Origin: Xanthobacter agilis
GTDB lineage: Bacteria > Pseudomonadota > Alphaproteobacteria > Rhizobiales > Xanthobacteraceae
Assembly: GCF_021730435.1 (NCBI RefSeq)
Contig: NZ_JABWGX010000022.1
Span: forward strand, 1 to 64,000
Length of the DNA: 64,000 nt
Reading direction: 5' to 3'
Shown here: positions 1 through 64,000 of the stretch, piece after piece
Numbering within the stretch: the first letter of the stretch is position 1
How the letters are laid out: each line of letters starts with the position of its first letter
The notes under the pieces: model-generated
What the model was told of the DNA's origin: nothing
What the model saw: the letters and a program-made list of their open reading frames with translations, nothing else
The model's database searches: none
Made by a program: the position numbers and the translations under genes

Positions 1-97
<97 letters not shown>

Positions 98-268
98 CTA
101 ATGAACTTCACCGGTGTCGGCGAACGCCCGGGGGGCGGTTGCCGCCTTTGGTCCGGTACGCCCCCGTTGCCCGGGCGCACCCCTTGCACTCAGCGCTTCG
201 GCGCAGATGCGGACGTGGCTCCTTGGCAGCCCACAAAGCCTGCAACCTGTTGCCCGCACTAGGAGATA

Positions 269-283
269 GCAACGAGCGTGCCA
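269..283 (-). promoter_or_regulatory. Sigma54 (-24/-12) promoter of nifH
   Basis: Read on the minus strand this is TGGCAC-GCTCG-TTGC, a perfect match to the RpoN consensus with the invariant GG and GC ten bases apart. It lies about 180 bases upstream of the nifH ATG and would start transcription near position 257. It needs NifA, which is encoded at 6462-8285, and RpoN, encoded at 25199-26749. Confidence 0.9.
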
Positions 284-351
284 GCGCTTGCGCCAGTCAA
301 AAACTATTCAAATGTAGAGGGATAGCGGGCCGTGTCGGGTCGCGGCGGGCG

Positions 352-367
352 TGTTGAGAATGCGACA
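352..367 (-). promoter_or_regulatory. NifA upstream activator sequence of nifH
   Basis: TGT-TGAGAATGCG-ACA matches the TGT-N10-ACA palindrome bound by NifA. It ends about 70 bases upstream of the -24 element, the normal distance for DNA looping to the sigma54 polymerase. The site is symmetric, so strand is given by the gene served. Confidence 0.85.
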
Positions 368-722
368 CAGCCCGGCGGGGCCGGACATCGCCCCCTGGCA
401 CTGTTCGAAATGAAACATGGCGGAGCCACCGCAGCGGGCGCGTGGCGCGCCCCCGACGGCCCGAACCACGCCGGGGCACCCATCGGTGCGCACGGAACGG
501 ATGACGAGTGCCAGGCGCGGCGGGATGCGCGCTCGCCATGGAGCGACACCAACGCGCCGCTGCCGGCGATGGCAAAGGCGGACTGAGCGCGGGCCGCGAG
601 CGAACATCAGGCGCCGGGCAGCAGAAGCGAAATTGGGGGGAAAGAAGAGGCGGGACCGACCACGCCATCGCAGATGGCAAAGCGCGTGGCCCGGCGGAGG
701 ATCGGGTAGGCGTGCAAACGAA
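368..722. other. Intergenic stretch between the nifH control region and the sufS terminator
   Basis: About 355 bases without a convincing gene. Open frames cross it on both strands, but they are low-complexity Arg/Ala/Pro translations typical of GC-rich shadows and show no family motif. No second NifA site or other promoter was recognised here. Confidence 0.6.
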
Positions 723-747
723 AACGCCGGCGCAGGGCGCCGGCGTT
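723..747 (-). terminator. Intrinsic terminator of the fdxN-sufBCDS unit
   Basis: Perfect 11-base arms AACGCCGGCGC and GCGCCGGCGTT are separated by three bases just after the sufS stop codon. Reading leftward the hairpin is followed by TTTTCGTTT. This marks the 3' end of the SUF operon and insulates it from the nifH control region. Confidence 0.85.
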
Positions 748-751
748 GGGT

Positions 752-2002
752 TCAACCGAACAGGCTCTCGGCCTTCTTCAAGGCCTGGACGAACCGATCG
801 ACTTCCTCGCGGGTATTATATAATCCAAACGACGCGCGACAGGTGGCCGTGACACCGAACCGCTCCATCAACGGCATGGCACAGTGCGTGCCGGCCCGCA
901 CCGCTATGCCATCCTGGTCGATCAGGGTGGCGAAGTCGTGGGCGTGCCCGCCCTTCATCTCGAACGAGATAATGGCGCCCTTGTCCTTCGCCGTGCCGAT
1001 GACGCGGATGGAGTTGAGCTCGCGTAGCCGCTCCATGGCATAGTTGAGCAGATCCTGCTCATGGGCGCGGATGCGGTCCTTGCCGATGGAGGTGATGTAA
1101 TCGATCGCCGCGCCGAGGCCCGCCGCCTCCACGATGGCGGGCGTGCCCGCCTCGAACCGGTGGGGCGGATCACCATAGGTGACTGTATCGAGCCGCACCT
1201 CGCGGATCATCTCGCCGCCACCCATGAAGGGGGGCATGCCCTCCAGGATCTCATACTTGCCGTAGAGCGCGCCGATACCGGTCGGCCCATAGAGCTTGTG
1301 GCCGGTGATGACGTAGAAGTCGCAGTCAATGTCCTGCACGTCCACGTCCAGATGAACCGCGCCCTGGGAGCCGTCCACCAGCACCGGAATACCCCGGCCA
1401 TGGGCGATGCGGGTCACTTCCTTCACCGGAACCGTGGTGCCCAGCACGTTTGACATCTGGGTGATGGCGACGATCTTGGTGCGATCGGTAAGCAGCTTCT
1501 CGAACTCGTCGAGCAGGAAGTTGCCCTCCTCGTCCACCGGCGCCCACTTGATGACGGCACCCTTGCTCTCGCGCAGGAAGTGCCAGGGCACGATATTGGC
1601 GTGATGCTCCATGATGGAGATCACGATCTCGTCACCCTCGTTGATGTGGGTGCGCCCATAGGTGGCCGCCACCAGGTTGATGGCCTCGGTGGCATTGCGG
1701 GTGAAGATGATCTCCTCATTGCGTCGGGCATTGAGGAAACGGGCCACGCGCTCGCGGCCGCCTTCATAGGCCTCGGTCGAGGCATTGGCGAGATAATGCA
1801 GCCCGCGATGCACATTGGCATATTCGGACGTGTAGACTTGGTTCATCCGGTCCAGAACCGCCTGAGGCTTCTGGGCCGATGCGCCATTGTCGAGATAGAC
1901 GAGGGGCTTGCCGTTCACCTGCATGCCGAGGATCGGAAAATCCTCGCGCACCCGCGAAACGTCGTAGCCGCCGTTGGTCACAGCGGGATGCATGGATCTC
2001 AC
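752..2002 (-). CDS. sufS: Cysteine desulfurase SufS (group II, NifS/CsdA-like), PLP-dependent
   Basis: A 416-residue class V aminotransferase-fold enzyme that takes sulfur from L-cysteine for Fe-S cluster building by SufBCD. The PLP lysine is in TGHKLYGPTG and the persulfide-carrying cysteine is in RAGTHCAMPLM, the short-loop arrangement of SufS rather than IscS. Length is normal for SufS. The start overlaps the sufD stop by four bases, which points to coupled translation. It is the last gene of the unit and is followed by a strong terminator. Group II enzymes usually need a sulfur acceptor such as SufE or SufU; neither is in this window. The location inside a nif cluster suggests it feeds nitrogenase maturation. 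Confidence 0.95.
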   Translation of the reverse strand: MRSMHPAVTNGGYDVSRVREDFPILGMQVNGKPLVYLDNGASAQKPQAVLDRMNQVYTSEYANVHRGLHYLANASTEAYEGGRERVARFLNARRNEEIIFTRNATEAINLVAATYGRTHINEGDEIVISIMEHHANIVPWHFLRESKGAVIKWAPVDEEGNFLLDEFEKLLTDRTKIVAITQMSNVLGTTVPVKEVTRIAHGRGIPVLVDGSQGAVHLDVDVQDIDCDFYVITGHKLYGPTGIGALYGKYEILEGMPPFMGGGEMIREVRLDTVTYGDPPHRFEAGTPAIVEAAGLGAAIDYITSIGKDRIRAHEQDLLNYAMERLRELNSIRVIGTAKDKGAIISFEMKGGHAHDFATLIDQDGIAVRAGTHCAMPLMERFGVTATCRASFGLYNTREEVDRFVQALKKAESLFG

Positions 2003-3327
2003 TTCCGCTCGATGAGCCAGTTCCGGGTAGCGTCAGTCAGGGCGGCGCGCACGCCTTCATGACCGATAGCATCAATCACCTCGCCCACGAAAGCCTGGAT
2101 CAACAGCGCCTCGGCTTCCTTTTCCGGAATCCCGCGGGACATCATGTAGAATTTCAGCTGCTGATCGAGGGAACCGGTGGTGCAGCCGTGACCGCATTGC
2201 ACGTCGTCGGCGAAAATCTCCAGCTCCGGCTTGTTGTCGGATTCCGCCGTGTCGGACAACAGCAGGGCCCGGCTCATCATCCGCGCGTCGGTCTTCTGCG
2301 CGCTCTGGCGCACCGAGATCCGGCCCTGGAAAATGTCGCGCGCGGTGTCGTCCACCACGGTCCGGAACTGCTCCCGGCTCTGGCAGTTCGGGGCGATATG
2401 CTCCACCGCCAGCAGGGTGTCGGAATGCTGTTTGCCGGCCAGCAGGCTCACGCCCGAAAGGCTGGCATCAATGCCCTCGCCGGCAAGCTGGACCAGGAGC
2501 TGATTGCGAATGATCGCCCCGCCCAGGGTGAAATTGGCGTTCGCGAGTTTCGCCCCGTCCGCCACCCGCGCCAGCAGGGTGGAGATGTGAAGCGCGTCAT
2601 TGCCTTCGGCGGTGATCTTCACCCGCTCGAGGCTCGCCCCCTCGCCCACCACGACCTCAAGCGCGGTGTTGACCTGATAGGCGGCACCCGCCGGCCCCTC
2701 ATGGCTTTCGATCACCTGGGCCGACGCCCCCTTGCCCATCACCAGCAGCGAGCGGGTGTAGGCGGCGGTCGCCGTCGCCTCGGTCGTGACGAACACCAGG
2801 TGCAGCGGACGGGAAAGAGTTGCCCCCTCCGCCAGCGCGATCACGACCCCGTCGCCCATGAAAGCAGTGTTGAGAGCGAGCGCGGCATCGCTGCTCGCGA
2901 CCGTCTGGCCCAGGTGCGCCACCAGCGGATCAGCCGCGCCAAGGGCGGTGGCGAGCGAGCTGATGCTGACGCCCGGCTCGAGATTCGCAAGATCCGAGAT
3001 GTCGGACACGAACGCGCCATTCACCACATAGATCCGCCGGGCTTCCATGCCGGCGAGCATCGGACAGGCGGCCAGCGAGCGCGCCAGCGCTTCCGGCCCG
3101 GCGGCGGACGCCAACGGCGGCGCTTCGCGCAGCAGCGCCCGCAGGTCCGTATATCGCCAGCTTTCCACCCGGCGATGGGGCAGGCCCACGCTGGCGAAGG
3201 TCTCGAAGGCGGCGGTGCGCTGGGCGGCGACAGCGGCGTCGCCCGGCAGGGTGGACTTCACGGCGGCGAAGGCATCGGCCAGAGCCAGCTCGGCGGCGGT
3301 CTTCATGAGGCGGACATCGGCGGCCAT
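1999..3327 (-). CDS. sufD: Fe-S assembly scaffold subunit SufD
   Basis: A 442-residue protein starting MAADVRLMKTAAELA; the open frame runs further upstream, but that part is an out-of-frame shadow of sufC. The ATG lies 5 bases after the sufC stop. SufD pairs with SufB and SufC in the SufBC2D scaffold. The beta-helix core and the C-terminal motif QCGHGCTTG are present; the His in this motif corresponds to the SufD residue needed for iron delivery in the E. coli complex. A weaker alternative start is the ATG seven codons later. Confidence 0.93.
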   Translation of the reverse strand: MAADVRLMKTAAELALADAFAAVKSTLPGDAAVAAQRTAAFETFASVGLPHRRVESWRYTDLRALLREAPPLASAAGPEALARSLAACPMLAGMEARRIYVVNGAFVSDISDLANLEPGVSISSLATALGAADPLVAHLGQTVASSDAALALNTAFMGDGVVIALAEGATLSRPLHLVFVTTEATATAAYTRSLLVMGKGASAQVIESHEGPAGAAYQVNTALEVVVGEGASLERVKITAEGNDALHISTLLARVADGAKLANANFTLGGAIIRNQLLVQLAGEGIDASLSGVSLLAGKQHSDTLLAVEHIAPNCQSREQFRTVVDDTARDIFQGRISVRQSAQKTDARMMSRALLLSDTAESDNKPELEIFADDVQCGHGCTTGSLDQQLKFYMMSRGIPEKEAEALLIQAFVGEVIDAIGHEGVRAALTDATRNWLIERK

Positions 3328-3332
3328 GGCGA

Positions 3333-4094
3333 TCAGGCCGCTTCGTTCTGATACTGGGCGTAGCCGGTGGCTTCGAGCTCCAGGGCGAGCTCCTTGCCGC
3401 CGGTGTGCACGATACGACCGGCCGCGAACACATGCACCACGTCCGGCACGATGTAGTCCAGCAGGCGCTGGTAATGGGTGATGACCAGCATGGAGCGCTC
3501 CGGCGAGCGCATGGCGTTCACGCCGTTGGACACCACCTTCAGCGCGTCGATGTCGAGGCCGGAATCCGCCTCGTCCAGGATGCTCAGATAGGGCTCCAGC
3601 AGCATCATCTGGAGCGTTTCGTTGCGCTTCTTCTCGCCGCCGGAGAAGCCCACGTTCACCGGGCGCTTCAGCATATCGGTGTCGATGCCGAGCTGCTTGC
3701 CCAGTTCGCGCACCTTGCGCACCAGCTCGGGCGAGGTGAGTTCCGGTTCGCCGCGCTTCTTGCGCTGGCTGTTCGCCGCCGTGTGCAGGAACGCCATGTT
3801 CGACACGCCGGGGATTTCCAGCGGATACTGGAAGCACAGGAACAGGCCCTGTGCCGCGCGCTCGTCGGGGGACAGTTCCTGCAGATTCACGCCGCGGAAG
3901 ATCACCTCGCCACCGGTGATCTCATAGCCGGGCTTGCCGGACAGCACATAGGACAGCGTGGACTTGCCCGCGCCGTTCGGCCCCATGATGGCGTGAACCT
4001 CGCCCGGATTGATGGTGAGGTTCATGCCGTTGATGATCTTTCGACCGCCGGCGATTTCGGCATGAAGATCGCGGATTTCCAGCAAGGGGGTCAT
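3333..4094 (-). CDS. sufC: Fe-S assembly ATPase SufC
   Basis: A 253-residue ABC-type ATPase that drives conformational change of the SufBC2D scaffold. Walker A is GPNGAGKST, the signature is FSGGEKKR and Walker B runs into ILDEADSGLD. The start MTPLLEIRDL is chosen over an upstream in-frame ATG because an AGGA ribosome-binding site lies about 8 bases before it and the extra 20 residues do not belong to the family. SufC is soluble and acts with SufB and SufD, not with a membrane transporter. Confidence 0.96.
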   Translation of the reverse strand: MTPLLEIRDLHAEIAGGRKIINGMNLTINPGEVHAIMGPNGAGKSTLSYVLSGKPGYEITGGEVIFRGVNLQELSPDERAAQGLFLCFQYPLEIPGVSNMAFLHTAANSQRKKRGEPELTSPELVRKVRELGKQLGIDTDMLKRPVNVGFSGGEKKRNETLQMMLLEPYLSILDEADSGLDIDALKVVSNGVNAMRSPERSMLVITHYQRLLDYIVPDVVHVFAAGRIVHTGGKELALELEATGYAQYQNEAA

Positions 4095-4134
4095 GGCACG
4101 GATCCTCTGATTCAAGATGTCGTCGTCGACGGGC

Positions 4135-5619
4135 TCAGCCGACACTGCCTTCAAGGCTGATGGAAATCAGCTTCTGCGCTTCCACCGCGAACTCCATGGG
4201 CAACTGCTGAAGCACGTCGCGCACGAAGCCGTTCACCACCAGGGCCACCGCGTCTTCCTGCGAAAGGCCGCGCTGCATGCAGTAAAACAGCATGTCCTCG
4301 GAAATCTTGGAGGTGGTCGCCTCGTGCTCGAACTGGGCCTTGGGATTCTTGGCCTCGATATAGGGCACGGTATGGGCACCGCAGGCGTTGCCGATCAGCA
4401 GCGAGTCGCAATTGGTGAAATTGCGGGCCCCCTCCGCCTTGCGGTGCGCCGAGACCAGCCCGCGATAGGTGTTGTTGGAGCGGCCCGCGGAGATGCCCTT
4501 GGAAATGATGCGGCTGGTGGTGTTCTTGCCCAGATGGATCATCTTGGTGCCGGAATCCACCTGCTGACGACCATTGGAGATGGCGATGGAATAGAACTCG
4601 CCGGACGAGCCCTCCCCACGCAGCACGCAGCTCGGATATTTCCAGGTGATGGCGGAACCGGTCTCCACCTGGGTCCATGAAATCTTGGAATTCTTGCCGC
4701 GACAATCTCCGCGCTTGGTCACGAAATTGTAGATGCCGCCCTTGCCCTCGGAATCGCCGGGGTACCAGTTTTGCACCGTGGAATATTTGATCTCCGCATC
4801 GTCGAGCACCACCAGTTCGACCACGGCGGCGTGAAGCTGGTTCTCGTCGCGCTGGGGCGCCGTGCAGCCCTCGAGATAAGACACATAGGACCCCTTGTCG
4901 GCGATGATGAGGGTTCGCTCGAACTGGCCCGTGTTCTTCTCATTGATGCGGAAATAGGTGGACAGCTCCATGGGGCAACGTACACCCGGTGGGATGTAGA
5001 CGAAGGAGCCGTCGGAGAACACTGCGGAATTGAGCGTGGCGTAGAAATTGTCCGTGACCGGCACCACCGAGCCCAGATACTTCTTCACAAGATCGGGATG
5101 CTCGCGCAGCGCCTCGGAGATGGGCATGAAGATGACGCCCGCGGCCTTCAGCTCTTCCTTGAAGGTGGTCGCCACGGAGACGGAATCGAACACCGCATCC
5201 ACCGCGATCCTCGGCCGCTCGCCCTCGGGGACTTCGACGCCGGCGAGAATCTCCTGCTCCCGCAGCGGAATGCCGAGCTTCTCGTAGGTCTTCAGAATCT
5301 CCGGATCCACTTCATCCAGAGATTTCGGCGCCTTGAACTTCTTCGGCGCGGAATAATAATAAAGGTCCTGAAAGTCGATCTGAGGAAAATCGACGCGCGC
5401 CCAGGTGGGCTCGGACATGCTCAGCCAGCGGCGGTAGGCATCGAGCCGCAGATCCAGCATCCATTCCGGCTCCTCCTTCTTGGCGGAGATGAAGCGGATG
5501 ACCTCCTCGGAAAGACCCTTCGGGGCCTTCTCGGATTCGATCTGCGTTTCGAAGCCGTATTTGTACTGGTCAACGTCGATGGAGCGAACCTGTTCGACTG
5601 TTTCCTGTACGGCCGCCAT
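4135..5619 (-). CDS. sufB: Fe-S assembly scaffold subunit SufB
   Basis: A 494-residue protein, the usual SufB length, on which the nascent cluster is formed. The C-terminal block [20 protein letters not shown] holds the conserved cysteine of the SufB cluster site, and the following FEHEATTS carries the conserved Glu. The start follows a GGAGG-like site. It is the first SUF gene; the gap of 356 bases to fdxN could hold its own promoter, but none is clear, so readthrough from fdxN is the likely source of transcription. Confidence 0.96.
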
Positions 5620-5975
5620 GTCGTCCTCCGTTCAACTTCCGAGGGTTACGCGCACCCAGCCTGGCGCACCGTGTGGACATCCGGAAAGTCGGCAAGCACG
5701 AGCCGGCCGACAGGCATAAGCCCTTCCAGATGTCAGCGACAAAATTGCGGATCGAAGGCGACACGCATCCGACCCCCTTCACATCACCCCACTCGACCCG
5801 CGCCGAGAGGGTGAGAACCGGGCAAGCCGGCGTGCAGTACACGGCCAGACTGCCCGGACATCCGTCCATGCGCGACAAGCGACCGGAGGCCGCGTTGCGC
5901 GCGTCGACGGGAAACCTTAAGGAGCCGCAAGCGAACCCCGGCGCCAGCCGACCCTGAAGTCGGCGAGGCGAACCG
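5620..5975. other. Intergenic region between fdxN and sufB
   Basis: A 356-base gap within an apparent transcription unit. No TGT-N10-ACA site, no clear -24/-12 promoter and no terminator hairpin with a T tract was found on the minus strand. A TTGC preceded at the wrong spacing by GCAC (about 5832-5847) is not a good sigma54 site. The stretch may be a long untranslated spacer or hold an unrecognised promoter, for example for an IscR- or Irr-type regulator. Confidence 0.4.
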
Positions 5976-6170
5976 TCACGCGGGAACGCAGGTGTTCTCC
6001 ACCGGGCACACCACGGCGCATTGCGGGGTGTCGAAGCTCCCCTCGCACTCGGTGCACTTCTTGGGGTCGATCACATAGGTGTCGCGCTTCAGGCTGATCG
6101 CGGCATTGGGGCACTCGAACTCGCAAGCGCCGCAGACGGTGCATTGAGAGGTAATGATCTTGTAGGCCAT
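5976..6170 (-). CDS. fdxN: 2[4Fe-4S] ferredoxin, FdxN type
   Basis: A 64-residue bacterial ferredoxin. The first cluster motif is [12 protein letters not shown] (C-x2-C-x2-C-x3-CP). The second is CTEC, an 8-residue insert, then CAVVCP, the spacing typical of nif-linked FdxN proteins. FdxN-type ferredoxins donate low-potential electrons to nitrogenase or to NifB-dependent cofactor synthesis. The gene lies between nifA and sufB and is preceded by a candidate sigma54 promoter and two NifA sites, so induction with nitrogenase is expected. nifB, which often follows nifA in rhizobia, is absent here. Confidence 0.92.
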
Positions 6171-6216
6171 GGGCTAGCTCCGCTTTGTGCAGATGATGGC
6201 AGGCAGGCTCTCCCTT

Positions 6217-6231
6217 TCAAGCACCGTGCCA
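6217..6231 (-). promoter_or_regulatory. Candidate sigma54 promoter of fdxN (variant -12 element)
   Basis: On the minus strand TGGCAC-GGTGC-TTGA: the -24 half is perfect and the spacing correct, but the -12 half is TTGA rather than TTGC. It lies about 47 bases before the fdxN ATG and 56 bases after the tandem NifA sites, which supports it despite the mismatch. Confidence 0.6.
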
Positions 6232-6286
6232 GATGGCAATCCGTTGATCGCACATCCGTATTTTCCCTGAAGGGACGCAAGGCCGC

Positions 6287-6321
6287 TGTCGGGCACCCGA
6301 CACCGTGTCGTGAGTGCGACA
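6287..6321 (-). promoter_or_regulatory. Tandem NifA upstream activator sequences before fdxN-suf
   Basis: Two complete TGT-N10-ACA palindromes lie almost end to end: TGT-CGGGCACCCG-ACA at 6287-6302 and TGT-CGTGAGTGCG-ACA at 6306-6321. Centre-to-centre spacing is 19 bases. They lie about 55-90 bases upstream of the candidate -24 element, so NifA should control fdxN and probably the SUF genes after it. Confidence 0.82.
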
Positions 6322-6461
6322 GCTGCGACACGCCAAACCGCACCCGCAAGTTCTTGCACATCATAAGCAATTTCAGCTTGGCCCCACGGACAAAAAGGGC
6401 CGGTGAGCGCCATGCCCACCGGCCCTTGCACCGCATCAACCACCGAAGCGATGGCCTCGCC

Positions 6462-8285
6462 TCAGAACCGCTTGATCTCGATGTCGTGCTTCTTCAGCGC
6501 ATAGCCGATCTGGCGCGGCGTCAGGCCCAGCAGGCGCGCGGCCTTCGCCTGCACCCAGCCGGCCCGCTCCATGGCGTCGACCAGACGTTCACGCTCGGTG
6601 AGATCCTCATCCTCGATCGCCGGGCGCGCCACCGCTGCCGCGGCGGCTGCCGACGCCGATGCCGGAGCCATCGGCACGGAGATCGGGACAGGAGCAGGAA
6701 TACGCGGCGCGGTGTTGGAATTGGCGGCTTCCCCGGTGGCCGAAGGTGGCGGCGCGGAGACCACCGGCAACGGGATATCCACCGGCCGGCGGGTCCCGAT
6801 ATCCGCCGGATTGCGCCACAGGAGCGCCGACAGGCACTCATTGTGGCGACAGGCGAAATCGTCACTGTGGATGGACTCGCCCTGGGCCAGGGTCGCGGTG
6901 CGCTGCACGCAGTTTTCCAGCTCCCGCACATTGCCTGGGAAACCGCAGCTGGTCAGCACGTCCATCGCGTCGCGCCCAAACAGCAGGTCGCGCCCATTCT
7001 CCCGATTGAACCGCTCCAGGAACTCGCTGGCGAGCAGCGGAATGTCACCACGGCGATCACGCAGGGATGGCACGAGGATCGGGATCACCGAGATGCGGTA
7101 ATAGAGATCGGCGCGAAACTCATTGCGCGCTACCGCCTCTTCCAGGTTGCGATTGGTCGCGGCGACCACGCGCACATTCACCTTGAGGGTGTGGCTGCCG
7201 CCGACCCGCTCGAACTCCTGCTCCTGCAGCACACGCAGAAGCTTGGCCTGGAACGACGGCGAGATCTCGCCGATCTCGTCCAGGAACAAGGTGCCCTTGT
7301 CCGCCAGCTCGAAACGCCCCTTGCGCGCGCCCACCGCACCCGTGAAGGCGCCCTTCTCGTGGCCGAACAGCTCGGATTCCAGCACCGATTCCGGCAGTGC
7401 CGCGCAATTGAGCTTGATGAACGGTCCCTTGGCGCGGTTCGAGAGCTCATGGATCGCCTTCGCGATCAGCTCCTTGCCGGTGCCCGATTCACCGCGCAGC
7501 AGCACCGGCGAGTGAGACTTGGCGACGATGGTGATCTTGTCGAGCAGCGCCCGGATTTCCGGGCTGTCGCCGATGATGCCGTCCACATACACCTTCCGGC
7601 GTTCACGGGCCGGCTTCAGCTCGGACAACTCCTTCTGCAGCCGCCCGCTCTCCGCCATCAGCCGCTCGCGGTCGCGCGACACCACCCGGTGCAGCTGCAC
7701 GGTCTGGCCGATCAGGTTGGCCACCATGGTCAGGAAGCGGACATCCGAATCCAGGCGGAACACCGAGCGCCCGTCCCACACCCGGTCGATGGTCAAGGTG
7801 CCGATCACCCGCGCCGCCACCCGAATGGGTACGCCGATGAAGGACACCCTGCTGTCGTCGGAGGCGCCGAGAGCGGCCGCGTCGGCGGCGCTGAAGGCCG
7901 GGTGGCTGGCCACGTTCTCGGCGATCAGCGGCACCGCGGTGGCGATGACCTGGCCGATGGCCTTCTCCGGCAGCCGGGCGCGATAACGCGCGTCCGTGCC
8001 CTCATTCCAGCCGACCCCGACCGTGATATCGGGAATGCCATCGTCCTCAAGAAGCGAAATGACACCATGACGCATCTGCAGGAAGGAAGAGAGCAGATTC
8101 ACCACGCTCGACAGCGTCGTTTCCAGACGATTCGGGCCTGTCAGGATCTTCGATATTTCATAGATCCCGGTCAGAGCCACATCGCTCAACGACACGACGG
8201 GCATGTGCGCCGGCGCAGAATCCTGTTCCAAATGAGCTGCTTCCAAGTGACCTGCTTCCCGCTGAACCGCGTCTTCAATGGCCAT
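6462..8285 (-). CDS. nifA: Nif-specific sigma54 activator NifA, oxygen-sensitive type
   Basis: A 607-residue enhancer-binding protein. An N-terminal GAF domain is followed by the AAA+ domain with Walker A GESGTGKE and the sigma54 contact loop GAFTGA, a Pro/Ala-rich linker, and a C-terminal Fis-type helix-turn-helix (WVQAKAARLLGLTPRQIGYA). Four cysteines in the spacing C-x11-C-x19-C-x4-C, from SCGFPGNV to CRHNEC, mark the redox/oxygen-sensing NifA of alphaproteobacteria, which needs no NifL. The ATG at 8283-8285 is chosen because GGAG lies 8 bases before it; an in-frame ATG 30 codons upstream lacks a site. It would activate nifH and fdxN in this window. Confidence 0.96.
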   Translation of the reverse strand: MAIEDAVQREAGHLEAAHLEQDSAPAHMPVVSLSDVALTGIYEISKILTGPNRLETTLSSVVNLLSSFLQMRHGVISLLEDDGIPDITVGVGWNEGTDARYRARLPEKAIGQVIATAVPLIAENVASHPAFSAADAAALGASDDSRVSFIGVPIRVAARVIGTLTIDRVWDGRSVFRLDSDVRFLTMVANLIGQTVQLHRVVSRDRERLMAESGRLQKELSELKPARERRKVYVDGIIGDSPEIRALLDKITIVAKSHSPVLLRGESGTGKELIAKAIHELSNRAKGPFIKLNCAALPESVLESELFGHEKGAFTGAVGARKGRFELADKGTLFLDEIGEISPSFQAKLLRVLQEQEFERVGGSHTLKVNVRVVAATNRNLEEAVARNEFRADLYYRISVIPILVPSLRDRRGDIPLLASEFLERFNRENGRDLLFGRDAMDVLTSCGFPGNVRELENCVQRTATLAQGESIHSDDFACRHNECLSALLWRNPADIGTRRPVDIPLPVVSAPPPSATGEAANSNTAPRIPAPVPISVPMAPASASAAAAAAVARPAIEDEDLTERERLVDAMERAGWVQAKAARLLGLTPRQIGYALKKHDIEIKRF

Positions 8286-8744
8286 GGTGCTGTCTCCATC
8301 ACCTCGCACGTTCCCCCTGCATTTTTTTGTCTGATTAGCTACATTTTGAGTTAGATTTATTCTGATGTCGTGCACAACCTGAAGGCAAAACCGCCTATTT
8401 CATAGGCATGCACCATTAAGGCACTGTGATTACGAAGGAAATAGAGTTCCGCGGCCGGCAGGTACTTTTAGTCACATCCGCGACATCAAGACATGACGGC
8501 CGCGATGGAATTTGTTTCCTTAGAAGAAATGCGGCAGCGCCCGGACCGATCTTCGACGTTTTAAAGGCGGATCTCATCTTCGCGCGGCGTCACAAGCGCC
8601 CTCATACGCTCCCGGATCCCACGTTATACACGCGCATGACGCGGCCGAAACCGCACCGGAGGCGCAAGGCTGATCTCCCACCGCTCAGGAAACCGGCATT
8701 CTCGCCAGTCCGTGCACGACCGCGCCCGGCGCCGCCGCGGCGAT
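8286..8744. other. Intergenic region upstream of nifA
   Basis: About 460 bases, distinctly AT-richer between 8300 and 8600 than its surroundings, as expected for a control region. No complete TGT-N10-ACA, TTGAT-N4-ATCAA or -24/-12 site was found by eye on the minus strand. A small inverted repeat CCTAT-TTC-ATAGG lies at about 8393-8405. The plus-strand open frame across 8426-8917 is judged a shadow. Confidence 0.5.
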
Positions 8745-11078
8745 CTAAAGGAACAGATCGAGCCGCCCCCGTGCGGTCCGCTCGTTCTCGGCGCGCAGGA
8801 AGGCCGGTACATCATCGCTTTGGAGCGGCCGGCAGAACAGGAAGCCCTGGGCGAACTCGCATCCGCGCTCCCGCAGGAAGCGGGCCTGCCCGGCGGTCTC
8901 CACCCCCTCCGCGATGACCCGCATGCCGAGATTGCGCCCAAGCTCGATCACCGCGCAGACGATGGCGGTGTCGAACGCATCCTGCTCGATATCCTTCACA
9001 AAGCCCCGATCGATCTTGATGGTGTCGATGGGCAATTGCTTCAGGTGGATCAGCCCCGCATAGCCGGTGCCGAAATCGTCCAGTGCAACGTTCACCCCGG
9101 CCCGGTAGAGTTCGTCCAGGATCGGCGCCACGTGGTCCGAATTGCGACCGAGAAAAACGGTCTCGGTGATCTCCACGTCGAACCGGTCCGCTGCGATGCC
9201 GGCCGCATGGAACTGACGCAGCAGCTTCATCGCGAGGTCGCGATGGGTGAATTCCGCCGGTGAGAGATTGACGGCGATGCGGCCGCAATCATAGCCGGCC
9301 TCGATCCAGTTGCGGACGTCGCTGACGACCCGCCGCAACATCCGCTCCCCGATCAGCACCCCCACTTCGCGGTCCGTGAGGGCCAGCTCGAACGCGGCCG
9401 GAGCCAGCACCACATGCGGCGAGCGCCGCCACCGCACCAGCGCCTCGAATCCGGCGAGCCGTCCGGTGACCAGCGACACCTTCGGCTGGTAGAACGGCTC
9501 GATCTGGTCCCCCGCCAGCGCGTCCATGATGTCGCGCAGCAGCGTCACGCGCTCCGACACCGCCTGGCGCATGCTGGGCGCGTAGATCATCAGGCGGTTG
9601 CGGCCCTGCTGCTTGGCGGCATAGAGGGCAAGGTCCGCGTCCTTCATCAGCTCGCCGGAGGAGCCGTCATGCTCCGGGCAGGCAGCGACGCCGACGCTCG
9701 CCTTGATGGAGAGCTGGCGGCCCTGGTAGGACACCGGACGGCGCAGGTCGGCAAGAATATGCAGGCCGAGCTTGCGGCCCTCCTCCATCGCCGCCGGCGC
9801 CGCCAGCAGCAGCACGAATTCGTCGCCACCGAGCCGAGCCACCATGCCGGTGGCGCCGGCCAGGACCTGCAGCCGCCGGGCGGTTTCGGCAAGCGCCACG
9901 TCACCGGCGTCATGGCCGAGGGAATCGTTCACATCCTTCAGGCCGTCGAGGTCAATGAGCAGGAGGCAGACCCCCTGGTCCGGACCTCGCGTCCGCAGGT
10001 CCGCCTCCAGCCGCGCCTGAAACGCCGCGCGGTTCGGCAGGCCGGTGAGGATGTCGTGGGTCGCGGCATAGCGCACCTGCTGCTCCACCGCCGCCCGCTC
10101 GGTGATATCGATCACCGCCGCCACCATGCCCGGCGTGCCGCCGAGCTCGATCAGCGACGCCGCCACCAGCACGTCACGCCGGCTGCCATCGCCAATACGG
10201 ATGCTGCTCGGGAAATCGGTGACCACGCCTTCGCCGTCGAGGCGCCGCAGAAGGTGCGCGCGCTGATCGCCTGTGCTGTAGATATCCGTGGTTTTCAGGT
10301 GCGCGGCCTGCTCCTGTGAGGCGCCATAGAAGCGCAGGGCCGCCTCGTTGCATTTCAGGACGCGACCGTCCGCCAGCGCCGACACCAGCAGCGGCAGCGG
10401 AACCGCCTGGAAGGTCTTCTCCAGGAGGTTCTCGCTTTCGCGCAGCCGGGCATTGGCGCGCCGCGCAGCGGTCACCGCCGCCCATTGCCGCCGATCGAGC
10501 CGGTTCGCCCGCGAGACCACGATCATCATGGCCGCATTCAACATGGCCACCGCCACGATGAGCCCGAGCGACAGGCGCCAGGGCTGCGCCAGATCCAGAT
10601 ACCCGGTGAGCAGCAGGATGCTGAGCCCGATTCCGTTGACGAGGCACAGCCAGAACGGCAGGGGCACCGTGAGGTAATAGACGGTCGGCAAGAGCACGAC
10701 CACGAACAGCGCCAGCTCGCTGCGGGTGCCCACCAGCACGGCGACCCCGGCTCCGACCATCCATTGCCAGAGGGTCGCGACCAGATCCAGCTCGCGCACG
10801 CTGCGCGTCAGATGGGCGGCCACCAGGCAGCACAGGGAAATCAGAATCACCCCGAAACGAGCCGACAGCGCCACGACGAAATGAGACGTGCCCTCGAACC
10901 GCCAGTCGCTCAGCAGGAAAAAGGCATTGAACACCGCCGACAAAGCGAACAGCAGGCGCGCCATGCGCTTGGCCTCGGCGAGCCGGTCGGCGCGAAACGC
11001 CGCTTCCATGGCGGAATCGCCGAACTCACCACCGAAGGCCGTGAGGCGCAGGTCCTCGGACGCGCTCGACTGCACCAT
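8745..11078 (-). CDS. Membrane GGDEF-EAL protein with PAS domain (cyclic-di-GMP turnover)
   Basis: A 777-residue protein. Five to six hydrophobic segments span roughly residues 40-190. A PAS-like domain follows at about 215-330, then a GGDEF domain with RLGGDEF and an EAL domain. The EAL catalytic set is intact: FEALVRWR, NLSP, ITET, DDFGTG, KIDRGF, EGVET and QGFLF. The protein should therefore be able to hydrolyse c-di-GMP, and the canonical GGDEF suggests synthesis is also possible. It is a single gene whose start lies near coaBC, transcribed away from it. Signal sensed and biological role are not evident from sequence. Confidence 0.9.
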   Translation of the reverse strand: MVQSSASEDLRLTAFGGEFGDSAMEAAFRADRLAEAKRMARLLFALSAVFNAFFLLSDWRFEGTSHFVVALSARFGVILISLCCLVAAHLTRSVRELDLVATLWQWMVGAGVAVLVGTRSELALFVVVLLPTVYYLTVPLPFWLCLVNGIGLSILLLTGYLDLAQPWRLSLGLIVAVAMLNAAMMIVVSRANRLDRRQWAAVTAARRANARLRESENLLEKTFQAVPLPLLVSALADGRVLKCNEAALRFYGASQEQAAHLKTTDIYSTGDQRAHLLRRLDGEGVVTDFPSSIRIGDGSRRDVLVAASLIELGGTPGMVAAVIDITERAAVEQQVRYAATHDILTGLPNRAAFQARLEADLRTRGPDQGVCLLLIDLDGLKDVNDSLGHDAGDVALAETARRLQVLAGATGMVARLGGDEFVLLLAAPAAMEEGRKLGLHILADLRRPVSYQGRQLSIKASVGVAACPEHDGSSGELMKDADLALYAAKQQGRNRLMIYAPSMRQAVSERVTLLRDIMDALAGDQIEPFYQPKVSLVTGRLAGFEALVRWRRSPHVVLAPAAFELALTDREVGVLIGERMLRRVVSDVRNWIEAGYDCGRIAVNLSPAEFTHRDLAMKLLRQFHAAGIAADRFDVEITETVFLGRNSDHVAPILDELYRAGVNVALDDFGTGYAGLIHLKQLPIDTIKIDRGFVKDIEQDAFDTAIVCAVIELGRNLGMRVIAEGVETAGQARFLRERGCEFAQGFLFCRPLQSDDVPAFLRAENERTARGRLDLFL

Positions 11079-11311
11079 GTTCGCCCCCGGCCCCTGACGC
11101 GATACAATACGATAACGAACACAGATGCCTATGGAACTTCACTTAGCCGCGCCGACAGGTCCACATCAAGACCCTTTCCGCGAAGCTTGGCGCAAGGTCC
11201 CGCGCGCGGCTCGCGCGCGGGACGCTCCCGCGCTATATGCCGCAAGTCATGTCCCGAGCCTCCCGCCAGCCCGGCGGCGGGGTGTTCCCGTGGCCCTTCC
11301 GGAGCCGGCCG

Positions 11312-12556
11312 ATGCTCGCCGAGCAACGCATTCTCCTCATCATCGGTGGCGGGATCGCCGCCTATAAGTGTCTCGATCTCATCCGCCGCCTGAAGGAGCG
11401 CGGCGCCACGGTGCGGACCATCCTCACGACGGCGGCGCAACAATTCGTTACGCCGCTATCGGTGGGCGCGCTCAGCGGCGAGCGCGTCTTCGGCGACCTG
11501 TTCGACCTCACGGCCGAGCACGACATCGGCCACATCCGCCTCTCGCGGGAAGCGGATCTCGTGGTGGTGGCGCCCGCGACGGCGGATCTTCTGGCCAAGA
11601 TGGCCTGCGGCCTTGCCGACGACCTCGCCTCCACGGCGCTGCTCGCCACCGACAAGCCGGTGCTGGTCGTGCCCGCCATGAATCCGCGCATGTGGGCCCA
11701 CCCGGCCACCCGTCGCAATCTCGCGACCCTCGCCGCCGACGGCATCGCCGTGGTCGGCCCCAATGCCGGCGCCATGGCCGAGCGCGGCGAATTTGGCGAA
11801 GGGCGCATGGCCGAGCCCCTGGAAATCGTGGACGCCATCGCCGCCCGCCTTTCCGCCGCCCGTCTCGCGGTCGTCCGTGGCGCGGGTTCGCTCGCCGGCC
11901 GCCGCCTGCTGGTGACCTCCGGGCCCACCCATGAGCCCATCGACCCCGTGCGCTACATCGCCAACCGTTCGTCCGGCAAGCAGGGCCACGCCGTCGCCGC
12001 AGCAGCCGCCGCAGCCGGCGCCGAGGTGGTGTTGGTGAGCGGACCGGCGGAGGCCCCGGACCCGGCCGGAGTGCAGGTGATCCATGTGGACAGCGCCCGG
12101 CAGATGCTGGCGGCGGTGGAGGCTCATTTGCCGGTCGACGCCGCCGTGTTCGCCGCCGCCGTGGCCGACTGGCGGGTGGCCGATGCCTCCGAGCAGAAAA
12201 TCAAGAAGGCCGGCGCCGGCGCGCCTACCCTCACCTTGGTGGAAAATCCCGACATTCTCGCTACCGTGTCGCACCACTCCACGCTGCGACCGCGCCTCGT
12301 GGTGGGCTTCGCGGCGGAGACCGAAACCGTCATCGCGCATGCGCAGGCCAAGCGCGCCCGCAAGGGCTGCGACTGGATCGTCGCCAACGACGTGTCGCCC
12401 GCCACCGGGATCATGGGCGGCGACAGCAACACCGTGCACATCGTGAGCGCCGCCGGCGTGGAGCACTGGCCGCCCGCCTCCAAGACCGAGGTGGCGGCCC
12501 GGCTGGTGGCCCGCATCGCCGACGCGCTCGCACAACAGGAAAAGGACAGGTCATGA
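11312..12556 (+). CDS. coaBC: Bifunctional phosphopantothenoylcysteine decarboxylase/synthase CoaBC
   Basis: A 414-residue coenzyme A enzyme. The N-terminal flavoprotein half (about 1-185) decarboxylates 4'-phosphopantothenoylcysteine; its VPAMNPRMW substrate motif and KMACGLADD cysteine motif are present. The C-terminal half (about 190-414) ligates cysteine to phosphopantothenate and starts at [20 protein letters not shown] with the KIKK lysine further on. The start MLAEQRILL is preferred to an upstream in-frame ATG because GGAG lies 7 bases before it. The stop overlaps the dut start as ATGA. Confidence 0.94.
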
Positions 12557-13017
12557 GCCGCCCCGAGGTGCCCATCCAGCGTCTTCCCCATGGCGCCGGA
12601 CTGCCGCTGCCGGCCTACGCCACCGCCGGCGCCGCCGGCCTCGATCTACCGTGCGCGGTGCCGCACGACGCCCCGCTGAGCCTGGCCCCCGGCGCCGTGG
12701 CGGCCGTGCCCACCGGCTTCGCCCTCGCCTTGCCCGAAGGCTACGAAGGCCAGGTAAGGCCCCGCTCCGGACTCGCCCTGAAACACAAGATCACGGTGCT
12801 GAACAGCCCCGGCACCATCGATTGCGACTACCGCGGCGAAGTGAAGGTGATCCTCATCAATCTGGGCCCGGAGGCCTTCACCTTCACCCGCGGCATGCGC
12901 ATCGCCCAATTGGTGGTCGCGCCCATCACACAAATAATGCTGGCAGAATCCGGAGATTTGGAAGAAAGTGCACGGGGCGTCGGTGGTTTTGGCTCAACAG
13001 GGCTTTCCGGCGCGTGA
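12553..13017 (+). CDS. dut: Deoxyuridine 5'-triphosphate nucleotidohydrolase (dUTPase)
   Basis: A 154-residue trimeric dUTPase that hydrolyses dUTP to dUMP and pyrophosphate. All five family motifs are seen: [31 protein letters not shown] and the C-terminal GGFGSTG. It is translationally coupled to coaBC, the same order as in many proteobacteria. Confidence 0.96.
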
Positions 13018-13038
13018 TCTAGAGATAGTCACAGAGAA

Positions 13039-13479
13039 ATGCCGCGTTTATCCGACAAGAGCCTTCTTGCCATCGCCGCCGTGGTGGACGTCGCCGTCCA
13101 CGCGCGCGGCACGCCGGTTGCCGCCAAGGCGCTCGCCGCGCGGCACAATCTGCCCCCCCGCCGGCTGGAGCCGGTGCTACAGGCGCTGGTCCATGCCGGC
13201 GTGCTGAAGGGGGTCCGCGGTCCGCGGGGCGGCTACGAGCTGGCGCGCGAGCGCCGGCGTGTCTCCGTCGCCGAAATCGTGCGGGTGGTGGAAGGCGCGG
13301 ATGAGGAGAAGGAAATCATCCTCCCCCCCCTCGTCATCGAGGTGGTCCAGCCCGCCGTTGCCGCGGCTGAGACCACGTTCGACACCGCCCTCGACGCAGT
13401 GACGCTGGAGGACCTCTGCCGCGCCGCCGACAACAAGGGGCACGGGTCCGAACACGACCGCATTGATTTTACCATTTAA
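13039..13479 (+). CDS. Rrf2-family transcriptional regulator lacking the Fe-S cysteines
   Basis: A 146-residue winged-helix regulator of the Rrf2 family (MPRLSDKSLLAIAAVVDVAVHA; GVRGPRGGYELAR is the wing). IscR and NsrR bind a cluster through three cysteines after the DNA-binding domain. Here there is a single cysteine near the C-terminus (DLCRAA), so it is unlikely to carry that cluster. The 60-base gap to cysK and the shared direction suggest it controls cysteine synthesis, in the manner of CymR-type Rrf2 proteins, although that is inference. Confidence 0.85.
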   Translation: MPRLSDKSLLAIAAVVDVAVHARGTPVAAKALAARHNLPPRRLEPVLQALVHAGVLKGVRGPRGGYELARERRRVSVAEIVRVVEGADEEKEIILPPLVIEVVQPAVAAAETTFDTALDAVTLEDLCRAADNKGHGSEHDRIDFTI

Positions 13480-13539
13480 GGTCCCCGGCGGCAGCCGCAC
13501 GGGGCCAAAAGACCGATAGCGATCTTCAGGAGACAATCC

Positions 13540-14523
<984 letters not shown>

Positions 14524-14993
14524 GCCCGCACACGGACCGGTCCGGCCGGGTTGCCGTACCCGGCCGGACCGTGGCTCTGCGCGGTGGCACACGGCGCGGA
14601 GTTCTGCCCGCCGCAGCCGCCCTCCCGACCGCCGCTCACCTTTGCCGGTCCGGCCTTCCAAACTGGTGCGTGCATCGCATCGGGGGTTCTTTCCAGCATC
14701 CCCGAGACCCCGCGGCAGTCTTTCCATAGACGGATCAAGGCCGCGTGACGCGCCGGATCGTAGTGAAGCGCGCCCATGCGGGCGGCCCTGCGCGCCGCCC
14801 TTAGCGCCTGCTCGATCTCCTGTGGCTTTGAGAACACGAGCGCCAGCGCTGCCCGGCGCCGGTTCAGCTGCGCCTCCACGTCTTCGCTCCGAAATGCGCG
14901 GATTCGCCCCGCGCGCGCCCCACTCGGCATCGCCACCCTCCTGGATCATAAGGAGAGCCGATCCTCGCGCCGCCGCGGCCCGTGGGGGATAAG

Positions 14994-15146
14994 TTCCTAG
15001 GAAAAAAGGCACCGCGCGATCGCAGAGATGCCTTAAAAGTTATTGAAAATCATATTCGTAATGAATCCATTCGCAGACGCCTGCGGACGATATCGTCCCC
15101 TGGCTTTGGTCGAGCCGCATGATCAGTGTAGGAAAAGATACCTACA
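14994..15146 (+). promoter_or_regulatory. AT-rich control region with two palindromes before the DnaA-like gene
   Basis: This AT-rich stretch precedes the gene at 15160. It contains a perfect 10-base palindrome TTCCTAGGAA at 14994-15003 and an inverted repeat TGTAGG-N8-CCTACA at 15127-15146, which ends 13 bases before the start codon. The second repeat could be an operator, perhaps for autoregulation by the helix-turn-helix product. No clear -35/-10 pair was assigned. Confidence 0.45.
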
Positions 15147-15159
15147 ATGCGAGATTGAA

Positions 15160-15567
15160 ATGCCCCATATGAACACCTCACCTCTCGCCGCCAGCCCCGT
15201 CTCCGCCCTCGTCGCGCATGGCGCCGCCGCCCATGCCCGACCCGCGCCGCTGACGCCCCGCCACGACCCGACGTCGCATGCGAAGATCGCCATCGCCCTG
15301 GTCGCTGCCGCCGACCGCATTCCGGTCGAGACGCTGCTGGCCTTACAGCGTTCCGCGGCACCCGCCGCCGCCGCCCGACAGCTCGCCATGTATCTGGCGC
15401 ATGTGGCCCTCGGCCTCTCTCAGAGCGATGTGGCGCGGGCCTTCCGCCGCGACCGCACCACGGTGGCGCACGCCTGCCGGCGCATCGAAGACCAGCGCGA
15501 CAGCATCGCCTTCGACCGGCGCGTCGGTGAGCTCGAAGCCTGCATCCGCTGGGTGCTGGAGGCGTAA
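15160..15567 (+). CDS. DnaA domain-IV-like helix-turn-helix protein
   Basis: A 135-residue protein. Residues about 65-115 (ARQLAMYLAHVALGLSQSDV, then RAFRRDRTTVAHACRRIED) match the DNA-binding domain IV of the initiator DnaA, which recognises DnaA boxes. The AAA+ ATPase domain is absent, so it cannot start replication alone. The start MPHMNTS is chosen as the first ATG after a GAGA site; an ATG three codons later is equally possible. It ends five bases before a DUF6456 gene, so the two probably work together. A role as a DnaA-box competitor or regulator is speculative. Confidence 0.8.
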   Translation: MPHMNTSPLAASPVSALVAHGAAAHARPAPLTPRHDPTSHAKIAIALVAAADRIPVETLLALQRSAAPAAAARQLAMYLAHVALGLSQSDVARAFRRDRTTVAHACRRIEDQRDSIAFDRRVGELEACIRWVLEA

Positions 15568-15572
15568 CGCCC

Positions 15573-16124
15573 ATGGCCTCGCCTCCCCGCCCGACCCCTT
15601 CGCGGCCGGCCCGCGCCAGCCGCCGCCCCGTCCCCGCCACCCCGGCGCAGCCGCGATGGAATGCCTGCGAAAGTCCCCTCACCTGGCTCGCCCGCCGCAG
15701 CGGCCGTGACGGCCGTCCCCTGGTGGACGCCGCCCAGCTCGCCGCCGGCGAGCGTCTGCGCGCCGATTTCACCCGCGCCCAGCTCACCCCACGCATCACC
15801 AGCCGCTGGGATCCGACGCCCGGCGGTGGCGGCCCGGAAGCCTTCTCCGACATGGTGCTGGCGGCCAAGTCGCGGCTGGATCAGGCATTGTCCGCGGTGG
15901 GACCGGAGCTGTCCGGCGTGCTCCTGGATGTCTGCTGCTTCCTGAAAGGGCTCGAAGAGGTCGAATCCGATCGCCGCTGGCCGGCCCGCACCGCCAAGGT
16001 GGTTCTGGGCCTCGCCCTCACCCGGCTTGCGGCCCATTACGGCCTCTCCGTCACCGCCCAGGGCCGCGCCCGCGCGCCGATGCGGGGGTGGAGCGCGCCG
16101 GAGGCCGACCCGGCCGCGCCCTGA
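15573..16124 (+). CDS. DUF6456 domain protein
   Basis: A 183-residue protein of unknown function. After a Pro/Arg-rich first 30 residues it shows the recognisable DUF6456 blocks SPLTWLARRSGRDGRPLVDA, AAGERLRADFTRAQLTPRIT and GPELSGVLLDVCCFLKGLEE, followed by WPARTAKVVLGLALTRLAAHYG. The family is, to my knowledge, common in alphaproteobacteria. It lies 5 bases after the DnaA-IV-like gene, so the pair is very likely cotranscribed. Confidence 0.82.
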   Translation: MASPPRPTPSRPARASRRPVPATPAQPRWNACESPLTWLARRSGRDGRPLVDAAQLAAGERLRADFTRAQLTPRITSRWDPTPGGGGPEAFSDMVLAAKSRLDQALSAVGPELSGVLLDVCCFLKGLEEVESDRRWPARTAKVVLGLALTRLAAHYGLSVTAQGRARAPMRGWSAPEADPAAP

Positions 16125-16333
16125 CCCCGGCGCCGGGGCACCCATTCGGCACGCGCAGGGCTCCCCGGCGCCGCGCTCCTTTTGAAATGATTTCACTTCG
16201 CCCGAATTCGCTCTAAGAGAGCCGCCATAATATTGCGTTGATGGCACCGGACGCGCACGAAGGTGTCGGCGCCCAGACCAAAGGCCCGGCCCCCACCCTG
16301 GCGGGACCGGCGCACGAAAAGGCGAAGAGGAAC

Positions 16334-18187
16334 ATGCCCCAATACCGCTCCCGCACCTCCACCCACGGCCGCAACATGGCCGGCGCCCGCGGCCTGTGGC
16401 GCGCCACCGGCATGAAGGACGGAGACTTCGGCAAGCCCATCATCGCGGTGGTCAATTCCTTCACCCAGTTCGTGCCCGGCCATGTGCACCTGAAGGACCT
16501 CGGCCAGTTGGTCGCCCACGAAATCGAGAAGGCCGGCGGCGTTGCCAAGGAGTTCAACACCATCGCGGTGGATGACGGCATCGCCATGGGCCACGACGGC
16601 ATGCTCTATTCCCTGCCGTCCCGCGAGATCATCGCCGACAGCGTGGAATACATGGTGAACGCGCACTGCGCCGACGCCATGGTGTGCATCTCCAATTGCG
16701 ACAAGATCACCCCCGGCATGCTGATGGCGGCGCTGCGCCTCAACATCCCGGCCGTGTTCGTCTCCGGCGGCCCCATGGAGGCCGGCAAGGTACTGCTCTC
16801 CACCGGGCCGAAGAAGGTGGACCTGATCGACGCCATGATCGCTGCGGCGGACGACAAGGTCAGCGACGCCGATGTGCAGGTGATGGAGCGCTCGGCCTGC
16901 CCCACCTGCGGCTCGTGCTCGGGCATGTTCACCGCCAATTCCATGAACTGCCTCACCGAGGCGCTCGGCCTGTCGCTGCCGGGCAACGGCTCCATCCTCG
17001 CCACCCATGCCGACCGCAAGCGGCTGTTCGTGGAGGCGGGGCACCTGATCGTCGATCTCGCCCGCCGCTATTATGAGCAGGACGACCTGAGCGTGCTGCC
17101 GCGCGCCATCGCCACCTTTGAGGCGTTCGAGAACGCCATGACGCTCGACATCTCCATGGGCGGCTCCACCAACACCGTCCTGCACCTCCTGGCCGCCGCC
17201 AACGAAGGCGAGGTGCCGTTCACCATGGCCGACATCGACCGGCTTTCCCGCAAGGTGCCGGTGCTGTGCAAGGTGGCGCCCGCCGTCGCCGACGTCCATA
17301 TGGAGGACGTGCACCGGGCCGGCGGCATCATGGGCATCCTGGGCGAACTCGACCGCGCCGGGCTCATCCATTCGGATCTGCCCACCGTCCATGCCCCGAC
17401 CCTCAAGGACGCGCTGGAGCGCTGGGACGTGAAGCGCACCCATGCCGAGAGCGTCACCACCTTCTTCCGTGCCGCGCCGGGCGGGGTGCCGACCCAGGTC
17501 GCTTTCAGCCAGGCCAGCCGCTGGGACACCCTGGACCTCGACCGCGAAAAGGGCGTGATCCGCGACCTCGCGCACGCCTATTCCAAGGACGGAGGCCTTG
17601 CGGTGCTGTTCGGCAACATCGCCCTCGACGGCTGCATCGTGAAGACGGCAGGCGTGGACGCGTCCATCCTCACCTTCAAGGGCCCCGCCCGCATCTTCGA
17701 GAGCCAGGACGCGGCGGTGGAAGCCATCCTCTCCACCGGGCGCATCCAGCCGGGGGATGTGGTGCTGATCCGCTACGAAGGCCCGCGCGGCGGTCCAGGC
17801 ATGCAGGAGATGCTCTACCCGACCTCCTATCTGAAGTCGAAGGGCCTCGGGAAGGCCTGCGCCCTGATCACCGACGGGCGCTTCTCCGGCGGCTCCTCGG
17901 GCCTGTCCATCGGCCACATCTCGCCGGAGGCGGCGGAGGGCGGAGCCATCGGCCTGGTGGAGGAAGGTGACATCATCGAGATCGACATCCCGAACCGCTC
18001 CATCAGCCTCCAGGTCTCCGACGAGGAGCTGGCGCGCCGCCGCGCGGCCATGGAAGCCAAGGGCGAGGACGCCTTCAAGCCGGTGGGCCGCAAGCGCGTG
18101 GTGTCGCAGGCGCTCCAGGCCTATGCGGCGCTCACCACCTCGGCCGCCCGCGGCGCGGTGCGCGACGTGCGCGGCCTCAAGCGCTGA
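16334..18187 (+). CDS. ilvD: Dihydroxy-acid dehydratase IlvD
   Basis: A 617-residue Fe-S dehydratase for the third step of valine and isoleucine synthesis. It begins [20 protein letters not shown], almost the E. coli start; the frame is open 32 codons further upstream, but the AGAGGA site before 16334 decides the start. Cluster cysteines are in [11 protein letters not shown] and [12 protein letters not shown]. Length is normal. It stands alone, convergent with the CVNH genes. Confidence 0.97.
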
Positions 18188-18325
18188 GACCGGGCCGGCG
18201 GGCCCGCCTTCCGGGGACCCCGCCGGCAACGCCGCCCAGGAGCCAGGGCGACGATCCGACATCGTGACCCGGTGCGGAGGAGCGAGGACGTCCAGGACGA
18301 CGCGACGACCGGGACGGCGGCGGCA

Positions 18326-19432
18326 TCAGCGGCAGGTGAGCCGCCCGTCCATGTTGGCGATGTCCCGCCCGCCGGGGCACCAGCTCACGGCGGTGGTCGC
18401 GTCCACGAAGCGGCCGTTGCGGTCCTTGCAGCTCGCCTTCAGCCAGCCGGCCACCACCCGGATGTCGCGGCAGGTGGCCGTGTAGGACCCCGGCGGCGGC
18501 CGCTCGCCCGAAGTCGGGCTGGAGCCCGGCCATCCACACCGGAGCACGCCGTTGTCATTGTAGATGTCCCCGCCGCGCGGGCACGTCGCCGCGGAGAGCG
18601 GGCCGGAGATGCGCAGGCTGCCGTCGCGATCGCGACAGCGCGCCCGGAGGGCGCCGCCGCTGAAGACAACCTCCTGGCAACTCGCCAGATAGGACCCCGG
18701 CGGCGGGGGCTCGCCATAGCCGCCGGCCGACGCGGCGGCGCAGCCCAGGCTGCCGTCGGTATTGACGATGTCGCGCCCACCGCAGAACGAGACGTAATAG
18801 GACGATGCCTGCCATCCCCCCAGGCGGTTCTGACAGGTGGCGTGCAGCAGGCCGCCGTCGAAGATGATGTTGCGGCAGCTCTGCTGATAGGATCCCCGGG
18901 GCACGGCGCTCGGCTCCGGACGCCGATTGCGGCATTTGAGCGCGTCGTCCTCGAACAGGATGTCGCTGCCGTCGGCGCAGGTGTTGAGCGCGAGGGTGCT
19001 TTCGATCCAGCGCCCATAGCGATCCTGACACACGGCCTTCAGCCAGCCCGAGGCCGCCCGCGCCTCCCGGCACGAGGCCAGATAGGACCCCGGCGGCGAA
19101 GAGGGCCCGGCGGCCCGGCCCGCCTCCCGAGGCGGCGTGGCCACCACCTTGCTGCCGAAGCCGAACAGCGACGCCCCCCGGCGGCACGTCAACTGCCCAT
19201 CCTTGTTCGAGATATCGCCGTCGCAGGAGCTGAAATTCTCCAGCAGCGCCACCACCCAGTCGCCATCACGGGTGGCGCACACGGCGGCAAGATCGCGCCC
19301 GGAGCGGATCTTCGCCTGCTGGCACGAGCTCAAATAGCTTCCCGCCGGAAGCTCCTGCGCCACCGCCGGCGCGGCGGGCAGCATCGCCACGACCCAGCCG
19401 AGCAGCATGGCCCCCCACCGCATCACGTCCAT
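18326..19432 (-). CDS. Secreted protein with five CVNH (cyanovirin-N-like) modules
   Basis: A 368-residue protein. The start MDVMRWGAMLLG has a GGGGAGAG site six bases upstream; an earlier ATG directly abuts a GGGAGG and is less likely. Residues 1-25 form a signal peptide ending AVAQ. Five modules of about 60-70 residues follow, each of the form PxGSY-x2-SC ... G-x-L-x-A-x-C ... W ... C-x2-DI-x-N-x-DG-x-L-x-C. This is the pattern of cyanovirin-N homology domains, a fold that binds high-mannose glycans in cyanovirin and several fungal lectins. Linkers are Pro/Gly-rich. The four cysteines per module fit two disulfides, consistent with export. Ligand unknown. Confidence 0.8.
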   Translation of the reverse strand: MDVMRWGAMLLGWVVAMLPAAPAVAQELPAGSYLSSCQQAKIRSGRDLAAVCATRDGDWVVALLENFSSCDGDISNKDGQLTCRRGASLFGFGSKVVATPPREAGRAAGPSSPPGSYLASCREARAASGWLKAVCQDRYGRWIESTLALNTCADGSDILFEDDALKCRNRRPEPSAVPRGSYQQSCRNIIFDGGLLHATCQNRLGGWQASSYYVSFCGGRDIVNTDGSLGCAAASAGGYGEPPPPGSYLASCQEVVFSGGALRARCRDRDGSLRISGPLSAATCPRGGDIYNDNGVLRCGWPGSSPTSGERPPPGSYTATCRDIRVVAGWLKASCKDRNGRFVDATTAVSWCPGGRDIANMDGRLTCR

Positions 19433-19776
19433 CGCGCTCTCCCCCCGTCCCATCCTCCCGTACCGTAAGATACGCGGCGGGGTGGCGCCACGGCGGTGAT
19501 GGAATTTTCCCGGCGGCACCGCCGGCACCCCCCCGCGCCTGACGGTCGCACCCGGCCCGCCCCTGGAACCTGATCCACCGGCGACCGCGCCCCATCGCGA
19601 GCCGGGGCGGTGCCCCCGCCTTCGACCGCAATCGAACCGGACGCGTTAGGGATCAGGCCATGCGCGCACGCAGGGAACGCTCATCCCGGTGCTCCTGCCG
19701 CGGGGTCCGCATCGCGGCTGACGCCTCCCGCCCCATCACCACCGTCATCGCGTCGGCACCCGGCCGCGCGCCTTTT

Positions 19777-19885
19777 TCGCAGTTCCGGGCGCAAAACCGC
19801 TGCGCACTTTTGCTGGAATTGCTCCGATAGCTCGTTTGTCGCAATTCCGGACGCAAAACCGCTGCGCACTTTTGCTGGAATTGCT
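19777..19885. repeat. Two tandem copies of a 47-base REP-like palindromic element
   Basis: Copies at 19777-19823 and 19839-19885 differ at two positions and are separated by 15 bases. Each folds as GCAATTCC...AAAA...TTTT...GGAATTGC around a core containing GTGCGCAGCGG; the first copy has one arm mismatch. The second copy abuts the TAA of the CVNH gene at 19886. I recall similar palindromes dispersed between genes in Hyphomicrobiales, but this was not checked. They may act as a transcription end or mRNA stabiliser. Confidence 0.75.
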
Positions 19886-20365
19886 TTAGCGGCAGCTGAA
19901 CTGCCCGTCGATATTGGCGATATCCTTGCCCCAAAGGGCGCACCAATTGGCGGCCATGCGGGTCTCCACCCAGCGGCCGGCGTGGTCGACGCAGGTGGCC
20001 GTCAGCCAACCATCGTCGATGCGGATATCCCGGCAGCTACCCATGTAGGAGCCCGCCGGCGGAAGCCGCGTCGCCGCGCGGGCGGCCGGGGTCTCGACGC
20101 CGAGCACCGATGACGCGCGCATGCAGAAAAGCCCCCCGTTCCGGTTCGAGATATCGCCGACGCAGAACGGATAATCCTCAAGCCGCGCCGCGACCCAGAC
20201 TCCACCGGGGGCCGAGCAGATGGCGGTCAGGGTGCCGCCGGCAAGGCTCACATCGCGGCAGGACCAGAGATAGGTGCCCGCGGGCACGTTCTGCGCGGAG
20301 GCAGGCGCGACCGCGTTCGCCGCCAGCACGGCGCAGATCCAGGCGATCATTCCGCGCGCACCCAT
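19886..20365 (-). CDS. Secreted protein with two CVNH-like modules
   Basis: A 159-residue protein with a signal peptide (MGARGMIAWICAVLAANAVA, cleavage near ASAQ) and two CVNH-type modules: PAGTYLWSC ... CVGDISNRNGGLFC at about 28-80 and PAGSYMGSC ... DIANIDGQFSC at about 102-158. A GGGAGC site precedes the ATG. It is the middle member of three paralogous genes in a row. The Cys pattern and the C-terminal NxDGxxxCR ending are the same as in its neighbours. Confidence 0.8.
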   Translation of the reverse strand: MGARGMIAWICAVLAANAVAPASAQNVPAGTYLWSCRDVSLAGGTLTAICSAPGGVWVAARLEDYPFCVGDISNRNGGLFCMRASSVLGVETPAARAATRLPPAGSYMGSCRDIRIDDGWLTATCVDHAGRWVETRMAANWCALWGKDIANIDGQFSCR

Positions 20366-20429
20366 GCGTTGCTCCCACCCGCCGCGGCCGGAAAAAGGGG
20401 GCGCCGGGGCGCCCCCTTCGTGTTGCGGA

Positions 20430-21104
20430 TCAGCGGCAGATCAATGTGCCGTTGAAGTTCACGATGTTCGGACGCGGGCTGCAGGTCGCGAGGTTGAGCC
20501 GCGCATCAAGCCAGCGCCCGTTCATGTCGCGGCAGTCGGCCGCGAGCCAGAAGCCCGCCACCCGCACGTTGCGGCACGTCTGGAGGTAGGAGCCCGGAGG
20601 CACCGGACGCGGACGGCAGACCAGATTGCCATTGTCGTTGGCGATGTCGCCGCCGGGGGCGCAGCCGAACAGGTCGAGCCGCGTGGGCCGCCAGTCGCCA
20701 TTGCGGGTACGGCAGACGGCATTCAGCGTGCTGCCGCGCTGATCGATCTGGCCGCAGGTGGCGCGGTAGGAGCCGGGCGGTCCGTTGCCGGGCCCAGGGC
20801 CCGGCGGCGGAGGCGGGGGCGGACCCGGCCGGCGCTCGCACCACAGGCGACCGTCCATGTTGGCGATGTCGCCGCGACACTCAAAGAAGTTGTTGAGCCG
20901 CGTGGCGTTGAAGACGCCACGGCGGGTCGTTTCGCACAGGGCCTGCAGGTCACGCCCGTTGCGCACGCGCACATCGCGGCAGGTGTTGAGATAGCTCCCC
21001 GGAGGCGCCGGCTGCGCCTGGGCAGGCTCGAACGCCCCCGAGAAAAGAATCAAGAGGGCGAGCAGACCCGCCCAGCCCATGCCTCGTCGTATCTGTCGTT
21101 TCAT
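20430..21104 (-). CDS. Secreted protein with three CVNH-like modules
   Basis: A 224-residue protein. The frame is open far upstream, but the true start is MKRQIRRGMGWAG with GGGAGC four bases before it, followed by a clean signal peptide ending AQAQ. Three modules follow; the first two are joined by a Pro/Gly linker (RRPGPPPPPPPGPGPGNG). Each has the GSY-x2-(T/S)C start and the N-x-(D/N)G-x-L-x-C end. It lies first in transcription order of the three CVNH genes; the 64-base gap to the next suggests one operon, with transcription ending at the palindromic doublet or after the five-module gene. Confidence 0.8.
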   Translation of the reverse strand: MKRQIRRGMGWAGLLALLILFSGAFEPAQAQPAPPGSYLNTCRDVRVRNGRDLQALCETTRRGVFNATRLNNFFECRGDIANMDGRLWCERRPGPPPPPPPGPGPGNGPPGSYRATCGQIDQRGSTLNAVCRTRNGDWRPTRLDLFGCAPGGDIANDNGNLVCRPRPVPPGSYLQTCRNVRVAGFWLAADCRDMNGRWLDARLNLATCSPRPNIVNFNGTLICR

Positions 21105-21540
21105 GTCAGCTCCCAGCCCGAGATGGCGCGAAACCCAAAGGCGAAGCCTGCCCCTCCCCGCCGGCCGGCGCGGCTGGCCGGGCGCAGCCGGAGAGCTCGC
21201 CCGCCATCGCCCGGCCATGCCGGCGAATGCCGCCTCACGTGATGGGCATGCCCCCAGAAAACCCGGACACCGCCACGCTGCCTCGCATCGCGCACGGGCC
21301 CGAGACGCTTTTTCATTCCCGCGCGACAACGCCCCGCGCGCGGCACCGGGGGCACCGCCGGCCACAGGCGTCGCCACGATGTCCCGGCCAAAAGCTCTTA
21401 CCACAGCGTCAGAAAGCCCGCGACACCCGCTTGCGCTCGCGGCCACAGCGCGCGTAGCTGTCGGCGAAGCCTGGCGACGGCGCCCCGGACGCGCATGCCG
21501 CTTATTTTGCAATCTTGCCGGGAAAGAGAATACACCGCCC
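21105..21540. other. Intergenic region between divergent CVNH genes and the RNase D-like gene
   Basis: A 436-base stretch between diverging genes, so it should hold both promoters. Near the right end a TTGCAA (21509-21514) and GAATAC 15 bases later could be a weak housekeeping promoter for the exonuclease. Nothing firm is seen on the CVNH side. Open frames here are shadows. Confidence 0.4.
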
Positions 21541-22161
21541 ATGACCATCCGCCTGCACCAGGGCGATCTGCCCGCCGACTTCGTGGCCGCGCCCGTGGTC
21601 GCCATCGACACCGAGACCATGGGCCTCAATCCCTTCCGCGACCGGCTATGCCTGGTGCAGCTCTCCAATGGCGACGGCAGCGCCGATCTCGTCCAGATCC
21701 CCCAGGACGCCAGCGCGCAGACGGCACCCAACCTGGTGCGCCTGCTCACCGATCCGGCGGTGACCAAGCTGTTCCATTTCGGACGGTTCGACATCGCCAT
21801 CCTGCAACACACCTTCCGGGTGATGCCGCAGCCGGTGTGGTGCACCAAGATCGCCTCCCGGCTGGTGCGCACCTACACCGACCGCCATGGCCTGAAGGAC
21901 CTCCTGCGCGAGCTGCTCGGCGTGGACATCTCCAAGCAGCAGCAGAGCTCGGACTGGGGGTCCGGCAACCTGTCCGACGCCCAGCTCGCCTATGCCGCCT
22001 CCGACGTGCTGCACCTGCACGCGCTCAAGGCCAAGCTGGAAGAGATGCTGGCCCGCGAGGGCCGCTCGGCGCTCGCCGCCGCCTGCTTCGCCTTCCTGCC
22101 GGCCCGCGCCGCGCTCGACCTCGCCGGCTGGGCGGAACAGGACATCTTCGCCCACGCCTGA
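21541..22161 (+). CDS. RNase D-like 3'-5' exoribonuclease, single DEDDy domain
   Basis: A 206-residue protein. The start MTIRLHQGDLP is chosen because the upstream extension is shadow sequence. Exonuclease motifs are AIDTETMGLNPFRDRLCLVQ (Exo I), FHFGRFDIAIL (Exo II) and YAASDVLHLHAL (Exo III with the DEDDy tyrosine). It has only the catalytic domain and none of the HRDC domains of E. coli RNase D (about 375 residues), a short form common in alphaproteobacteria. It should trim small RNA 3' ends. It stands just before lptC in the same direction. Confidence 0.9.
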   Translation: MTIRLHQGDLPADFVAAPVVAIDTETMGLNPFRDRLCLVQLSNGDGSADLVQIPQDASAQTAPNLVRLLTDPAVTKLFHFGRFDIAILQHTFRVMPQPVWCTKIASRLVRTYTDRHGLKDLLRELLGVDISKQQQSSDWGSGNLSDAQLAYAASDVLHLHALKAKLEEMLAREGRSALAAACFAFLPARAALDLAGWAEQDIFAHA

Positions 22162-22349
22162 CCGCTCCGACTCGGAAATGTGCGCCGCAGCAAGCCTTTA
22201 TCGGGCACCCTTGCGCGCGGCGCGCATTTCGGACAATTTGGCGGCCCGGCGCGCGGGGCGACGTGTTGCAGGGTCACCGGTGCGTGGGACTCAAATCCCC
22301 GGAGACCTGTGGCGCGGGCCGGATTTCACCTTGCCGCCGGAAGGGGAAG

Positions 22350-23231
22350 ATGAACCGACACGTGCCGCCACGCGATCTTGATGCCGAAGAGGCGACTGCC
22401 TTCGCCCCACCCCCGCCGCCCGACTTTCGCCGGGCGCAGCGGCATAGCGCCCGTGTGCGCTGGATTCGCCGCCTTCTGCCCCTCGCCATCCTCGCCGCCA
22501 TCGGCGTGATCGGCGTCGGCGCGCTGATGAGGAGCCTTCAGGTCAAGATCGATCTGCCCTTCGACATCGGCCGCCTCACCCTGTCGGGCTCGCGCCTCAC
22601 CATGGAGCTGCCGAAGCTGTCCGGCTTCACCGACGACAACCGCGGCTATTCCGTCACCGCGAAGACCGCCACCCAGGACCTGACCCGCCCCGACGTGATC
22701 GACCTCACCGACATCGAGGCGAAGCTGGAGATGGCGGACCACGGCTGGGCCAGCGTCGAGGCCCGGAAGGGCAGCCTCGACACCAAGAAGCAGTTCATCA
22801 CCCTCGACGACGGGGTGGAGCTCGCCATGAAGGGCGGCTACGGCGGCCATCTGCAAACGGCCGAGGTGGATGTGAAGTCCGGCACCATCACCAGCAACCA
22901 GCCGGTGACCTTCACCTATCTCGACGGTCGCCTGGTGGCCGACACCCTCACCGTCAGCGATCGCGGCGAGAAGGCCTTCTTCCGGGGCCATGTGCAGCTC
23001 GACTTCCGCCTCTCCGACATCGACAAGGCCAAGGCCGCGCGCGCCGCCGAGGCCAAGGCCGCCGAGGAGGCCAAGGCCGCGCAGGCCCGCGCCGCCGAGG
23101 AGATCAAGGCCCGGCAAGCGGCCTCCCGCGCCGAGACCGCCCCCACCGGGTCCGCATCCACCGCCGGCGCCGGCGAAGCCGGCAACGTGCCCCTCATCAC
23201 TTCTTCCCCACGACCGGTGCCGCACCCATGA
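22350..23231 (+). CDS. lptC: LPS export ABC transporter periplasmic protein LptC
   Basis: A 293-residue bitopic inner-membrane protein of the Lpt bridge. One membrane helix spans about 40-58 (RRLLPLAILAAIGVIGVGAL), followed by a periplasmic beta-jellyroll domain. The C-terminal 60 residues are an Ala/Lys/Glu-rich segment (repeats of AKAAEEAKAAQ), probably helical, which is longer than in E. coli LptC (191 residues). The ATG at 22350 has an AAGGGGAAG site. The stop overlaps the lptA start as ATGA. Confidence 0.88.
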   Translation: MNRHVPPRDLDAEEATAFAPPPPPDFRRAQRHSARVRWIRRLLPLAILAAIGVIGVGALMRSLQVKIDLPFDIGRLTLSGSRLTMELPKLSGFTDDNRGYSVTAKTATQDLTRPDVIDLTDIEAKLEMADHGWASVEARKGSLDTKKQFITLDDGVELAMKGGYGGHLQTAEVDVKSGTITSNQPVTFTYLDGRLVADTLTVSDRGEKAFFRGHVQLDFRLSDIDKAKAARAAEAKAAEEAKAAQARAAEEIKARQAASRAETAPTGSASTAGAGEAGNVPLITSSPRPVPHP

Positions 23232-23830
23232 CCACGACGACCCGCCACCTGATCGGCGCCCTGATGCTGGCCGCGATGGCGATGCTCACCGCCCCCGCCC
23301 TCCCCGGCGGCGCGGCCCATGCCCAGGCGCAGGGCCAGAACGTGCCCAACGCCCTGCAGGGCTTCGCCCGCAACCGCGACGAGCCGGTGCGCATCAACGC
23401 CGACCAGCTGGAGGTGCGCGACAAGGACAAGGTGGCGGTGTTTTCCGGCAACGTGGTGGTGGTGCAGGGCGACACCACTTTGAACTCCAAGGACCTGCAG
23501 GTCTTCTACGACGGCTCCGTGGGCCCGCCGGAAGAAGGCGCCGGCTTCAAGCAGGGGCAGATCCGCAAGCTGGAGGCCTCCGGCGGCGTGGTGGTGCGCA
23601 CCAAGGACCAGACCGCCACCGGCGACACAGGCACCTTCGAGATGAAGTCCAACACCGTGACCCTCACCGGCAAGCCGGTGGTGCTCACCCAGGGGCCGAA
23701 CGTGATCCGCGGCCAAAGGCTGGTGGTGAACCTCGTCTCCGGCGTGTCGCGCTTCGAGGGCGGCCGCGTGGAAAGCCTCATTGTGCCGGGCAGCCTGAAG
23801 AACGCCGCGCCGCCCGCGCCCAACCGCTGA
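23228..23830 (+). CDS. lptA: LPS export periplasmic bridge protein LptA
   Basis: A 200-residue protein with a signal peptide ending AHAQA and an OstA-like domain (INADQLEVRDKDKVAVFSGN, then GDTTLNSKDLQVFY and LTGKPVVLTQGPNVIRGQRL). LptA subunits stack into the bridge carrying lipopolysaccharide across the periplasm. It is coupled to lptC and followed, after a 353-base gap, by lptB. Confidence 0.92.
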   Translation: MTTTTRHLIGALMLAAMAMLTAPALPGGAAHAQAQGQNVPNALQGFARNRDEPVRINADQLEVRDKDKVAVFSGNVVVVQGDTTLNSKDLQVFYDGSVGPPEEGAGFKQGQIRKLEASGGVVVRTKDQTATGDTGTFEMKSNTVTLTGKPVVLTQGPNVIRGQRLVVNLVSGVSRFEGGRVESLIVPGSLKNAAPPAPNR

Positions 23831-24183
23831 TCCCCGCCGCATCCACCGCGCCGTCCCAGGCCGAGGGCTCCGCCCCTCGGTCCAGCCGGGGCACGATGCC
23901 CATGAAGGCGGGCGCCCGCCCCAGAGCTTGACCCGGCCGCGCCTCACGCCGGCCAGCCTTCGCCGCACCGCGATAAGGTCTACGCCCGAACGGGACGTCG
24001 CGGACGGAGATGCCGCGCCTCGCGGCATATGACACCACCGAGACCGCCCCAATCCGCAGAGCTGACCCGACGCCACGGGATGGATCTTGGGGTGGATGGC
24101 GGCCCATTTTTTGCATGTGACATTGCATCCCTGGCGCGGACGTTCTAAAGCTAACTTTCGGGGGCTGCGGGCCGGAGGTAGAG
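23831..24183. other. Intergenic region between lptA and lptB
   Basis: A 353-base gap. It becomes AT-richer toward the right end (about 24105-24165), where two TTGCAT elements precede a TTCTAAAG, a possible housekeeping promoter for lptB-rpoN. The strong GGAGGT ribosome-binding site of lptB lies at 24174-24179. No gene was recognised. Confidence 0.4.
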
Positions 24184-25164
24184 TTGAACGTCCTTTCCCT
24201 ATTCGGCAGGGGCGCCGCCAAGCGCCGGAACAGCGATATCATCATGAGCGCCGATCTTGACGCGGAATACGCGGCGGCTCGCGCGGGTCATGCCGCCCAT
24301 GCCACCGGCGGGGCATCGGATGACGATTTTGTCACATGGCCGTCGTATTCGGACGCGCGCGGCGAATCCGACTTCGATGCGCGCGGCGTGGACCCTTCCC
24401 GGCGCCGGGAGGCATTCGACGATCCCTACGCCCATGCCGGCGAAGGCGCCCTGGCGGCCTATGGCCTGGCGAAGACCTATGGCGGCCGCAAGGTGGTGCG
24501 CGATGTGTCCATGTATGTGCGGCGGGGCGAGGCGGTGGGCCTGCTCGGCCCCAATGGCGCCGGCAAGACCACCTGCTTCTACATGGTCACCGGCCTTGTG
24601 AAGGCGGATGCCGGCCGCATCGAGCTCGACGGTCACGACGTGACCCCCATGCCCATGTATCGCCGGGCGCGCCTGGGCATCGGCTACCTGCCCCAGGAGG
24701 CGTCCATCTTCCGCGGCCTCACCGTGGAGGGCAACATCATGGGCGTGCTGGAGGTGACCGAACCCGACCGCCGCAGGCGGCGCGAGGAGATGGAGCAGCT
24801 CCTCGAGGAGTTCAAGATCACCCATGTGCGCAAGTCTCCCGCCATCGCCTTGTCGGGCGGCGAGCGGCGGCGGGTGGAGATCGCCCGCGCCCTGGCCAGC
24901 CGCCCGTCCTTCATGCTGCTGGACGAGCCCTTCGCCGGCATCGACCCCATCGCCGTGGGCGACATCCAGGCCCTGGTCCGGCACCTGACCACGCGCGGCA
25001 TCGGCGTGCTCATCACCGACCATAACGTGCGCGAGACCCTGGGTCTCATCGACCGGGCCTACATCATCCACTCCGGCGCGGTGCTGATGGAGGGCGATCC
25101 CGACTCCATCGTCTCCAATCCGGACGTGCGGCGGCTCTACCTCGGCGAGGAATTCCGCCTATGA
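24184..25164 (+). CDS. lptB: LPS export ATP-binding protein LptB, with long N-terminal extension
   Basis: A 326-residue ABC ATPase that powers LPS extraction by LptFG. Walker A is GPNGAGKTT, the signature [10 protein letters not shown] and Walker [13 protein letters not shown]. The core begins near residue 95 ([20 protein letters not shown]), so about 90 acidic, low-complexity residues precede it; E. coli LptB is 241 residues. The start is TTG at 24184, picked because GGAGG lies 5-6 bases upstream; an in-frame ATG at 24244 is the main alternative. rpoN follows after 34 bases, the usual order in proteobacteria. Confidence 0.9.
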
Positions 25165-25198
25165 CAGCCCTCCTCCTTTGCCCCAGGGAGGAGCGCGA

Positions 25199-26749
25199 AT
25201 GGCGCTGACCCCCAAGCTCGAGTTCCGGCAAAGCCAGTCCCTGGTGATGACGCCGCAGCTGATGCAGGCCATCAAGCTGCTGCAGCTCTCCAACATGGAA
25301 CTGGTGGCCTATGTGGAGGCCGAACTGGAGCGCAACCCGCTGCTGGAGCGGGCCAGCGAGGACGGGGGTCCGGTCGAAAGCCCCGAGATCGAGGCCCCAG
25401 AACCGCCCGCCAGCGAGCGCGACGCCCAATCCGGCGACTGGCTGGAGCGGGACATGGAGCCGAGCCGGGCGGAGATGGAAACCCGTCTCGACACCGACCT
25501 CGGCAACATCTTTCCGGACGACGCCCCGGCCGATCGGGCGGCCGCCACCACGCCCTCCGCCCCCTCCTCCAGCTCCGACTGGAGCAGCGGTAGCAGCGGT
25601 GGTGGCGGGGAGCGCGGCGAGGATTACAACCCCGAAGCCTTCCTCACCGCCGAGACCACCCTCGCCGACCATCTGGAAGCCCAGCTCTCGGTTGCGGAGA
25701 CGAGCCCCGCGCGGCGGCTCATCGGCCTGCACCTCATCGGACTGATCGACGAGGCCGGCTATTTCACCGGCGACATCGGCCAGGTCGCCGAGCAGCTCGC
25801 AACCAGCCGGGAGGAAGTGGAGGATGTGCTGCGGCTCATCCAGGCGTTCGAGCCCACCGGGGTCGGCGCGCGCGGCCTTGCCGAATGCCTCGCCCTCCAG
25901 CTCAAGGAGCGCGACCGCTACGACCCTGCCATGCAGGCGCTGGTGGAAAACCTGGAACTTCTGGCCAAGCACGATCGCAACGCGCTGAAGCGCGTCTGCG
26001 GGGTGGATGCGGCCGACATCGCCGACATGATCGCCGAGATCCGCCGGCTCGATCCCAAGCCCGGCCTCGCCTTCGGCTCCGGCGTGGTGCATCCACTGGT
26101 GCCGGATGTCTATGTGCGACCGGGCCCGGACGGCGCCTGGCTGGTGGAGCTCAATTCCGAGACCCTGCCGCGGGTGCTGGTGAACCAGACCTATCACGCC
26201 ACCGTGGCCAAGGTGGCCAAATCGGCGGAGGACAAGAGCTTCCTGGCCGAATGCCTGCAAAGCGCGAGCTGGCTCACGCGCTCGCTGGACCAGCGGGCCC
26301 GCACCATCCTGAAGGTGGCGAGCGAGATCGTGCGGCAACAGGACGCGTTCCTGCTGCACGGCGTCCGGCACCTGCGGCCCTTGAACCTGCGCACCGTGGC
26401 CGACGCCATCGGCATGCACGAATCCACCGTTTCGCGGGTCACGTCGAACAAATACATCTCCACCCCGCGCGGGGTGGTGGAGATGAAATACTTCTTCTCC
26501 TCCGCCATCTCCGCCTCCGGCGGCGGCGAGGCCCATTCGGCGGAATCGGTGCGCCACCGCATCAAGGCCCTGATCGACGCCGAGGCTCCCACCGACATCC
26601 TCTCCGACGACACGCTGGTGCAGAAGCTGAAGGAAGACGGCATCGACATCGCCCGCCGCACGGTGGCAAAGTACCGGGAGGGCATGAACATCCCCTCCTC
26701 GGTCCAGCGCCGCCGCGAGAAGATGGCCTTGCGCAGCGAGGCGAACTGA
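25199..26749 (+). CDS. rpoN: RNA polymerase sigma-54 factor RpoN
   Basis: A 516-residue sigma54. Region I is the Gln/Leu-rich start (LEFRQSQSLVMTPQLMQAIK), followed by an acidic, Ser/Ala/Pro-rich linker (about 50-140), the core-binding region, and the C-terminal DNA-binding part with the RpoN box ARRTVAKYREGMNIPSS that reads the -24 element. The ATG at 25199 has AGGGAGG eight bases upstream; a TTG seven codons earlier is less likely. It is needed for the NifA- and HoxA-dependent promoters in this window. The ribosome hibernation factor gene (hpf) that often follows rpoN is not here. Confidence 0.96.
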   Translation: MALTPKLEFRQSQSLVMTPQLMQAIKLLQLSNMELVAYVEAELERNPLLERASEDGGPVESPEIEAPEPPASERDAQSGDWLERDMEPSRAEMETRLDTDLGNIFPDDAPADRAAATTPSAPSSSSDWSSGSSGGGGERGEDYNPEAFLTAETTLADHLEAQLSVAETSPARRLIGLHLIGLIDEAGYFTGDIGQVAEQLATSREEVEDVLRLIQAFEPTGVGARGLAECLALQLKERDRYDPAMQALVENLELLAKHDRNALKRVCGVDAADIADMIAEIRRLDPKPGLAFGSGVVHPLVPDVYVRPGPDGAWLVELNSETLPRVLVNQTYHATVAKVAKSAEDKSFLAECLQSASWLTRSLDQRARTILKVASEIVRQQDAFLLHGVRHLRPLNLRTVADAIGMHESTVSRVTSNKYISTPRGVVEMKYFFSSAISASGGGEAHSAESVRHRIKALIDAEAPTDILSDDTLVQKLKEDGIDIARRTVAKYREGMNIPSSVQRRREKMALRSEAN

Positions 26750-26951
26750 GGCGGCAGAGCCCCCTCTGTCCAGACCACCCAGGGCAATCCTGCATGTGGG
26801 CGCGTGAACGGGCGACCCGCCCCCTCCACGCTCTTCGACTGTAAAGGTGATCGGACAACGGGCTTGCTACAGGCGCCGCAGCATGCAACCAATAGTTGCA
26901 TAAACCCTTCCCCCCTCGGAGACAAAGTCTTTTTGCGGGCCGGTTCCGCCG

Positions 26952-27581
26952 ATGCGGGTGCGAGGCGTTTTGAAGCTGGCAAGATCCCGTATCGCACCCG
27001 CCCGACAGGCCATAATGGCGGGAGCGGCGATTCTCATGTGCGGCTGCACGTTGCCTGTGCCACCCATCGGCTATAGACCGGCAACCGCGACCAACCCAAC
27101 GGATATCGAGCTGATCCCCTGCGCTCAGGCGTGGGAAAAGCTGTGGCCGCTGGCCAAGCAGGGCGACAAAGAGGCCATGGACAGCCTCTCAACAGCGCTT
27201 CTCGTCAAGGACCTGCTTCCACCGGGCGGCTCTCCTATCCAGGATTCATTACGGCGAAAGATAGCGCACGGTCTCACCCTACAGATCTACGCCCTCGATC
27301 CCTCGAACCCTCTTCCCAAATGGCTATGGCATGAATTGAAGGTATTCGTCTCGAACAACGAGTCAGTTTACATTTCGGTCGAAAACGACACCATCGTTTA
27401 TATCCCGGTCCATGCATCAGGCCAGTTCACGACAATTTCGGACGCGTGCAAGATCAGCGGCAACGCCTGCGTGAAGACGATCAAGAGCACTCACCTCATA
27501 CCGGATTTCGACTCCTATGCGGCAGCCGTGGATCGCGAACTAACGACGCCAACGACCGTCTGCCGCCGCGAATATCTGTGA
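26952..27581 (+). CDS. Putative lipoprotein of unknown function
   Basis: A 209-residue protein. The N-terminus is basic, then hydrophobic and ends ILMCGCTLP, a plausible though not ideal lipobox with Cys at about residue 32. The mature part (NPTDIELIPCAQAWEKLWPL, GDKEAMDSLSTALLVKDLLP) is soluble and contains four more cysteines. It slightly resembles short Sel1/tetratricopeptide-style helices at the start, but no family was recognised. Base composition is less GC-rich than in the flanking genes, hinting at a lineage-specific or acquired gene. It stands alone after rpoN. Confidence 0.6.
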   Translation: MRVRGVLKLARSRIAPARQAIMAGAAILMCGCTLPVPPIGYRPATATNPTDIELIPCAQAWEKLWPLAKQGDKEAMDSLSTALLVKDLLPPGGSPIQDSLRRKIAHGLTLQIYALDPSNPLPKWLWHELKVFVSNNESVYISVENDTIVYIPVHASGQFTTISDACKISGNACVKTIKSTHLIPDFDSYAAAVDRELTTPTTVCRREYL

Positions 27582-27647
27582 AAGGCGGGCGGAAGGCCGG
27601 CTGATCCGCCAGCCTTCCGCACCATGTCGCAGGGCAGACCCGCGGGA

Positions 27648-28076
27648 TCACACCAGGCTCAGCGCCACGTTCACATTGTTACGGGTGGCGTTGGAGTAGG
27701 GGCACACGACGTGCGCCTTCTCGATCAGCACCTGCGCGTCGGCCTTGTCCACGCCGGGCAGGTCGATCGCCAGCGCGATATCGAGGCCGAAGCCGCCATC
27801 CGAGCGCGGGCCGATGCCCACCGTGGCGGTGACGCTCGCATCCGCCGGCACCTTCGCCGTGCCCCCCTGGGCGGCCACGAACTTCATGGCGCTGAGGAAG
27901 CAGGCCGCATAGCCGGTGGCGAACAATTGCTCCGGATTGACACCCTCGCCGCCCGGCCCACCCAGCTCCTTGGGCACCACCAGCTTGACATCGAGGGTTC
28001 CATCCAACGTGCCGGAGCGACCGTCGCGGCCCCCGGTGGCGCGGGCAGAGGTGCGATAGAGAACATTGACGGACAT
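27648..28076 (-). CDS. ohr: Organic hydroperoxide resistance protein Ohr
   Basis: A 142-residue OsmC/Ohr-fold thiol peroxidase that reduces fatty-acid hydroperoxides. The two catalytic cysteines are in YAACFLSAMK and AHVVCPYSNATRNN, the Ohr signature. It is divergent from a MarR-type gene of the OhrR kind, with two operator-like palindromes just upstream of its start. Its activity usually depends on lipoylated proteins. Confidence 0.95.
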   Translation of the reverse strand: MSVNVLYRTSARATGGRDGRSGTLDGTLDVKLVVPKELGGPGGEGVNPEQLFATGYAACFLSAMKFVAAQGGTAKVPADASVTATVGIGPRSDGGFGLDIALAIDLPGVDKADAQVLIEKAHVVCPYSNATRNNVNVALSLV

Positions 28077-28120
28077 GGCATTTCCTTTCGTGAGGCTAGG
28101 GCTGAACGATTTTAACGCTT

Positions 28121-28186
28121 ACGATTAAATCGTGCACAATATAAATACCCGGCCGGAGCGCATGTCAAGCGCTTGCGATTCAATCG
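28121..28186. promoter_or_regulatory. Two OhrR operator-like palindromes in the ohr-ohrR gap
   Basis: Two related sites share GCTTRCGATTNAATCGTGC: ACGAT-TAA-ATCGT at 28121-28133 and CGATT-C-AATCG at 28176-28186, 55 bases apart. They flank an AT-rich centre and lie 45-110 bases upstream of ohr and 166-231 bases upstream of ohrR. OhrR repressors bind such AT-centred inverted repeats, so both divergent genes are probably derepressed by organic peroxide. Confidence 0.75.
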
Positions 28187-28351
28187 TGCGATAATTACTT
28201 TGGCGACAAACGAAATCATCCCCGCCCGCGTCATCAACGGCGCCGGACCCCGCGCGTTCCGGCGGCGGGCGCGCCCGTCGATTACCCGTTGCCTTCACAC
28301 ACGGGCCGTATTGCCCGCTCTGCCGGATGCGGAGCTGTTTCAGGAGCGCCC

Positions 28352-28849
28352 ATGCCGACCGAATCCCCTGACCCAACCTTAGCCGACGCCCCGGCGCGGA
28401 TGCCGCGCCTCGATCATTTCCTGTGCTTCGCCATCTATGCGGCGGGCCATGCCTTCAACCGCGTCTACAAGCCGCTGTTGGAGGCCATCGGCCTCACCTA
28501 TCCGCAATATCTCGTGATGGTGGCGCTGTGGGAGCAGGACGACCTCACCGTCGGCACCCTGGGCGCGCGCCTGTCCCTGGAATCGAGCACCCTGACCCCC
28601 CTCCTCAAGCGCCTGGAAGCCATGGGCCACCTCGCCCGCTGCCGCGATTCGAAAGACGAGCGGGTGGTCCGCGTGCGCCTCACCGCGCAAGGGCAGGCCC
28701 TGCGACAGAAGGCCAGCCACATCCCGGGCTGCATCCTCGCCGCGAGCGGCCTTCGACTCGAAGATCTTGTGCGCCTGCAGCAGGAGATCACCGCCCTGCG
28801 AACCCACATGGAGCAAGCCGCGTCCGGCCACGCCCCTGCTGGCGATTGA
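28352..28849 (+). CDS. ohrR: MarR-family organic peroxide sensor OhrR
   Basis: A 165-residue MarR-type repressor. The sensing cysteine is in the N-terminal helix ([20 protein letters not shown]), the position that forms a sulfenic acid with organic peroxides. The winged helix follows ([52 protein letters not shown]). The ATG at 28352 has AGGAG six bases before it, which excludes the longer upstream frame. Divergent from ohr. Confidence 0.92.
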
Positions 28850-29151
28850 CCTGGCGCGGATCGACCGACCTGACCCGCCCGGCGGCACCTTTTTCCGACA
28901 AGCTCACACGCGGCGACGCCGCGCGTCTTGCGTATCCCGAGATTCCAGCTATATTTGCGGCTGTCCCCGGATGGGGATGCCTCAGCGCCATCGTAGTCGA
29001 AGGTGATGAGAGTGGGTCCCTGCGGGGGTCCGCTCCGTTTCTGTTTATCCGGCCTCTCCCCGGAGTTCGATCGCAGGCGCTCCGGCAGAGCATTCACCTC
29101 GGCGACGCGCGCTTTCGATCAGCACCGCTCGCCCAGCCGTCCCGGAGGGAC
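28850..29151. other. Intergenic leader before rimP
   Basis: About 300 bases preceding the rimP-nusA-infB block. It should contain the operon promoter and, by analogy with other bacteria, a long leader. No initiator or elongator tRNA gene, which some proteobacteria have here, was seen. A GGAGGGA ribosome-binding site for rimP lies at 29144-29150. Confidence 0.4.
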
Positions 29152-29979
29152 ATGACCGACACCCGTGTCGTGCGCGACGATCCGAACGAGCCGCGCCTCA
29201 TCACCGAAACCGGAGTGGCCGCCCGCGTGGCCGCGATCGCCGATGGCGTGCTCGGCGCGCTCGGCTTCCGCTTGGTGCGCGTGAAGGTGACCAATCACGA
29301 CGGCGGCACCGTGCAGATCATGGCCGAGCGTCCGGACGGCACGATGACCATCGACGATTGCGAGGCCGCCTCCCGCGCCCTGTCGCCGGTGCTCGATGTG
29401 GAAGACCCCGTCGCCGGCGCCTATCGCCTGGAACTGTCCTCCCCCGGCATCGACCGGCCGCTGGTGCGGCGCTCGGACTTCGAGCGCTGGGCCGGGCACG
29501 AGGTGAAGGTGGAAATGAGCGTGCCGGTCAACAGCCGCAAGCGCTTTCGCGGGTTCCTCGTCGGCGTGGAGGGCGATGCCGCCGTGGTCCGCCGCGACGA
29601 TGCCCGCCCCGATGAGGAAGCGACCGTGCAGTTGCCCATGGCCGACATCCACGACGCCAAGCTCATGCTCACCGACGCCCTCATCACCGAGGCGCTGCGC
29701 GCCGCTAAGGCGGCCGGCCAGGCCTTGGACGAGGACGACGAAGCGTTCCTGGAGGACGCCGGCGATGTCGGCGCGTTCGAGGACGATGTCGCCAATGACA
29801 ATCAGGCCGATGTGCCTGCCCCGGTGCGCAAGCCGGTGAGCAACAAGGGCGCCACCGGCAAGGTTTCGGGCAAGAAGGCCAAGGGCACCAAGGTGGGCGG
29901 CAAGAAGTCCGGCGCCAAGAAGTCCAACGCCAAGAAGTCCAATTTCGAGATCACCAGCACCGTGAAGGAGACGCACTGA
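29152..29979 (+). CDS. rimP: Ribosome maturation factor RimP, with Lys-rich C-terminal tail
   Basis: A 275-residue 30S assembly factor. The start [16 protein letters not shown] has a near-perfect ribosome-binding site. Conserved blocks include [30 protein letters not shown] and [15 protein letters not shown]. The core ends near residue 190; the tail is first acidic and then strongly basic, with repeats of GKK/AKKS (residues about 235-270), so the protein is about 120 residues longer than E. coli RimP. Its stop overlaps the nusA start (TGATG). Confidence 0.93.
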
Positions 29980-31574
29980 TGGTGGCCGTCAGCGCAAACC
30001 GGCTGGAACTTCTGCAGATCGCCGAGGCGGTCGCGCGGGAAAAATCCATCGATCGCTCCATCGTCATCGCCGCCATGGAGGACGCCATCGCCAAGGCCGC
30101 GCGCTCGCGCTACGGCCAGGAGACGGACATCCACGCGGACATCAATCCGCGCACCGGCGAACTGCGTCTCGCCCGCCATCTGCTGGTGGTGGACGACGTG
30201 GAAAACCCGGCCACCGAGATCACTCTCGACGGCGCGCGCCGCCATAATCCGGTGGCGCAGGTGGGCGACACCATCGCCGACACCCTGCCCCCCTTCGATT
30301 TCGGCCGCATCGCCGCGCAGAGCGCCAAGCAGGTGATCGTGCAGCGGGTGCGCGAAGCCGAGCGCGACCGGCAGTATGACGAATACAAGGACCGCATCGG
30401 CGAGGTCGTGAACGGCCTCGTGAAGCGGGTCGAATACGGCAACGTGGTGGTGGACCTCGGCCGTGGCGAAGGCATCCTGCGCCGCGACGAGCTCCTGCCG
30501 CGCGAAACCGTGAAGACGGGCGACCGCATCCGCGCCTATATCTACGACGTGCGCCGCGAGCCGCGCGGCCCGCAGATCTTCCTGTCCCGCACCCATCCCC
30601 AGTTCATGGCGAAGCTGTTCGCCCAGGAAGTGCCGGAGATCTACGACGGCGTGGTCGAGATCAAGGCGGTGGCGCGCGACCCCGGCTCCCGGGCCAAGAT
30701 CGCCGTCATCTCCCGTGACTCCTCGGTGGACCCCGTCGGCGCCTGCGTCGGCATGCGCGGCTCGCGCGTGCAGGCCGTGGTGAACGAGCTGCAGGGCGAG
30801 AAGATCGACATCATCCCCTGGAACCCGGATATCGCCACCTTCATCGTGAACGCCCTTGCCCCCGCCGAGGTGGTGAAGGTGGTGCTCGATGAAGAGCGCG
30901 AGCGCATCGAGGTGGTGGTGCCCGACGCCCAGCTGTCGCTGGCCATCGGCCGCCGCGGCCAGAACGTGCGCCTCGCCACCCAGCTCACCGGCTGGGACAT
31001 CGACATCATGACCGAGCAGGAAGAGAGCGAGCGGCGGCAGAAGGAATTTGCCGAGCGCACCAAGATGTTCGCGGAGGCCCTCGATCTCGACGAGATGATG
31101 GGCCAGCTGCTCACCTCCGAGGGCTTCACCTCGGTGGAAGAGATCGCCTATGTGCCGCTCAACGAGCTCGCGTCCATCGAGGGCTTCGACGAGGACACCG
31201 CCGCCGAGCTTCAGGCCCGCGCCCAGAAGCACCTGGCGGAAGTGGAGGAAGCCTTCGACAACCGCCGCAAGGAACTCGGGGTCGAGGACGACGTGAAGGC
31301 GCTGCCCGGCGTCACCTCGAAAATGCTGGTGGCGTTCGGCGAGAACGACATCAAGAGCGTGGAGGATCTGGCCGGCTGCGCCACCGACGACCTCACCGGC
31401 TGGTCGGAGCGCAAGGATGGCGAGACCATCCGCCACGCGGGCGCCCTCGACGGATTCGAGTTCTCCCGCGAAGATGCCGAGCAGCTCATCATGCACGCCC
31501 GCGTTGCCGCGGGTTGGATCGAAGCCACGGCGGACGGCGAGGATGCCGACACCGCCCCCCAGGCCGACGCCTGA
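29979..31574 (+). CDS. nusA: Transcription termination/antitermination factor NusA
   Basis: A 531-residue protein. Domain order: N-terminal RNA polymerase-binding domain (about 1-130), S1 domain ([20 protein letters not shown], about 135-200), two KH domains ([20 protein letters not shown] and [20 protein letters not shown]), then two helical repeats at the C-terminus rich in acidic residues. Length is close to E. coli NusA (495). Translationally coupled to rimP. Confidence 0.96.
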
Positions 31575-31596
31575 GAGCCGAAGGAGATGACCCGCA

Positions 31597-32394
31597 GTGA
31601 TCGCAGAACCGGTGGAGGTGGAGACGGACGACGGACCGCGCGGGCTCGGCTCGGCGCGGGCGCCACTGTCGCGCCTGTGCCTGGCCACGCGTGCGGTCAC
31701 GCCGGTCTCCCAGATGCTGCGCTTCGTGGTGGGGCCGGACGGCCAGATCGTCCCCGACCTCGCCTCTAAGCTGCCAGGACGCGGCGCGTGGGTTCGAGCC
31801 ACACGCGCCGACCTGGAAACAGCCCTGAAGCGCAAGGCCTTCGGCCGCGCTTTCAAGGGCAAGGGCGTCGCGGCGCCCGACCTCGCGGCCCTGGTGGAAG
31901 GGCTTCTCGACAAAGACATGCGCGCCAGCCTGTCCCTCGCCAACAAGGCGGGGCAGGTGGTGACCGGCACCATGAAAGTGGAACAGGCGCTGGCTTCCGG
32001 CGCCGTCCAGGTGCTTCTGCACGCCACCGATGCCCGCCCCGACGGCGTGCGCAAGCTCGACGCATTCACCCGCCAGATGGCGCGGTCGGAGGTGCGTCCG
32101 GGCCGGCCGGTGGCTGCCATCGTCAATTGCTTACCCGGCGTTGATTTGGACTTGGCGTTGGGGCGGTCAAATGTGGTACATGCGGCCCTGCTTGCGCATC
32201 CGACGACAGCGGGATTTCTCGCGCGCTGCCGCAAGCTCGAACGCTGGCGGACGGGCATGCCCGCCGGCGACGAGCTTGAGGCGCCCGTGAGCGGCGGCCA
32301 TATGGCTCTGGTTTCCTCAGGCGATCACCAGAGCAGCGAAGACAAGGACAGCAGCCGCGCGCCCGGCCGGATGCAAGGAACGGATACGGAATGA
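31597..32394 (+). CDS. YlxR-type RNA-binding protein with L7Ae-like C-terminal domain
   Basis: A 265-residue protein between nusA and infB. The YlxR/DUF448 part ([40 protein letters not shown]) is at about 25-100. The L7Ae-like segment ([36 protein letters not shown]) is at about 110-190. The start is GTG at 31597 with AAGGAG ten bases upstream. The first cysteine of the usual YlxR RxCxxTR motif is present as RLCLATR. The stop overlaps the infB start as ATGA. Likely an RNA-binding regulator of this operon. Confidence 0.88.
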
Positions 32395-35300
32395 ACGACA
32401 CGAAGACCCCCGGCGACAAGACGCTCCATCCCGCCTCCGGCAGCAAGACGCTCACCCTGAAGCGCCCGGTGGAGCAGGGCACGGTGCGCCAGAGCTTCAG
32501 CCATGGCCGCTCCAAGGCAGTCGTGGTGGAGAAGGTGAAGCGCCGCGTCATCCCCGGTGAGGCGGGCGTTGCCCAGCCTGCCGCCGCGGCGCCGGCGGCG
32601 CCGGCAGCTCCCACGCGTCCCGCCACGCCGGCTGCGGCCGCTCCGGCACCTGCCACCGCAGCCGCACCTGTCGCCGCGCTTGCCCCCCAGGCCGCCGCGC
32701 CGGTCGCCAGTTCGGCCGCGACGGAGGCTGCGGTGACGCCATCGGCCGCGCCCCAGCCGGAACCCTCGCCGGCCGAAGCGCCCGCCACCCCCGCCCCGGC
32801 AAAGCCCGCCGAGTCGGTGGCGGCCGCATCCGCGCCGAGCGCACCGGCTCAGCCGGCGGCCCCAGTTGCCGAGACACGCCCGGCCGAGGTGGCAACGCCC
32901 GCAGTTCCGGCTCCGGCCGAGGCTCCGGCCGCCCCCGCACAGCCAGTGGCTGCGGCCCCCGCCGCTCCGGTGCAGCGCCCCGCCGCCCCGCCGCCCAGCG
33001 CAGCGAGCCAGCCGGCCGCGCGCCAAGGAACGTCGAGCCAAGCGACCTCAAGCCACGGTGGTCCGCGGCCGACCGGCAACGCGCCGCAGCGGTCCGGTGG
33101 CCCACAGCGGTCCGGCGCGCCCCAGTCCAATCGTCCCGGCCAGGGTCAAGGCCAAGGCCATGGAACCGGCCAGCGGTCCGGCGGCGGCAGCGATCGCCGC
33201 ACCGGTGGACCGCAGCAGGGCCGCACCGGCGCGCCGCGCCAGGGCGGCTCCGGCGTGGTGCTGCGCACCCTGACCGAGGAAGAGCGCAACGCCCGCGCCA
33301 CCGCGCTTGCCGACGCCCGCGCCCGCGCCGTCGAAGAGGCGCGCATGGCCGAAGAGCGCCGCGTGGCCGAGGAGGAAGCCCGTCGCCGCGCCGAGCGCGA
33401 GCGCGCCGAGCGCGCCGAACGTGAAGCCGCCGAAGCCCGCAAGCGCGAGGAAGAGGCGCGCCGCGCCCAGGAAGACGAAAAGAAGCGCAAGGCCGAGCAG
33501 GAAGCGCGCAAGCGCTTCGGCGAGGAGCAAGGCTCCGGCGCCGCCGCGCGGCCCGCGACCACGGGTGCCACGGCGACCACGCCGCGGCCCGCCGCGCCGC
33601 GTCCGGCCGGCACCGCCGAGAGCGAGGAAGAAGAGCGCCGCAACGCCCGGCGCGGACCCGGCGCGCGCGTCGCGCCGCCGGTCAAGGTGCCCCGTGCGCC
33701 GGCCGGTCCCGAGAAGCAGCGCGGCCGTCTCACGCTCGTCACCGCCCTTTCGGGCGATGAGGAGCGCCAGCGTTCGGTGGCCTCGTTCCGCCGCCGCACC
33801 CAGCGCATGACCGGCAACCGCGCGCAGGAGAGCAAGGAAAAGATCTCCCGCGAGGTGATCCTGCCCGAGACCATCACCATCCAGGAACTCGCCAACCGCA
33901 TGTCGGAGCGGGGCGTGGACGTGATCCGCCTGCTGATGAAGCAGGGGCAGATGCTGAAGATCACCGACGTGATCGACGCCGATACCGCCGAGCTGATCGC
34001 CGAGGAAATGGGCCACACCGTGCGCCGCGTCTCGGAATCCGACGTGGAAGAGGGCCTGTTCGACACGCCCGACGCCCCGGAGACCCTGCTGCCGCGTCCG
34101 GCCGTCGTGACCATCATGGGCCACGTCGACCACGGCAAGACCTCGCTCCTGGACGCCATCCGCAAGGCCAACGTGGTGTCCGGCGAGGCCGGCGGCATCA
34201 CCCAGCACATCGGCGCCTATCAGGTGACGGCGCCGTCCGGCAGCAAGATCACCTTCATCGACACCCCCGGCCACGCCGCCTTCACCGCCATGCGCGCCCG
34301 TGGCGCCAAGGTGACGGACATCGTGGTGCTGGTGGTGGCGGCCGACGACGGCGTGATGCCGCAGACGGTGGAAGCCATCCACCACGCCCGCGCGGCGGGT
34401 GTGCCGATCATTGTCGCCATCAACAAGATCGACAAGCCCGGCGCCAAGCCCGAGCGGGTGCGCAGCGAGCTGCTCCAGCACGAAGTGCAGGTGGAGAGCA
34501 TGGGCGGCGAGACGCTCGAGGTGGAAGTGTCCGCCAAGGAGCGGCTCAACCTCGACAAGCTGCTGGAGGCGATCGCCCTGCAGTCGGAGCTGCTCGACCT
34601 GCGCGCGAGCCCCGACCGCGACGCCGAAGGCACCGTGGTGGAAGCCAAGCTCGATCGCGGCCGGGGTCCGGTGGCGACCGTGCTGGTGCAGCGCGGCACG
34701 CTGAAGGTGGGCGACATCGTGGTCGCCGGCGCCGAATGGGGCCGTGTGCGCGCCCTGATCTCGGACACCGGCGCCAATGTGGAGACCGCCGGGCCCTCGT
34801 TCCCGGTGGAGGTCCTGGGCTTCAACGGCACCCCGGAGGCGGGTGATCGCCTCGCGGTGGTGGAGAACGAAGCCCGCGCCCGCGAGATCACCGACTATCG
34901 CCAGCGCCAGAAGCGCGAAAAGGCGGCGGCCCGTTCCGCCACCATGCGCGGTTCGCTCGAACAGATGATGAGCCAGGTCAAGGCGACCGGGCGCAAGGAA
35001 TTCCCCCTCATCATCAAGGGCGACGTGTCGGGCTCGGTGGAAGCCATCATCGGCGCCCTCGAAAAGGTGGGCAACGACGAGGTGCAGGCCCGCATCATCC
35101 ATTCGGGCGCCGGCGGCATCAACGAAAGCGACGTGACCCTGGCGGAGACCTCCGGCGCGGCCATCATCGCCTTCAACGTGCGCGCCAACAAGGAAGCGCG
35201 CGACGCGGCCGACCGGGCGGGCATCGAGATCCGCTACTACAACATCATCTACGACCTCGTGGACGACGTGAAGAAGGCCATGAGCGGCCTGCTCGCCCCG

Positions 35301-35606
35301 GTGATCCGCGAGACCATGCTCGGCAACGCGCTCATCAAGGAGATCTTCGCGGTCTCCAAGGTCGGCAAGGTGGCGGGTTGCCAGGTCACCGACGGTGTGG
35401 TGGAACGCGGCCAGCATGTGCGCCTCATCCGCGACAACGTGGTGATCCACGAGGGCAAGCTTGCCACCCTCAACCGCTACAAGGATGCGGTGAACACGGT
35501 GCACGCCGGCCAGGATTGCGGCATGTCCTTCGAGAACTACCAGGACATGCGCGCGGGCGACGTCATCGAGTGCTTCCGCGTGGAAACGGTGCAGCGCTCG
35601 CTGTAA
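32391..35606 (+). CDS. infB: Translation initiation factor IF-2
   Basis: A 1071-residue GTPase that places initiator tRNA on the 30S subunit. The first third is Ala/Pro-rich and then Arg/Glu-rich (about 60-400), as in other alphaproteobacterial IF-2 proteins. The G domain starts near residue 575: GHVDHGKTS (G1), DTPGHAAF (G3) and NKID (G4). Domains II to IV follow with [20 protein letters not shown]. Length exceeds E. coli IF-2 (890) because of the long N-terminus. Confidence 0.97.
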
Positions 35607-35632
35607 GGCGCGCCGCCAAACCGGTCTGCCTG

Positions 35633-35673
35633 CCGAAGCCGGTGCCATCCGGCTTCGGGGGCACCGGCTTCGG
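35633..35673 (+). terminator. Competing hairpins after infB
   Basis: CCGAAGCCGGTGCC (35633-35646) can pair over 14 bases with GGCACCGGCTTCGG (35660-35673). The first ten bases can instead form CCGAAGCCGG-TGCCAT-CCGGCTTCGG with the middle copy. No T tract follows, so it may be a processing or attenuation site, not a full terminator. The rest of the 300-base gap to rbfA shows no gene. Confidence 0.5.
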
Positions 35674-35905
35674 TCCGCGACCGGCGCGGCCGGACCGGTG
35701 GCGCTCCACCCCGACATGACGGCGCACGCCCCGGCGAACGCTGTCGCACACCCCCTCCGCGCGACCCGCGGCCTGGGACAGCCGCCCGTCGCCATCGGCG
35801 CGACGTTGTGGACATCACCGGAACGGCACGGTCCAAGCCCGTCCGTTCCCCCTGAAGGAGAAGGCGCCCGGCCCTGCCTGCGGTGCCACTGAGGCTTTAA
35901 GACTT

Positions 35906-36328
35906 ATGAGACACGAAACCCGCACGGGAGGGGGCCCCTCCCAGCGCATGCTGCGCGTCGGCGAACTGGTGCGTCACGCCCTCGCCGACGTGCTGTCGCG
36001 CGGCGACCACATCGATCCGGTGCTGGCCGGGCACATCATCACCGTGCCCGAAGTGCGCATGTCGCCGGACCTGAAGATCGCCACCTGCTTCATCATGCCC
36101 CTGGGCGGCAAGGACCTGAAGGCGGTGCTGAAGGCCCTCGCCAACAACGCCCGCTTCCTGCGCACGGAAGTGGCGCGCCGGATGGAGCTGAAATCCGTTC
36201 CGGAGCTGCGTTTCCGCGAGGATACCACGTTCGACGAGGGCGCCCGCATGGATCAGCTCCTGCGCTCCCCAGAGGTCGCGCGCGACCTTGATTCCGACCG
36301 CGACGACGAAGAGACCAACCGCGAATGA
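35906..36328 (+). CDS. rbfA: Ribosome-binding factor A
   Basis: A 140-residue KH-fold 30S maturation factor. Typical blocks are [59 protein letters not shown] and [15 protein letters not shown]. The stop overlaps the truB start as ATGA, preserving the infB-rbfA-truB order. Confidence 0.95.
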
Positions 36329-37398
36329 CTTCCGCATCTGCCGCCGCCCCCGCCCCGCTGCCCGTTGACGATGGCGCCCCGGCGGGCGCCCCCCGCGAGC
36401 GGGCGCCCCGCGCCCCGCGCGAGCAAGACAACCGCCCCCGCGCGCCCAAGCGCGACCTTGATGGCTGGGTGCTGCTCGACAAGCCGGTGGGCCTCACCTC
36501 CACCCAGGCGGTGAGCGTGGTCAAGCGCCTGTTCGGCGCCAAGAAAGCCGGCCACGCCGGCACCCTCGATCCGCTGGCGTCCGGCTGCCTGCCCATCGCC
36601 TTCGGCGAGGCCACCAAGACCGTTCCCTATGTGATGGATGGCCGCAAGACCTATCGCTTCACCGTGCGCTTCGGCATCGAGACCGACACCGACGACGCCG
36701 AAGGCAAGGAAGTCGCGGCGTCGGACAGCCGCCCCACCGACGACGAGATCGTCGCCGCCCTGGCGCAGTTCCAAGGCGAGATCATGCAGGTGCCGCCGGC
36801 CTATTCCGCCCTCAAGATCGGCGGCGAGCGCGCCTATGACCTTGCCCGCGAAGGCACGGAAGTGAAGCTGGAGGCCCGGCCCGTCACCATCTTCAGCCTC
36901 TCCATGGTGGAGCGTCCCGACGCCGACCATGCGGTGCTGGAGGCCCGCTGCGGCAAGGGCACCTATGTGCGCGCCATCGCCCGCGATCTCGGCCGCATGC
37001 TGGGATCGAAGGGCCACGTCTGCGCCCTGCGCCGAACCTGCGTGGGACCGTTCCTGGAAGAGGACCTCGTTCCCCTCGACGATCTGCGCGCGCGGGTGGA
37101 AGCGGGAGAAGAGGCGCTGATGGAGGCCCTCGACCCGGTGGAATTCGCCCTGGAGGAGCTGCCGCAGATCGCCGTGACCCCGCCCGACGCCCACCGCCTG
37201 CGCTGCGGGCAGAGCGTGATCCTGCGCGGTCGCGATGCTCCCATCGTCGACGGCCATGCCGCCATCTTCTGCCAGAACGCGCTGATCGCCATCGGCGACG
37301 TGGAGGCGGGCGAGATCTATCCCCATCGCGTGTTCAACTGGGCACGCAAGGCCGTCATGCGGCCGAAGCCGCCCCGACGCGACGCCCCGCAAGACTGA
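36325..37398 (+). CDS. truB: tRNA pseudouridine(55) synthase TruB
   Basis: A 357-residue enzyme making pseudouridine 55 in the T-loop of tRNAs. The catalytic Asp is in [13 protein letters not shown]; the lead-in [18 protein letters not shown] is conserved. About 50 Pro/Arg/Ala-rich residues precede the domain. The start is fixed by the four-base overlap with rbfA. Confidence 0.95.
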
Positions 37399-37579
37399 CG
37401 ACGACGCGCAGGCGTGAGCGACCGCCCCGCGGCCAGATCCCGCGGGATCTGGCCCTCGCGGATGCGTCTTGGCCTGCGTGCGTGAAGCCGACGGCAAGGC
37501 GCAGCGCCGGCCTCGACATCGCACGCACGAGCCGCCAATGTGCCGCCGCGCCACCCACGCGCATCCCAGGGAGTGTACC

Positions 37580-38377
37580 GTGTTCCGCTGGATCAGGCTG
37601 ACCTTGGCCGGCTTCGGCCTTCTCCTGCTCGCCGCCGGCCTCGCACTGCCCGTCCTGGCCCCGCCTGTGGCTGCGGCCGCCTGCCCGGCCTGCTACGGCC
37701 TGAAACGCGCCGGCACCAGCCTGATGGTGGACCGAGCCATGACGGCCACGGACCGCGCGCGGCTGGCGCGTGACCTTTCCACCGCCGGGGATAAGGTGCG
37801 CGTATTCTATGGCCCCTTCGAACCGGCCGCGCTGGTGATCGCCTGCGCGAGCCAAGCATGCAACCAGCGCCTCGGCGGTCGGGGCGCCCTGGCGCGCACC
37901 TGGGCCACGCCGTTCGGCGATATTATCGACCTCGCGCCAAAGGGCCTAAACGCGACCATCCTGGCGCACGAATTTTCCCATGTGGCGCTGCACCAGCACG
38001 CCGGATTGCCGGCGATGCTGGGGGAAACGATCCCCGCGTGGTTTGACGAGGGACTGGCCGTCATCGTCTCGGACGACCCGCGCTACCTGAAACCCGGCGC
38101 CCAGGGGCATGAACGGTGCGTGGTGTCGCCGGCGTGGCCCCTCCCCTCCTCCGCCGGCGACTGGGGCGCTCGGGCCGGTCGGGACCGCATGATCTACGCG
38201 CAGGCCGCCTGCGCCGTGCTCGCATGGATGGAGGCCAATGGTGGCCGAGCGGGAGCCCTGGCCGCCATTGATGCCGCCGCCGGCACACCGGCCGACGCCA
38301 TGAGACCGGCGAAGAGCGCGCGCCTGCCAAGACCCGGCGAAACATTCCTCTGGCCCGTGCGGGGAAATCCGCTATAG
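37580..38377 (+). CDS. Putative secreted or membrane-anchored zinc metallopeptidase (HExxH)
   Basis: A 265-residue protein. GTG at 37580 is taken as start because AGGGAG lies six bases upstream; the longer frame is shadow sequence. Residues about 6-35 form a signal or anchor helix ([18 protein letters not shown]). The active-site motif is [11 protein letters not shown] (HExxH), followed about 25 residues later by WFDEGLAV, the Glu of gluzincin peptidases, so all three zinc ligands appear present. Six cysteines outside the anchor fit an extracytoplasmic location. It lies between truB and rpsO, an unusual guest in a translation operon. Substrate unknown. Confidence 0.75.
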
Positions 38378-38558
38378 TCCCCATGCGCGGACGGTGCCCT
38401 CGGGTGCCGCTTTTCGCGTTGTTGTTTCGACCGTGCTGGACGACATCCCGGCCCGGCCGACCCCGCGCCTCCAACCCCGCCCGCAGGCCCGCAAGGGCAC
38501 CTTGCAGGGCAAGCGGCAGGACGGCGCGTATCTTCACTCCGTTTGAAAGGACAGTTCG

Positions 38559-38828
38559 ATGTCGATTACTGCGGAGCGCAAGCAGGCGCTCATCAAGGAT
38601 TTCGGGGCCAAGGACGGCGACACCGGTTCGCCCGAGGTGCAGGTGGCGATTCTCACCGAGCGCATCGTGAACCTCACCGAGCACTTCAAGTCCCACCACA
38701 AGGACAACCACTCGCGTCGCGGGCTTTTGAAGCTCGTCTCGCAGCGCCGCAGCCTTCTTGACTATCTGAAGAAGAAGGACGAGGGCCGCTACAAGGGCCT
38801 GATCGAGCGCCTCGGCCTGCGCCGCTGA
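38559..38828 (+). CDS. rpsO: 30S ribosomal protein S15
   Basis: An 89-residue protein with the full S15 pattern ([59 protein letters not shown]). AAAGGA precedes the ATG. It binds 16S rRNA and in many bacteria controls its own translation through its leader; the 180-base leader here was not resolved. Confidence 0.98.
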
Positions 38829-38837
38829 CGCCTCGGC

Positions 38838-38864
38838 CGGATCCGGACCCGCATCCCGGATCCG
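38838..38864 (+). terminator. Hairpin after rpsO
   Basis: Arms CGGATCCGG and CCGGATCCG (nine bases, perfect) enclose nine bases, starting nine bases after the rpsO stop. There is no T tract. It resembles the rpsO-pnp processing or attenuation hairpin of other bacteria. The remaining gap to pnp (to 39152) contains no recognised gene. Confidence 0.6.
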
Positions 38865-39152
38865 TTCGCGCCCTGCGGCGCGCACGAACCGGCACCCGGC
38901 GCGACCGCCGCCGGGGACCGCAAGCATAAGAAGGCCCGGCTCCTCCGCCGGAGCCCCGCGCGCCACACACGGCGTGCCGTCGCCGCAGGCATGAGGCCTG
39001 CCGCGCGTCAAATGAACGCAAGGGACGAGTCATGGCAGGATCGCCGGACGCCACCGTCGGGGCCCCTTTTTGACAAGGGTAGCCTCGCGCGGCGCGTCCG
39101 GCCGTCTTGCTCATGGCTCTCCCCGCAAGCCATGAGAGAAAGACCAGGCCAC

Positions 39153-41345
39153 ATGTTCGACATTCACAGCGAGACGCTGGATTGGGGCGGAACCCCCCTC
39201 ACCCTCGAGACCGGCAAGATGGCCCGCCAGGCCGACGGCGCCGTGCTCGCCACCTATGGCGACACCAAGGTGCTCGCCACCGTCGTGTCGGCCAAGGAGC
39301 CGAAGCCGGGGCAGGATTTCTTCCCGCTCACCGTCAACTATCAGGAAAAGTCCTACGCGGCCGGCCGCATCCCCGGCGGCTATTTCAAGCGCGAGGGCCG
39401 GCCCTCCGAGAAGGAGACCCTGGTCTCCCGCCTCATCGACCGCCCGATCCGCCCCCTGTTTCCGGACGGCTACAAGTGCGACACCCAGGTGATCATCACC
39501 GTGCTCGCCCATGACCTGGAGAACGATCCCGACGTCGTCTCCATGATCGCCGCCTCCGCCGCCCTGACCCTGTCCGGCATTCCCTTCATGGGTCCGGTAG
39601 GCGCCGCCCGCGTCGGCTTCATCGATGATGAATATGTGCTCAACCCGACCGTGGACGAGGTGAAGGAAAGCGCCCTCGACTTGGTGGTGGCCGGCACCGG
39701 CGACGCCGTGCTGATGGTGGAATCGGAAGCCAAGGAGCTGCCCGAGGAGATCATGCTCGGCGCCGTGATGTTCGGCCACCGGCACTTCCAGCCGGTGATC
39801 GAGGCCATCATCAAGCTGGCCGAGAAGGCCGCCAAGGAGCCCCGCGCCTTCGAGCCGGACGACGTCTCCGCCATCGAGGCGAAGGTGCGGGAGATCGCCG
39901 AGGCCGATCTGCGCGCCGCCTACAAGATCAAGCAGAAGCAGGCCCGCTACGAGGCGGTCGGCGCCGCCAAGTCCAAGGTGAAGAAGCACTACGAGGAACT
40001 GGCCCTGTCCGGCGAGAGCGTGCCGAACGGCCAGCTCGTGTCGGAAGTGTTCAAGGCGCTCGAAGCCAAGATCGTGCGCTGGAACATCCTCGACGACGGC
40101 ATCCGCATCGACGGCCGCGACGTGCGCACCGTGCGCCCGATCGTGTCCGAGGTCGGCATCCTGCCGCGCGCCCACGGCTCGGCCCTGTTCACCCGCGGCG
40201 AGACCCAGGCCCTGGTGGTCGCAACCCTGGGCACCGGCGAGGACGAGCAGTTCATCGACAGCCTGGAAGGCACCTACAAGGAGCACTTCCTGCTGCACTA
40301 CAACTTCCCGCCCTTCTCCGTGGGCGAGACCGGCCGCATGGGCTCGCCCGGTCGCCGCGAGATCGGCCACGGCAAGCTCGCCTGGCGCGCCATCCACCCG
40401 ATGCTGCCGGCCAAGCACGAGTTCCCCTATACCCTGCGCGTGGTCTCCGAGATCCTGGAGTCCAACGGCTCGTCCTCCATGGCCACCGTCTGCGGCTCGT
40501 CGCTGGCGCTGATGGATGCCGGCGTGCCGCTGCGCCGCCCGGTGGCGGGCATCGCCATGGGCCTCATCCTGGAGGGTGAGAAGTTCGCCGTGCTGTCCGA
40601 CATCCTGGGCGACGAGGATCACCTCGGCGACATGGACTTCAAGGTGGCCGGCACCGAGCAGGGCGTGACCTCGCTCCAGATGGACATCAAGATCGCCGGC
40701 ATCACCGAGGAGATCATGAAGGTCGCCCTCGCCCAGGCGAAGGACGGGCGCGCCCACATCCTCGGCGAGATGGCCAAGGCCCTCACCAGCGCCCGCGCCG
40801 AGCTGGGCGAGCATGCCCCGCGCATCGAGGTGATGAAGATCCCCGTCGACAAGATCCGCGAAGTGATCGGCTCCGGCGGCAAGGTGATCCGCGAGATCGT
40901 CGAGAAGACCGGCGCCAAGGTCAATATCGAGGACGACGGCACCATCAAGATCGCCTCCGCCTCGGGCGACAGCATCAAGGCCGCCATCAACTGGATCAAG
41001 TCCATCGCCTCCGAGCCGGAAGTGGGCCAGATCTATGAAGGCACCGTGGTGAAGGTGGTGGACTTCGGCGCCTTCGTGAACTTCTTTGGTTCCAAGGATG
41101 GCCTGGTGCACGTCTCGCAGATGGCGAACGAGCGCGTGGCCAAGCCCTCCGACGTGGTCAAGGAAGGCGACAAGGTCAAGGTGAAGCTCATGGGCTTCGA
41201 CGAGCGCGGCAAGACCCGCCTGTCCATGAAGGTGGTGGATCAGGCCACCGGCGAGGACCTGGAAGCCAAGGTCAAGGCCGAGAAGGACGCCGCCCGTGCG
41301 GCGGCCGAAGGCGAGAACAAGGGCGAGGCCGGCGCGGCGGAGTGA
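39153..41345 (+). CDS. pnp: Polyribonucleotide nucleotidyltransferase (PNPase)
   Basis: A 730-residue phosphorolytic 3'-5' exoribonuclease and degradosome component. It begins [20 protein letters not shown]; the frame is open 54 codons further up, but that part is not PNPase. Two RNase PH domains ([40 protein letters not shown]) are followed by KH ([15 protein letters not shown]) and S1 ([20 protein letters not shown]) domains. A strong terminator follows. Confidence 0.97.
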
Positions 41346-41403
41346 TCCGCTGGCGCTCCCCTGCCCCAGCTCCCTTGCCCCAGCTCTCCTGCCCCAAGCG
41401 ACG

Positions 41404-41431
41404 AGGGGCGGCCGCAAGGCCGCCCCTTTTT
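41404..41431 (+). terminator. Intrinsic terminator of pnp
   Basis: Perfect 10-base arms AGGGGCGGCC and GGCCGCCCCT with loop GCAA, followed by TTTT. It closes the rimP-to-pnp block. Confidence 0.92.
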
Positions 41432-41767
41432 GCGTCTCGCCGGGGGCGGCCCGCACCCGACGCGCTGAAGAAAAACGCGCGCCCATGACCTATATCAATA
41501 GAAGTCGAGCACTCTTGCTGTAATATTCAAGCATTATGCCGTGACATGCTCGGATGCGCCGGACCACGACCGCATCGGAGCCAAGCGCTTCATGCCATAG
41601 TCTGCCGTGCACCACACTTTACCCCTACGCTGCATCCGCAACGATCAGGCTTCGCCCGCCCAACAGCCGCCCGCAGGGATCGGCACGGGGCGCCGCGGGC
41701 GCGCCGCCGCGGCGGCGGCCCTCGTTTCGGGCAGCGCCGCCTCTGGCCGCTTTTGGAGGACCGCACA
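41432..41767. other. Upstream region of the ferritin-like gene
   Basis: Contains an AT-rich stretch at about 41488-41545 and a loose dyad CTTG-N10-CAAG near 41514-41531 that could be a promoter or regulator site. No FNR, Irr or Fur consensus was established. A GGAGG ribosome-binding site for the next gene lies at 41755-41759. Confidence 0.4.
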
Positions 41768-42244
41768 TTGAAGAGCGTCGAAGAATTTCTGGCTTACGCA
41801 GCCAAGCTCGAGGAAGAAGCCGCCCTGCGGTTCGGCGAGCTCGCCGACGCCATGGAGAGCTGCGGTAACAGCGATGTGGGCCAGCTGTTCCGGCGCCTGT
41901 CCGACTATTCGCGCATGCACCTGTCCGATGCGCGGGCGCGTGCCATGTATCGCGACATCCCGGACCTGAAGCCCGCCGAATTCCAATGGCCGGACCTGGA
42001 AAGCCCGGAAACCGCCCATATCTGGGCCGCCGACCCGTTCCTCGGCCATGCGCAGGCGCTGGAGATCGCGCGCGAGGCGGAAGAAGCCAGCCGCGACTAT
42101 TACAAGTCGATCCTCGACACCACCGACGATCCCGAGATCAAGGCCCTCGCGAAGGAGTTCTTCGACGAGGAATCCGAGCATGTCCGGGAAATCCACAAGT
42201 GGATTGCCGCCTCCAAGGAAGGCCGGCGGGCCACCGCCGGCTGA
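41768..42244 (+). CDS. Ferritin-like (rubrerythrin-domain) protein
   Basis: A 158-residue four-helix protein. The start is TTG at 41768, with GGAGG eight bases upstream; the longer frame upstream is shadow sequence. Helix motifs with metal-binding Glu/His are visible: LEEEAALRFGELADAMES (helix 1), EIAREAEEASRDYYKSI (helix 3) and KEFFDEESEHVREIHKWI (helix 4). There is no rubredoxin CxxC tail, so it is the short ferritin-like form, likely a di-iron protein acting on peroxide or storing iron. It stands alone. Confidence 0.82.
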   Translation: MKSVEEFLAYAAKLEEEAALRFGELADAMESCGNSDVGQLFRRLSDYSRMHLSDARARAMYRDIPDLKPAEFQWPDLESPETAHIWAADPFLGHAQALEIAREAEEASRDYYKSILDTTDDPEIKALAKEFFDEESEHVREIHKWIAASKEGRRATAG

Positions 42245-42299
42245 GACATCCTTCGGTTCCGGTTCTGGAGCCGCCGGAGGGTGGCGGCTCCGGGATCAA

Positions 42300-42349
42300 G
42301 GCCGCGCCGATGATCTCCGCGCCGGCAAGCGGAGATCATCGGCGCGGCC
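42300..42349. terminator. Bidirectional terminator, perfect 21-base hairpin
   Basis: Arms of 21 bases (42300-42320 and 42329-42349) pair without mismatch around an eight-base loop. It lies between the convergent ferritin-like gene and ebfC. No T tract is present on either side, but stem length and position argue for a terminator. Confidence 0.7.
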
Positions 42350-42371
42350 ATTCGTTCGAGCTGGCGGCGGA

Positions 42372-42692
42372 TCAGAACAGCTTCATGCCGGGCGGCAGGG
42401 AGAGGCCGCCGGTGAGGCCCTGCATCTTCTCCTGCATCACCCGTTCCGCCTTGGCGCGGGCATCGCCCAGGGCGGCGACGATGAGGTCTTCCAGGATCTC
42501 GCCCTCGTCCGGCTTCATCAGCGAGGGGTCGATGCGCACCGCCTTGCATTCGCCCTTGGCGGTGACGCGCACGGTGACGAGCCCGCCGCCGGAGGCACCT
42601 TCGACCTCGATCGCGTCGAGCTCGGCCTGCATCTGCTGCATGCGCTCCTGCAGCTCCTTGGCCTGCTTCATCATCCCGAACAGGTCGCGCAT
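42372..42692 (-). CDS. ebfC: YbaB/EbfC nucleoid-associated protein
   Basis: A 106-residue DNA-binding protein of the YbaB/EbfC family ([40 protein letters not shown]). It follows dnaX by 18 bases in the same direction, the standard dnaX-ybaB pair of bacteria. Confidence 0.94.
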
Positions 42693-42710
42693 GGGCTCAT
42701 CTCTCCTCTT

Positions 42711-44555
42711 TCAATATTCGATCTCGTCATCCGGGCCGGGGCCGGCATAGGCGTCTTCCTCGGCCGGGGGCAGAGCCGCGCCGGCGTCGTCGTCGCGGGT
42801 GCGCACATCCACCACCTCGGCGCCGGGGAAGCGGGCGAGCACCGCCGCCACCAGGGGATGGGCGCGGATGCCCTCCTCCCGCTCGGCGCGGCGGGCCTGC
42901 TTTTCCTCCGCCAAAGTGGAACCGCCCTCGTCCTGGGACAGGGACACGAGCCAGCGCCGGCCGGTCCATTCGGTGAGCTTGCGGGCGATGTCCTGCACCA
43001 CCAAAGCGTTGCCGCCGGGGGCGAGGGCCAGCTCGATATGCCCTTCCTCGAACTTCACCGGGCGCACCTGGGTTTCCACCGCCAGCTTCAGCATCAGGTC
43101 GCGCTTTTCGCTGGCGAGCGCCACCACATCCGCAAGGCTGGAGAGGCGCGGCCCCGCCTCCACCGGCGCCGCCATGGCACGGGCCGGCGCCGGCTGCGGC
43201 AGCGCGGTGGCGGTGGCCAGCGACAGGCGGGCGCCGCCGCCCCCACCGCCGGACGGCGCGGGGCCGGGCGCGGGTGACGGGGCGGGCTGATCCTTCAGCC
43301 GGCGCAGGGCTTCGTCGGGGGTGGGCAGATCGGCGGCATAGGCAAGGCGCACCAGCACCATTTCCGCCGCCTGCACGGGCTTGGGCGCCTGCTGCACCTC
43401 GCCGATGCCCTTCTGGAGCATCTGCCACGCCCGCGCCAGGACGCGCATGGACAGGCCTTTGGCCATCTCGCCGCCGCGCACCCGCTCGGCCTCCACCAAG
43501 GCGGCGTCATTGGCCGCCTCGGGCACGATCTTCAGGCGGGTGACGAGATGGGTGAATTCGGCGAGATCGGTGAGGATCACCGCCGGGTCGGCGCCGGAAT
43601 CATACTGGTCACGAAAGTCGTGGAGGGCGCGGGGCATGTCGCCTTTCATCAGCGCCTCGAACAGGTCGATCACCCGGCCCTTGTCTGCGAGGCCCAACAG
43701 GCGCCGCACCTCTTCCGCCGAAACCTGCCCGCCGCCGTGGGCGATGGCCTGGTCGAGCAGCGAGAGGCTGTCGCGCACCGAGCCTTCGGCCGCCCGCGCC
43801 ACGATGGAGAGGGCTTCCGCCTCGATGGCGACGCCTTCCTTGGCGCAGATGCCCTTGAGGTGCTCGGCCAGCACGCCGGCTTCCACCCGCCGCAGATCGA
43901 AGCGCTGGCAACGGGAGAGCACGGTGACGGGCACCTTGCGGATCTCGGTGGTGGCGAAGATGAATTTCACATGCTCGGGCGGCTCCTCCAGCGTCTTCAA
44001 CAGGCCGTTGAAGGCGGCGGTGGAGAGCATGTGCACTTCGTCGATGATATAGACCTTGTAGCGCGCCATCACCGGGCGGTAGCGGGCGCTCTCGATGATC
44101 TCGCGGATGTCGTTGATAGAGGTGTTGGACGCCGCGTCCATCTCCATCACGTCCACATGGCGCGATTCGATGATGTCGCGGCAATGCCTGCCGGGCACGT
44201 CCAGGTCGAGGCTCGGCCCGCCCGGCGCGCCATCCATGGGCTCGTAATTCAGGGCGCGGGCGAGGATGCGGGCGGTGGTGGTCTTGCCCACCCCGCGCAC
44301 GCCGGTGAGGATATAGGCCTGGGCGATGCGGCCGGAGGAAAACGCATTCCGCAAGGTGCGGACCATGGCTTCCTGGCCGATGAGGTCCTTGAAATTCTGC
44401 GGCCGGTATTTGCGCGCCAGCACCCGATAGGCGCCCATCCCCGGCGCCGGCGCGGGGGGCGCGGCAGCAGGGGCGCCGAAATCAAGGCCGGGGCCGTCAT
44501 GCTCCGGTGGCGCGCTCACGGGGGCATCAAGGTCGTCGCGGGGGGTGTCGCTCAT
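42711..44555 (-). CDS. dnaX: DNA polymerase III subunits gamma and tau
   Basis: A 614-residue clamp-loader ATPase. The AAA+ domain shows GVRGVGKTTTARILARALNY (Walker A), IIDEVHMLSTAAFNGLLKTL (Walker B) and a VTVLSRCQRFDL sensor region. The zinc module cysteines between Walker A and B in E. coli DnaX are mostly missing: only one Cys (GRHCRDI) remains in that loop. The C-terminus is Pro/Ala-rich then tau-like. MSDTPRDDL is taken as start; an ATG four codons upstream (44567) is possible, and neither has a strong ribosome-binding site. Cotranscribed with ebfC. Confidence 0.94.
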   Translation of the reverse strand: MSDTPRDDLDAPVSAPPEHDGPGLDFGAPAAAPPAPAPGMGAYRVLARKYRPQNFKDLIGQEAMVRTLRNAFSSGRIAQAYILTGVRGVGKTTTARILARALNYEPMDGAPGGPSLDLDVPGRHCRDIIESRHVDVMEMDAASNTSINDIREIIESARYRPVMARYKVYIIDEVHMLSTAAFNGLLKTLEEPPEHVKFIFATTEIRKVPVTVLSRCQRFDLRRVEAGVLAEHLKGICAKEGVAIEAEALSIVARAAEGSVRDSLSLLDQAIAHGGGQVSAEEVRRLLGLADKGRVIDLFEALMKGDMPRALHDFRDQYDSGADPAVILTDLAEFTHLVTRLKIVPEAANDAALVEAERVRGGEMAKGLSMRVLARAWQMLQKGIGEVQQAPKPVQAAEMVLVRLAYAADLPTPDEALRRLKDQPAPSPAPGPAPSGGGGGGARLSLATATALPQPAPARAMAAPVEAGPRLSSLADVVALASEKRDLMLKLAVETQVRPVKFEEGHIELALAPGGNALVVQDIARKLTEWTGRRWLVSLSQDEGGSTLAEEKQARRAEREEGIRAHPLVAAVLARFPGAEVVDVRTRDDDAGAALPPAEEDAYAGPGPDDEIEY

Positions 44556-44656
44556 GGTGCCATACATAAAGCATCCCGGCCCGCGCCGCCACGCGGCGGG
44601 GGCGCCGACGCCCGTCTTCCACCGGCGCCGGAGCCATTGCGCTCAGCGAAGGGGTG

Positions 44657-44878
44657 TCACTTGGCCTTGGTGAGCACGTCGAGATCGCCCACCCGCACGC
44701 AGACATAGCGGCGGAAGCCCTGGTCGAACTCGCCTTTGGCCTTGGTGTCGAGCTTCGTCGGCACATTGCGGGCGATGGAGGCCTTGCAGGCATCCTCGGT
44801 GGGGTAAGCGGCTTCCTTCACCACATGCACGTCGGGACCGGACAGGGCATTCACGAGGAGAATGGCGACGACCCACAT
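44657..44878 (-). CDS. Small hypothetical protein with N-terminal hydrophobic helix
   Basis: A 73-residue protein starting MWVVAILLVNALSGPDVHVV, with GGGAGC seven bases before the ATG. The first 12 residues are hydrophobic, a likely signal or anchor. The rest contains two cysteines (EDACKAS and RYVCVRVGD), which could form a disulfide outside the cytoplasm. No family was recognised. It lies between ffs and dnaX in the same direction. Confidence 0.65.
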   Translation of the reverse strand: MWVVAILLVNALSGPDVHVVKEAAYPTEDACKASIARNVPTKLDTKAKGEFDQGFRRYVCVRVGDLDVLTKAK

Positions 44879-45043
44879 AAGCAAGCTCCCAGGCGTTGAC
44901 GCCCGCCTCATCTAGCCGCCAATCGGAGCAGGATTGCGACAGCCCGCGCCATCCACAGCCGCGCGCAGCGCCCGCAGAGACGAGCGACGCCCCCCCGATG
45001 CGGGCAGGCGCGACAAACCGGGGCCATCTTGTGAAGGAGGGGT

Positions 45044-45139
45044 GGGAGGCTGGACGAAGACCCGAGACCGGGCTCGTTGGGGCTGCTTCCTTCCGGACCT
45101 GACCCAGTTGGCGAGTGACTCGTCCACCGCCAACCTCCC
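45044..45139 (-). ncRNA. ffs: Signal recognition particle RNA, small bacterial (4.5S) type
   Basis: On the minus strand the highly conserved domain IV sequence GGTCAGGTCCGGAAGGAAGC lies within 45081-45104, which is the Ffh-binding loop. The proposed ends GGGAGG (45139-45134) and CCTCCC (45049-45044) pair, giving a 96-nt rod. A TTGCAT and a CATATA 17 bases apart just upstream are a plausible promoter. The RNA works with Ffh in cotranslational membrane targeting. It lies upstream of dnaX in the same direction. Confidence 0.92.
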
Positions 45140-45246
45140 AAGGGCTATATGGCAGGGGTGGGGGCGGGATGCAAGGGGGCATAGGAAGGCCCCGCGCGGT
45201 CCTATCTAGAGCGCTTTAGGGTATGCAGATAATCAGACAGCCACAT

Positions 45247-45768
45247 TTAATCGCTTTCAATAGTTTTATCAATATCTTTTAAAATAGACGGCTTAGTCTC
45301 ATCCATCGCGGCCGAATAGCGCTCCATTTGTATCTTCATTAAGGATCCCGGGAGTCCAAAAGAAGCAATAAACACAAAAGTCGCGAGCGCCAAAAATACA
45401 GATTCAACCCACATCCTCGCACACTCAAAATTGTCAGGTATGAGAAATGTAGATAATGCAACACCTAATGTTAATAGATACATAAAAAAAAGTATCTTTT
45501 GTCGCAATAGTTTTCTCTCAATTGTATTTTTCATCATTTGCAGTTCACGCCAGTCCTTAGCCTGACGAAGCGTTGGCTCGGATATTAGAGTTATAAGAGC
45601 TATTAGAAATCCAGCTAAGATAGAAAATATAGTTACAACTGTATTAACTGCGTCTTTATTTTTAGAGACCATCGGCTGAAAAAAATATCCGACCGCACAG
45701 GAAATAACAAGTGCGACAATTATTTTTGCCACACGCCCCCATTCTATTTCAATATTTCTCCTGTACAT
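45247..45768 (-). CDS. Four-helix membrane protein of an AT-rich two-gene module
   Basis: A 173-residue protein with four predicted membrane helices at about 13-30, 43-63, 92-110 and 119-142 (for example IIVALVISCAVGYFF and IFSILAGFLIALITLIS). A basic stretch (KNTIERKLLRQK) joins helices 2 and 3, and the C-terminus is charged. No known family was recognised. It starts five bases after the stop of the 312-residue partner, so the two are one operon. Codon use is AT-rich (Lys AAA, Ile ATA, Leu TTA), unlike every neighbour, a sign of transfer. A membrane effector role is an inference. Confidence 0.8.
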   Translation of the reverse strand: MYRRNIEIEWGRVAKIIVALVISCAVGYFFQPMVSKNKDAVNTVVTIFSILAGFLIALITLISEPTLRQAKDWRELQMMKNTIERKLLRQKILFFMYLLTLGVALSTFLIPDNFECARMWVESVFLALATFVFIASFGLPGSLMKIQMERYSAAMDETKPSILKDIDKTIESD

Positions 45769-45773
45769 AGCAG

Positions 45774-46712
45774 TTACACCTCTAGCACGCCGCTCTCTTC
45801 AAGCTCTCTTATGTATTGGATCATAGAATCCCACGCCTGAGATACATCTATATAATTTGCCTGAGCCTCTATCCGCACCGTTTTTCTGATGGACATTTCG
45901 GATGGCGTTATTCTTGTTTCGTTATCCCGCAGATGTATCGTAAAATCATCGGCTTCTTCATCCTCAGATACCTTTCCCGCCAATAGATCTAAAGAATGAC
46001 AAACGGCCGATAGGTCGCCTCCTTTTACATTAATCGTAAGTTTTACAGTTCCCTTCTCAGATTTCCTCAACTGAGCCAAATCTGCATCCCTGGCAGTCAG
46101 GGCTGTGATTGTGGAGCCCATATAGCGTCTAAAGCTGCTCCAAATTCCATGGCCATCACAATCATCTGAAATAGATTCAGCGGTAGCCGAAGCGATATCA
46201 ATTTTTAGATCAATACTTTTAACTCCAATTCTTTCAATGAGAGAAATTCGGTTAGGGTTCCCAATTCTTGCTAACTCAAACTTCCTTGCGTGTTCAGGCA
46301 TTTCAGCTTTAAGAAAAAGATTTGATAAGTAATTACGTAGGGCTCCGCCATTGCGCCCACAATCAAGGCAAACGACGTGGTTTTTACGTATCAGCGCCAA
46401 AAAACTAGAATTCAGGAAATTTTCGTCCGCCTCAGGCTGTCGCTCCCCCAGATCAATTTCATTGGCAGGTACCATCGGTATCGTTCCTACGCCTTGGCGA
46501 TCAACATAGCGAACGCAGTGGACCGCGAACCCTCCCTGCCCATCGTCACGGCATCGCGCTCCCGCCACAGCCACTCCATCGTCGCGAACTATGGCTCGCG
46601 CGACTTGACTCGAAAAGCGAGCCCATGCAGCGCGAACTAGCTCTTCAAGGTTCTGGTCCTCTGCGAGCCAACGCGCCCGACGGTACTCCAGCGTTTTGCT
46701 AACCTGCGGCAC
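45774..46712 (-). CDS. Soluble partner protein of the AT-rich module, unknown family
   Basis: A 312-residue protein without membrane helices or signal peptide. Around residue 115 it has HVVCLDCGRNGGALRNYLSN; the middle (KSIDLKIDIASATAESI) and the C-terminal half (TVKLTINVKGGDLSAVCHSL) look like alternating strands and helices. I did not recognise a family. The first 75-80 codons are GC-rich like the host, while the rest is AT-rich, so composition breaks inside the gene near 46470. Arrangement as a soluble protein plus small membrane protein resembles two-gene phage-defence modules, but homology is not claimed. Confidence 0.75.
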   Translation of the reverse strand: MPQVSKTLEYRRARWLAEDQNLEELVRAAWARFSSQVARAIVRDDGVAVAGARCRDDGQGGFAVHCVRYVDRQGVGTIPMVPANEIDLGERQPEADENFLNSSFLALIRKNHVVCLDCGRNGGALRNYLSNLFLKAEMPEHARKFELARIGNPNRISLIERIGVKSIDLKIDIASATAESISDDCDGHGIWSSFRRYMGSTITALTARDADLAQLRKSEKGTVKLTINVKGGDLSAVCHSLDLLAGKVSEDEEADDFTIHLRDNETRITPSEMSIRKTVRIEAQANYIDVSQAWDSMIQYIRELEESGVLEV

Positions 46713-46789
46713 TTCGAACGCCCCTTAAAGAAACTAATGACGCACAATGACTGCGGCTCAGCAATTCAAGCAAGGGTTGCCCACGGTGC

Positions 46790-46802
46790 AATCAACAATT
46801 TA
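46790..46802 (+). promoter_or_regulatory. IHF-binding site upstream of hupS
   Basis: AATCAACAATTTA fits the IHF consensus WATCAANNNNTTR at every defined position. It lies 160 bases before the hupS sigma54 promoter, in the only AT-rich part of this upstream region. IHF bends DNA so that an enhancer-bound activator can reach the polymerase. Confidence 0.65.
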
Positions 46803-46805
46803 TCA

Positions 46806-46826
46806 CTCCGAGCCACGACTTCGGAG
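46806..46826 (+). promoter_or_regulatory. Inverted repeat, candidate HoxA enhancer site
   Basis: CTCCGA-N9-TCGGAG is a perfect dyad next to the IHF site and 135 bases before the -24 element. A further CTCGGAG half-site lies at 46854-46860. Position and symmetry fit an activator-binding site; that HoxA is the protein is inferred from the cluster. Confidence 0.45.
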
Positions 46827-46960
46827 ATTTCCCTGCCCCGCCTTCGCGGATGTCTCGGAGGCAACCCCCTTTCCACCTCCCCTGGAAAGCGCCTTCCCGG
46901 CATCCACCGCGCTGGGCGCCGTCCGCCGCTAACCCACTGATATCCCTCACGCCCTCCCCC

Positions 46961-46976
46961 TGGCACGCCCCTTGCT
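46961..46976 (+). promoter_or_regulatory. Sigma54 promoter of hupS
   Basis: TGGCAC-GCCCC-TTGCT, a perfect -24/-12 match. Transcription should begin near 46987, giving a leader of about 115 bases. The likely activator is the HoxA protein encoded at 56957-58426. Confidence 0.88.
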
Positions 46977-46986
46977 GAAACGGTTC

Positions 46987-47101
46987 CAAGTTCCGCCGGC
47001 TCGTCTGGCGGGCTTAAGGTCGCGCAAGTCCGCCGGTGCGCCGGCGCAAAGCCACGGACGGTCGGCGCAGCCGAAACCGGACGCAGCAGGGGGAACGCCT
47101 G
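46987..47101 (+). promoter_or_regulatory. Structured 5' leader of hupSLC mRNA
   Basis: About 115 bases with several helices visible: CCGCC/GGCGG at 46993-47011; GTCCG/CGGAC at 47028-47059 enclosing CCGG-TGCG-CCGG; and a small stem at 47060-47078 (GGT-CGG...CCG..ACC). GTTCC near the 5' end (46990-46994) can pair with GGAAC at 47092-47096, which overlaps the AGGGGG ribosome-binding site of hupS. Translational control by this leader is therefore possible but unproven. Confidence 0.45.
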
Positions 47102-48208
47102 ATGGCCCTCGAGACGTTTTATGAAGTCATGCGGCGGCAGGGGATTACCCGTCGCTCGTTCCTGAAATATTGCTCCCTCACGGCGGCGGCGCTGGGCCTT
47201 GGCCCCGAGTTCGCGCCCACCATCGCCCACGCCATGGAAACCAAGCCGCGCACCCCGGTGCTGTGGCTCCACGGCCTGGAATGCACCTGCTGCTCGGAGA
47301 GCTTCATCCGCTCGGCCCATCCTCTGGTGAAGGATGTGGTGCTGTCCATGATCTCGCTCGATTATGACGACACCCTCATGGCCTCCGCCGGCTACCAGGC
47401 GGAAGCGATCCTTGAAGAGGTGATGACCAAGTACAAGGGCAATTACATCCTCGCCGTGGAGGGCAACCCGCCCCTCAACGAGGACGGCATGTATTGCATC
47501 ATCGGCGGCAAGCCGTTCGTGGACCAGCTGAAGCGGGTGGCCACCGACGCCAAGGCCATCATCTCCTGGGGCTCGTGCGCCTCCTATGGCTGCGTGCAGG
47601 CGGCCCGGCCCAACCCCACCCGCGCCACCCCGGTGCATGAGGTGATCTTCGACAAGCCCATCATCAAGGTGCCGGGCTGCCCGCCCATCGCCGAGGTGAT
47701 GACCGGCGTCATCACCTACATGCTCACCTTCGACCAATTGCCCGCGCTCGACCGCCAGGGCCGGCCGCTGATGTTCTATTCCCAGCGCATCCACGACAAA
47801 TGCTACCGCCGGCCGCATTTCGACGCCGGCCAGTATGTGGAGCATTTCGACGACGAGGGCGCGCGCAAGGGCTATTGCCTCTACAAGGTGGGCTGCAAGG
47901 GCCCGACCACCTACAACGCCTGCTCGACCGTGCGCTGGAACGACGGCGTGTCCTTCCCCATCCAGGCCGGCCACGGCTGCATCGGCTGCTCGGAGGAAGG
48001 CTTCTGGGACAAGGGCTCCTGGTATGCCCGCCTCGCCGACCTCAAGGAATCGGGCTTCGGCATTGAGAGCAACGCCGACAAGGTGGGCCTTGCCGCCGCG
48101 GCGGTGGTGGGCGGCGGCGTCGCCGTCCATGCCGCCGTCAGCGCCCTGAAGCGCGCGCAAGTCAAGCACGACACCAGCAATGGCGCCGATAAGGGAGGCG
48201 ACAAGTGA
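47102..48208 (+). CDS. hupS: Uptake [NiFe]-hydrogenase small subunit HupS
   Basis: A 368-residue subunit carrying the Fe-S clusters that lead electrons from the NiFe site. The N-terminus has a twin-arginine signal ([19 protein letters not shown]) that exports the folded dimer. Proximal cluster residues start at [13 protein letters not shown]; further cluster cysteines are in [37 protein letters not shown] and [16 protein letters not shown]-terminal hydrophobic helix ([20 protein letters not shown]) anchors it to the membrane near HupC. ATG at 47102 follows AGGGGG; its stop overlaps the hupL start. Confidence 0.97.
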
Positions 48209-50019
48209 CCATTCAGACCCCCAACGGCTTTTCCCTCGACACCTCCGGCAAGCGCATCGTCGTCGATCCCGTCACCCGCATCGAAGGCCACATGCGCTGC
48301 GAGGTGAATGTGGATGCGCAAAACGTCATCCGCAACGCGGTCTCCACCGGCACCATGTGGCGCGGGCTGGAAGTCATCCTCAAGGGCCGCGACCCGCGCG
48401 ACGCCTGGGCCTTCGTGGAGCGCATCTGCGGCGTGTGCACCGGCTGCCACGCCTTGACCAGCGTGCGGGCGGTGGAAGATGCGCTGAACATCACCATCCC
48501 CAACAACGCCTATCTCATCCGCGAGATCATGGCGAAAGTGCTCCAGTGGCATGACCACGTGGTGCACTTTTATCACCTGCACGCCCTCGACTGGGTGAAC
48601 CCGGTGAACGCGCTGAAAGCCGACCCCAAGGCCACCAGCGTGCTGCAACAGTCCATCTCGGCCCATTCCAAGTCGTCGCCGGGCTATTTCCGCGACGTGC
48701 AGAACCGGCTCAAGAAATTCGTGGAGAGCGGCCAGCTCGGCATCTTCAAGAACGGATACTGGGACAACCCGGCCTATCTGCTACCGCCCGAGGCGGACCT
48801 GCTGGCCGTCACCCACTATCTTGAAGCGCTCGATTTCCAGCGCGAAATCGTCAAGGTGCACACCATCTTCGGCGGCAAGAACCCGCACCCGAACTATCTG
48901 GTGGGCGGCGTGCCCTGCGCCATCAACATGAACGGCGACATGGCCGCCGGCGCCCCGCTCAACATGGAGCGGCTGAACTTCGTGCAGTTGAAGCTCCAGG
49001 AGGCGTTCGAGTTCTCCCAGAACGTGCTGGTGCCGGACGTGATCGCCATCGCCTCCTTCTACAAGGGCTGGCTCTATGGCGGCGGCCTCTCCGGCCAGAA
49101 CGTGATGGACTATGGCGACTATGCCGCCATCCAGGGCCAGAAGAAGACCGACCGCCTGCCCGGCGGCGTCATCCTCAACGGCAATTGGGACGAGATCCTT
49201 CCCATCGACCCGCGCGACCCCGATCAGGTGCAGGAATTCGTCTCGCACTCCTGGTACACCTATGGCGACGCCGACAAGGACAAGGGCCTGCACCCCTGGG
49301 ACGGCATCACCGATCCCAAGTTCGATCTCGGCCCCAATTTCAAGGGCACCCGCACCGACATCAAGCAGGTGGACGAGAACGCCAAGTATTCGTGGATCAA
49401 GGCGCCGCGCTGGCGCGGCAATGCGGTGGAGGTCGGCCCGCTCGCCCGCTACATCCTCGCCTATGCCCACGGCGTGCCGTTCGTGAAGGGGCAGGTGGAC
49501 GAGGCGCTGGGCCGCTTCAACAGCCTCGCCGGCACCCAGCTCACGGTGAAGCAGGCGCTGCCCTCCACCATCGGCCGCACGCTCGCCCGCGCGCTCGAGG
49601 CGCATTATTGCGCCCATATGATGCTGGACGATTTTTCCGCCCTCATCGCCAACATCAAGGCGGGCGACACCGCCACCGCCAACATGGAGAAGTGGGACCC
49701 CGCGACCTGGCCCAAGGAAGCCAAGGGCGTCGGCACCGTGGCGGCGCCGCGCGGCGGCCTCGGCCACTGGATCAAGATCAAGGACGGCCGCATCGAAAAC
49801 TACCAGTGCGTGGTGCCCACCACCTGGAACGGCGGCCCGCGTGACCCCAAGGGCAATATCGGCGCGTTCGAGGCCTCGCTCCTCAACACGCCCATGGAAC
49901 GCCCCGAGGAGCCGGTGGAGATCCTGCGCACCCTCCACTCGTTCGACCCGTGCCTCGCCTGCTCGACCCACGTCATGTCCGACGATGGCGAGGAGCTGGC
50001 CCGTGTCACCGTGCGCTGA
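48205..50019 (+). CDS. hupL: Uptake [NiFe]-hydrogenase large subunit HupL
   Basis: A 604-residue subunit holding the NiFe(CN)2CO centre. Nickel-binding motifs are [10 protein letters not shown] near the N-terminus and DPCLACSTH near the C-terminus. A 15-residue tail after that His ([15 protein letters not shown]) is what the protease HupD should remove. The start is GTG at 48205, overlapping the hupS stop by four bases. Confidence 0.97.
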
Positions 50020-50032
50020 AGGAGGCTGAGCC

Positions 50033-50803
50033 ATGACCGATGCGTCACTCCCCGGCACGGCCCCGCCCCCGGCCCCCGCTCCGGCGGCGGCCGGAGCCGC
50101 TCCGGCCGAAGAGGTGGTGAAGGGTGGAAAGCAGCTGACCACCTTCTACATCTATGAAGCGCCGGTGCGCCTGTGGCACTGGGTGAACGCCCTGTGCATC
50201 GTGGTGCTGTGCATCACCGGCTACCTGATCGCCTCGCCGTTCCCGACCCTGTCGGGGCAGCCCAGCGACCATTATCTGATGGGCACCATCCGCTTCATCC
50301 ACTTCTCGGCCGGCTACATCTTCGCGGTGGCCTTCATCGGCCGCATCCTGTGGGCGTTCGCGGGCAACACCTATGCCCGCGAACTGTTCACCCTGCCGGT
50401 GTGGAAGAAGAGCTTCTGGCGCGGCTTCTTCACCGAGATCGCGTGGTATGCCTTCCTGAAGCCGCGGCCGATGAAGTTCATGGGGCACAATCCGCTGGCC
50501 CAGACCTTCCTGTTCGTGGTGATGGTGCTTGGCACCATCTTCATGATCTTCACCGGGTTCGCCCTCTATTCGGAAGGCACCGGGCTCGGGAGCTGGCAGA
50601 GCCGCATGTTCGGCTGGGTCATTCCGCTGCTCGGCGGATCGATGCAGGTGCACACGCTGCATCACATCGGCATGTGGGCGATCATCCTGTTCGTCATCGT
50701 CCACGTCTACACGGTGATCCGCGAGGACATCATGAGCCGCCAGACCATGATTTCCGCTATCACCAACGGCTACCGCAGCTTCCGCGACAACGATCCGGAC
50801 TGA
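50033..50803 (+). CDS. hupC: Hydrogenase cytochrome b subunit HupC
   Basis: A 256-residue membrane di-heme cytochrome b that passes electrons from HupS to the quinone pool. Four membrane helices are evident (LWHWVNALCIVVLCITGYLI; FIHFSAGYIFAVAFIGRILW; QTFLFVVMVLGTIFMIFTGF; IGMWAIILFVIVHVYTVIRE). Histidines at the starts and ends of helices (LWHW, IHFS, HHIGMW, VHVY) fit the heme ligands. About 30 Pro/Ala-rich residues precede the family start. Confidence 0.95.
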   Translation: MTDASLPGTAPPPAPAPAAAGAAPAEEVVKGGKQLTTFYIYEAPVRLWHWVNALCIVVLCITGYLIASPFPTLSGQPSDHYLMGTIRFIHFSAGYIFAVAFIGRILWAFAGNTYARELFTLPVWKKSFWRGFFTEIAWYAFLKPRPMKFMGHNPLAQTFLFVVMVLGTIFMIFTGFALYSEGTGLGSWQSRMFGWVIPLLGGSMQVHTLHHIGMWAIILFVIVHVYTVIREDIMSRQTMISAITNGYRSFRDNDPD

Positions 50804-51061
50804 GCCGCGAGGCAGGCCGACTGAAACCGGGGCGCGGCGCAAGCCGCGCCCTTTTCATTTGCGCCCCCCGCCCCTTCCGCCCCTTCCATCGGCCCAAGGC
50901 CGCCCCCTGGCACCATCGCGGCGCGCGCCTCGAATCCGGAATTATACTTTCCGCTTTATGGACAAATCGACCATAATCATTCCAACTGTCGCCGGACCGC
51001 CACGGTGGCGGTATGCAATGGCATCTCGAACGATCAACGCATTATCAGCCACGCGGCCGAC
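50804..51061. other. Spacer between hupC and the hupD promoter
   Basis: Carries a G/C-rich stretch after the hupC stop (GGGGCGCGGCGCAAGCCGCG with CCC following, a likely partial terminator) and an AT-richer part from about 50940. A short dyad ATGG-N9-CCAT lies near 50957-50974. No gene recognised. Confidence 0.4.
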
Positions 51062-51091
51062 TGGCACAGTCTTTGAATTGATCCAATTCAA
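51062..51091 (+). promoter_or_regulatory. Candidate hupD promoter: sigma54-like element overlapping an FNR/FixK-like box
   Basis: TGGCAC-AGTCT-TTGA (51062-51076) has a perfect -24 half and TTGA in place of TTGC, the same deviation as before fdxN. Overlapping it, TTGAT-CCAA-TTCAA (51078-51091) matches the FNR/FixK box TTGAT-N4-ATCAA at nine of ten defined bases. Together they form the larger dyad TTGAATTG-ATC-CAATTCAA. The hupD ATG is 52 bases downstream. FNR-type control of hydrogenase maturation genes is known in rhizobia. Confidence 0.5.
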
Positions 51092-51142
51092 TTCAGGCGG
51101 CGCCAGACCGCCGCGGGAGGGTAAGGCGTAGGAGGGGGTGGT

Positions 51143-51766
51143 ATGTCCGACCAAGGTATACACGCGCGCATCCTCGTGCTCGGCATCGGCAACATCTTGT
51201 GGGCCGACGAGGGCTTTGGCGTCCGCGTGCTGGAAGCGCTCGATCGCGACCATGTCTTCCCCGAGCATGTCACCCTGCTCGACGGCGGCACCCAGGGACT
51301 CTACCTCCTGCCCTATCTGGAAGACGCGGAAGGCGTCGTCATCATCGACGCCGTGGATTACGGCCTTGCCCCCGGCACCCTCCACATCCTGGTCGATGAC
51401 GAAGTGCCCGCCGTGCTCGCCAGCCGCAAGGTCAGCCTGCATCAAACCGGTTTTCAGGAAATCCTGGGCCTGCTCACCCTGCGCGGCCACACGCCGACGC
51501 GCATCGTGCTGGTCGGCGTGCAGCCGGAGCGGCTGGACGATTACGGCGGCGGCCTCACGGCCACCGTGGCGGCCCAGGTGGAGGCCGCGGCCGCCAAGGT
51601 GCTCAAGGTGCTGCGCGCCGATTTCAACGTCTGGGTCACCGAGCGCGAGGAGACGCCCGAAGGGCTGCTTGCCGCGCCCATCGCCCGCGACCCTTACGAA
51701 TCCGAGCGCCCCAGCGCCGAGGACGCGTGCCGCATCGGCGATCCGCGCATTCTCACCCGCTCCTGA
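51143..51766 (+). CDS. hupD: Hydrogenase maturation endopeptidase HupD
   Basis: A 207-residue protease that removes the C-terminal tail of HupL after nickel insertion. Nickel-sensing residues are in LGIGNILWADEGFGVRVLE, IIDAVDYG and KVSLHQTGFQE, equivalent to the Glu, Asp and His of E. coli HybD. Length is normal. It begins the maturation block after a 339-base gap from hupC. Confidence 0.95.
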   Translation: MSDQGIHARILVLGIGNILWADEGFGVRVLEALDRDHVFPEHVTLLDGGTQGLYLLPYLEDAEGVVIIDAVDYGLAPGTLHILVDDEVPAVLASRKVSLHQTGFQEILGLLTLRGHTPTRIVLVGVQPERLDDYGGGLTATVAAQVEAAAAKVLKVLRADFNVWVTEREETPEGLLAAPIARDPYESERPSAEDACRIGDPRILTRS

Positions 51767-51790
51767 AGCGCCCTCGAAGGATCGCAGATC

Positions 51791-52123
51791 ATGTGCCTCG
51801 GCCTTCCCATGCGCATTGATGCCACCGATGGCACGTTCGCGGTCTGCTCGGCGGCGGGCCGCACCGAGCGGGTGGACCTGATCCTCGTGCCCGAGGCGCG
51901 GGCGGGCGACCATGTGCTGGTGTTCCAGGGCACCGCCCGCCGCCTGCTCGATGGGGAGGAGGCCCGCCTTATCACCGAAGCCCTCGACGGCGTGGCCGCC
52001 GTGATGGCGGGCACCGCCGATACCGCCCTCATCGACCGCGCCTTCGCCGATCTCGCCAACCGCGAGCCGGAACTGCCGCCCCATCTCGCCGCCGCTTACG
52101 CCGCCGGCCGAAAGGAAGCCTGA
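51791..52123 (+). CDS. hupF: HypC/HupF-family hydrogenase chaperone HupF
   Basis: A 110-residue HypC-family protein with the invariant second-residue cysteine (MCLGLPMRIDA). It carries a 35-residue C-terminal extension (ALIDRAFADLANREPELPPH) that HypC lacks and that is typical of HupF. HupF is thought to protect HupL, chiefly under oxygen. The stop shares its last base with the hupG start. Confidence 0.92.
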   Translation: MCLGLPMRIDATDGTFAVCSAAGRTERVDLILVPEARAGDHVLVFQGTARRLLDGEEARLITEALDGVAAVMAGTADTALIDRAFADLANREPELPPHLAAAYAAGRKEA

Positions 52124-52518
52124 TGTCTCAGGACGCGCTCCACCCCCTCGTGCGCCGCCTGCTCACCGAGCGCGCCTATGCCTGGCTTGAAACCGCGGAA
52201 GAGGCGTCCGGGCTCGATGCCCGCGACCTGTTCGTGCTGCTGCCGGCCCATGGCAAGGCCCATCTGGAGAGCCCCGACATCGCCGTGGTGCTGCCCGAGC
52301 TGGTGCAGGCCCTGGGTGGGGCGGAGCGCATCGGCGGCGCCGTTGCCGGCCCCAAGGCCGAAGCCAGCTATCGCGAGGCGCTGAACCTCGCATTGCCGGC
52401 CATCGTGGTGCTGCGCGGCGGGGTGCCGCTTGGCGCCATCTCCCGCATGCGGGACTGGGACGAATATCTCGACCGCCTCGGCGCGCTCCTCGGCGCGCCC
52501 TCCACCGTCACGCATTAA
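52123..52518 (+). CDS. hupG: Hydrogenase accessory protein HupG (HyaE-like)
   Basis: A 131-residue thioredoxin-fold protein of the HupG/HyaE family (LPAHGKAHLESPDIAVVLPE; NLALPAIVVLRGGVPLGAIS). It lacks a CxxC redox pair, as usual for this family, and helps process the small subunit before export. Overlaps hupF by one base. Confidence 0.88.
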   Translation: MSQDALHPLVRRLLTERAYAWLETAEEASGLDARDLFVLLPAHGKAHLESPDIAVVLPELVQALGGAERIGGAVAGPKAEASYREALNLALPAIVVLRGGVPLGAISRMRDWDEYLDRLGALLGAPSTVTH

Positions 52519-52546
52519 GCCGCCGCGCCCGCCGACAGGTTCGTCG

Positions 52547-52582
52547 CGAAAGGTTCGCTTCGAAAGGTCTGCCTCGAAAGGT
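52547..52582 (+). repeat. Three CGAAAGGT repeats at 14-base period before hupH
   Basis: CGAAAGGT occurs at 52547-52554, 52561-52568 and 52575-52582. The AAAGG within each resembles a ribosome-binding site; the last copy is nine bases before the ATG at 52591. Confidence 0.7.
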
Positions 52583-52590
52583 CCATGCCG

Positions 52591-53442
52591 ATGTCCTCCA
52601 GCCCCTTCGCCACCCAGGCCCCCATCGGCTTCGGCCCCGGCAGCCAGTCCAGCGCCGAGGATGAGGGGCTCGCCTATCTGCCCATGCCGTCCGGCATGCG
52701 CACCTTCGAGGCCCACCTGCCGGAGGTGGAGGACAAGGCCCGGTTCGCCCCTGCCCTGGCGGCGCTGAACGACATTCTGGCCGCGCTCCGGGGCTGGACG
52801 CCGGGCGCCAGCATCACCGTTCCGCTCGGCCATCTGGACCCAGCCAATCTCGCCCTGGTGGACGAGACCCTGGGCGAGGGCGAGGTGGCGGTGAAAGTCA
52901 CGGCCCCCGGCCGCGCCATGGCGATCCAGGAGGCGACCTTCGCCGGCGTCTGGCGCCTGTCCGGCTCGGAAGGGGCGGACCGGGTGGAAGTGTCGGCCTT
53001 CCCACGCGGGGCCATCCTGCGCGCCCATGACGAGACCTGGGCCATCGACACCGCCCGCCTCGCCGAGATCGACGGCCCCGGCATCTTCAACGCACCCACC
53101 CTTCTGGTGGAGATCGACCACCGCGCCCGGACCCGCGCCGAGGGCGGCGCGCCCCACGTCATCAACCTGTCGCTACTGCCGCACACGCCGGAGGACCTGG
53201 CCCTGCTCGACGCCAAGCTGGGCCAGGGGGCAACCGTGGTGCTCTCGCGCGGCTATGGCAATTGCCGCATCGACGCCGCCGCGCTGAAGGGCGTGTGGCG
53301 GGTGCGGTTCTACAATTCCACCGACATTCTCATCCTCGACACCATCGAGATCTGCGATGTGCCGGAAGTCGCCTGCGCGGCGGCGGAGGACATCGCCGAT
53401 TCCGCCGAGCGGCTGGTCGAAGTGCTCGAAGCGGTGGCGTGA
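52591..53442 (+). CDS. hupH: Hydrogenase accessory protein HupH (HyaF-like)
   Basis: A 283-residue protein of the HupH/HyaF family, needed to mature the small subunit HupS. Recognisable blocks are YLPMPSGMRTFEAHLPEVED, LLVEIDHRARTRAEGGAPHV and the C-terminal GYGNCRIDAAALKGVWRVRF. The ATG at 52591 sits nine bases after AAAGG; another ATG two codons earlier is possible. An unusual run of three CGAAAGGT repeats precedes it. Confidence 0.9.
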   Translation: MSSSPFATQAPIGFGPGSQSSAEDEGLAYLPMPSGMRTFEAHLPEVEDKARFAPALAALNDILAALRGWTPGASITVPLGHLDPANLALVDETLGEGEVAVKVTAPGRAMAIQEATFAGVWRLSGSEGADRVEVSAFPRGAILRAHDETWAIDTARLAEIDGPGIFNAPTLLVEIDHRARTRAEGGAPHVINLSLLPHTPEDLALLDAKLGQGATVVLSRGYGNCRIDAAALKGVWRVRFYNSTDILILDTIEICDVPEVACAAAEDIADSAERLVEVLEAVA

Positions 53443-53449
53443 GGGCATC

Positions 53450-54358
53450 ATGGCAACATCGCTGTTTCCCCCATCCAGCTTCGAGGGCTCCTACCTCGGC
53501 GATCGCGCCCGGCTCTCGCCCGCCGCGCGGCTCGAGTGCAAGGTGTGCTGGCACGTCTACGACCCGGCCGAAGGCTGCGAGGCGTGGCAGGTGCCCCCCG
53601 GCACCGCCTTCAACGATCTGCCCGACCACTGGCGCTGCCCGGTGTGCGATGGCGCGCGCGACCAGTTCATGGTGCTCGACGGCGGCGCCGCCGGCACCTC
53701 CGCCGTGCGGTTGGAACCGACGCCGGAAGACGCCGCGCTCGCCCGCACCCTGGCCACCGCGCCGGGACGGTTCGAGGCGGTGTTCCAGGAGATCCACGCC
53801 GCGCGCATGAAGGGCGTGCCGTTCGTGAACGGCGCCCTGTCGGTGAAGGCGGTCGGCTTCCGCGCCCATGAAGGGCGGGTGGTCGGCGTGCTGGTGACCC
53901 CCTGGTTCATGAACATCATCCTGCTGCCGGCCCTCGGCGAGGACTGGTCCGGCCTGCCCACCGGCACCCGCGAGGAGATCGCCTTCCCCTCCGGCGCCTA
54001 CGAGTTTCTCTCCGCCGAGCGCCCGGAAACCGGGCCCTACAAAGCCTGCTCCCTGTTCTCCCCCATGTTCGACTTCTCCTCCATGCTCCAGGCGGTGGAG
54101 ACGGCCGAGGCGGTGATCCCGTCCCTGCTCGATCCCGCCAACCGCGCGGAGGGCACCCGCTCCGGCGAGATCCGCCGCCGCGCCGAGGCCGACGCCGCCC
54201 GCGCCGCCGAACAGGAGCGCGCGGCCGAGGACGACACCGCGCCGGCGGGTCCGCCGACCGCCCTGTCGCGGCGCGCCATGATCTTCGGGCCGGGCCTCGC
54301 GGCGCACGACGAGCCGGCGGCGCCCGCCGCCGGGGCCGGGACGGACACCCGGCCATGA
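53450..54358 (+). CDS. hupIJ: Fused rubredoxin (HupI) and HupJ/HybE chaperone
   Basis: A 302-residue protein joining two proteins that are separate in many rhizobia. Residues about 25-75 are rubredoxin with both CxxC iron motifs (CKVCWHVYDPAEG and WRCPVCDGARDQF). Residues about 85-240 match HupJ/HybE (FEAVFQEIHAARMKGVPFVN, GVLVTPWFMNIILLPALGED, ACSLFSPMFDFSSM). The tail is Ala/Glu-rich. The ATG at 53450 has GAGG upstream; the earlier open frame is a shadow of hupH. Both parts act in HupS maturation, so fusion makes functional sense. The stop overlaps hupK as ATGA. Confidence 0.9.
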   Translation: MATSLFPPSSFEGSYLGDRARLSPAARLECKVCWHVYDPAEGCEAWQVPPGTAFNDLPDHWRCPVCDGARDQFMVLDGGAAGTSAVRLEPTPEDAALARTLATAPGRFEAVFQEIHAARMKGVPFVNGALSVKAVGFRAHEGRVVGVLVTPWFMNIILLPALGEDWSGLPTGTREEIAFPSGAYEFLSAERPETGPYKACSLFSPMFDFSSMLQAVETAEAVIPSLLDPANRAEGTRSGEIRRRAEADAARAAEQERAAEDDTAPAGPPTALSRRAMIFGPGLAAHDEPAAPAAGAGTDTRP

Positions 54359-55398
54359 CCCATTCCCCCCGCCCCGGCACCACCCTCCAGCGCCTGACCA
54401 TCGTGTGCGATCCCGCGCACGGGTCTCAGCCCTGGCGCTTCGTGCGTGAGGCGGGGGTGGACCCGGCGCGGACGCTGGAGGGCCGACCGGTGGAGGAGGC
54501 CGCCGGCCTCGCGCCGCGCATCTTCAACCTGTGCGGGGCCGCCCACGGTTATGCCGCCGCGCGCGCCCTGGGCTTCGCCGCCGTGGCGGATGCACCGGCC
54601 ATGGCCCGCGAAAGCGTGCGCGACCATGCCCTCGCCATTTTCCACACCTGGCCCGGCCTGCTCGGCGGCGCGCCCGATCGCGACGCCCTGCGCGCCCTAT
54701 CGCAGCCCGGCCCGGAGGGGGCGGCGGCCTTGCGGCGGGCCTTGGTGGGTGCGCGCCTGCCCGATCGCGACTTCGGGAACCTGTCGTGCGCCGCGCTCGG
54801 GGCCTGGCTCTGCGCCGGGGAGACCGCCACCGCCCGCATCCTCAGCCGGCTGCGGCGCGAGGTGGACCCGGCCGAAGGCCGCGCCGGCCTACCCGAGCTG
54901 ACCACCGTCGATCTGGCGCGGGCGCTTGAGAGCGCCGCGCCGGACGATGCCCCCCTGGCCCTGCGCGAGACCGGCGCCCTGAGCCGCATGGCCGGCACGC
55001 CGCTGTTCGCGGCCCTGATCGCGGCCGAAGGGCCGAGCCTGTTCGTGCGGCTGCTGGCGCGCCTCGCCGACCTGCTGGCGCTGCTGGAGGCGCCCCCCCA
55101 AGCTGCGCCCACTGCCTCAGCGCCCACCCGCGACGCGCCCGAGGGGCTGGGCTTTGCCGATGCCGCGCGGGGACTTCTCGGCCATGGCGCGCGCGTGGAT
55201 GGGGGCCGGGTATCGCGCTATCGCATCCTCTCCCCCAGCGCCTGGAACCTCGCGCCCGGCGGCCTGCTGGAGCGCGCCATCGCCGCGCTCGATCCGTCCG
55301 GCGCCCAGGCGCAGCTGTTGGCGCACTTCCTGGTGTCGGCGATCAATCCCTGCGTGCCGGTGCGCCTCGACGTCACGGGAGCGCTGCGGCATGCATGA
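54355..55398 (+). CDS. hupK: Hydrogenase accessory protein HupK
   Basis: A 347-residue protein of the HupK family, a degenerate relative of the large subunit proposed as a scaffold for assembling the NiFe cofactor. The region IFNLCGAAHGYAAARALGF matches the first Ni motif of HupL (RICGVC...H) with only one of the two cysteines kept. The C-terminal AINPCVPVRLDV recalls the second motif, again with one cysteine. The stop overlaps the hypA start by eight bases. Confidence 0.88.
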   Translation: MTHSPRPGTTLQRLTIVCDPAHGSQPWRFVREAGVDPARTLEGRPVEEAAGLAPRIFNLCGAAHGYAAARALGFAAVADAPAMARESVRDHALAIFHTWPGLLGGAPDRDALRALSQPGPEGAAALRRALVGARLPDRDFGNLSCAALGAWLCAGETATARILSRLRREVDPAEGRAGLPELTTVDLARALESAAPDDAPLALRETGALSRMAGTPLFAALIAAEGPSLFVRLLARLADLLALLEAPPQAAPTASAPTRDAPEGLGFADAARGLLGHGARVDGGRVSRYRILSPSAWNLAPGGLLERAIAALDPSGAQAQLLAHFLVSAINPCVPVRLDVTGALRHA

Positions 55399-55732
55399 GA
55401 TGGCCCTGTGCGAAAGCCTCCGCAGCGCGCTGGAAGAGGCCGCGCGGACGCAGAATTTCTCGAAGGTCACGCGGGTCCGCCTGGCCGTCGGCCGCTTCGC
55501 CGGGGTCGAGGTGGAGGCGCTGCGGTTCGGCTTCGACGTGGTGATGAAGGGCTCGCTGGCGGAGGGCGCGGACCTCGTCGTGCTCGACGAGCCCGGCACC
55601 GCCTGGTGCTTCGGCTGCAACGACACGGTGCCGCTCGCCCATCGGCTCGACCCCTGCCCCAAGTGCGGCGGCGAACGCCTGCTGCCCAACGGCGGCACTG
55701 AAATGACCATCAAAGACCTGGAGGTGATGTGA
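55391..55732 (+). CDS. hypA: Hydrogenase nickel incorporation protein HypA
   Basis: A 113-residue nickel chaperone. The N-terminal [10 protein letters not shown] holds the nickel-binding His2 and Glu3. The zinc site is two CxxC pairs (CFGCNDTV and CPKCGGERL). The upstream open frame is a shadow of hupK. Its stop overlaps the hypB start (TGATG). HypA and HypB together insert nickel into HupL. Confidence 0.95.
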
Positions 55733-56955
55733 TGTGCACGGTTTGCGGCTGCGGCGGCGACGGCGCCACCATTTCCGAGGCCCACGGCCCACACGGGACG
55801 CATGAGCATGGGACGCATGAGCACGGGGCGCATGAGCACCAGCATGCTCATGGACACGAGCATGGCGCGCACACGCATACCCATGCGGACGGCACCACCC
55901 ACAGCCATCCCCACAACCACCACGACGACCATCACCACGATGACGCGCGCGGCCATGCGCAGGAGCACGGCGCTACGGGCGACGATCACGATGCAGTGAC
56001 CAAGCCGGGCGGACCGGTGTACAGTCGGGCGCAGGACATTCCTCCAGCCTCCGCGCCGCAGCATGCATCTCGCTCTCACGCTCATCACGGCGGCCATCAC
56101 CACCCTGACGATCATCGTCATCATGGTGGTGATCACCCGCCGGCGCCGACCCTCGACTACGGACAGGGCCCCGCACGGGCTCACGCACCCGGTCTCAGCC
56201 AAGCCCGAATGGTCGAGATCGAAACCTCAATCCTCGCCAAAAACGACGGCTACGCCGCAGATAACCGGTCCCGCCTGGAAGCCGCCGGGATCCTCGCGCT
56301 CAATCTCCTCTCCGGCCCGGGGGCGGGCAAGACCACGCTCCTCGTCGAAACGCTGAAGGCGGTCGCCGCCCGCGTTCCCTGCGCCGTCATCGAAGGCGAC
56401 CAGCAGACCGACAACGACGCCGCGCGCATCCGCGCCGTCGGCGTGCCGGCGGTGCAGATCAACACCGGCAAGGGCTGCCACCTCGACGCCCACATGGTCG
56501 GCCATGCGCTGGAAAAGCTGCCCCTGCCGGAAGGCGGCGTGCTGTTCATCGAGAATGTGGGCAACCTCGTCTGCCCCGCCGCCTTCGACCTTGGGGAAGC
56601 CCGCCGCGTGACCCTGATCTCGGTCGCGGAGGGGGACGACAAACCCCTGAAATATCCCGACATCTTCGAGAGCGCCGACCTTGTGCTCATCACCAAGGCC
56701 GACCTTGCGCCCCATGTGGACGCGGACCTTGCCACGCTGGAGCGCAACATTGCCCGCGTGAATCCCCAAGCCGAGATCCTGCACGTGTCCGCCCGCGGCG
56801 ATGGGGGGCTCGCCAGCTGGATCGCCTGGCTCGACGGGGCGCGCGCCGCCCGCCTCGACGCCCTCGCCGCGGCAGCCGAAGCCCGCGCCCGAACGCTCCG
56901 CGCCGCCGCCGGCGTGCTGCGGCCGGTGTCGGCCGCCCAGGCGAAGGACGCCTGA
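55732..56955 (+). CDS. hypB: Hydrogenase nickel incorporation GTPase HypB with extended His-rich region
   Basis: A 407-residue protein; the family core is about 220-290. The N-terminal [11 protein letters not shown] is the high-affinity nickel motif (CxxCGC). Residues about 18-150 contain roughly 38 histidines in two blocks, then the SIMIBI GTPase with Walker [24 protein letters not shown] and the nickel/zinc Cys-His at [12 protein letters not shown]; the G4 motif is TKAD. The His-rich region can store nickel as well as deliver it. The ATG at 55732 is preferred to a GTG one codon earlier because GAGGTG lies upstream. Confidence 0.95.
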
Positions 56956-56956
56956 G

Positions 56957-58426
56957 ATGATCCGCCGCCCCGCGCTCCTGGTGGTGGACGATGAGCCGCG
57001 CTCGGTGGAGGTCATCGCCCGCGTGCTCGATGAAGAGTTCGACGTCTTCACCGCGCACGACGCGGACGAGGCCCGCCGCATTCTGGAGAACGAGTGGATC
57101 CAGGTGATCTTCTGCGACCAGCGCATGCCCGGCACCTCGGGCGTGGTGCTGCTGACGGAGGTGCGCGAGCGGTGGCCGGACATCCTGCGCATCATCGTCA
57201 CCGGCTACAGCGAGCCGGAGGACATGATCGGCGCCATCAACGCCGCCGGCATCTACCAGTTCATTCCCAAGCCCTGGCATCCGGACCAGCTGCTGCTGGC
57301 CGCCCGCAATGCCGCCCACCTGTTCGCGCTGCAGCGCGAGCATGAGCGGCTCAGCCTGGAAATGAAGCTCTCCGCCGCCACCGCCGAGGCGCGGCTCGCC
57401 GCGCAGCGGGAGCGGGTGGCGCAGATCTTCCATTTCGACACCCTGATCCGCGCCCCCGGCAGCCCCCTGTCGCAGACCTGCGCGCGCGCCGCGCAGGTGG
57501 CCACCTTCGACGTGCCGGTGCTGATCCACGGCGAGACCGGCACCGGCAAGGAACTGCTGGCGCGCGCCATCCATTATTCCAGCCTGCGCTCGGACCGGCC
57601 GTTCTTCGCCGTCAATTGCGGGGCGATCCCGGACGATCTGCTTGAATCCGAGCTGTTCGGCCACAAGAAGGGGTCATTCACCGGCGCCCACGTGACCCGC
57701 ATCGGCCTGCTCGACCAGGCGGACGGCGGCACCATCCTGCTCGACGAGATCGGCGACATCTCCCCCGCCTTCCAGGTGAAGCTGCTGCGTTTCCTGCAAG
57801 AGGGCGAAATCCGCCCGGTCGGCTCCAACGAGTCCAAGCGGGTCAACGTGCGCGTGCTCGCCGCCACCCATCGCGACCTTCATGGCGAGGTGGGGCGGGG
57901 CAGGTTCCGGGAGGATCTCTACTATCGCCTGTGCGCCATGGTGCTCACCCTGCCGCCCCTGCGCGCGCGGCGCAGCGACATTCCGGTGCTGGCGCAGAGC
58001 ATCCTCGACGCCCTGAGCGCCCAGCACGGCAAGCGCGCCAAGGGCTTCAGCGCGGAAGCGCTGGGCTGCATGACCGCCTATGACTGGCCCGGCAACGTGC
58101 GCGAACTGCAAAACGAAGTCACCCGCATGCTGGTGCTGGCGGAACGCGACGTGCTCGGGGCCGACCTGCTCTCGCCCCATGTGCTGCGCGTCGCCGCCGC
58201 CACCACCGCCAAGGCGGAACCGGAGATCATCGCCTTGCCGGACAGCGGCCCGCTGAAGGACCGCATTGAGCGGATGGAAGCCTCCATCCTCACCGAAACC
58301 CTGGTGCGCTGCCGCTGGAACAAGAGCCGCGCGGCGGAGGAGCTGGGCCTGTCGCGGGTGGGCTTGCGCGCCAAGCTCGACCGCTACGGCATCGCCCGCG
58401 GCGCCACCTTCGCCAATTCGCACTGA
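56957..58426 (+). CDS. hoxA: Sigma54-dependent response regulator HoxA (HupR-like)
   Basis: A 489-residue NtrC-type activator. The receiver domain has the phosphorylation Asp in VIFCDQRMPGTSG and the Lys in FIPKPW. A helical linker leads to the AAA+ domain: GETGTGKE, the sigma54 loop GSFTGA (Ala to Ser against the usual GAFTGA), and LLDEIGDI. The C-terminal Fis-type helix-turn-helix is RWNKSRAAEELGLSRVGLRA. Located between hypB and hypC, it should activate the hupS promoter at 46961. HoxA/HupR proteins often act in the unphosphorylated state. No cognate kinase is in the window. Confidence 0.93.
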   Translation: MIRRPALLVVDDEPRSVEVIARVLDEEFDVFTAHDADEARRILENEWIQVIFCDQRMPGTSGVVLLTEVRERWPDILRIIVTGYSEPEDMIGAINAAGIYQFIPKPWHPDQLLLAARNAAHLFALQREHERLSLEMKLSAATAEARLAAQRERVAQIFHFDTLIRAPGSPLSQTCARAAQVATFDVPVLIHGETGTGKELLARAIHYSSLRSDRPFFAVNCGAIPDDLLESELFGHKKGSFTGAHVTRIGLLDQADGGTILLDEIGDISPAFQVKLLRFLQEGEIRPVGSNESKRVNVRVLAATHRDLHGEVGRGRFREDLYYRLCAMVLTLPPLRARRSDIPVLAQSILDALSAQHGKRAKGFSAEALGCMTAYDWPGNVRELQNEVTRMLVLAERDVLGADLLSPHVLRVAAATTAKAEPEIIALPDSGPLKDRIERMEASILTETLVRCRWNKSRAAEELGLSRVGLRAKLDRYGIARGATFANSH

Positions 58427-58446
58427 CGCGAACAAGGAGAGCCACC

Positions 58447-58749
58447 ATGTGCCTCGGCATTCCAGGACGCATCGTCGCCGTCGCCGACGAAGAGGCCATG
58501 CTGTGCGTGGTGGATGTCTCCGGCGTCCGCCGCACGGTGGACGTGGTGTGCGTGGCCACGCCCGACGCGCCGCTCGACACCCTCGTGGGGCGCTGGGTGC
58601 TGGTGCATGTGGGCTTCGCCATGAGTGTCATCGACGAGGACGAGGCCGCCGCCACCCTCAAGGTGCTGACCGAGATCGGCGAGGCGGCGGCGGAGATGGA
58701 GGCGCTGGCCAGCGGCAGCCTCGATCCCCTCGCCACGCCCGCGGCATAG
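58447..58749 (+). CDS. hypC: Hydrogenase maturation chaperone HypC
   Basis: A 100-residue HypC with the essential N-terminal cysteine (MCLGIPGRI) that is exposed after Met removal and binds the Fe(CN)2CO unit together with HypD. The typical block WVLVHVGFAMSVIDEDEA is present. It is a paralogue of HupF at 51791. GGAG precedes the start. Confidence 0.96.
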   Translation: MCLGIPGRIVAVADEEAMLCVVDVSGVRRTVDVVCVATPDAPLDTLVGRWVLVHVGFAMSVIDEDEAAATLKVLTEIGEAAAEMEALASGSLDPLATPAA

Positions 58750-58759
58750 GAGCCTCCCC

Positions 58760-59884
58760 ATGCGCTTTGTCGATGAATTCCGCGACCCCGCCCTCGCCAA
58801 GACCCTCGTCACCGAGATCGAGGCCATCTCCGCCCGGCTCGAGCGCGGGCGCGACAGGCCGTTCGCCATCATGGAGGTGTGCGGCGGGCACACCCACGCC
58901 ATCTTCCGCTACGGGCTCGAAGGGCTGTTGCCGGACCTCGTGGAGTTTGTGCACGGGCCGGGCTGCCCGGTGTGCGTGCTGCCCATGGGACGGGTGGACG
59001 ATTGCGTGGCCATCGCCGAGCGCGACGAGGTGATCTTCGCCACCTTCGGCGACGCCATGCGGGTGCCCGGCTCGAAGAAGAGCCTGCTCCAGGCCAAGGC
59101 CGAGGGCGCCGACGTGCGCATGGTCTATTCCCCCCTCGACGCGCTCACCCTGGCGAAGCGCAATCCCGGGCGGCAGGTGGTGTTCTTCGGCCTGGGGTTC
59201 GAGACCACCATGCCCTCCACCGCCTTGACCGTGCTGCGCGCCGCGCGCGAGGGCGTTCAAAACTTCTCCTTGTTCTGCAACCACATCACCATCATCCCCA
59301 CGCTCCGCGCGCTGCTCTCCCAGGCCGATTTCGGCATCGACGGCTTCATCGGGCCGGGGCATGTCTCCATGGTCATCGGCACCGAGCCCTACCGCTTCAT
59401 CGCCGACGAGTTCGCGAAACCGCTGGTGGTGGCCGGGTTCGAGCCCATCGACCTGCTGCAATCCCTGCTCATGGTGCTGCGGCAGATCGAGGCCGGGGAA
59501 GCGCGGATCGAGAACCAGTATGCCCGCGTGGTGCCCACCCAGGGCAATCCCGCCGCCCTGAAGGCGGTGCATGAGGTATACGAGCCGCGCCCCACCTTCG
59601 AGTGGCGTGGCCTTGGCTCCATCGCCGGCTCCGGCGTGTGCCTGCGCGCGCCCTATGCCGCGTTCGATGCCGAAAAGCGCTTCTCGGTGCCCGACGTGAA
59701 GGTGGCGGACCCGGCCCAATGCCGCTGCGGCGCGGTCCTCACCGGGGCCGCCAAGCCCTGGGCTTGCCCCGAGTTCGGCACCGGCTGCACACCCGAAACG
59801 CCGCTTGGCGCGCTGATGGTCTCGTCCGAGGGGGCGTGCGCCGCCTATTACCAATATGGCGGCCTGCGGGGAGAAGCCGCATGA
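58760..59884 (+). CDS. hypD: Hydrogenase maturation protein HypD
   Basis: A 374-residue [4Fe-4S] protein on which the Fe(CN)2CO group is assembled. Conserved motifs are MEVCGGHTHAIFRYG, HGPGCPVCVLPMGR, FGLGFETTMPSTAL and FCNHITIIP. The cluster cysteines lie at the C-terminus (CRCGAVLTG, WACPEFGTGCTPETP). Length is normal. The stop overlaps the hypE start as ATGA. Confidence 0.97.
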   Translation: MRFVDEFRDPALAKTLVTEIEAISARLERGRDRPFAIMEVCGGHTHAIFRYGLEGLLPDLVEFVHGPGCPVCVLPMGRVDDCVAIAERDEVIFATFGDAMRVPGSKKSLLQAKAEGADVRMVYSPLDALTLAKRNPGRQVVFFGLGFETTMPSTALTVLRAAREGVQNFSLFCNHITIIPTLRALLSQADFGIDGFIGPGHVSMVIGTEPYRFIADEFAKPLVVAGFEPIDLLQSLLMVLRQIEAGEARIENQYARVVPTQGNPAALKAVHEVYEPRPTFEWRGLGSIAGSGVCLRAPYAAFDAEKRFSVPDVKVADPAQCRCGAVLTGAAKPWACPEFGTGCTPETPLGALMVSSEGACAAYYQYGGLRGEAA

Positions 59885-60942
59885 ACCCGCCCTTTCCCAT
59901 TCCCGCCCGCCGTACGTTCACCGCCAAGACCGTCACCCTCGCCCATGGCGGCGGCGGCAGCGCCATGCGCGACCTGATCGACGACGTCTTCCTGTCCGCC
60001 TTCTCCGGCGCCGGCCGCGCCGCCCCCGAGGATCAGGCCCGGTTCGACCTCGCCGCGCTGGCGGCCCGCGGCGACCGCCTCGCCTTCACCACCGACAGCT
60101 TTGTGGTGGACCCGCTGGTGTTTCCCGGCGGCGACATCGGCAAGCTCGCGGTGTGCGGCACGGTGAACGACCTCGCGGTGGGCGGCGCGGTGCCGGTGGC
60201 GCTGTCCTGCGCCGTCATCATCGAGGAAGGGCTTGCGGTGGAGCTGCTGCGCCGGGTGGTCGGCTCCATGGCGCAGACCGCGCGGGCGGCCGGCGTCTCG
60301 ATCTCCACCGGCGACACCAAGGTGGTAGCGCGCGGCGCCTGCGACAAGCTGTTCATCACCACCACCGGCATCGGCGTGGTGCGCGCCGGCCTTGACGTCG
60401 GCATCGCCAAGGCCCGGCCCGGCGACGTGCTGCTGGTGAACGGCCTGCTGGGAGACCACGGCGCCGCCATCCTCAACGCCCGCGGCGACCTTGCCCTCGA
60501 CACCACGATCGAAAGCGATTGCGCGCCGCTGAACGGGCTCATCGACACCCTGATCGCCGCCGCCCCCGGCATCCGCATGATGCGCGACGCTACCCGCGGC
60601 GGCGTCGCGGCGGTGGTGAACGAGCTGGCGGAAGCGAGCGCGGTGGGCGTGCGCCTGTCGGAGCTGGCCATGCCCATGCGCCCCGAAGTGCAGGGCTTTT
60701 GCGAGATCTTAGGCCTCGACCCGCTCTATCTCGCCAATGAAGGCAAGATCCTCGCCGTGGTGCCGGCGAACGAGGCCGATCAGGCGCTGGCCGCCCTACG
60801 CGCCCATCCGCTCGGCCGCGAGGCCGCCGCCATCGGCACCGTGACGGCGGAGCGGCCCGGCCGCGTCACCATGGAAACCCGTTTCGGGGGCGAGCGCATC
60901 GTCGACATGCTGGTCGGCGATCAGTTGCCCCGGATCTGTTGA
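59881..60942 (+). CDS. hypE: Hydrogenase maturation protein HypE
   Basis: A 353-residue PurM-like ATPase that turns a carbamoyl group on its last residue into the thiocyanate that gives the CN ligands. The C-terminus is LPRIC, ending with the essential cysteine. Motifs include LAHGGGGSAMRDLIDD, GGDIGKLAVCGTVNDLAVGG, SISTGDTKVV and RDATRGGVAAVVNELA. It depends on HypF for carbamoylation; hypF is not in this window. Confidence 0.97.
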   Translation: MNPPFPIPARRTFTAKTVTLAHGGGGSAMRDLIDDVFLSAFSGAGRAAPEDQARFDLAALAARGDRLAFTTDSFVVDPLVFPGGDIGKLAVCGTVNDLAVGGAVPVALSCAVIIEEGLAVELLRRVVGSMAQTARAAGVSISTGDTKVVARGACDKLFITTTGIGVVRAGLDVGIAKARPGDVLLVNGLLGDHGAAILNARGDLALDTTIESDCAPLNGLIDTLIAAAPGIRMMRDATRGGVAAVVNELAEASAVGVRLSELAMPMRPEVQGFCEILGLDPLYLANEGKILAVVPANEADQALAALRAHPLGREAAAIGTVTAERPGRVTMETRFGGERIVDMLVGDQLPRIC

Positions 60943-60984
60943 ACCTTTGTCAGAAGTCGAACCGCGATACCCCAGGAGCCCTCC

Positions 60985-61596
60985 ATGCGTCACCTTTCCC
61001 GTACGGCCCTTCTGGCCGCCCTTGCCACCACCCTTGCCACCACCCTGCCCAGCCTCGCCTTCGCCCACACCGGGGTCGGCGACACCCATGGGTTCACCCA
61101 TGGCTTCGGTCATCCCCTCGGCGGCCTCGACCACATGCTGGCGATGGTCACCGTGGGCATCTTCGCCTGGCAGCTCGGCGGTCGCGCCATCTGGGCGGTT
61201 CCGGCCACCTTCGTGGCGTTGATGGCGGTGGGCGGCGCGCTCGGCATTTCCGGCGTGGACGTGCCGTTCGTGGAACTGGGCATCGGCCTGTCGGTGGTGG
61301 TGCTGGGCGCGGTGGTGGCGTTCGGCCTCAAGGCGCCGCTGGCGGTGGCCATGGCGGTGGTGGGCTTCTTCGCCATCTTCCACGGCCACGCCCACGGCGC
61401 GGAAATGCCGGCGGACGCCTCCGGCCTCGGCTACGGCCTCGGCTTCATGACCGCCACCGGCCTGCTGCATCTGGCCGGCATCGGCCTCGGCATGGCCATC
61501 GGCCGCTTCGGCGAGACCCACGGGGAAAAGTATGTGCGCGGCGCCGGCGCGGCGGTGGCGGTGGCGGGCCTTGCCCTCCTCGGCGGCGTGCTCTGA
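60985..61596 (+). CDS. hupE: HupE/UreJ-family nickel permease
   Basis: A 203-residue membrane protein with a cleavable signal peptide (ending AFAH) and about six membrane helices. The family nickel motif HPLGGLDHMLAM (HX5DH) follows the signal, and a second His-rich loop FFAIFHGHAHGAEM lies between later helices. It supplies nickel for hydrogenase maturation. Last gene of the hup cluster; a hairpin terminator follows. Confidence 0.94.
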   Translation: MRHLSRTALLAALATTLATTLPSLAFAHTGVGDTHGFTHGFGHPLGGLDHMLAMVTVGIFAWQLGGRAIWAVPATFVALMAVGGALGISGVDVPFVELGIGLSVVVLGAVVAFGLKAPLAVAMAVVGFFAIFHGHAHGAEMPADASGLGYGLGFMTATGLLHLAGIGLGMAIGRFGETHGEKYVRGAGAAVAVAGLALLGGVL

Positions 61597-61647
61597 CCGA
61601 CGCGCCACACGCCCCTCGAGGCGTGCGACACGGCAGCAGCCGTGACA

Positions 61648-61680
61648 CGACGGCCCCTCCCGGTGCGGGTGGGGCCGTCG
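61648..61680. terminator. Bidirectional terminator between hupE and the dehydrogenase
   Basis: Arms CGACGGCCCC (61648-61657) and GGGGCCGTCG (61671-61680) pair perfectly, and the loop contains a further CCCG-GTGC-GGGT. The plus strand continues with GCGTTTC. It separates convergent genes. Confidence 0.8.
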
Positions 61681-61696
61681 GCGTTTCGGGCGGGGC

Positions 61697-62476
61697 TCAC
61701 ACCACCGCCATCTCCTCCAACGCCATCAGCGATTCCGGCAGCACCTGACCGCCATCGATCACCAGCGTCTGGCCGGTGATAAAGCCGGCTTCCTCGGAGG
61801 CGAAGAACAACGCCCCATTGGCGATGTCCTCCACGCTGCCGAGCCGCTTCAAGGGGATCGAGGATTCCATCTTGGCGAGATAATCGGCGCCGAGGCCGTC
61901 CAGGCCCTCGGTCTTGATGTTGCCCGGCATCACCGCATTCACCGTGATGCCCCACGGCGCAAGCTCGATGCAGGCCGTGCGCACGAAGCCGAGCTGACCC
62001 GCCTTCGACGCTCCGTAATGGGCCCATCCGGGATAGCCGGTGATGGGGCCGGTGATGGAGCTGGTCACCACGATCCGTCCCCATTTCGCCGCCTTCATGG
62101 CCGGCAGCACCGCCGCCACCGACAGGAACGTGCCCTTCAGGTTCACATTCATGACGGCGTCGAAATCCTCGACCGTCATCACGTCGAGCTTGGCCGCCGG
62201 GAAGATGCCGGCATTGGCGCACAGCACGTCGATCCGCCCGTAGCGATCGAGCGCCGCCTGCGCGAACGCCTTGCATTGCTCGGGATCGGAGACGTCGGCG
62301 GCAAAGCCGGAGGCGTTGGGGCCGATCTCGGCGGCGGTGGCCTGCGCCTCGGTCAGCGAACGGGACACCACCAGCACGTTGAGACCCGCCGCGCCGAAGC
62401 GCCGGGCGATGCCCTTGCCGATGCCCTTGCTGCCGCCGGTGACGATGACGGTCCGCCCCGCGAGCGCCTTCAGCAT
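61697..62476 (-). CDS. Short-chain dehydrogenase/reductase (SDR)
   Basis: A 259-residue classical SDR. The cofactor motif TGGSKGIGKGIA, the NAG motif (LCANAGIFPAA), and the catalytic S-x12-Y-x3-K (SSITGPITGYPGWAHYGASK) are intact. The C-terminal GFITGQTLVIDGGQVLPESL fits FabG-like enzymes. Absence of an Asp after beta-strand 2 (VVSRSLTEA has Ser-Arg) suggests NADP preference. It is not obviously a fatty-acid gene: no fab neighbours. Substrate unknown; it is divergent from a PotD-like binding protein and may belong to the same catabolic pathway. Confidence 0.88.
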   Translation of the reverse strand: MLKALAGRTVIVTGGSKGIGKGIARRFGAAGLNVLVVSRSLTEAQATAAEIGPNASGFAADVSDPEQCKAFAQAALDRYGRIDVLCANAGIFPAAKLDVMTVEDFDAVMNVNLKGTFLSVAAVLPAMKAAKWGRIVVTSSITGPITGYPGWAHYGASKAGQLGFVRTACIELAPWGITVNAVMPGNIKTEGLDGLGADYLAKMESSIPLKRLGSVEDIANGALFFASEEAGFITGQTLVIDGGQVLPESLMALEEMAVV

Positions 62477-62733
62477 GATGACTTCCCCTTAGGTCAGATA
62501 GTTGGTTGAGTTTTGTGCAGATGCGCCCATTGGCGCGAAAGTTGGCAAAAATCACCTTGCCCGGCGCAAAAGGTGTTGTAAAGCCCAACATATCACGTTT
62601 AACATCCAACATCGTTCAACGAGAGTCCCACATTCGCGCACCGTTTCCGCGCGCCAGCGCCATCGGCGCGATACCGGAAGCGGCGCGCCCCAGGGACCCG
62701 ATCCAGATGCGTGAGCAGCCAGAGGCGAACTCC
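62477..62733. promoter_or_regulatory. Divergent promoter region, SDR and PotD-like genes
   Basis: A 257-base region, AT-richer than its flanks. It contains GTTG-N7-CAAC at about 62574-62588 and three AACAT words between 62587 and 62612, followed by GTTCAACG, so a regulator with direct or inverted half-sites may bind here. No consensus was assigned. Confidence 0.4.
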
Positions 62734-63882
62734 ATGACGATCAATCGGCGGTCAGTTCTCAAGGGAATGGCGGCGGGCGGCCTCGCCCTCGCAGGCGGGC
62801 CTTTCGCCAATGTCCGCAGCGCCTTCGCGGCCCGCGACAAGGAGCTGAACATCCTGTGCTGGGAGGGCTACAATTCGGCCCAGGTGCTGGACCCGTTCCG
62901 CAAGTCCACCGGCGCCACCGTGAAGGCCGAGAGCCTCACCAACGATCCCACCATGATCAACCGCCTGCGCGCCGGCGAAACCAATGTGTGGGACCTCATC
63001 AACGTCAACAATCCCTGGGCGCGCAAGATCATGTACCCGGAGAAGCTGATCAAGCCGCTCCCGCGCGAGACCTTCGAGCCCTATTTCGACAAGATGCTGC
63101 CCCAGTTCAAGGCGCCCTATAAATGGGCGATGGACGACAGCGGCAAGGAACTGCTCGGCATGTGCCAGCGGTTCGGACCCTATTCGTTCGTGGTGAACAC
63201 CGACAAGATCTCCCGCAAGACCGCGGAAGAGGTGGGCTGGGACCTGTTCAACGATCCCAAGCTGGCCGGCAGGTACGGCATTCTTGAATCCGACGACTGG
63301 AACGTGTTCGGCCTGTTCGTGGTGGCCGGCATCGATCCGTTCAAGACACACACGCCCGACGAAATGGCGAAGTTCGAGGAGACCGCCAAGCGGGTGTTCA
63401 AGGGCGCCAAGCTCATCGGCGACATCGCCGCCATGAACCAGGCGCTCATTTCCGGCGAGATCGACCTGCACCTGACCGGCGGCACCTATTCCGTCTCCCC
63501 CGCCCGCGCCGACGGCTATCCGCAGATGCGCGGCATCACCCCGCTCAAGGGCCCCATGGCCGGCGGCAAGGGCGGCATCGCCTGGATCGAGGTGACCTCG
63601 CTGGTCAACAATCCCCAGCTCTCGCCTTTGGCCGAGACCTTCCTGAAATATGTGCAGCAGCCGGAGGTGGCGCACACGGTCGCCTTCGCCGAGGGCACCT
63701 ACAACCCCGTCGCCCAGATGGGCAATCCCGCGTGCTTCAAGCTCTTCTCCAAGACCGAGCTGGAGGCCATCCAGTGGGACAGCCTGGACGAGGAGATGGC
63801 CCGCTCCGTCGCCTACGACATCGTGCCCGACTACGATCAGGCCCTCGACCTCATGACCGCCGCCAAGCGCGTGCGCGGCTGA
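62734..63882 (+). CDS. ABC transporter substrate-binding protein, PotD/polyamine type
   Basis: A 382-residue exported protein. The twin-arginine signal (INRRSVLKGMAAGGLALAGG) indicates Tat export. The mature part begins ELNILCWEGYNSAQVLDPFR, the start of spermidine/putrescine-type binding proteins, with NVWDLINVNNPWARKIMYPE and QALISGEIDLHLTGGTYS further on. The ATG at 62734 has AGAGG upstream; an ATG nine codons earlier (62707) is possible. The permease and ATPase genes are expected to the right, outside the window. Ligand could be a polyamine or another small amine. Confidence 0.88.
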   Translation: MTINRRSVLKGMAAGGLALAGGPFANVRSAFAARDKELNILCWEGYNSAQVLDPFRKSTGATVKAESLTNDPTMINRLRAGETNVWDLINVNNPWARKIMYPEKLIKPLPRETFEPYFDKMLPQFKAPYKWAMDDSGKELLGMCQRFGPYSFVVNTDKISRKTAEEVGWDLFNDPKLAGRYGILESDDWNVFGLFVVAGIDPFKTHTPDEMAKFEETAKRVFKGAKLIGDIAAMNQALISGEIDLHLTGGTYSVSPARADGYPQMRGITPLKGPMAGGKGGIAWIEVTSLVNNPQLSPLAETFLKYVQQPEVAHTVAFAEGTYNPVAQMGNPACFKLFSKTELEAIQWDSLDEEMARSVAYDIVPDYDQALDLMTAAKRVRG

Positions 63883-63942
63883 GGCGGGACTTCATTCCTG
63901 GCGGCGGTCGGGCCCTCTCCACACCGCGCCCGTGGCCCCCTG

Positions 63943-63966
63943 CCCTCCCCCGCAAGCGGGAGAGGG
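63943..63966 (+). terminator. Hairpin after the PotD-like gene
   Basis: CCCTCCCCCGC and GCGGGAGAGGG nearly pair around a very short turn. Similar CCGCAAGCGGGAGAGGG sequences are common dispersed hairpins in GC-rich proteobacteria. The rest of 63883-64000 contains no recognised gene. Confidence 0.45.
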
Positions 63967-64000
63967 AGTCACGGTACGGCCGTGGAAAAACGCCGCGCGA

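Follow-up and report, generated by a model that had tools for sequence, protein, structure and literature searches.

A probable RexAB-type gene pair at an AT-rich chromosomal slot between ffs and hupS

Introduction

The 64,000-nt stretch of Xanthobacter agilis DNA analysed here (the window) carries two adjacent genes between ffs and the hydrogenase genes. A preliminary reading of the same DNA, made without database searches (the sequence-only reading), had picked them out as the best candidate for an undescribed system, possibly one of phage defence. The locus raises two questions: what kind of system the genes form, and why they lie at this position.

Results

Organization and Composition of the Gene Pair

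A soluble protein of 312 aa and a protein of 173 aa with four membrane helices had been predicted at the locus, and the open reading frames (ORFs), hydropathy and structure models all agree with that description (Table 1). According to the ORF list, the soluble gene comes first and the membrane gene follows on the same strand after a gap of 5 nt. Plausible ribosome-binding sequences, AAGGGG and AGAGGTG, were seen by eye ahead of both starts. Six overlapping hydropathy hits in the 173-aa protein resolve into four membrane regions, with which the structure model is concordant; the 312-aa protein showed no membrane regions by hydropathy. Applied to each member of the membrane family, the hydropathy analysis was noisy and returned 3 to 12 hits.

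The AT-rich island described earlier was evident in the base composition. Positions 45247-46712 have a GC-content of 44.3%, compared with a mean of 68.1% (sd 3.3, minimum 59.6%) across 1192 overlapping windows of equal size in the rest of the 64-kb window, which served as the baseline. The GC3 values were 43.5% for the soluble gene and 33.3% for the membrane gene. The ORF of the hydrogenase small subunit begins at about 47.1 kb (by reading), beyond the pair.

Neither protein had been recognised in the sequence-only reading, and the curated libraries gave the same picture: every Pfam and NCBIfam match of either window protein was below the curated cut-off. PADLOC (2023) returned a single weak match for the membrane protein (E 0.23), and searches of PDB sequences with both family profiles yielded nothing credible. 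In PHROGs, the soluble protein matched two phage families of unknown function, phrog_26543 over residues 7-232 (E 3.7e-13) and phrog_3482 over residues 222-305 (E 7e-4).

Table 1. Features of the window and contents of the corresponding slot in relatives of the host genus.
Feature	Location	Strand	Basis or remark
Soluble 312-aa protein, RexA-like role (proposed DNA-binding sensor)	45774..46712	-	ORF, GTG start, homologue alignments, structure model
173-aa four-helix membrane protein, RexB-like role (proposed membrane effector)	45247..45768	-	ORF, ATG start, hydropathy, structure model
ffs, small signal recognition particle RNA, slot flank	45041..45139	-	Rfam RF00169, 56.6 bits
AT-rich cargo of ffs-hupS slot, approximate	45180..46862		End of conserved flanks in relatives (45179; 46860-46863)
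Slot insert: FRG domain	L163
Slot insert: 469-aa P-loop ATPase and overlapping 186-aa hydrophobic protein	L164:1188-3154
Slot insert: DUF4917	L165		AbiH match sub-threshold
Slot insert: reverse transcriptase	L166
Slot insert: overlapping genes, 306-aa soluble and 174-aa membrane	L167:361-1802; L171:685-2126		L171 by reading
Slot insert: P-loop protein	L168
Slot insert: TIR-like protein	L169		CAP12 TIR match just sub-threshold
Slot insert: AAA_15	L170

Linkage and Distribution of the Pair

Relatives were collected by alignment-based scans with the membrane protein, which found 31 loci of the pair family in IMG/VR and, with one peptide motif, at least 43 loci among 84,980 species genomes. A single-sequence scan of IMG/VR gave no confirmed relative; the alignments did reach relatives. 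The alignments hold 65 soluble and 72 membrane sequences, with plasmid-record loci, near-duplicates and short pieces left out.

Of the loci that have 950 nt or more of DNA ahead of the membrane gene, 29 of 30 on viral contigs and 36 of 37 on genome contigs carry a full soluble gene immediately before it (the remaining one viral and six genome loci are at contig starts). These counts are partly redundant: L019/L072, L021/L073, L023/L076, L028/L078 and L081/L082, for example, are the same stretch or near-copies, judging from matching lengths and identities. The two exceptions, L024 (1963-2704) and L069 (821-1761), carry the membrane gene, with the soluble gene reduced to a C-terminal piece. The pairing of soluble and membrane protein is nearly obligate, and its recurrence in dozens of loci makes it more than a chance arrangement. 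A co-occurrence survey had been proposed at the outset, with homologues that are always single as the contrary outcome; the homologues are not always single. In the genome loci, where starts were chosen by script, spacing ranges from -13 to +22 nt and is often a 4-nt overlap, so that the earlier term "overlap-spaced" suits many homologues and not the window pair itself.

Record titles of the genome loci name Alpha-, Gamma- and some Betaproteobacteria together with three Delta/Desulfo- records. By tblastn, three plasmid records of Ketogulonicigenium encode both proteins, at 54% and 68% identity, and a Sinorhizobium plasmid and a Shinella record each carry both as well. In pYP12, the one Ketogulonicigenium record examined, the pair is flanked on one side by type I restriction-modification genes. 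The Shinella pair is closely followed on the same strand by a 245-aa ORF containing paired cysteines (L005:6471-7208, by reading), which may be a third gene.

Closer to the host, the distribution was sparse. The soluble protein was found in two of 101 genomes (the own genome and its relatives), namely the own genome and one of the same family, and was absent from the 13 other genomes of the host genus; the pair was therefore probably acquired horizontally. A class-level scan found the pair family in three of 385 genomes, the own one included, after weak matches were dropped. The matches in G292, G308 and G445 were rejected as spurious, as the ORFs of L041 and L043 look unrelated and L042 combines a weak score with an internal stop. 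A tblastn search of phage GenBank records with the soluble protein gave no match at E <= 0.01.

Gene neighbourhoods were tallied with a simple longest-ORF scheme of gene calling. Among the 25 top families listed for the viral loci (123 neighbouring ORFs, 26 loci), the unnamed phrog_35074 was the commonest, with 10 ORFs. The commonest named PHROGs were portal, head protease, minor head protein, endolysin and transcriptional regulator (5 each), followed by repressor and CII-like families (4 each), and Mu-like proteins appeared among the Pfam families. This tally fits carriage of the pair as prophage cargo. Around the genome loci (132 ORFs, 38 loci), no family occurred more than three times. The pair is carried by prophages, plasmids and chromosomes. 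From ORF sizes and family tallies, it seems to lie amid Mu-like head genes (portal, MuF-like, protease) in L027, L028, L029, L035 and L036.

The ffs-hupS Slot in the Host Genus

Across the host genus (14 genomes, the own one included), the region has conserved flanks, with ffs at one end and hupS at the other. Nine relatives were resolved, each having hupS and a copy of ffs together on a single contig stretch (G006, G007, G009 and G011 are outside the count). In all nine, an insert of 969-2846 bp and 37-52% GC separates the final ffs copy from the hupS flank. The nine inserts (L163-L171) hold eight different contents, four of which reach a Pfam cut-off (Table 1). A right-border motif (CCCCCTTTCCACC) was shared by the own genome and each of the nine relatives, and a left-border motif like GATGCAAGGGGG in the own genome and eight of the nine. 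No integrase was seen in the listed slot inserts of the relatives, and no empty ffs-hupS site was found among the genus genomes. The proposal of a foreign module at an integration hot spot beside ffs is supported by these AT-rich inserts of changing content.

Two of the eight slot contents match solved defence proteins by sequence, in keeping with the suggested role in phage defence. The reverse transcriptase of L166 matched UG15 (E 6.4e-25), AbiK (6.8e-16) and Drt3b (2.7e-12), its best solved match being an unnamed reverse transcriptase (1.3e-55). By whole-sequence E-value, L170 matched both a nuclease of the OLD family (6e-7) and Gabija GajA (from 2.1e-6), with no single stretch passing. The proteins of L165 and L169 had no solved-structure match. 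A link of FRG and DUF4917 to defence has weak support. The soluble-plus-membrane pair of L167 showed no hhalign relation to the window pair family, compared as single sequences, and no Pfam match above cut-off.

Structure Models and Fold Matches

The models were confident, with a mean pLDDT of 89.5 for the soluble protein (65-sequence alignment) and 87.3 for the membrane protein (72-sequence alignment). Lambda RexA supplied the two best matches of the soluble model among 350,542 PDB chains, 8twq_A and 8twq_B (E 6.7e-3 and 8.0e-3, probability 0.93 and 0.91). The alignment is full-length and the match borderline, with a TM-score of 0.32-0.37 and an rmsd of about 19 A; no PDB fold match reached E <= 0.001.

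In the viral library, five unnamed phage proteins matched the soluble model at E-values between 8e-12 and 6.4e-6, and rank 12 (E 0.2) was held by an RdgC of a phage; RexA has been reported as similar to RdgC (PMC11077077). The membrane model had no viral match at E <= 0.001. Its lowest E-value, 0.053, belonged to a protein of phage ctylc9, which also gives the top viral match of the soluble model. The top TM-score among its best 50 viral matches (0.63/0.66) was that of a 165-aa Sbash protein at rank 11 (E 0.51). Sbash gp31 is 165 aa long and is the only CDS of such length among 76 of the 89 Sbash features; from this length we infer that the matched protein is gp31.

Comparison with Lambda, Sbash and CarolAnn Rex Systems

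Several broad features of RexAB-type systems are present in the window pair: a four-helix partner, soluble-then-membrane order, a common strand and tight spacing. Lambda rexA-rexB likewise encodes a soluble and then a four-helix membrane protein on one strand (279 and 144 aa), with 15 nt between the genes. The same layout is found in gp30-gp31 of the mycobacteriophage Sbash, a tested Rex-like defence pair (PMC6426596), and gp44/gp43 of the Gordonia phage CarolAnn form a further Rex-type pair, again a soluble and then a four-helix membrane protein (PMC6426606). Both of these phages have hosts among the Actinobacteria, and their soluble proteins are longer (372 and 370 aa, respectively) and show no hhalign relation to the 312-aa protein. 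In lambda, the cI repressor gene lies beside rexAB, whereas no immunity repressor gene, expected from lambda and CarolAnn although not from Sbash, was found next to the window pair.

Sequence comparison did not place the pair with lambda. None of the 65 soluble proteins matched the RexA Pfam family (PF15969) at E <= 0.01, the window soluble protein did not match the PADLOC RexA profile at E <= 1, and RexB (PF15968/PADLOC) was absent from the Pfam and PADLOC matches of the window membrane protein at E <= 1; the lambda controls did match. RexB was also absent from the 25 listed of 36 weak families for the 72 membrane proteins. Against lambda RexA, four RexA homologues, lambda RexB and the soluble and membrane proteins of Sbash and CarolAnn, hhalign gave at most 1.04% with Rex alignments that are shallow (1, 2 or 4 sequences); the alignment with the Sbash/CarolAnn membrane proteins was collinear over 70 columns despite the low probability. 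Because neither the RexA/RexB profiles nor hhalign gave a match, the window pair is, as judged from sequence, not a member of the lambda RexA and RexB families.

A Distant Branch and the P. putida RexABpp System

Longer relatives (L111-L115) came from a profile scan of the genus of one Pseudomonas genome, in which eight of 398 genomes matched and one was dropped; a viral scan added 16 further loci of this distant branch. G844/L116 was rejected as a member, its ORFs reading like a transporter. The soluble families of the window type and the distant branch are homologous over 304 columns (hhalign 99.15%, E 3.8e-19). For their membrane partners hhalign gave 64% (E 6.5e-5), and these are perhaps homologous too. 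Between the distant branch and lambda RexA, hhalign gave at most 1.04% and so no link.

Neighbours of the distant-branch pair were identified by eye, by reading, in nine loci, six of which have a repressor-like neighbour. A repressor-like gene is directly upstream in L114, L129 and L132, and the C-terminal part of a repressor in L115; this direct arrangement is the lambda cI-rexA-rexB order. In L112 and L127, an HTH gene is followed by two genes and then the pair, which resembles the repressor, two genes and rexAB of P. putida RexABpp (PMC12894663). No repressor-like neighbour was seen in the other three loci (L111, L113 and L120).

RexABpp (PP_5643-PP_5644) lies on the cryptic prophage P1 of P. 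putida and has been studied experimentally. By description it and the window pair are alike, each with a RexA-like soluble and a four-helix membrane protein. The RexABpp paper (PMC12894663) states that phage protection requires both genes, that RexApp binds DNA, and that overproducing RexApp arrests growth and damages the membrane in a way that depends on RexBpp; two-hybrid tests detected no RexApp-RexBpp binding. It also gives a DALI Z of 8.8 for PP_5643 against 8TWQ. RexBpp was sought among the analysed ORFs through seven published residue positions, and the best agreement, four of seven, occurred in unrelated ORFs.

Discussion

The layout, the top fold match, phage carriage, the repressor neighbours in most of the distant-branch loci examined and the defence-type slot mates, taken together, make it probable that the window pair is a RexAB-type abortive-infection pair housed in a chromosomal defence slot. 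The gene pair, its linkage, the predicted folds, the phage-borne relatives and the slot are computed observations; the steps of sensing DNA, activating the membrane partner, damaging the membrane and excluding the phage would follow by analogy with the Rex systems of lambda, Sbash, CarolAnn and P. putida. The soluble protein, in the RexA role, would sense DNA intermediates and, once activated, would trigger the co-translated four-helix protein in the RexB role. The latter would oligomerise and permeabilise the inner membrane, growth would stop, and the phage could not multiply. Such a pair would move on prophages, plasmids and chromosomes, and in the host would occupy the ffs-hupS slot where relatives hold other modules. 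The expectation of an undescribed system stands for the sequence family, which is unnamed in the libraries searched, and not for its kind, since Rex-type two-component exclusion is known.

The same layout would also serve a different two-gene defence logic, in which the membrane protein keeps a toxic soluble partner in check until infection, or in which the soluble protein responds to some other signal. Restraint has been proposed for a Rex-like pair, Butters gp30/gp31 (PMC12894663 and PMC7542560), and sequence profiles give no link of the pair family to lambda Rex. However, the top fold match is RexA, and in published tests of Rex-type pairs the effector was more often the membrane protein (PMC12894663). 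We consider this logic unlikely.

Less probable still, and in our view quite improbable, is a prophage-derived pair that serves the phage, for example by modulating the lysis-lysogeny switch, and persists here as a remnant. Prophage carriage and the repressor-like neighbours of the distant branch agree with this, and in lambda the CI-Cro switch is likewise biased by RexA (PMC11077077). Against it, the pair also occurs outside viral contigs with varied neighbours, the slot is common to defence-type genes, and both ORFs are intact here.

In Kiwa, kwaA precedes kwaB. The likeness to Kiwa raised in the sequence-only reading, four-helix KwaA and soluble KwaB, takes in similar protein sizes and goes no further, and a Kiwa-like system is very improbable: neither window protein has a PADLOC Kiwa match at E <= 1, none of the 65 soluble proteins has a KwaB-type Pfam domain at E <= 0.01, the best 50 PDB matches listed for the soluble model include RexA at the top and no Kiwa protein, and the soluble-then-membrane order is that of lambda and the opposite of Kiwa.

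If the RexAB-type reading is extended to the whole family, two statements of novelty may be made jointly, and we hold them tentatively, as somewhat short of an even chance. The first would be an unnamed, large Rex-type branch that ranges across the Alpha-, Beta- and Gammaproteobacteria as well as some Desulfo- lineages, goes unrecognised in the searched libraries and often lies outside prophages. The second would be a genus-wide, integrase-free defence slot upstream of ffs, by the hydrogenase genes, with interchanging compact anti-phage modules: the Rex-like pair, a reverse transcriptase, an OLD-type ATPase, FRG, TIR-like and DUF4917 proteins, an ATPase with a membrane protein, and a second soluble-plus-membrane pair. 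These modules are perhaps swapped via recombination in the conserved flanks. Neither the pair family nor an ffs defence slot was reported among the literature matches listed; most subscription papers are beyond this search, and absence is not proof. By the count of a 2026 paper, no more than five RexAB-like systems have been described (PMC12894663).

Should the family be of Rex type, it would add dozens more loci to a decades-old question, namely what a RexA-like protein senses and how it triggers its membrane partner. With 65 soluble and 72 membrane sequences aligned, mutagenesis can be guided by conservation. If it is confirmed, the ffs-hupS slot would be a simple site at which to mine defence genes, with one compact candidate per resolved relative. 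The L167/L171 and L164 pairs already look like unnamed two-gene systems, the ATPase and 186-aa protein of L164 being another candidate two-gene system in its own right. Some relatives also have another, more divergent copy of the ffs region at or near the slot (L164:928-1054, L165:912-1037, L171:489-616 and L172:23-120).
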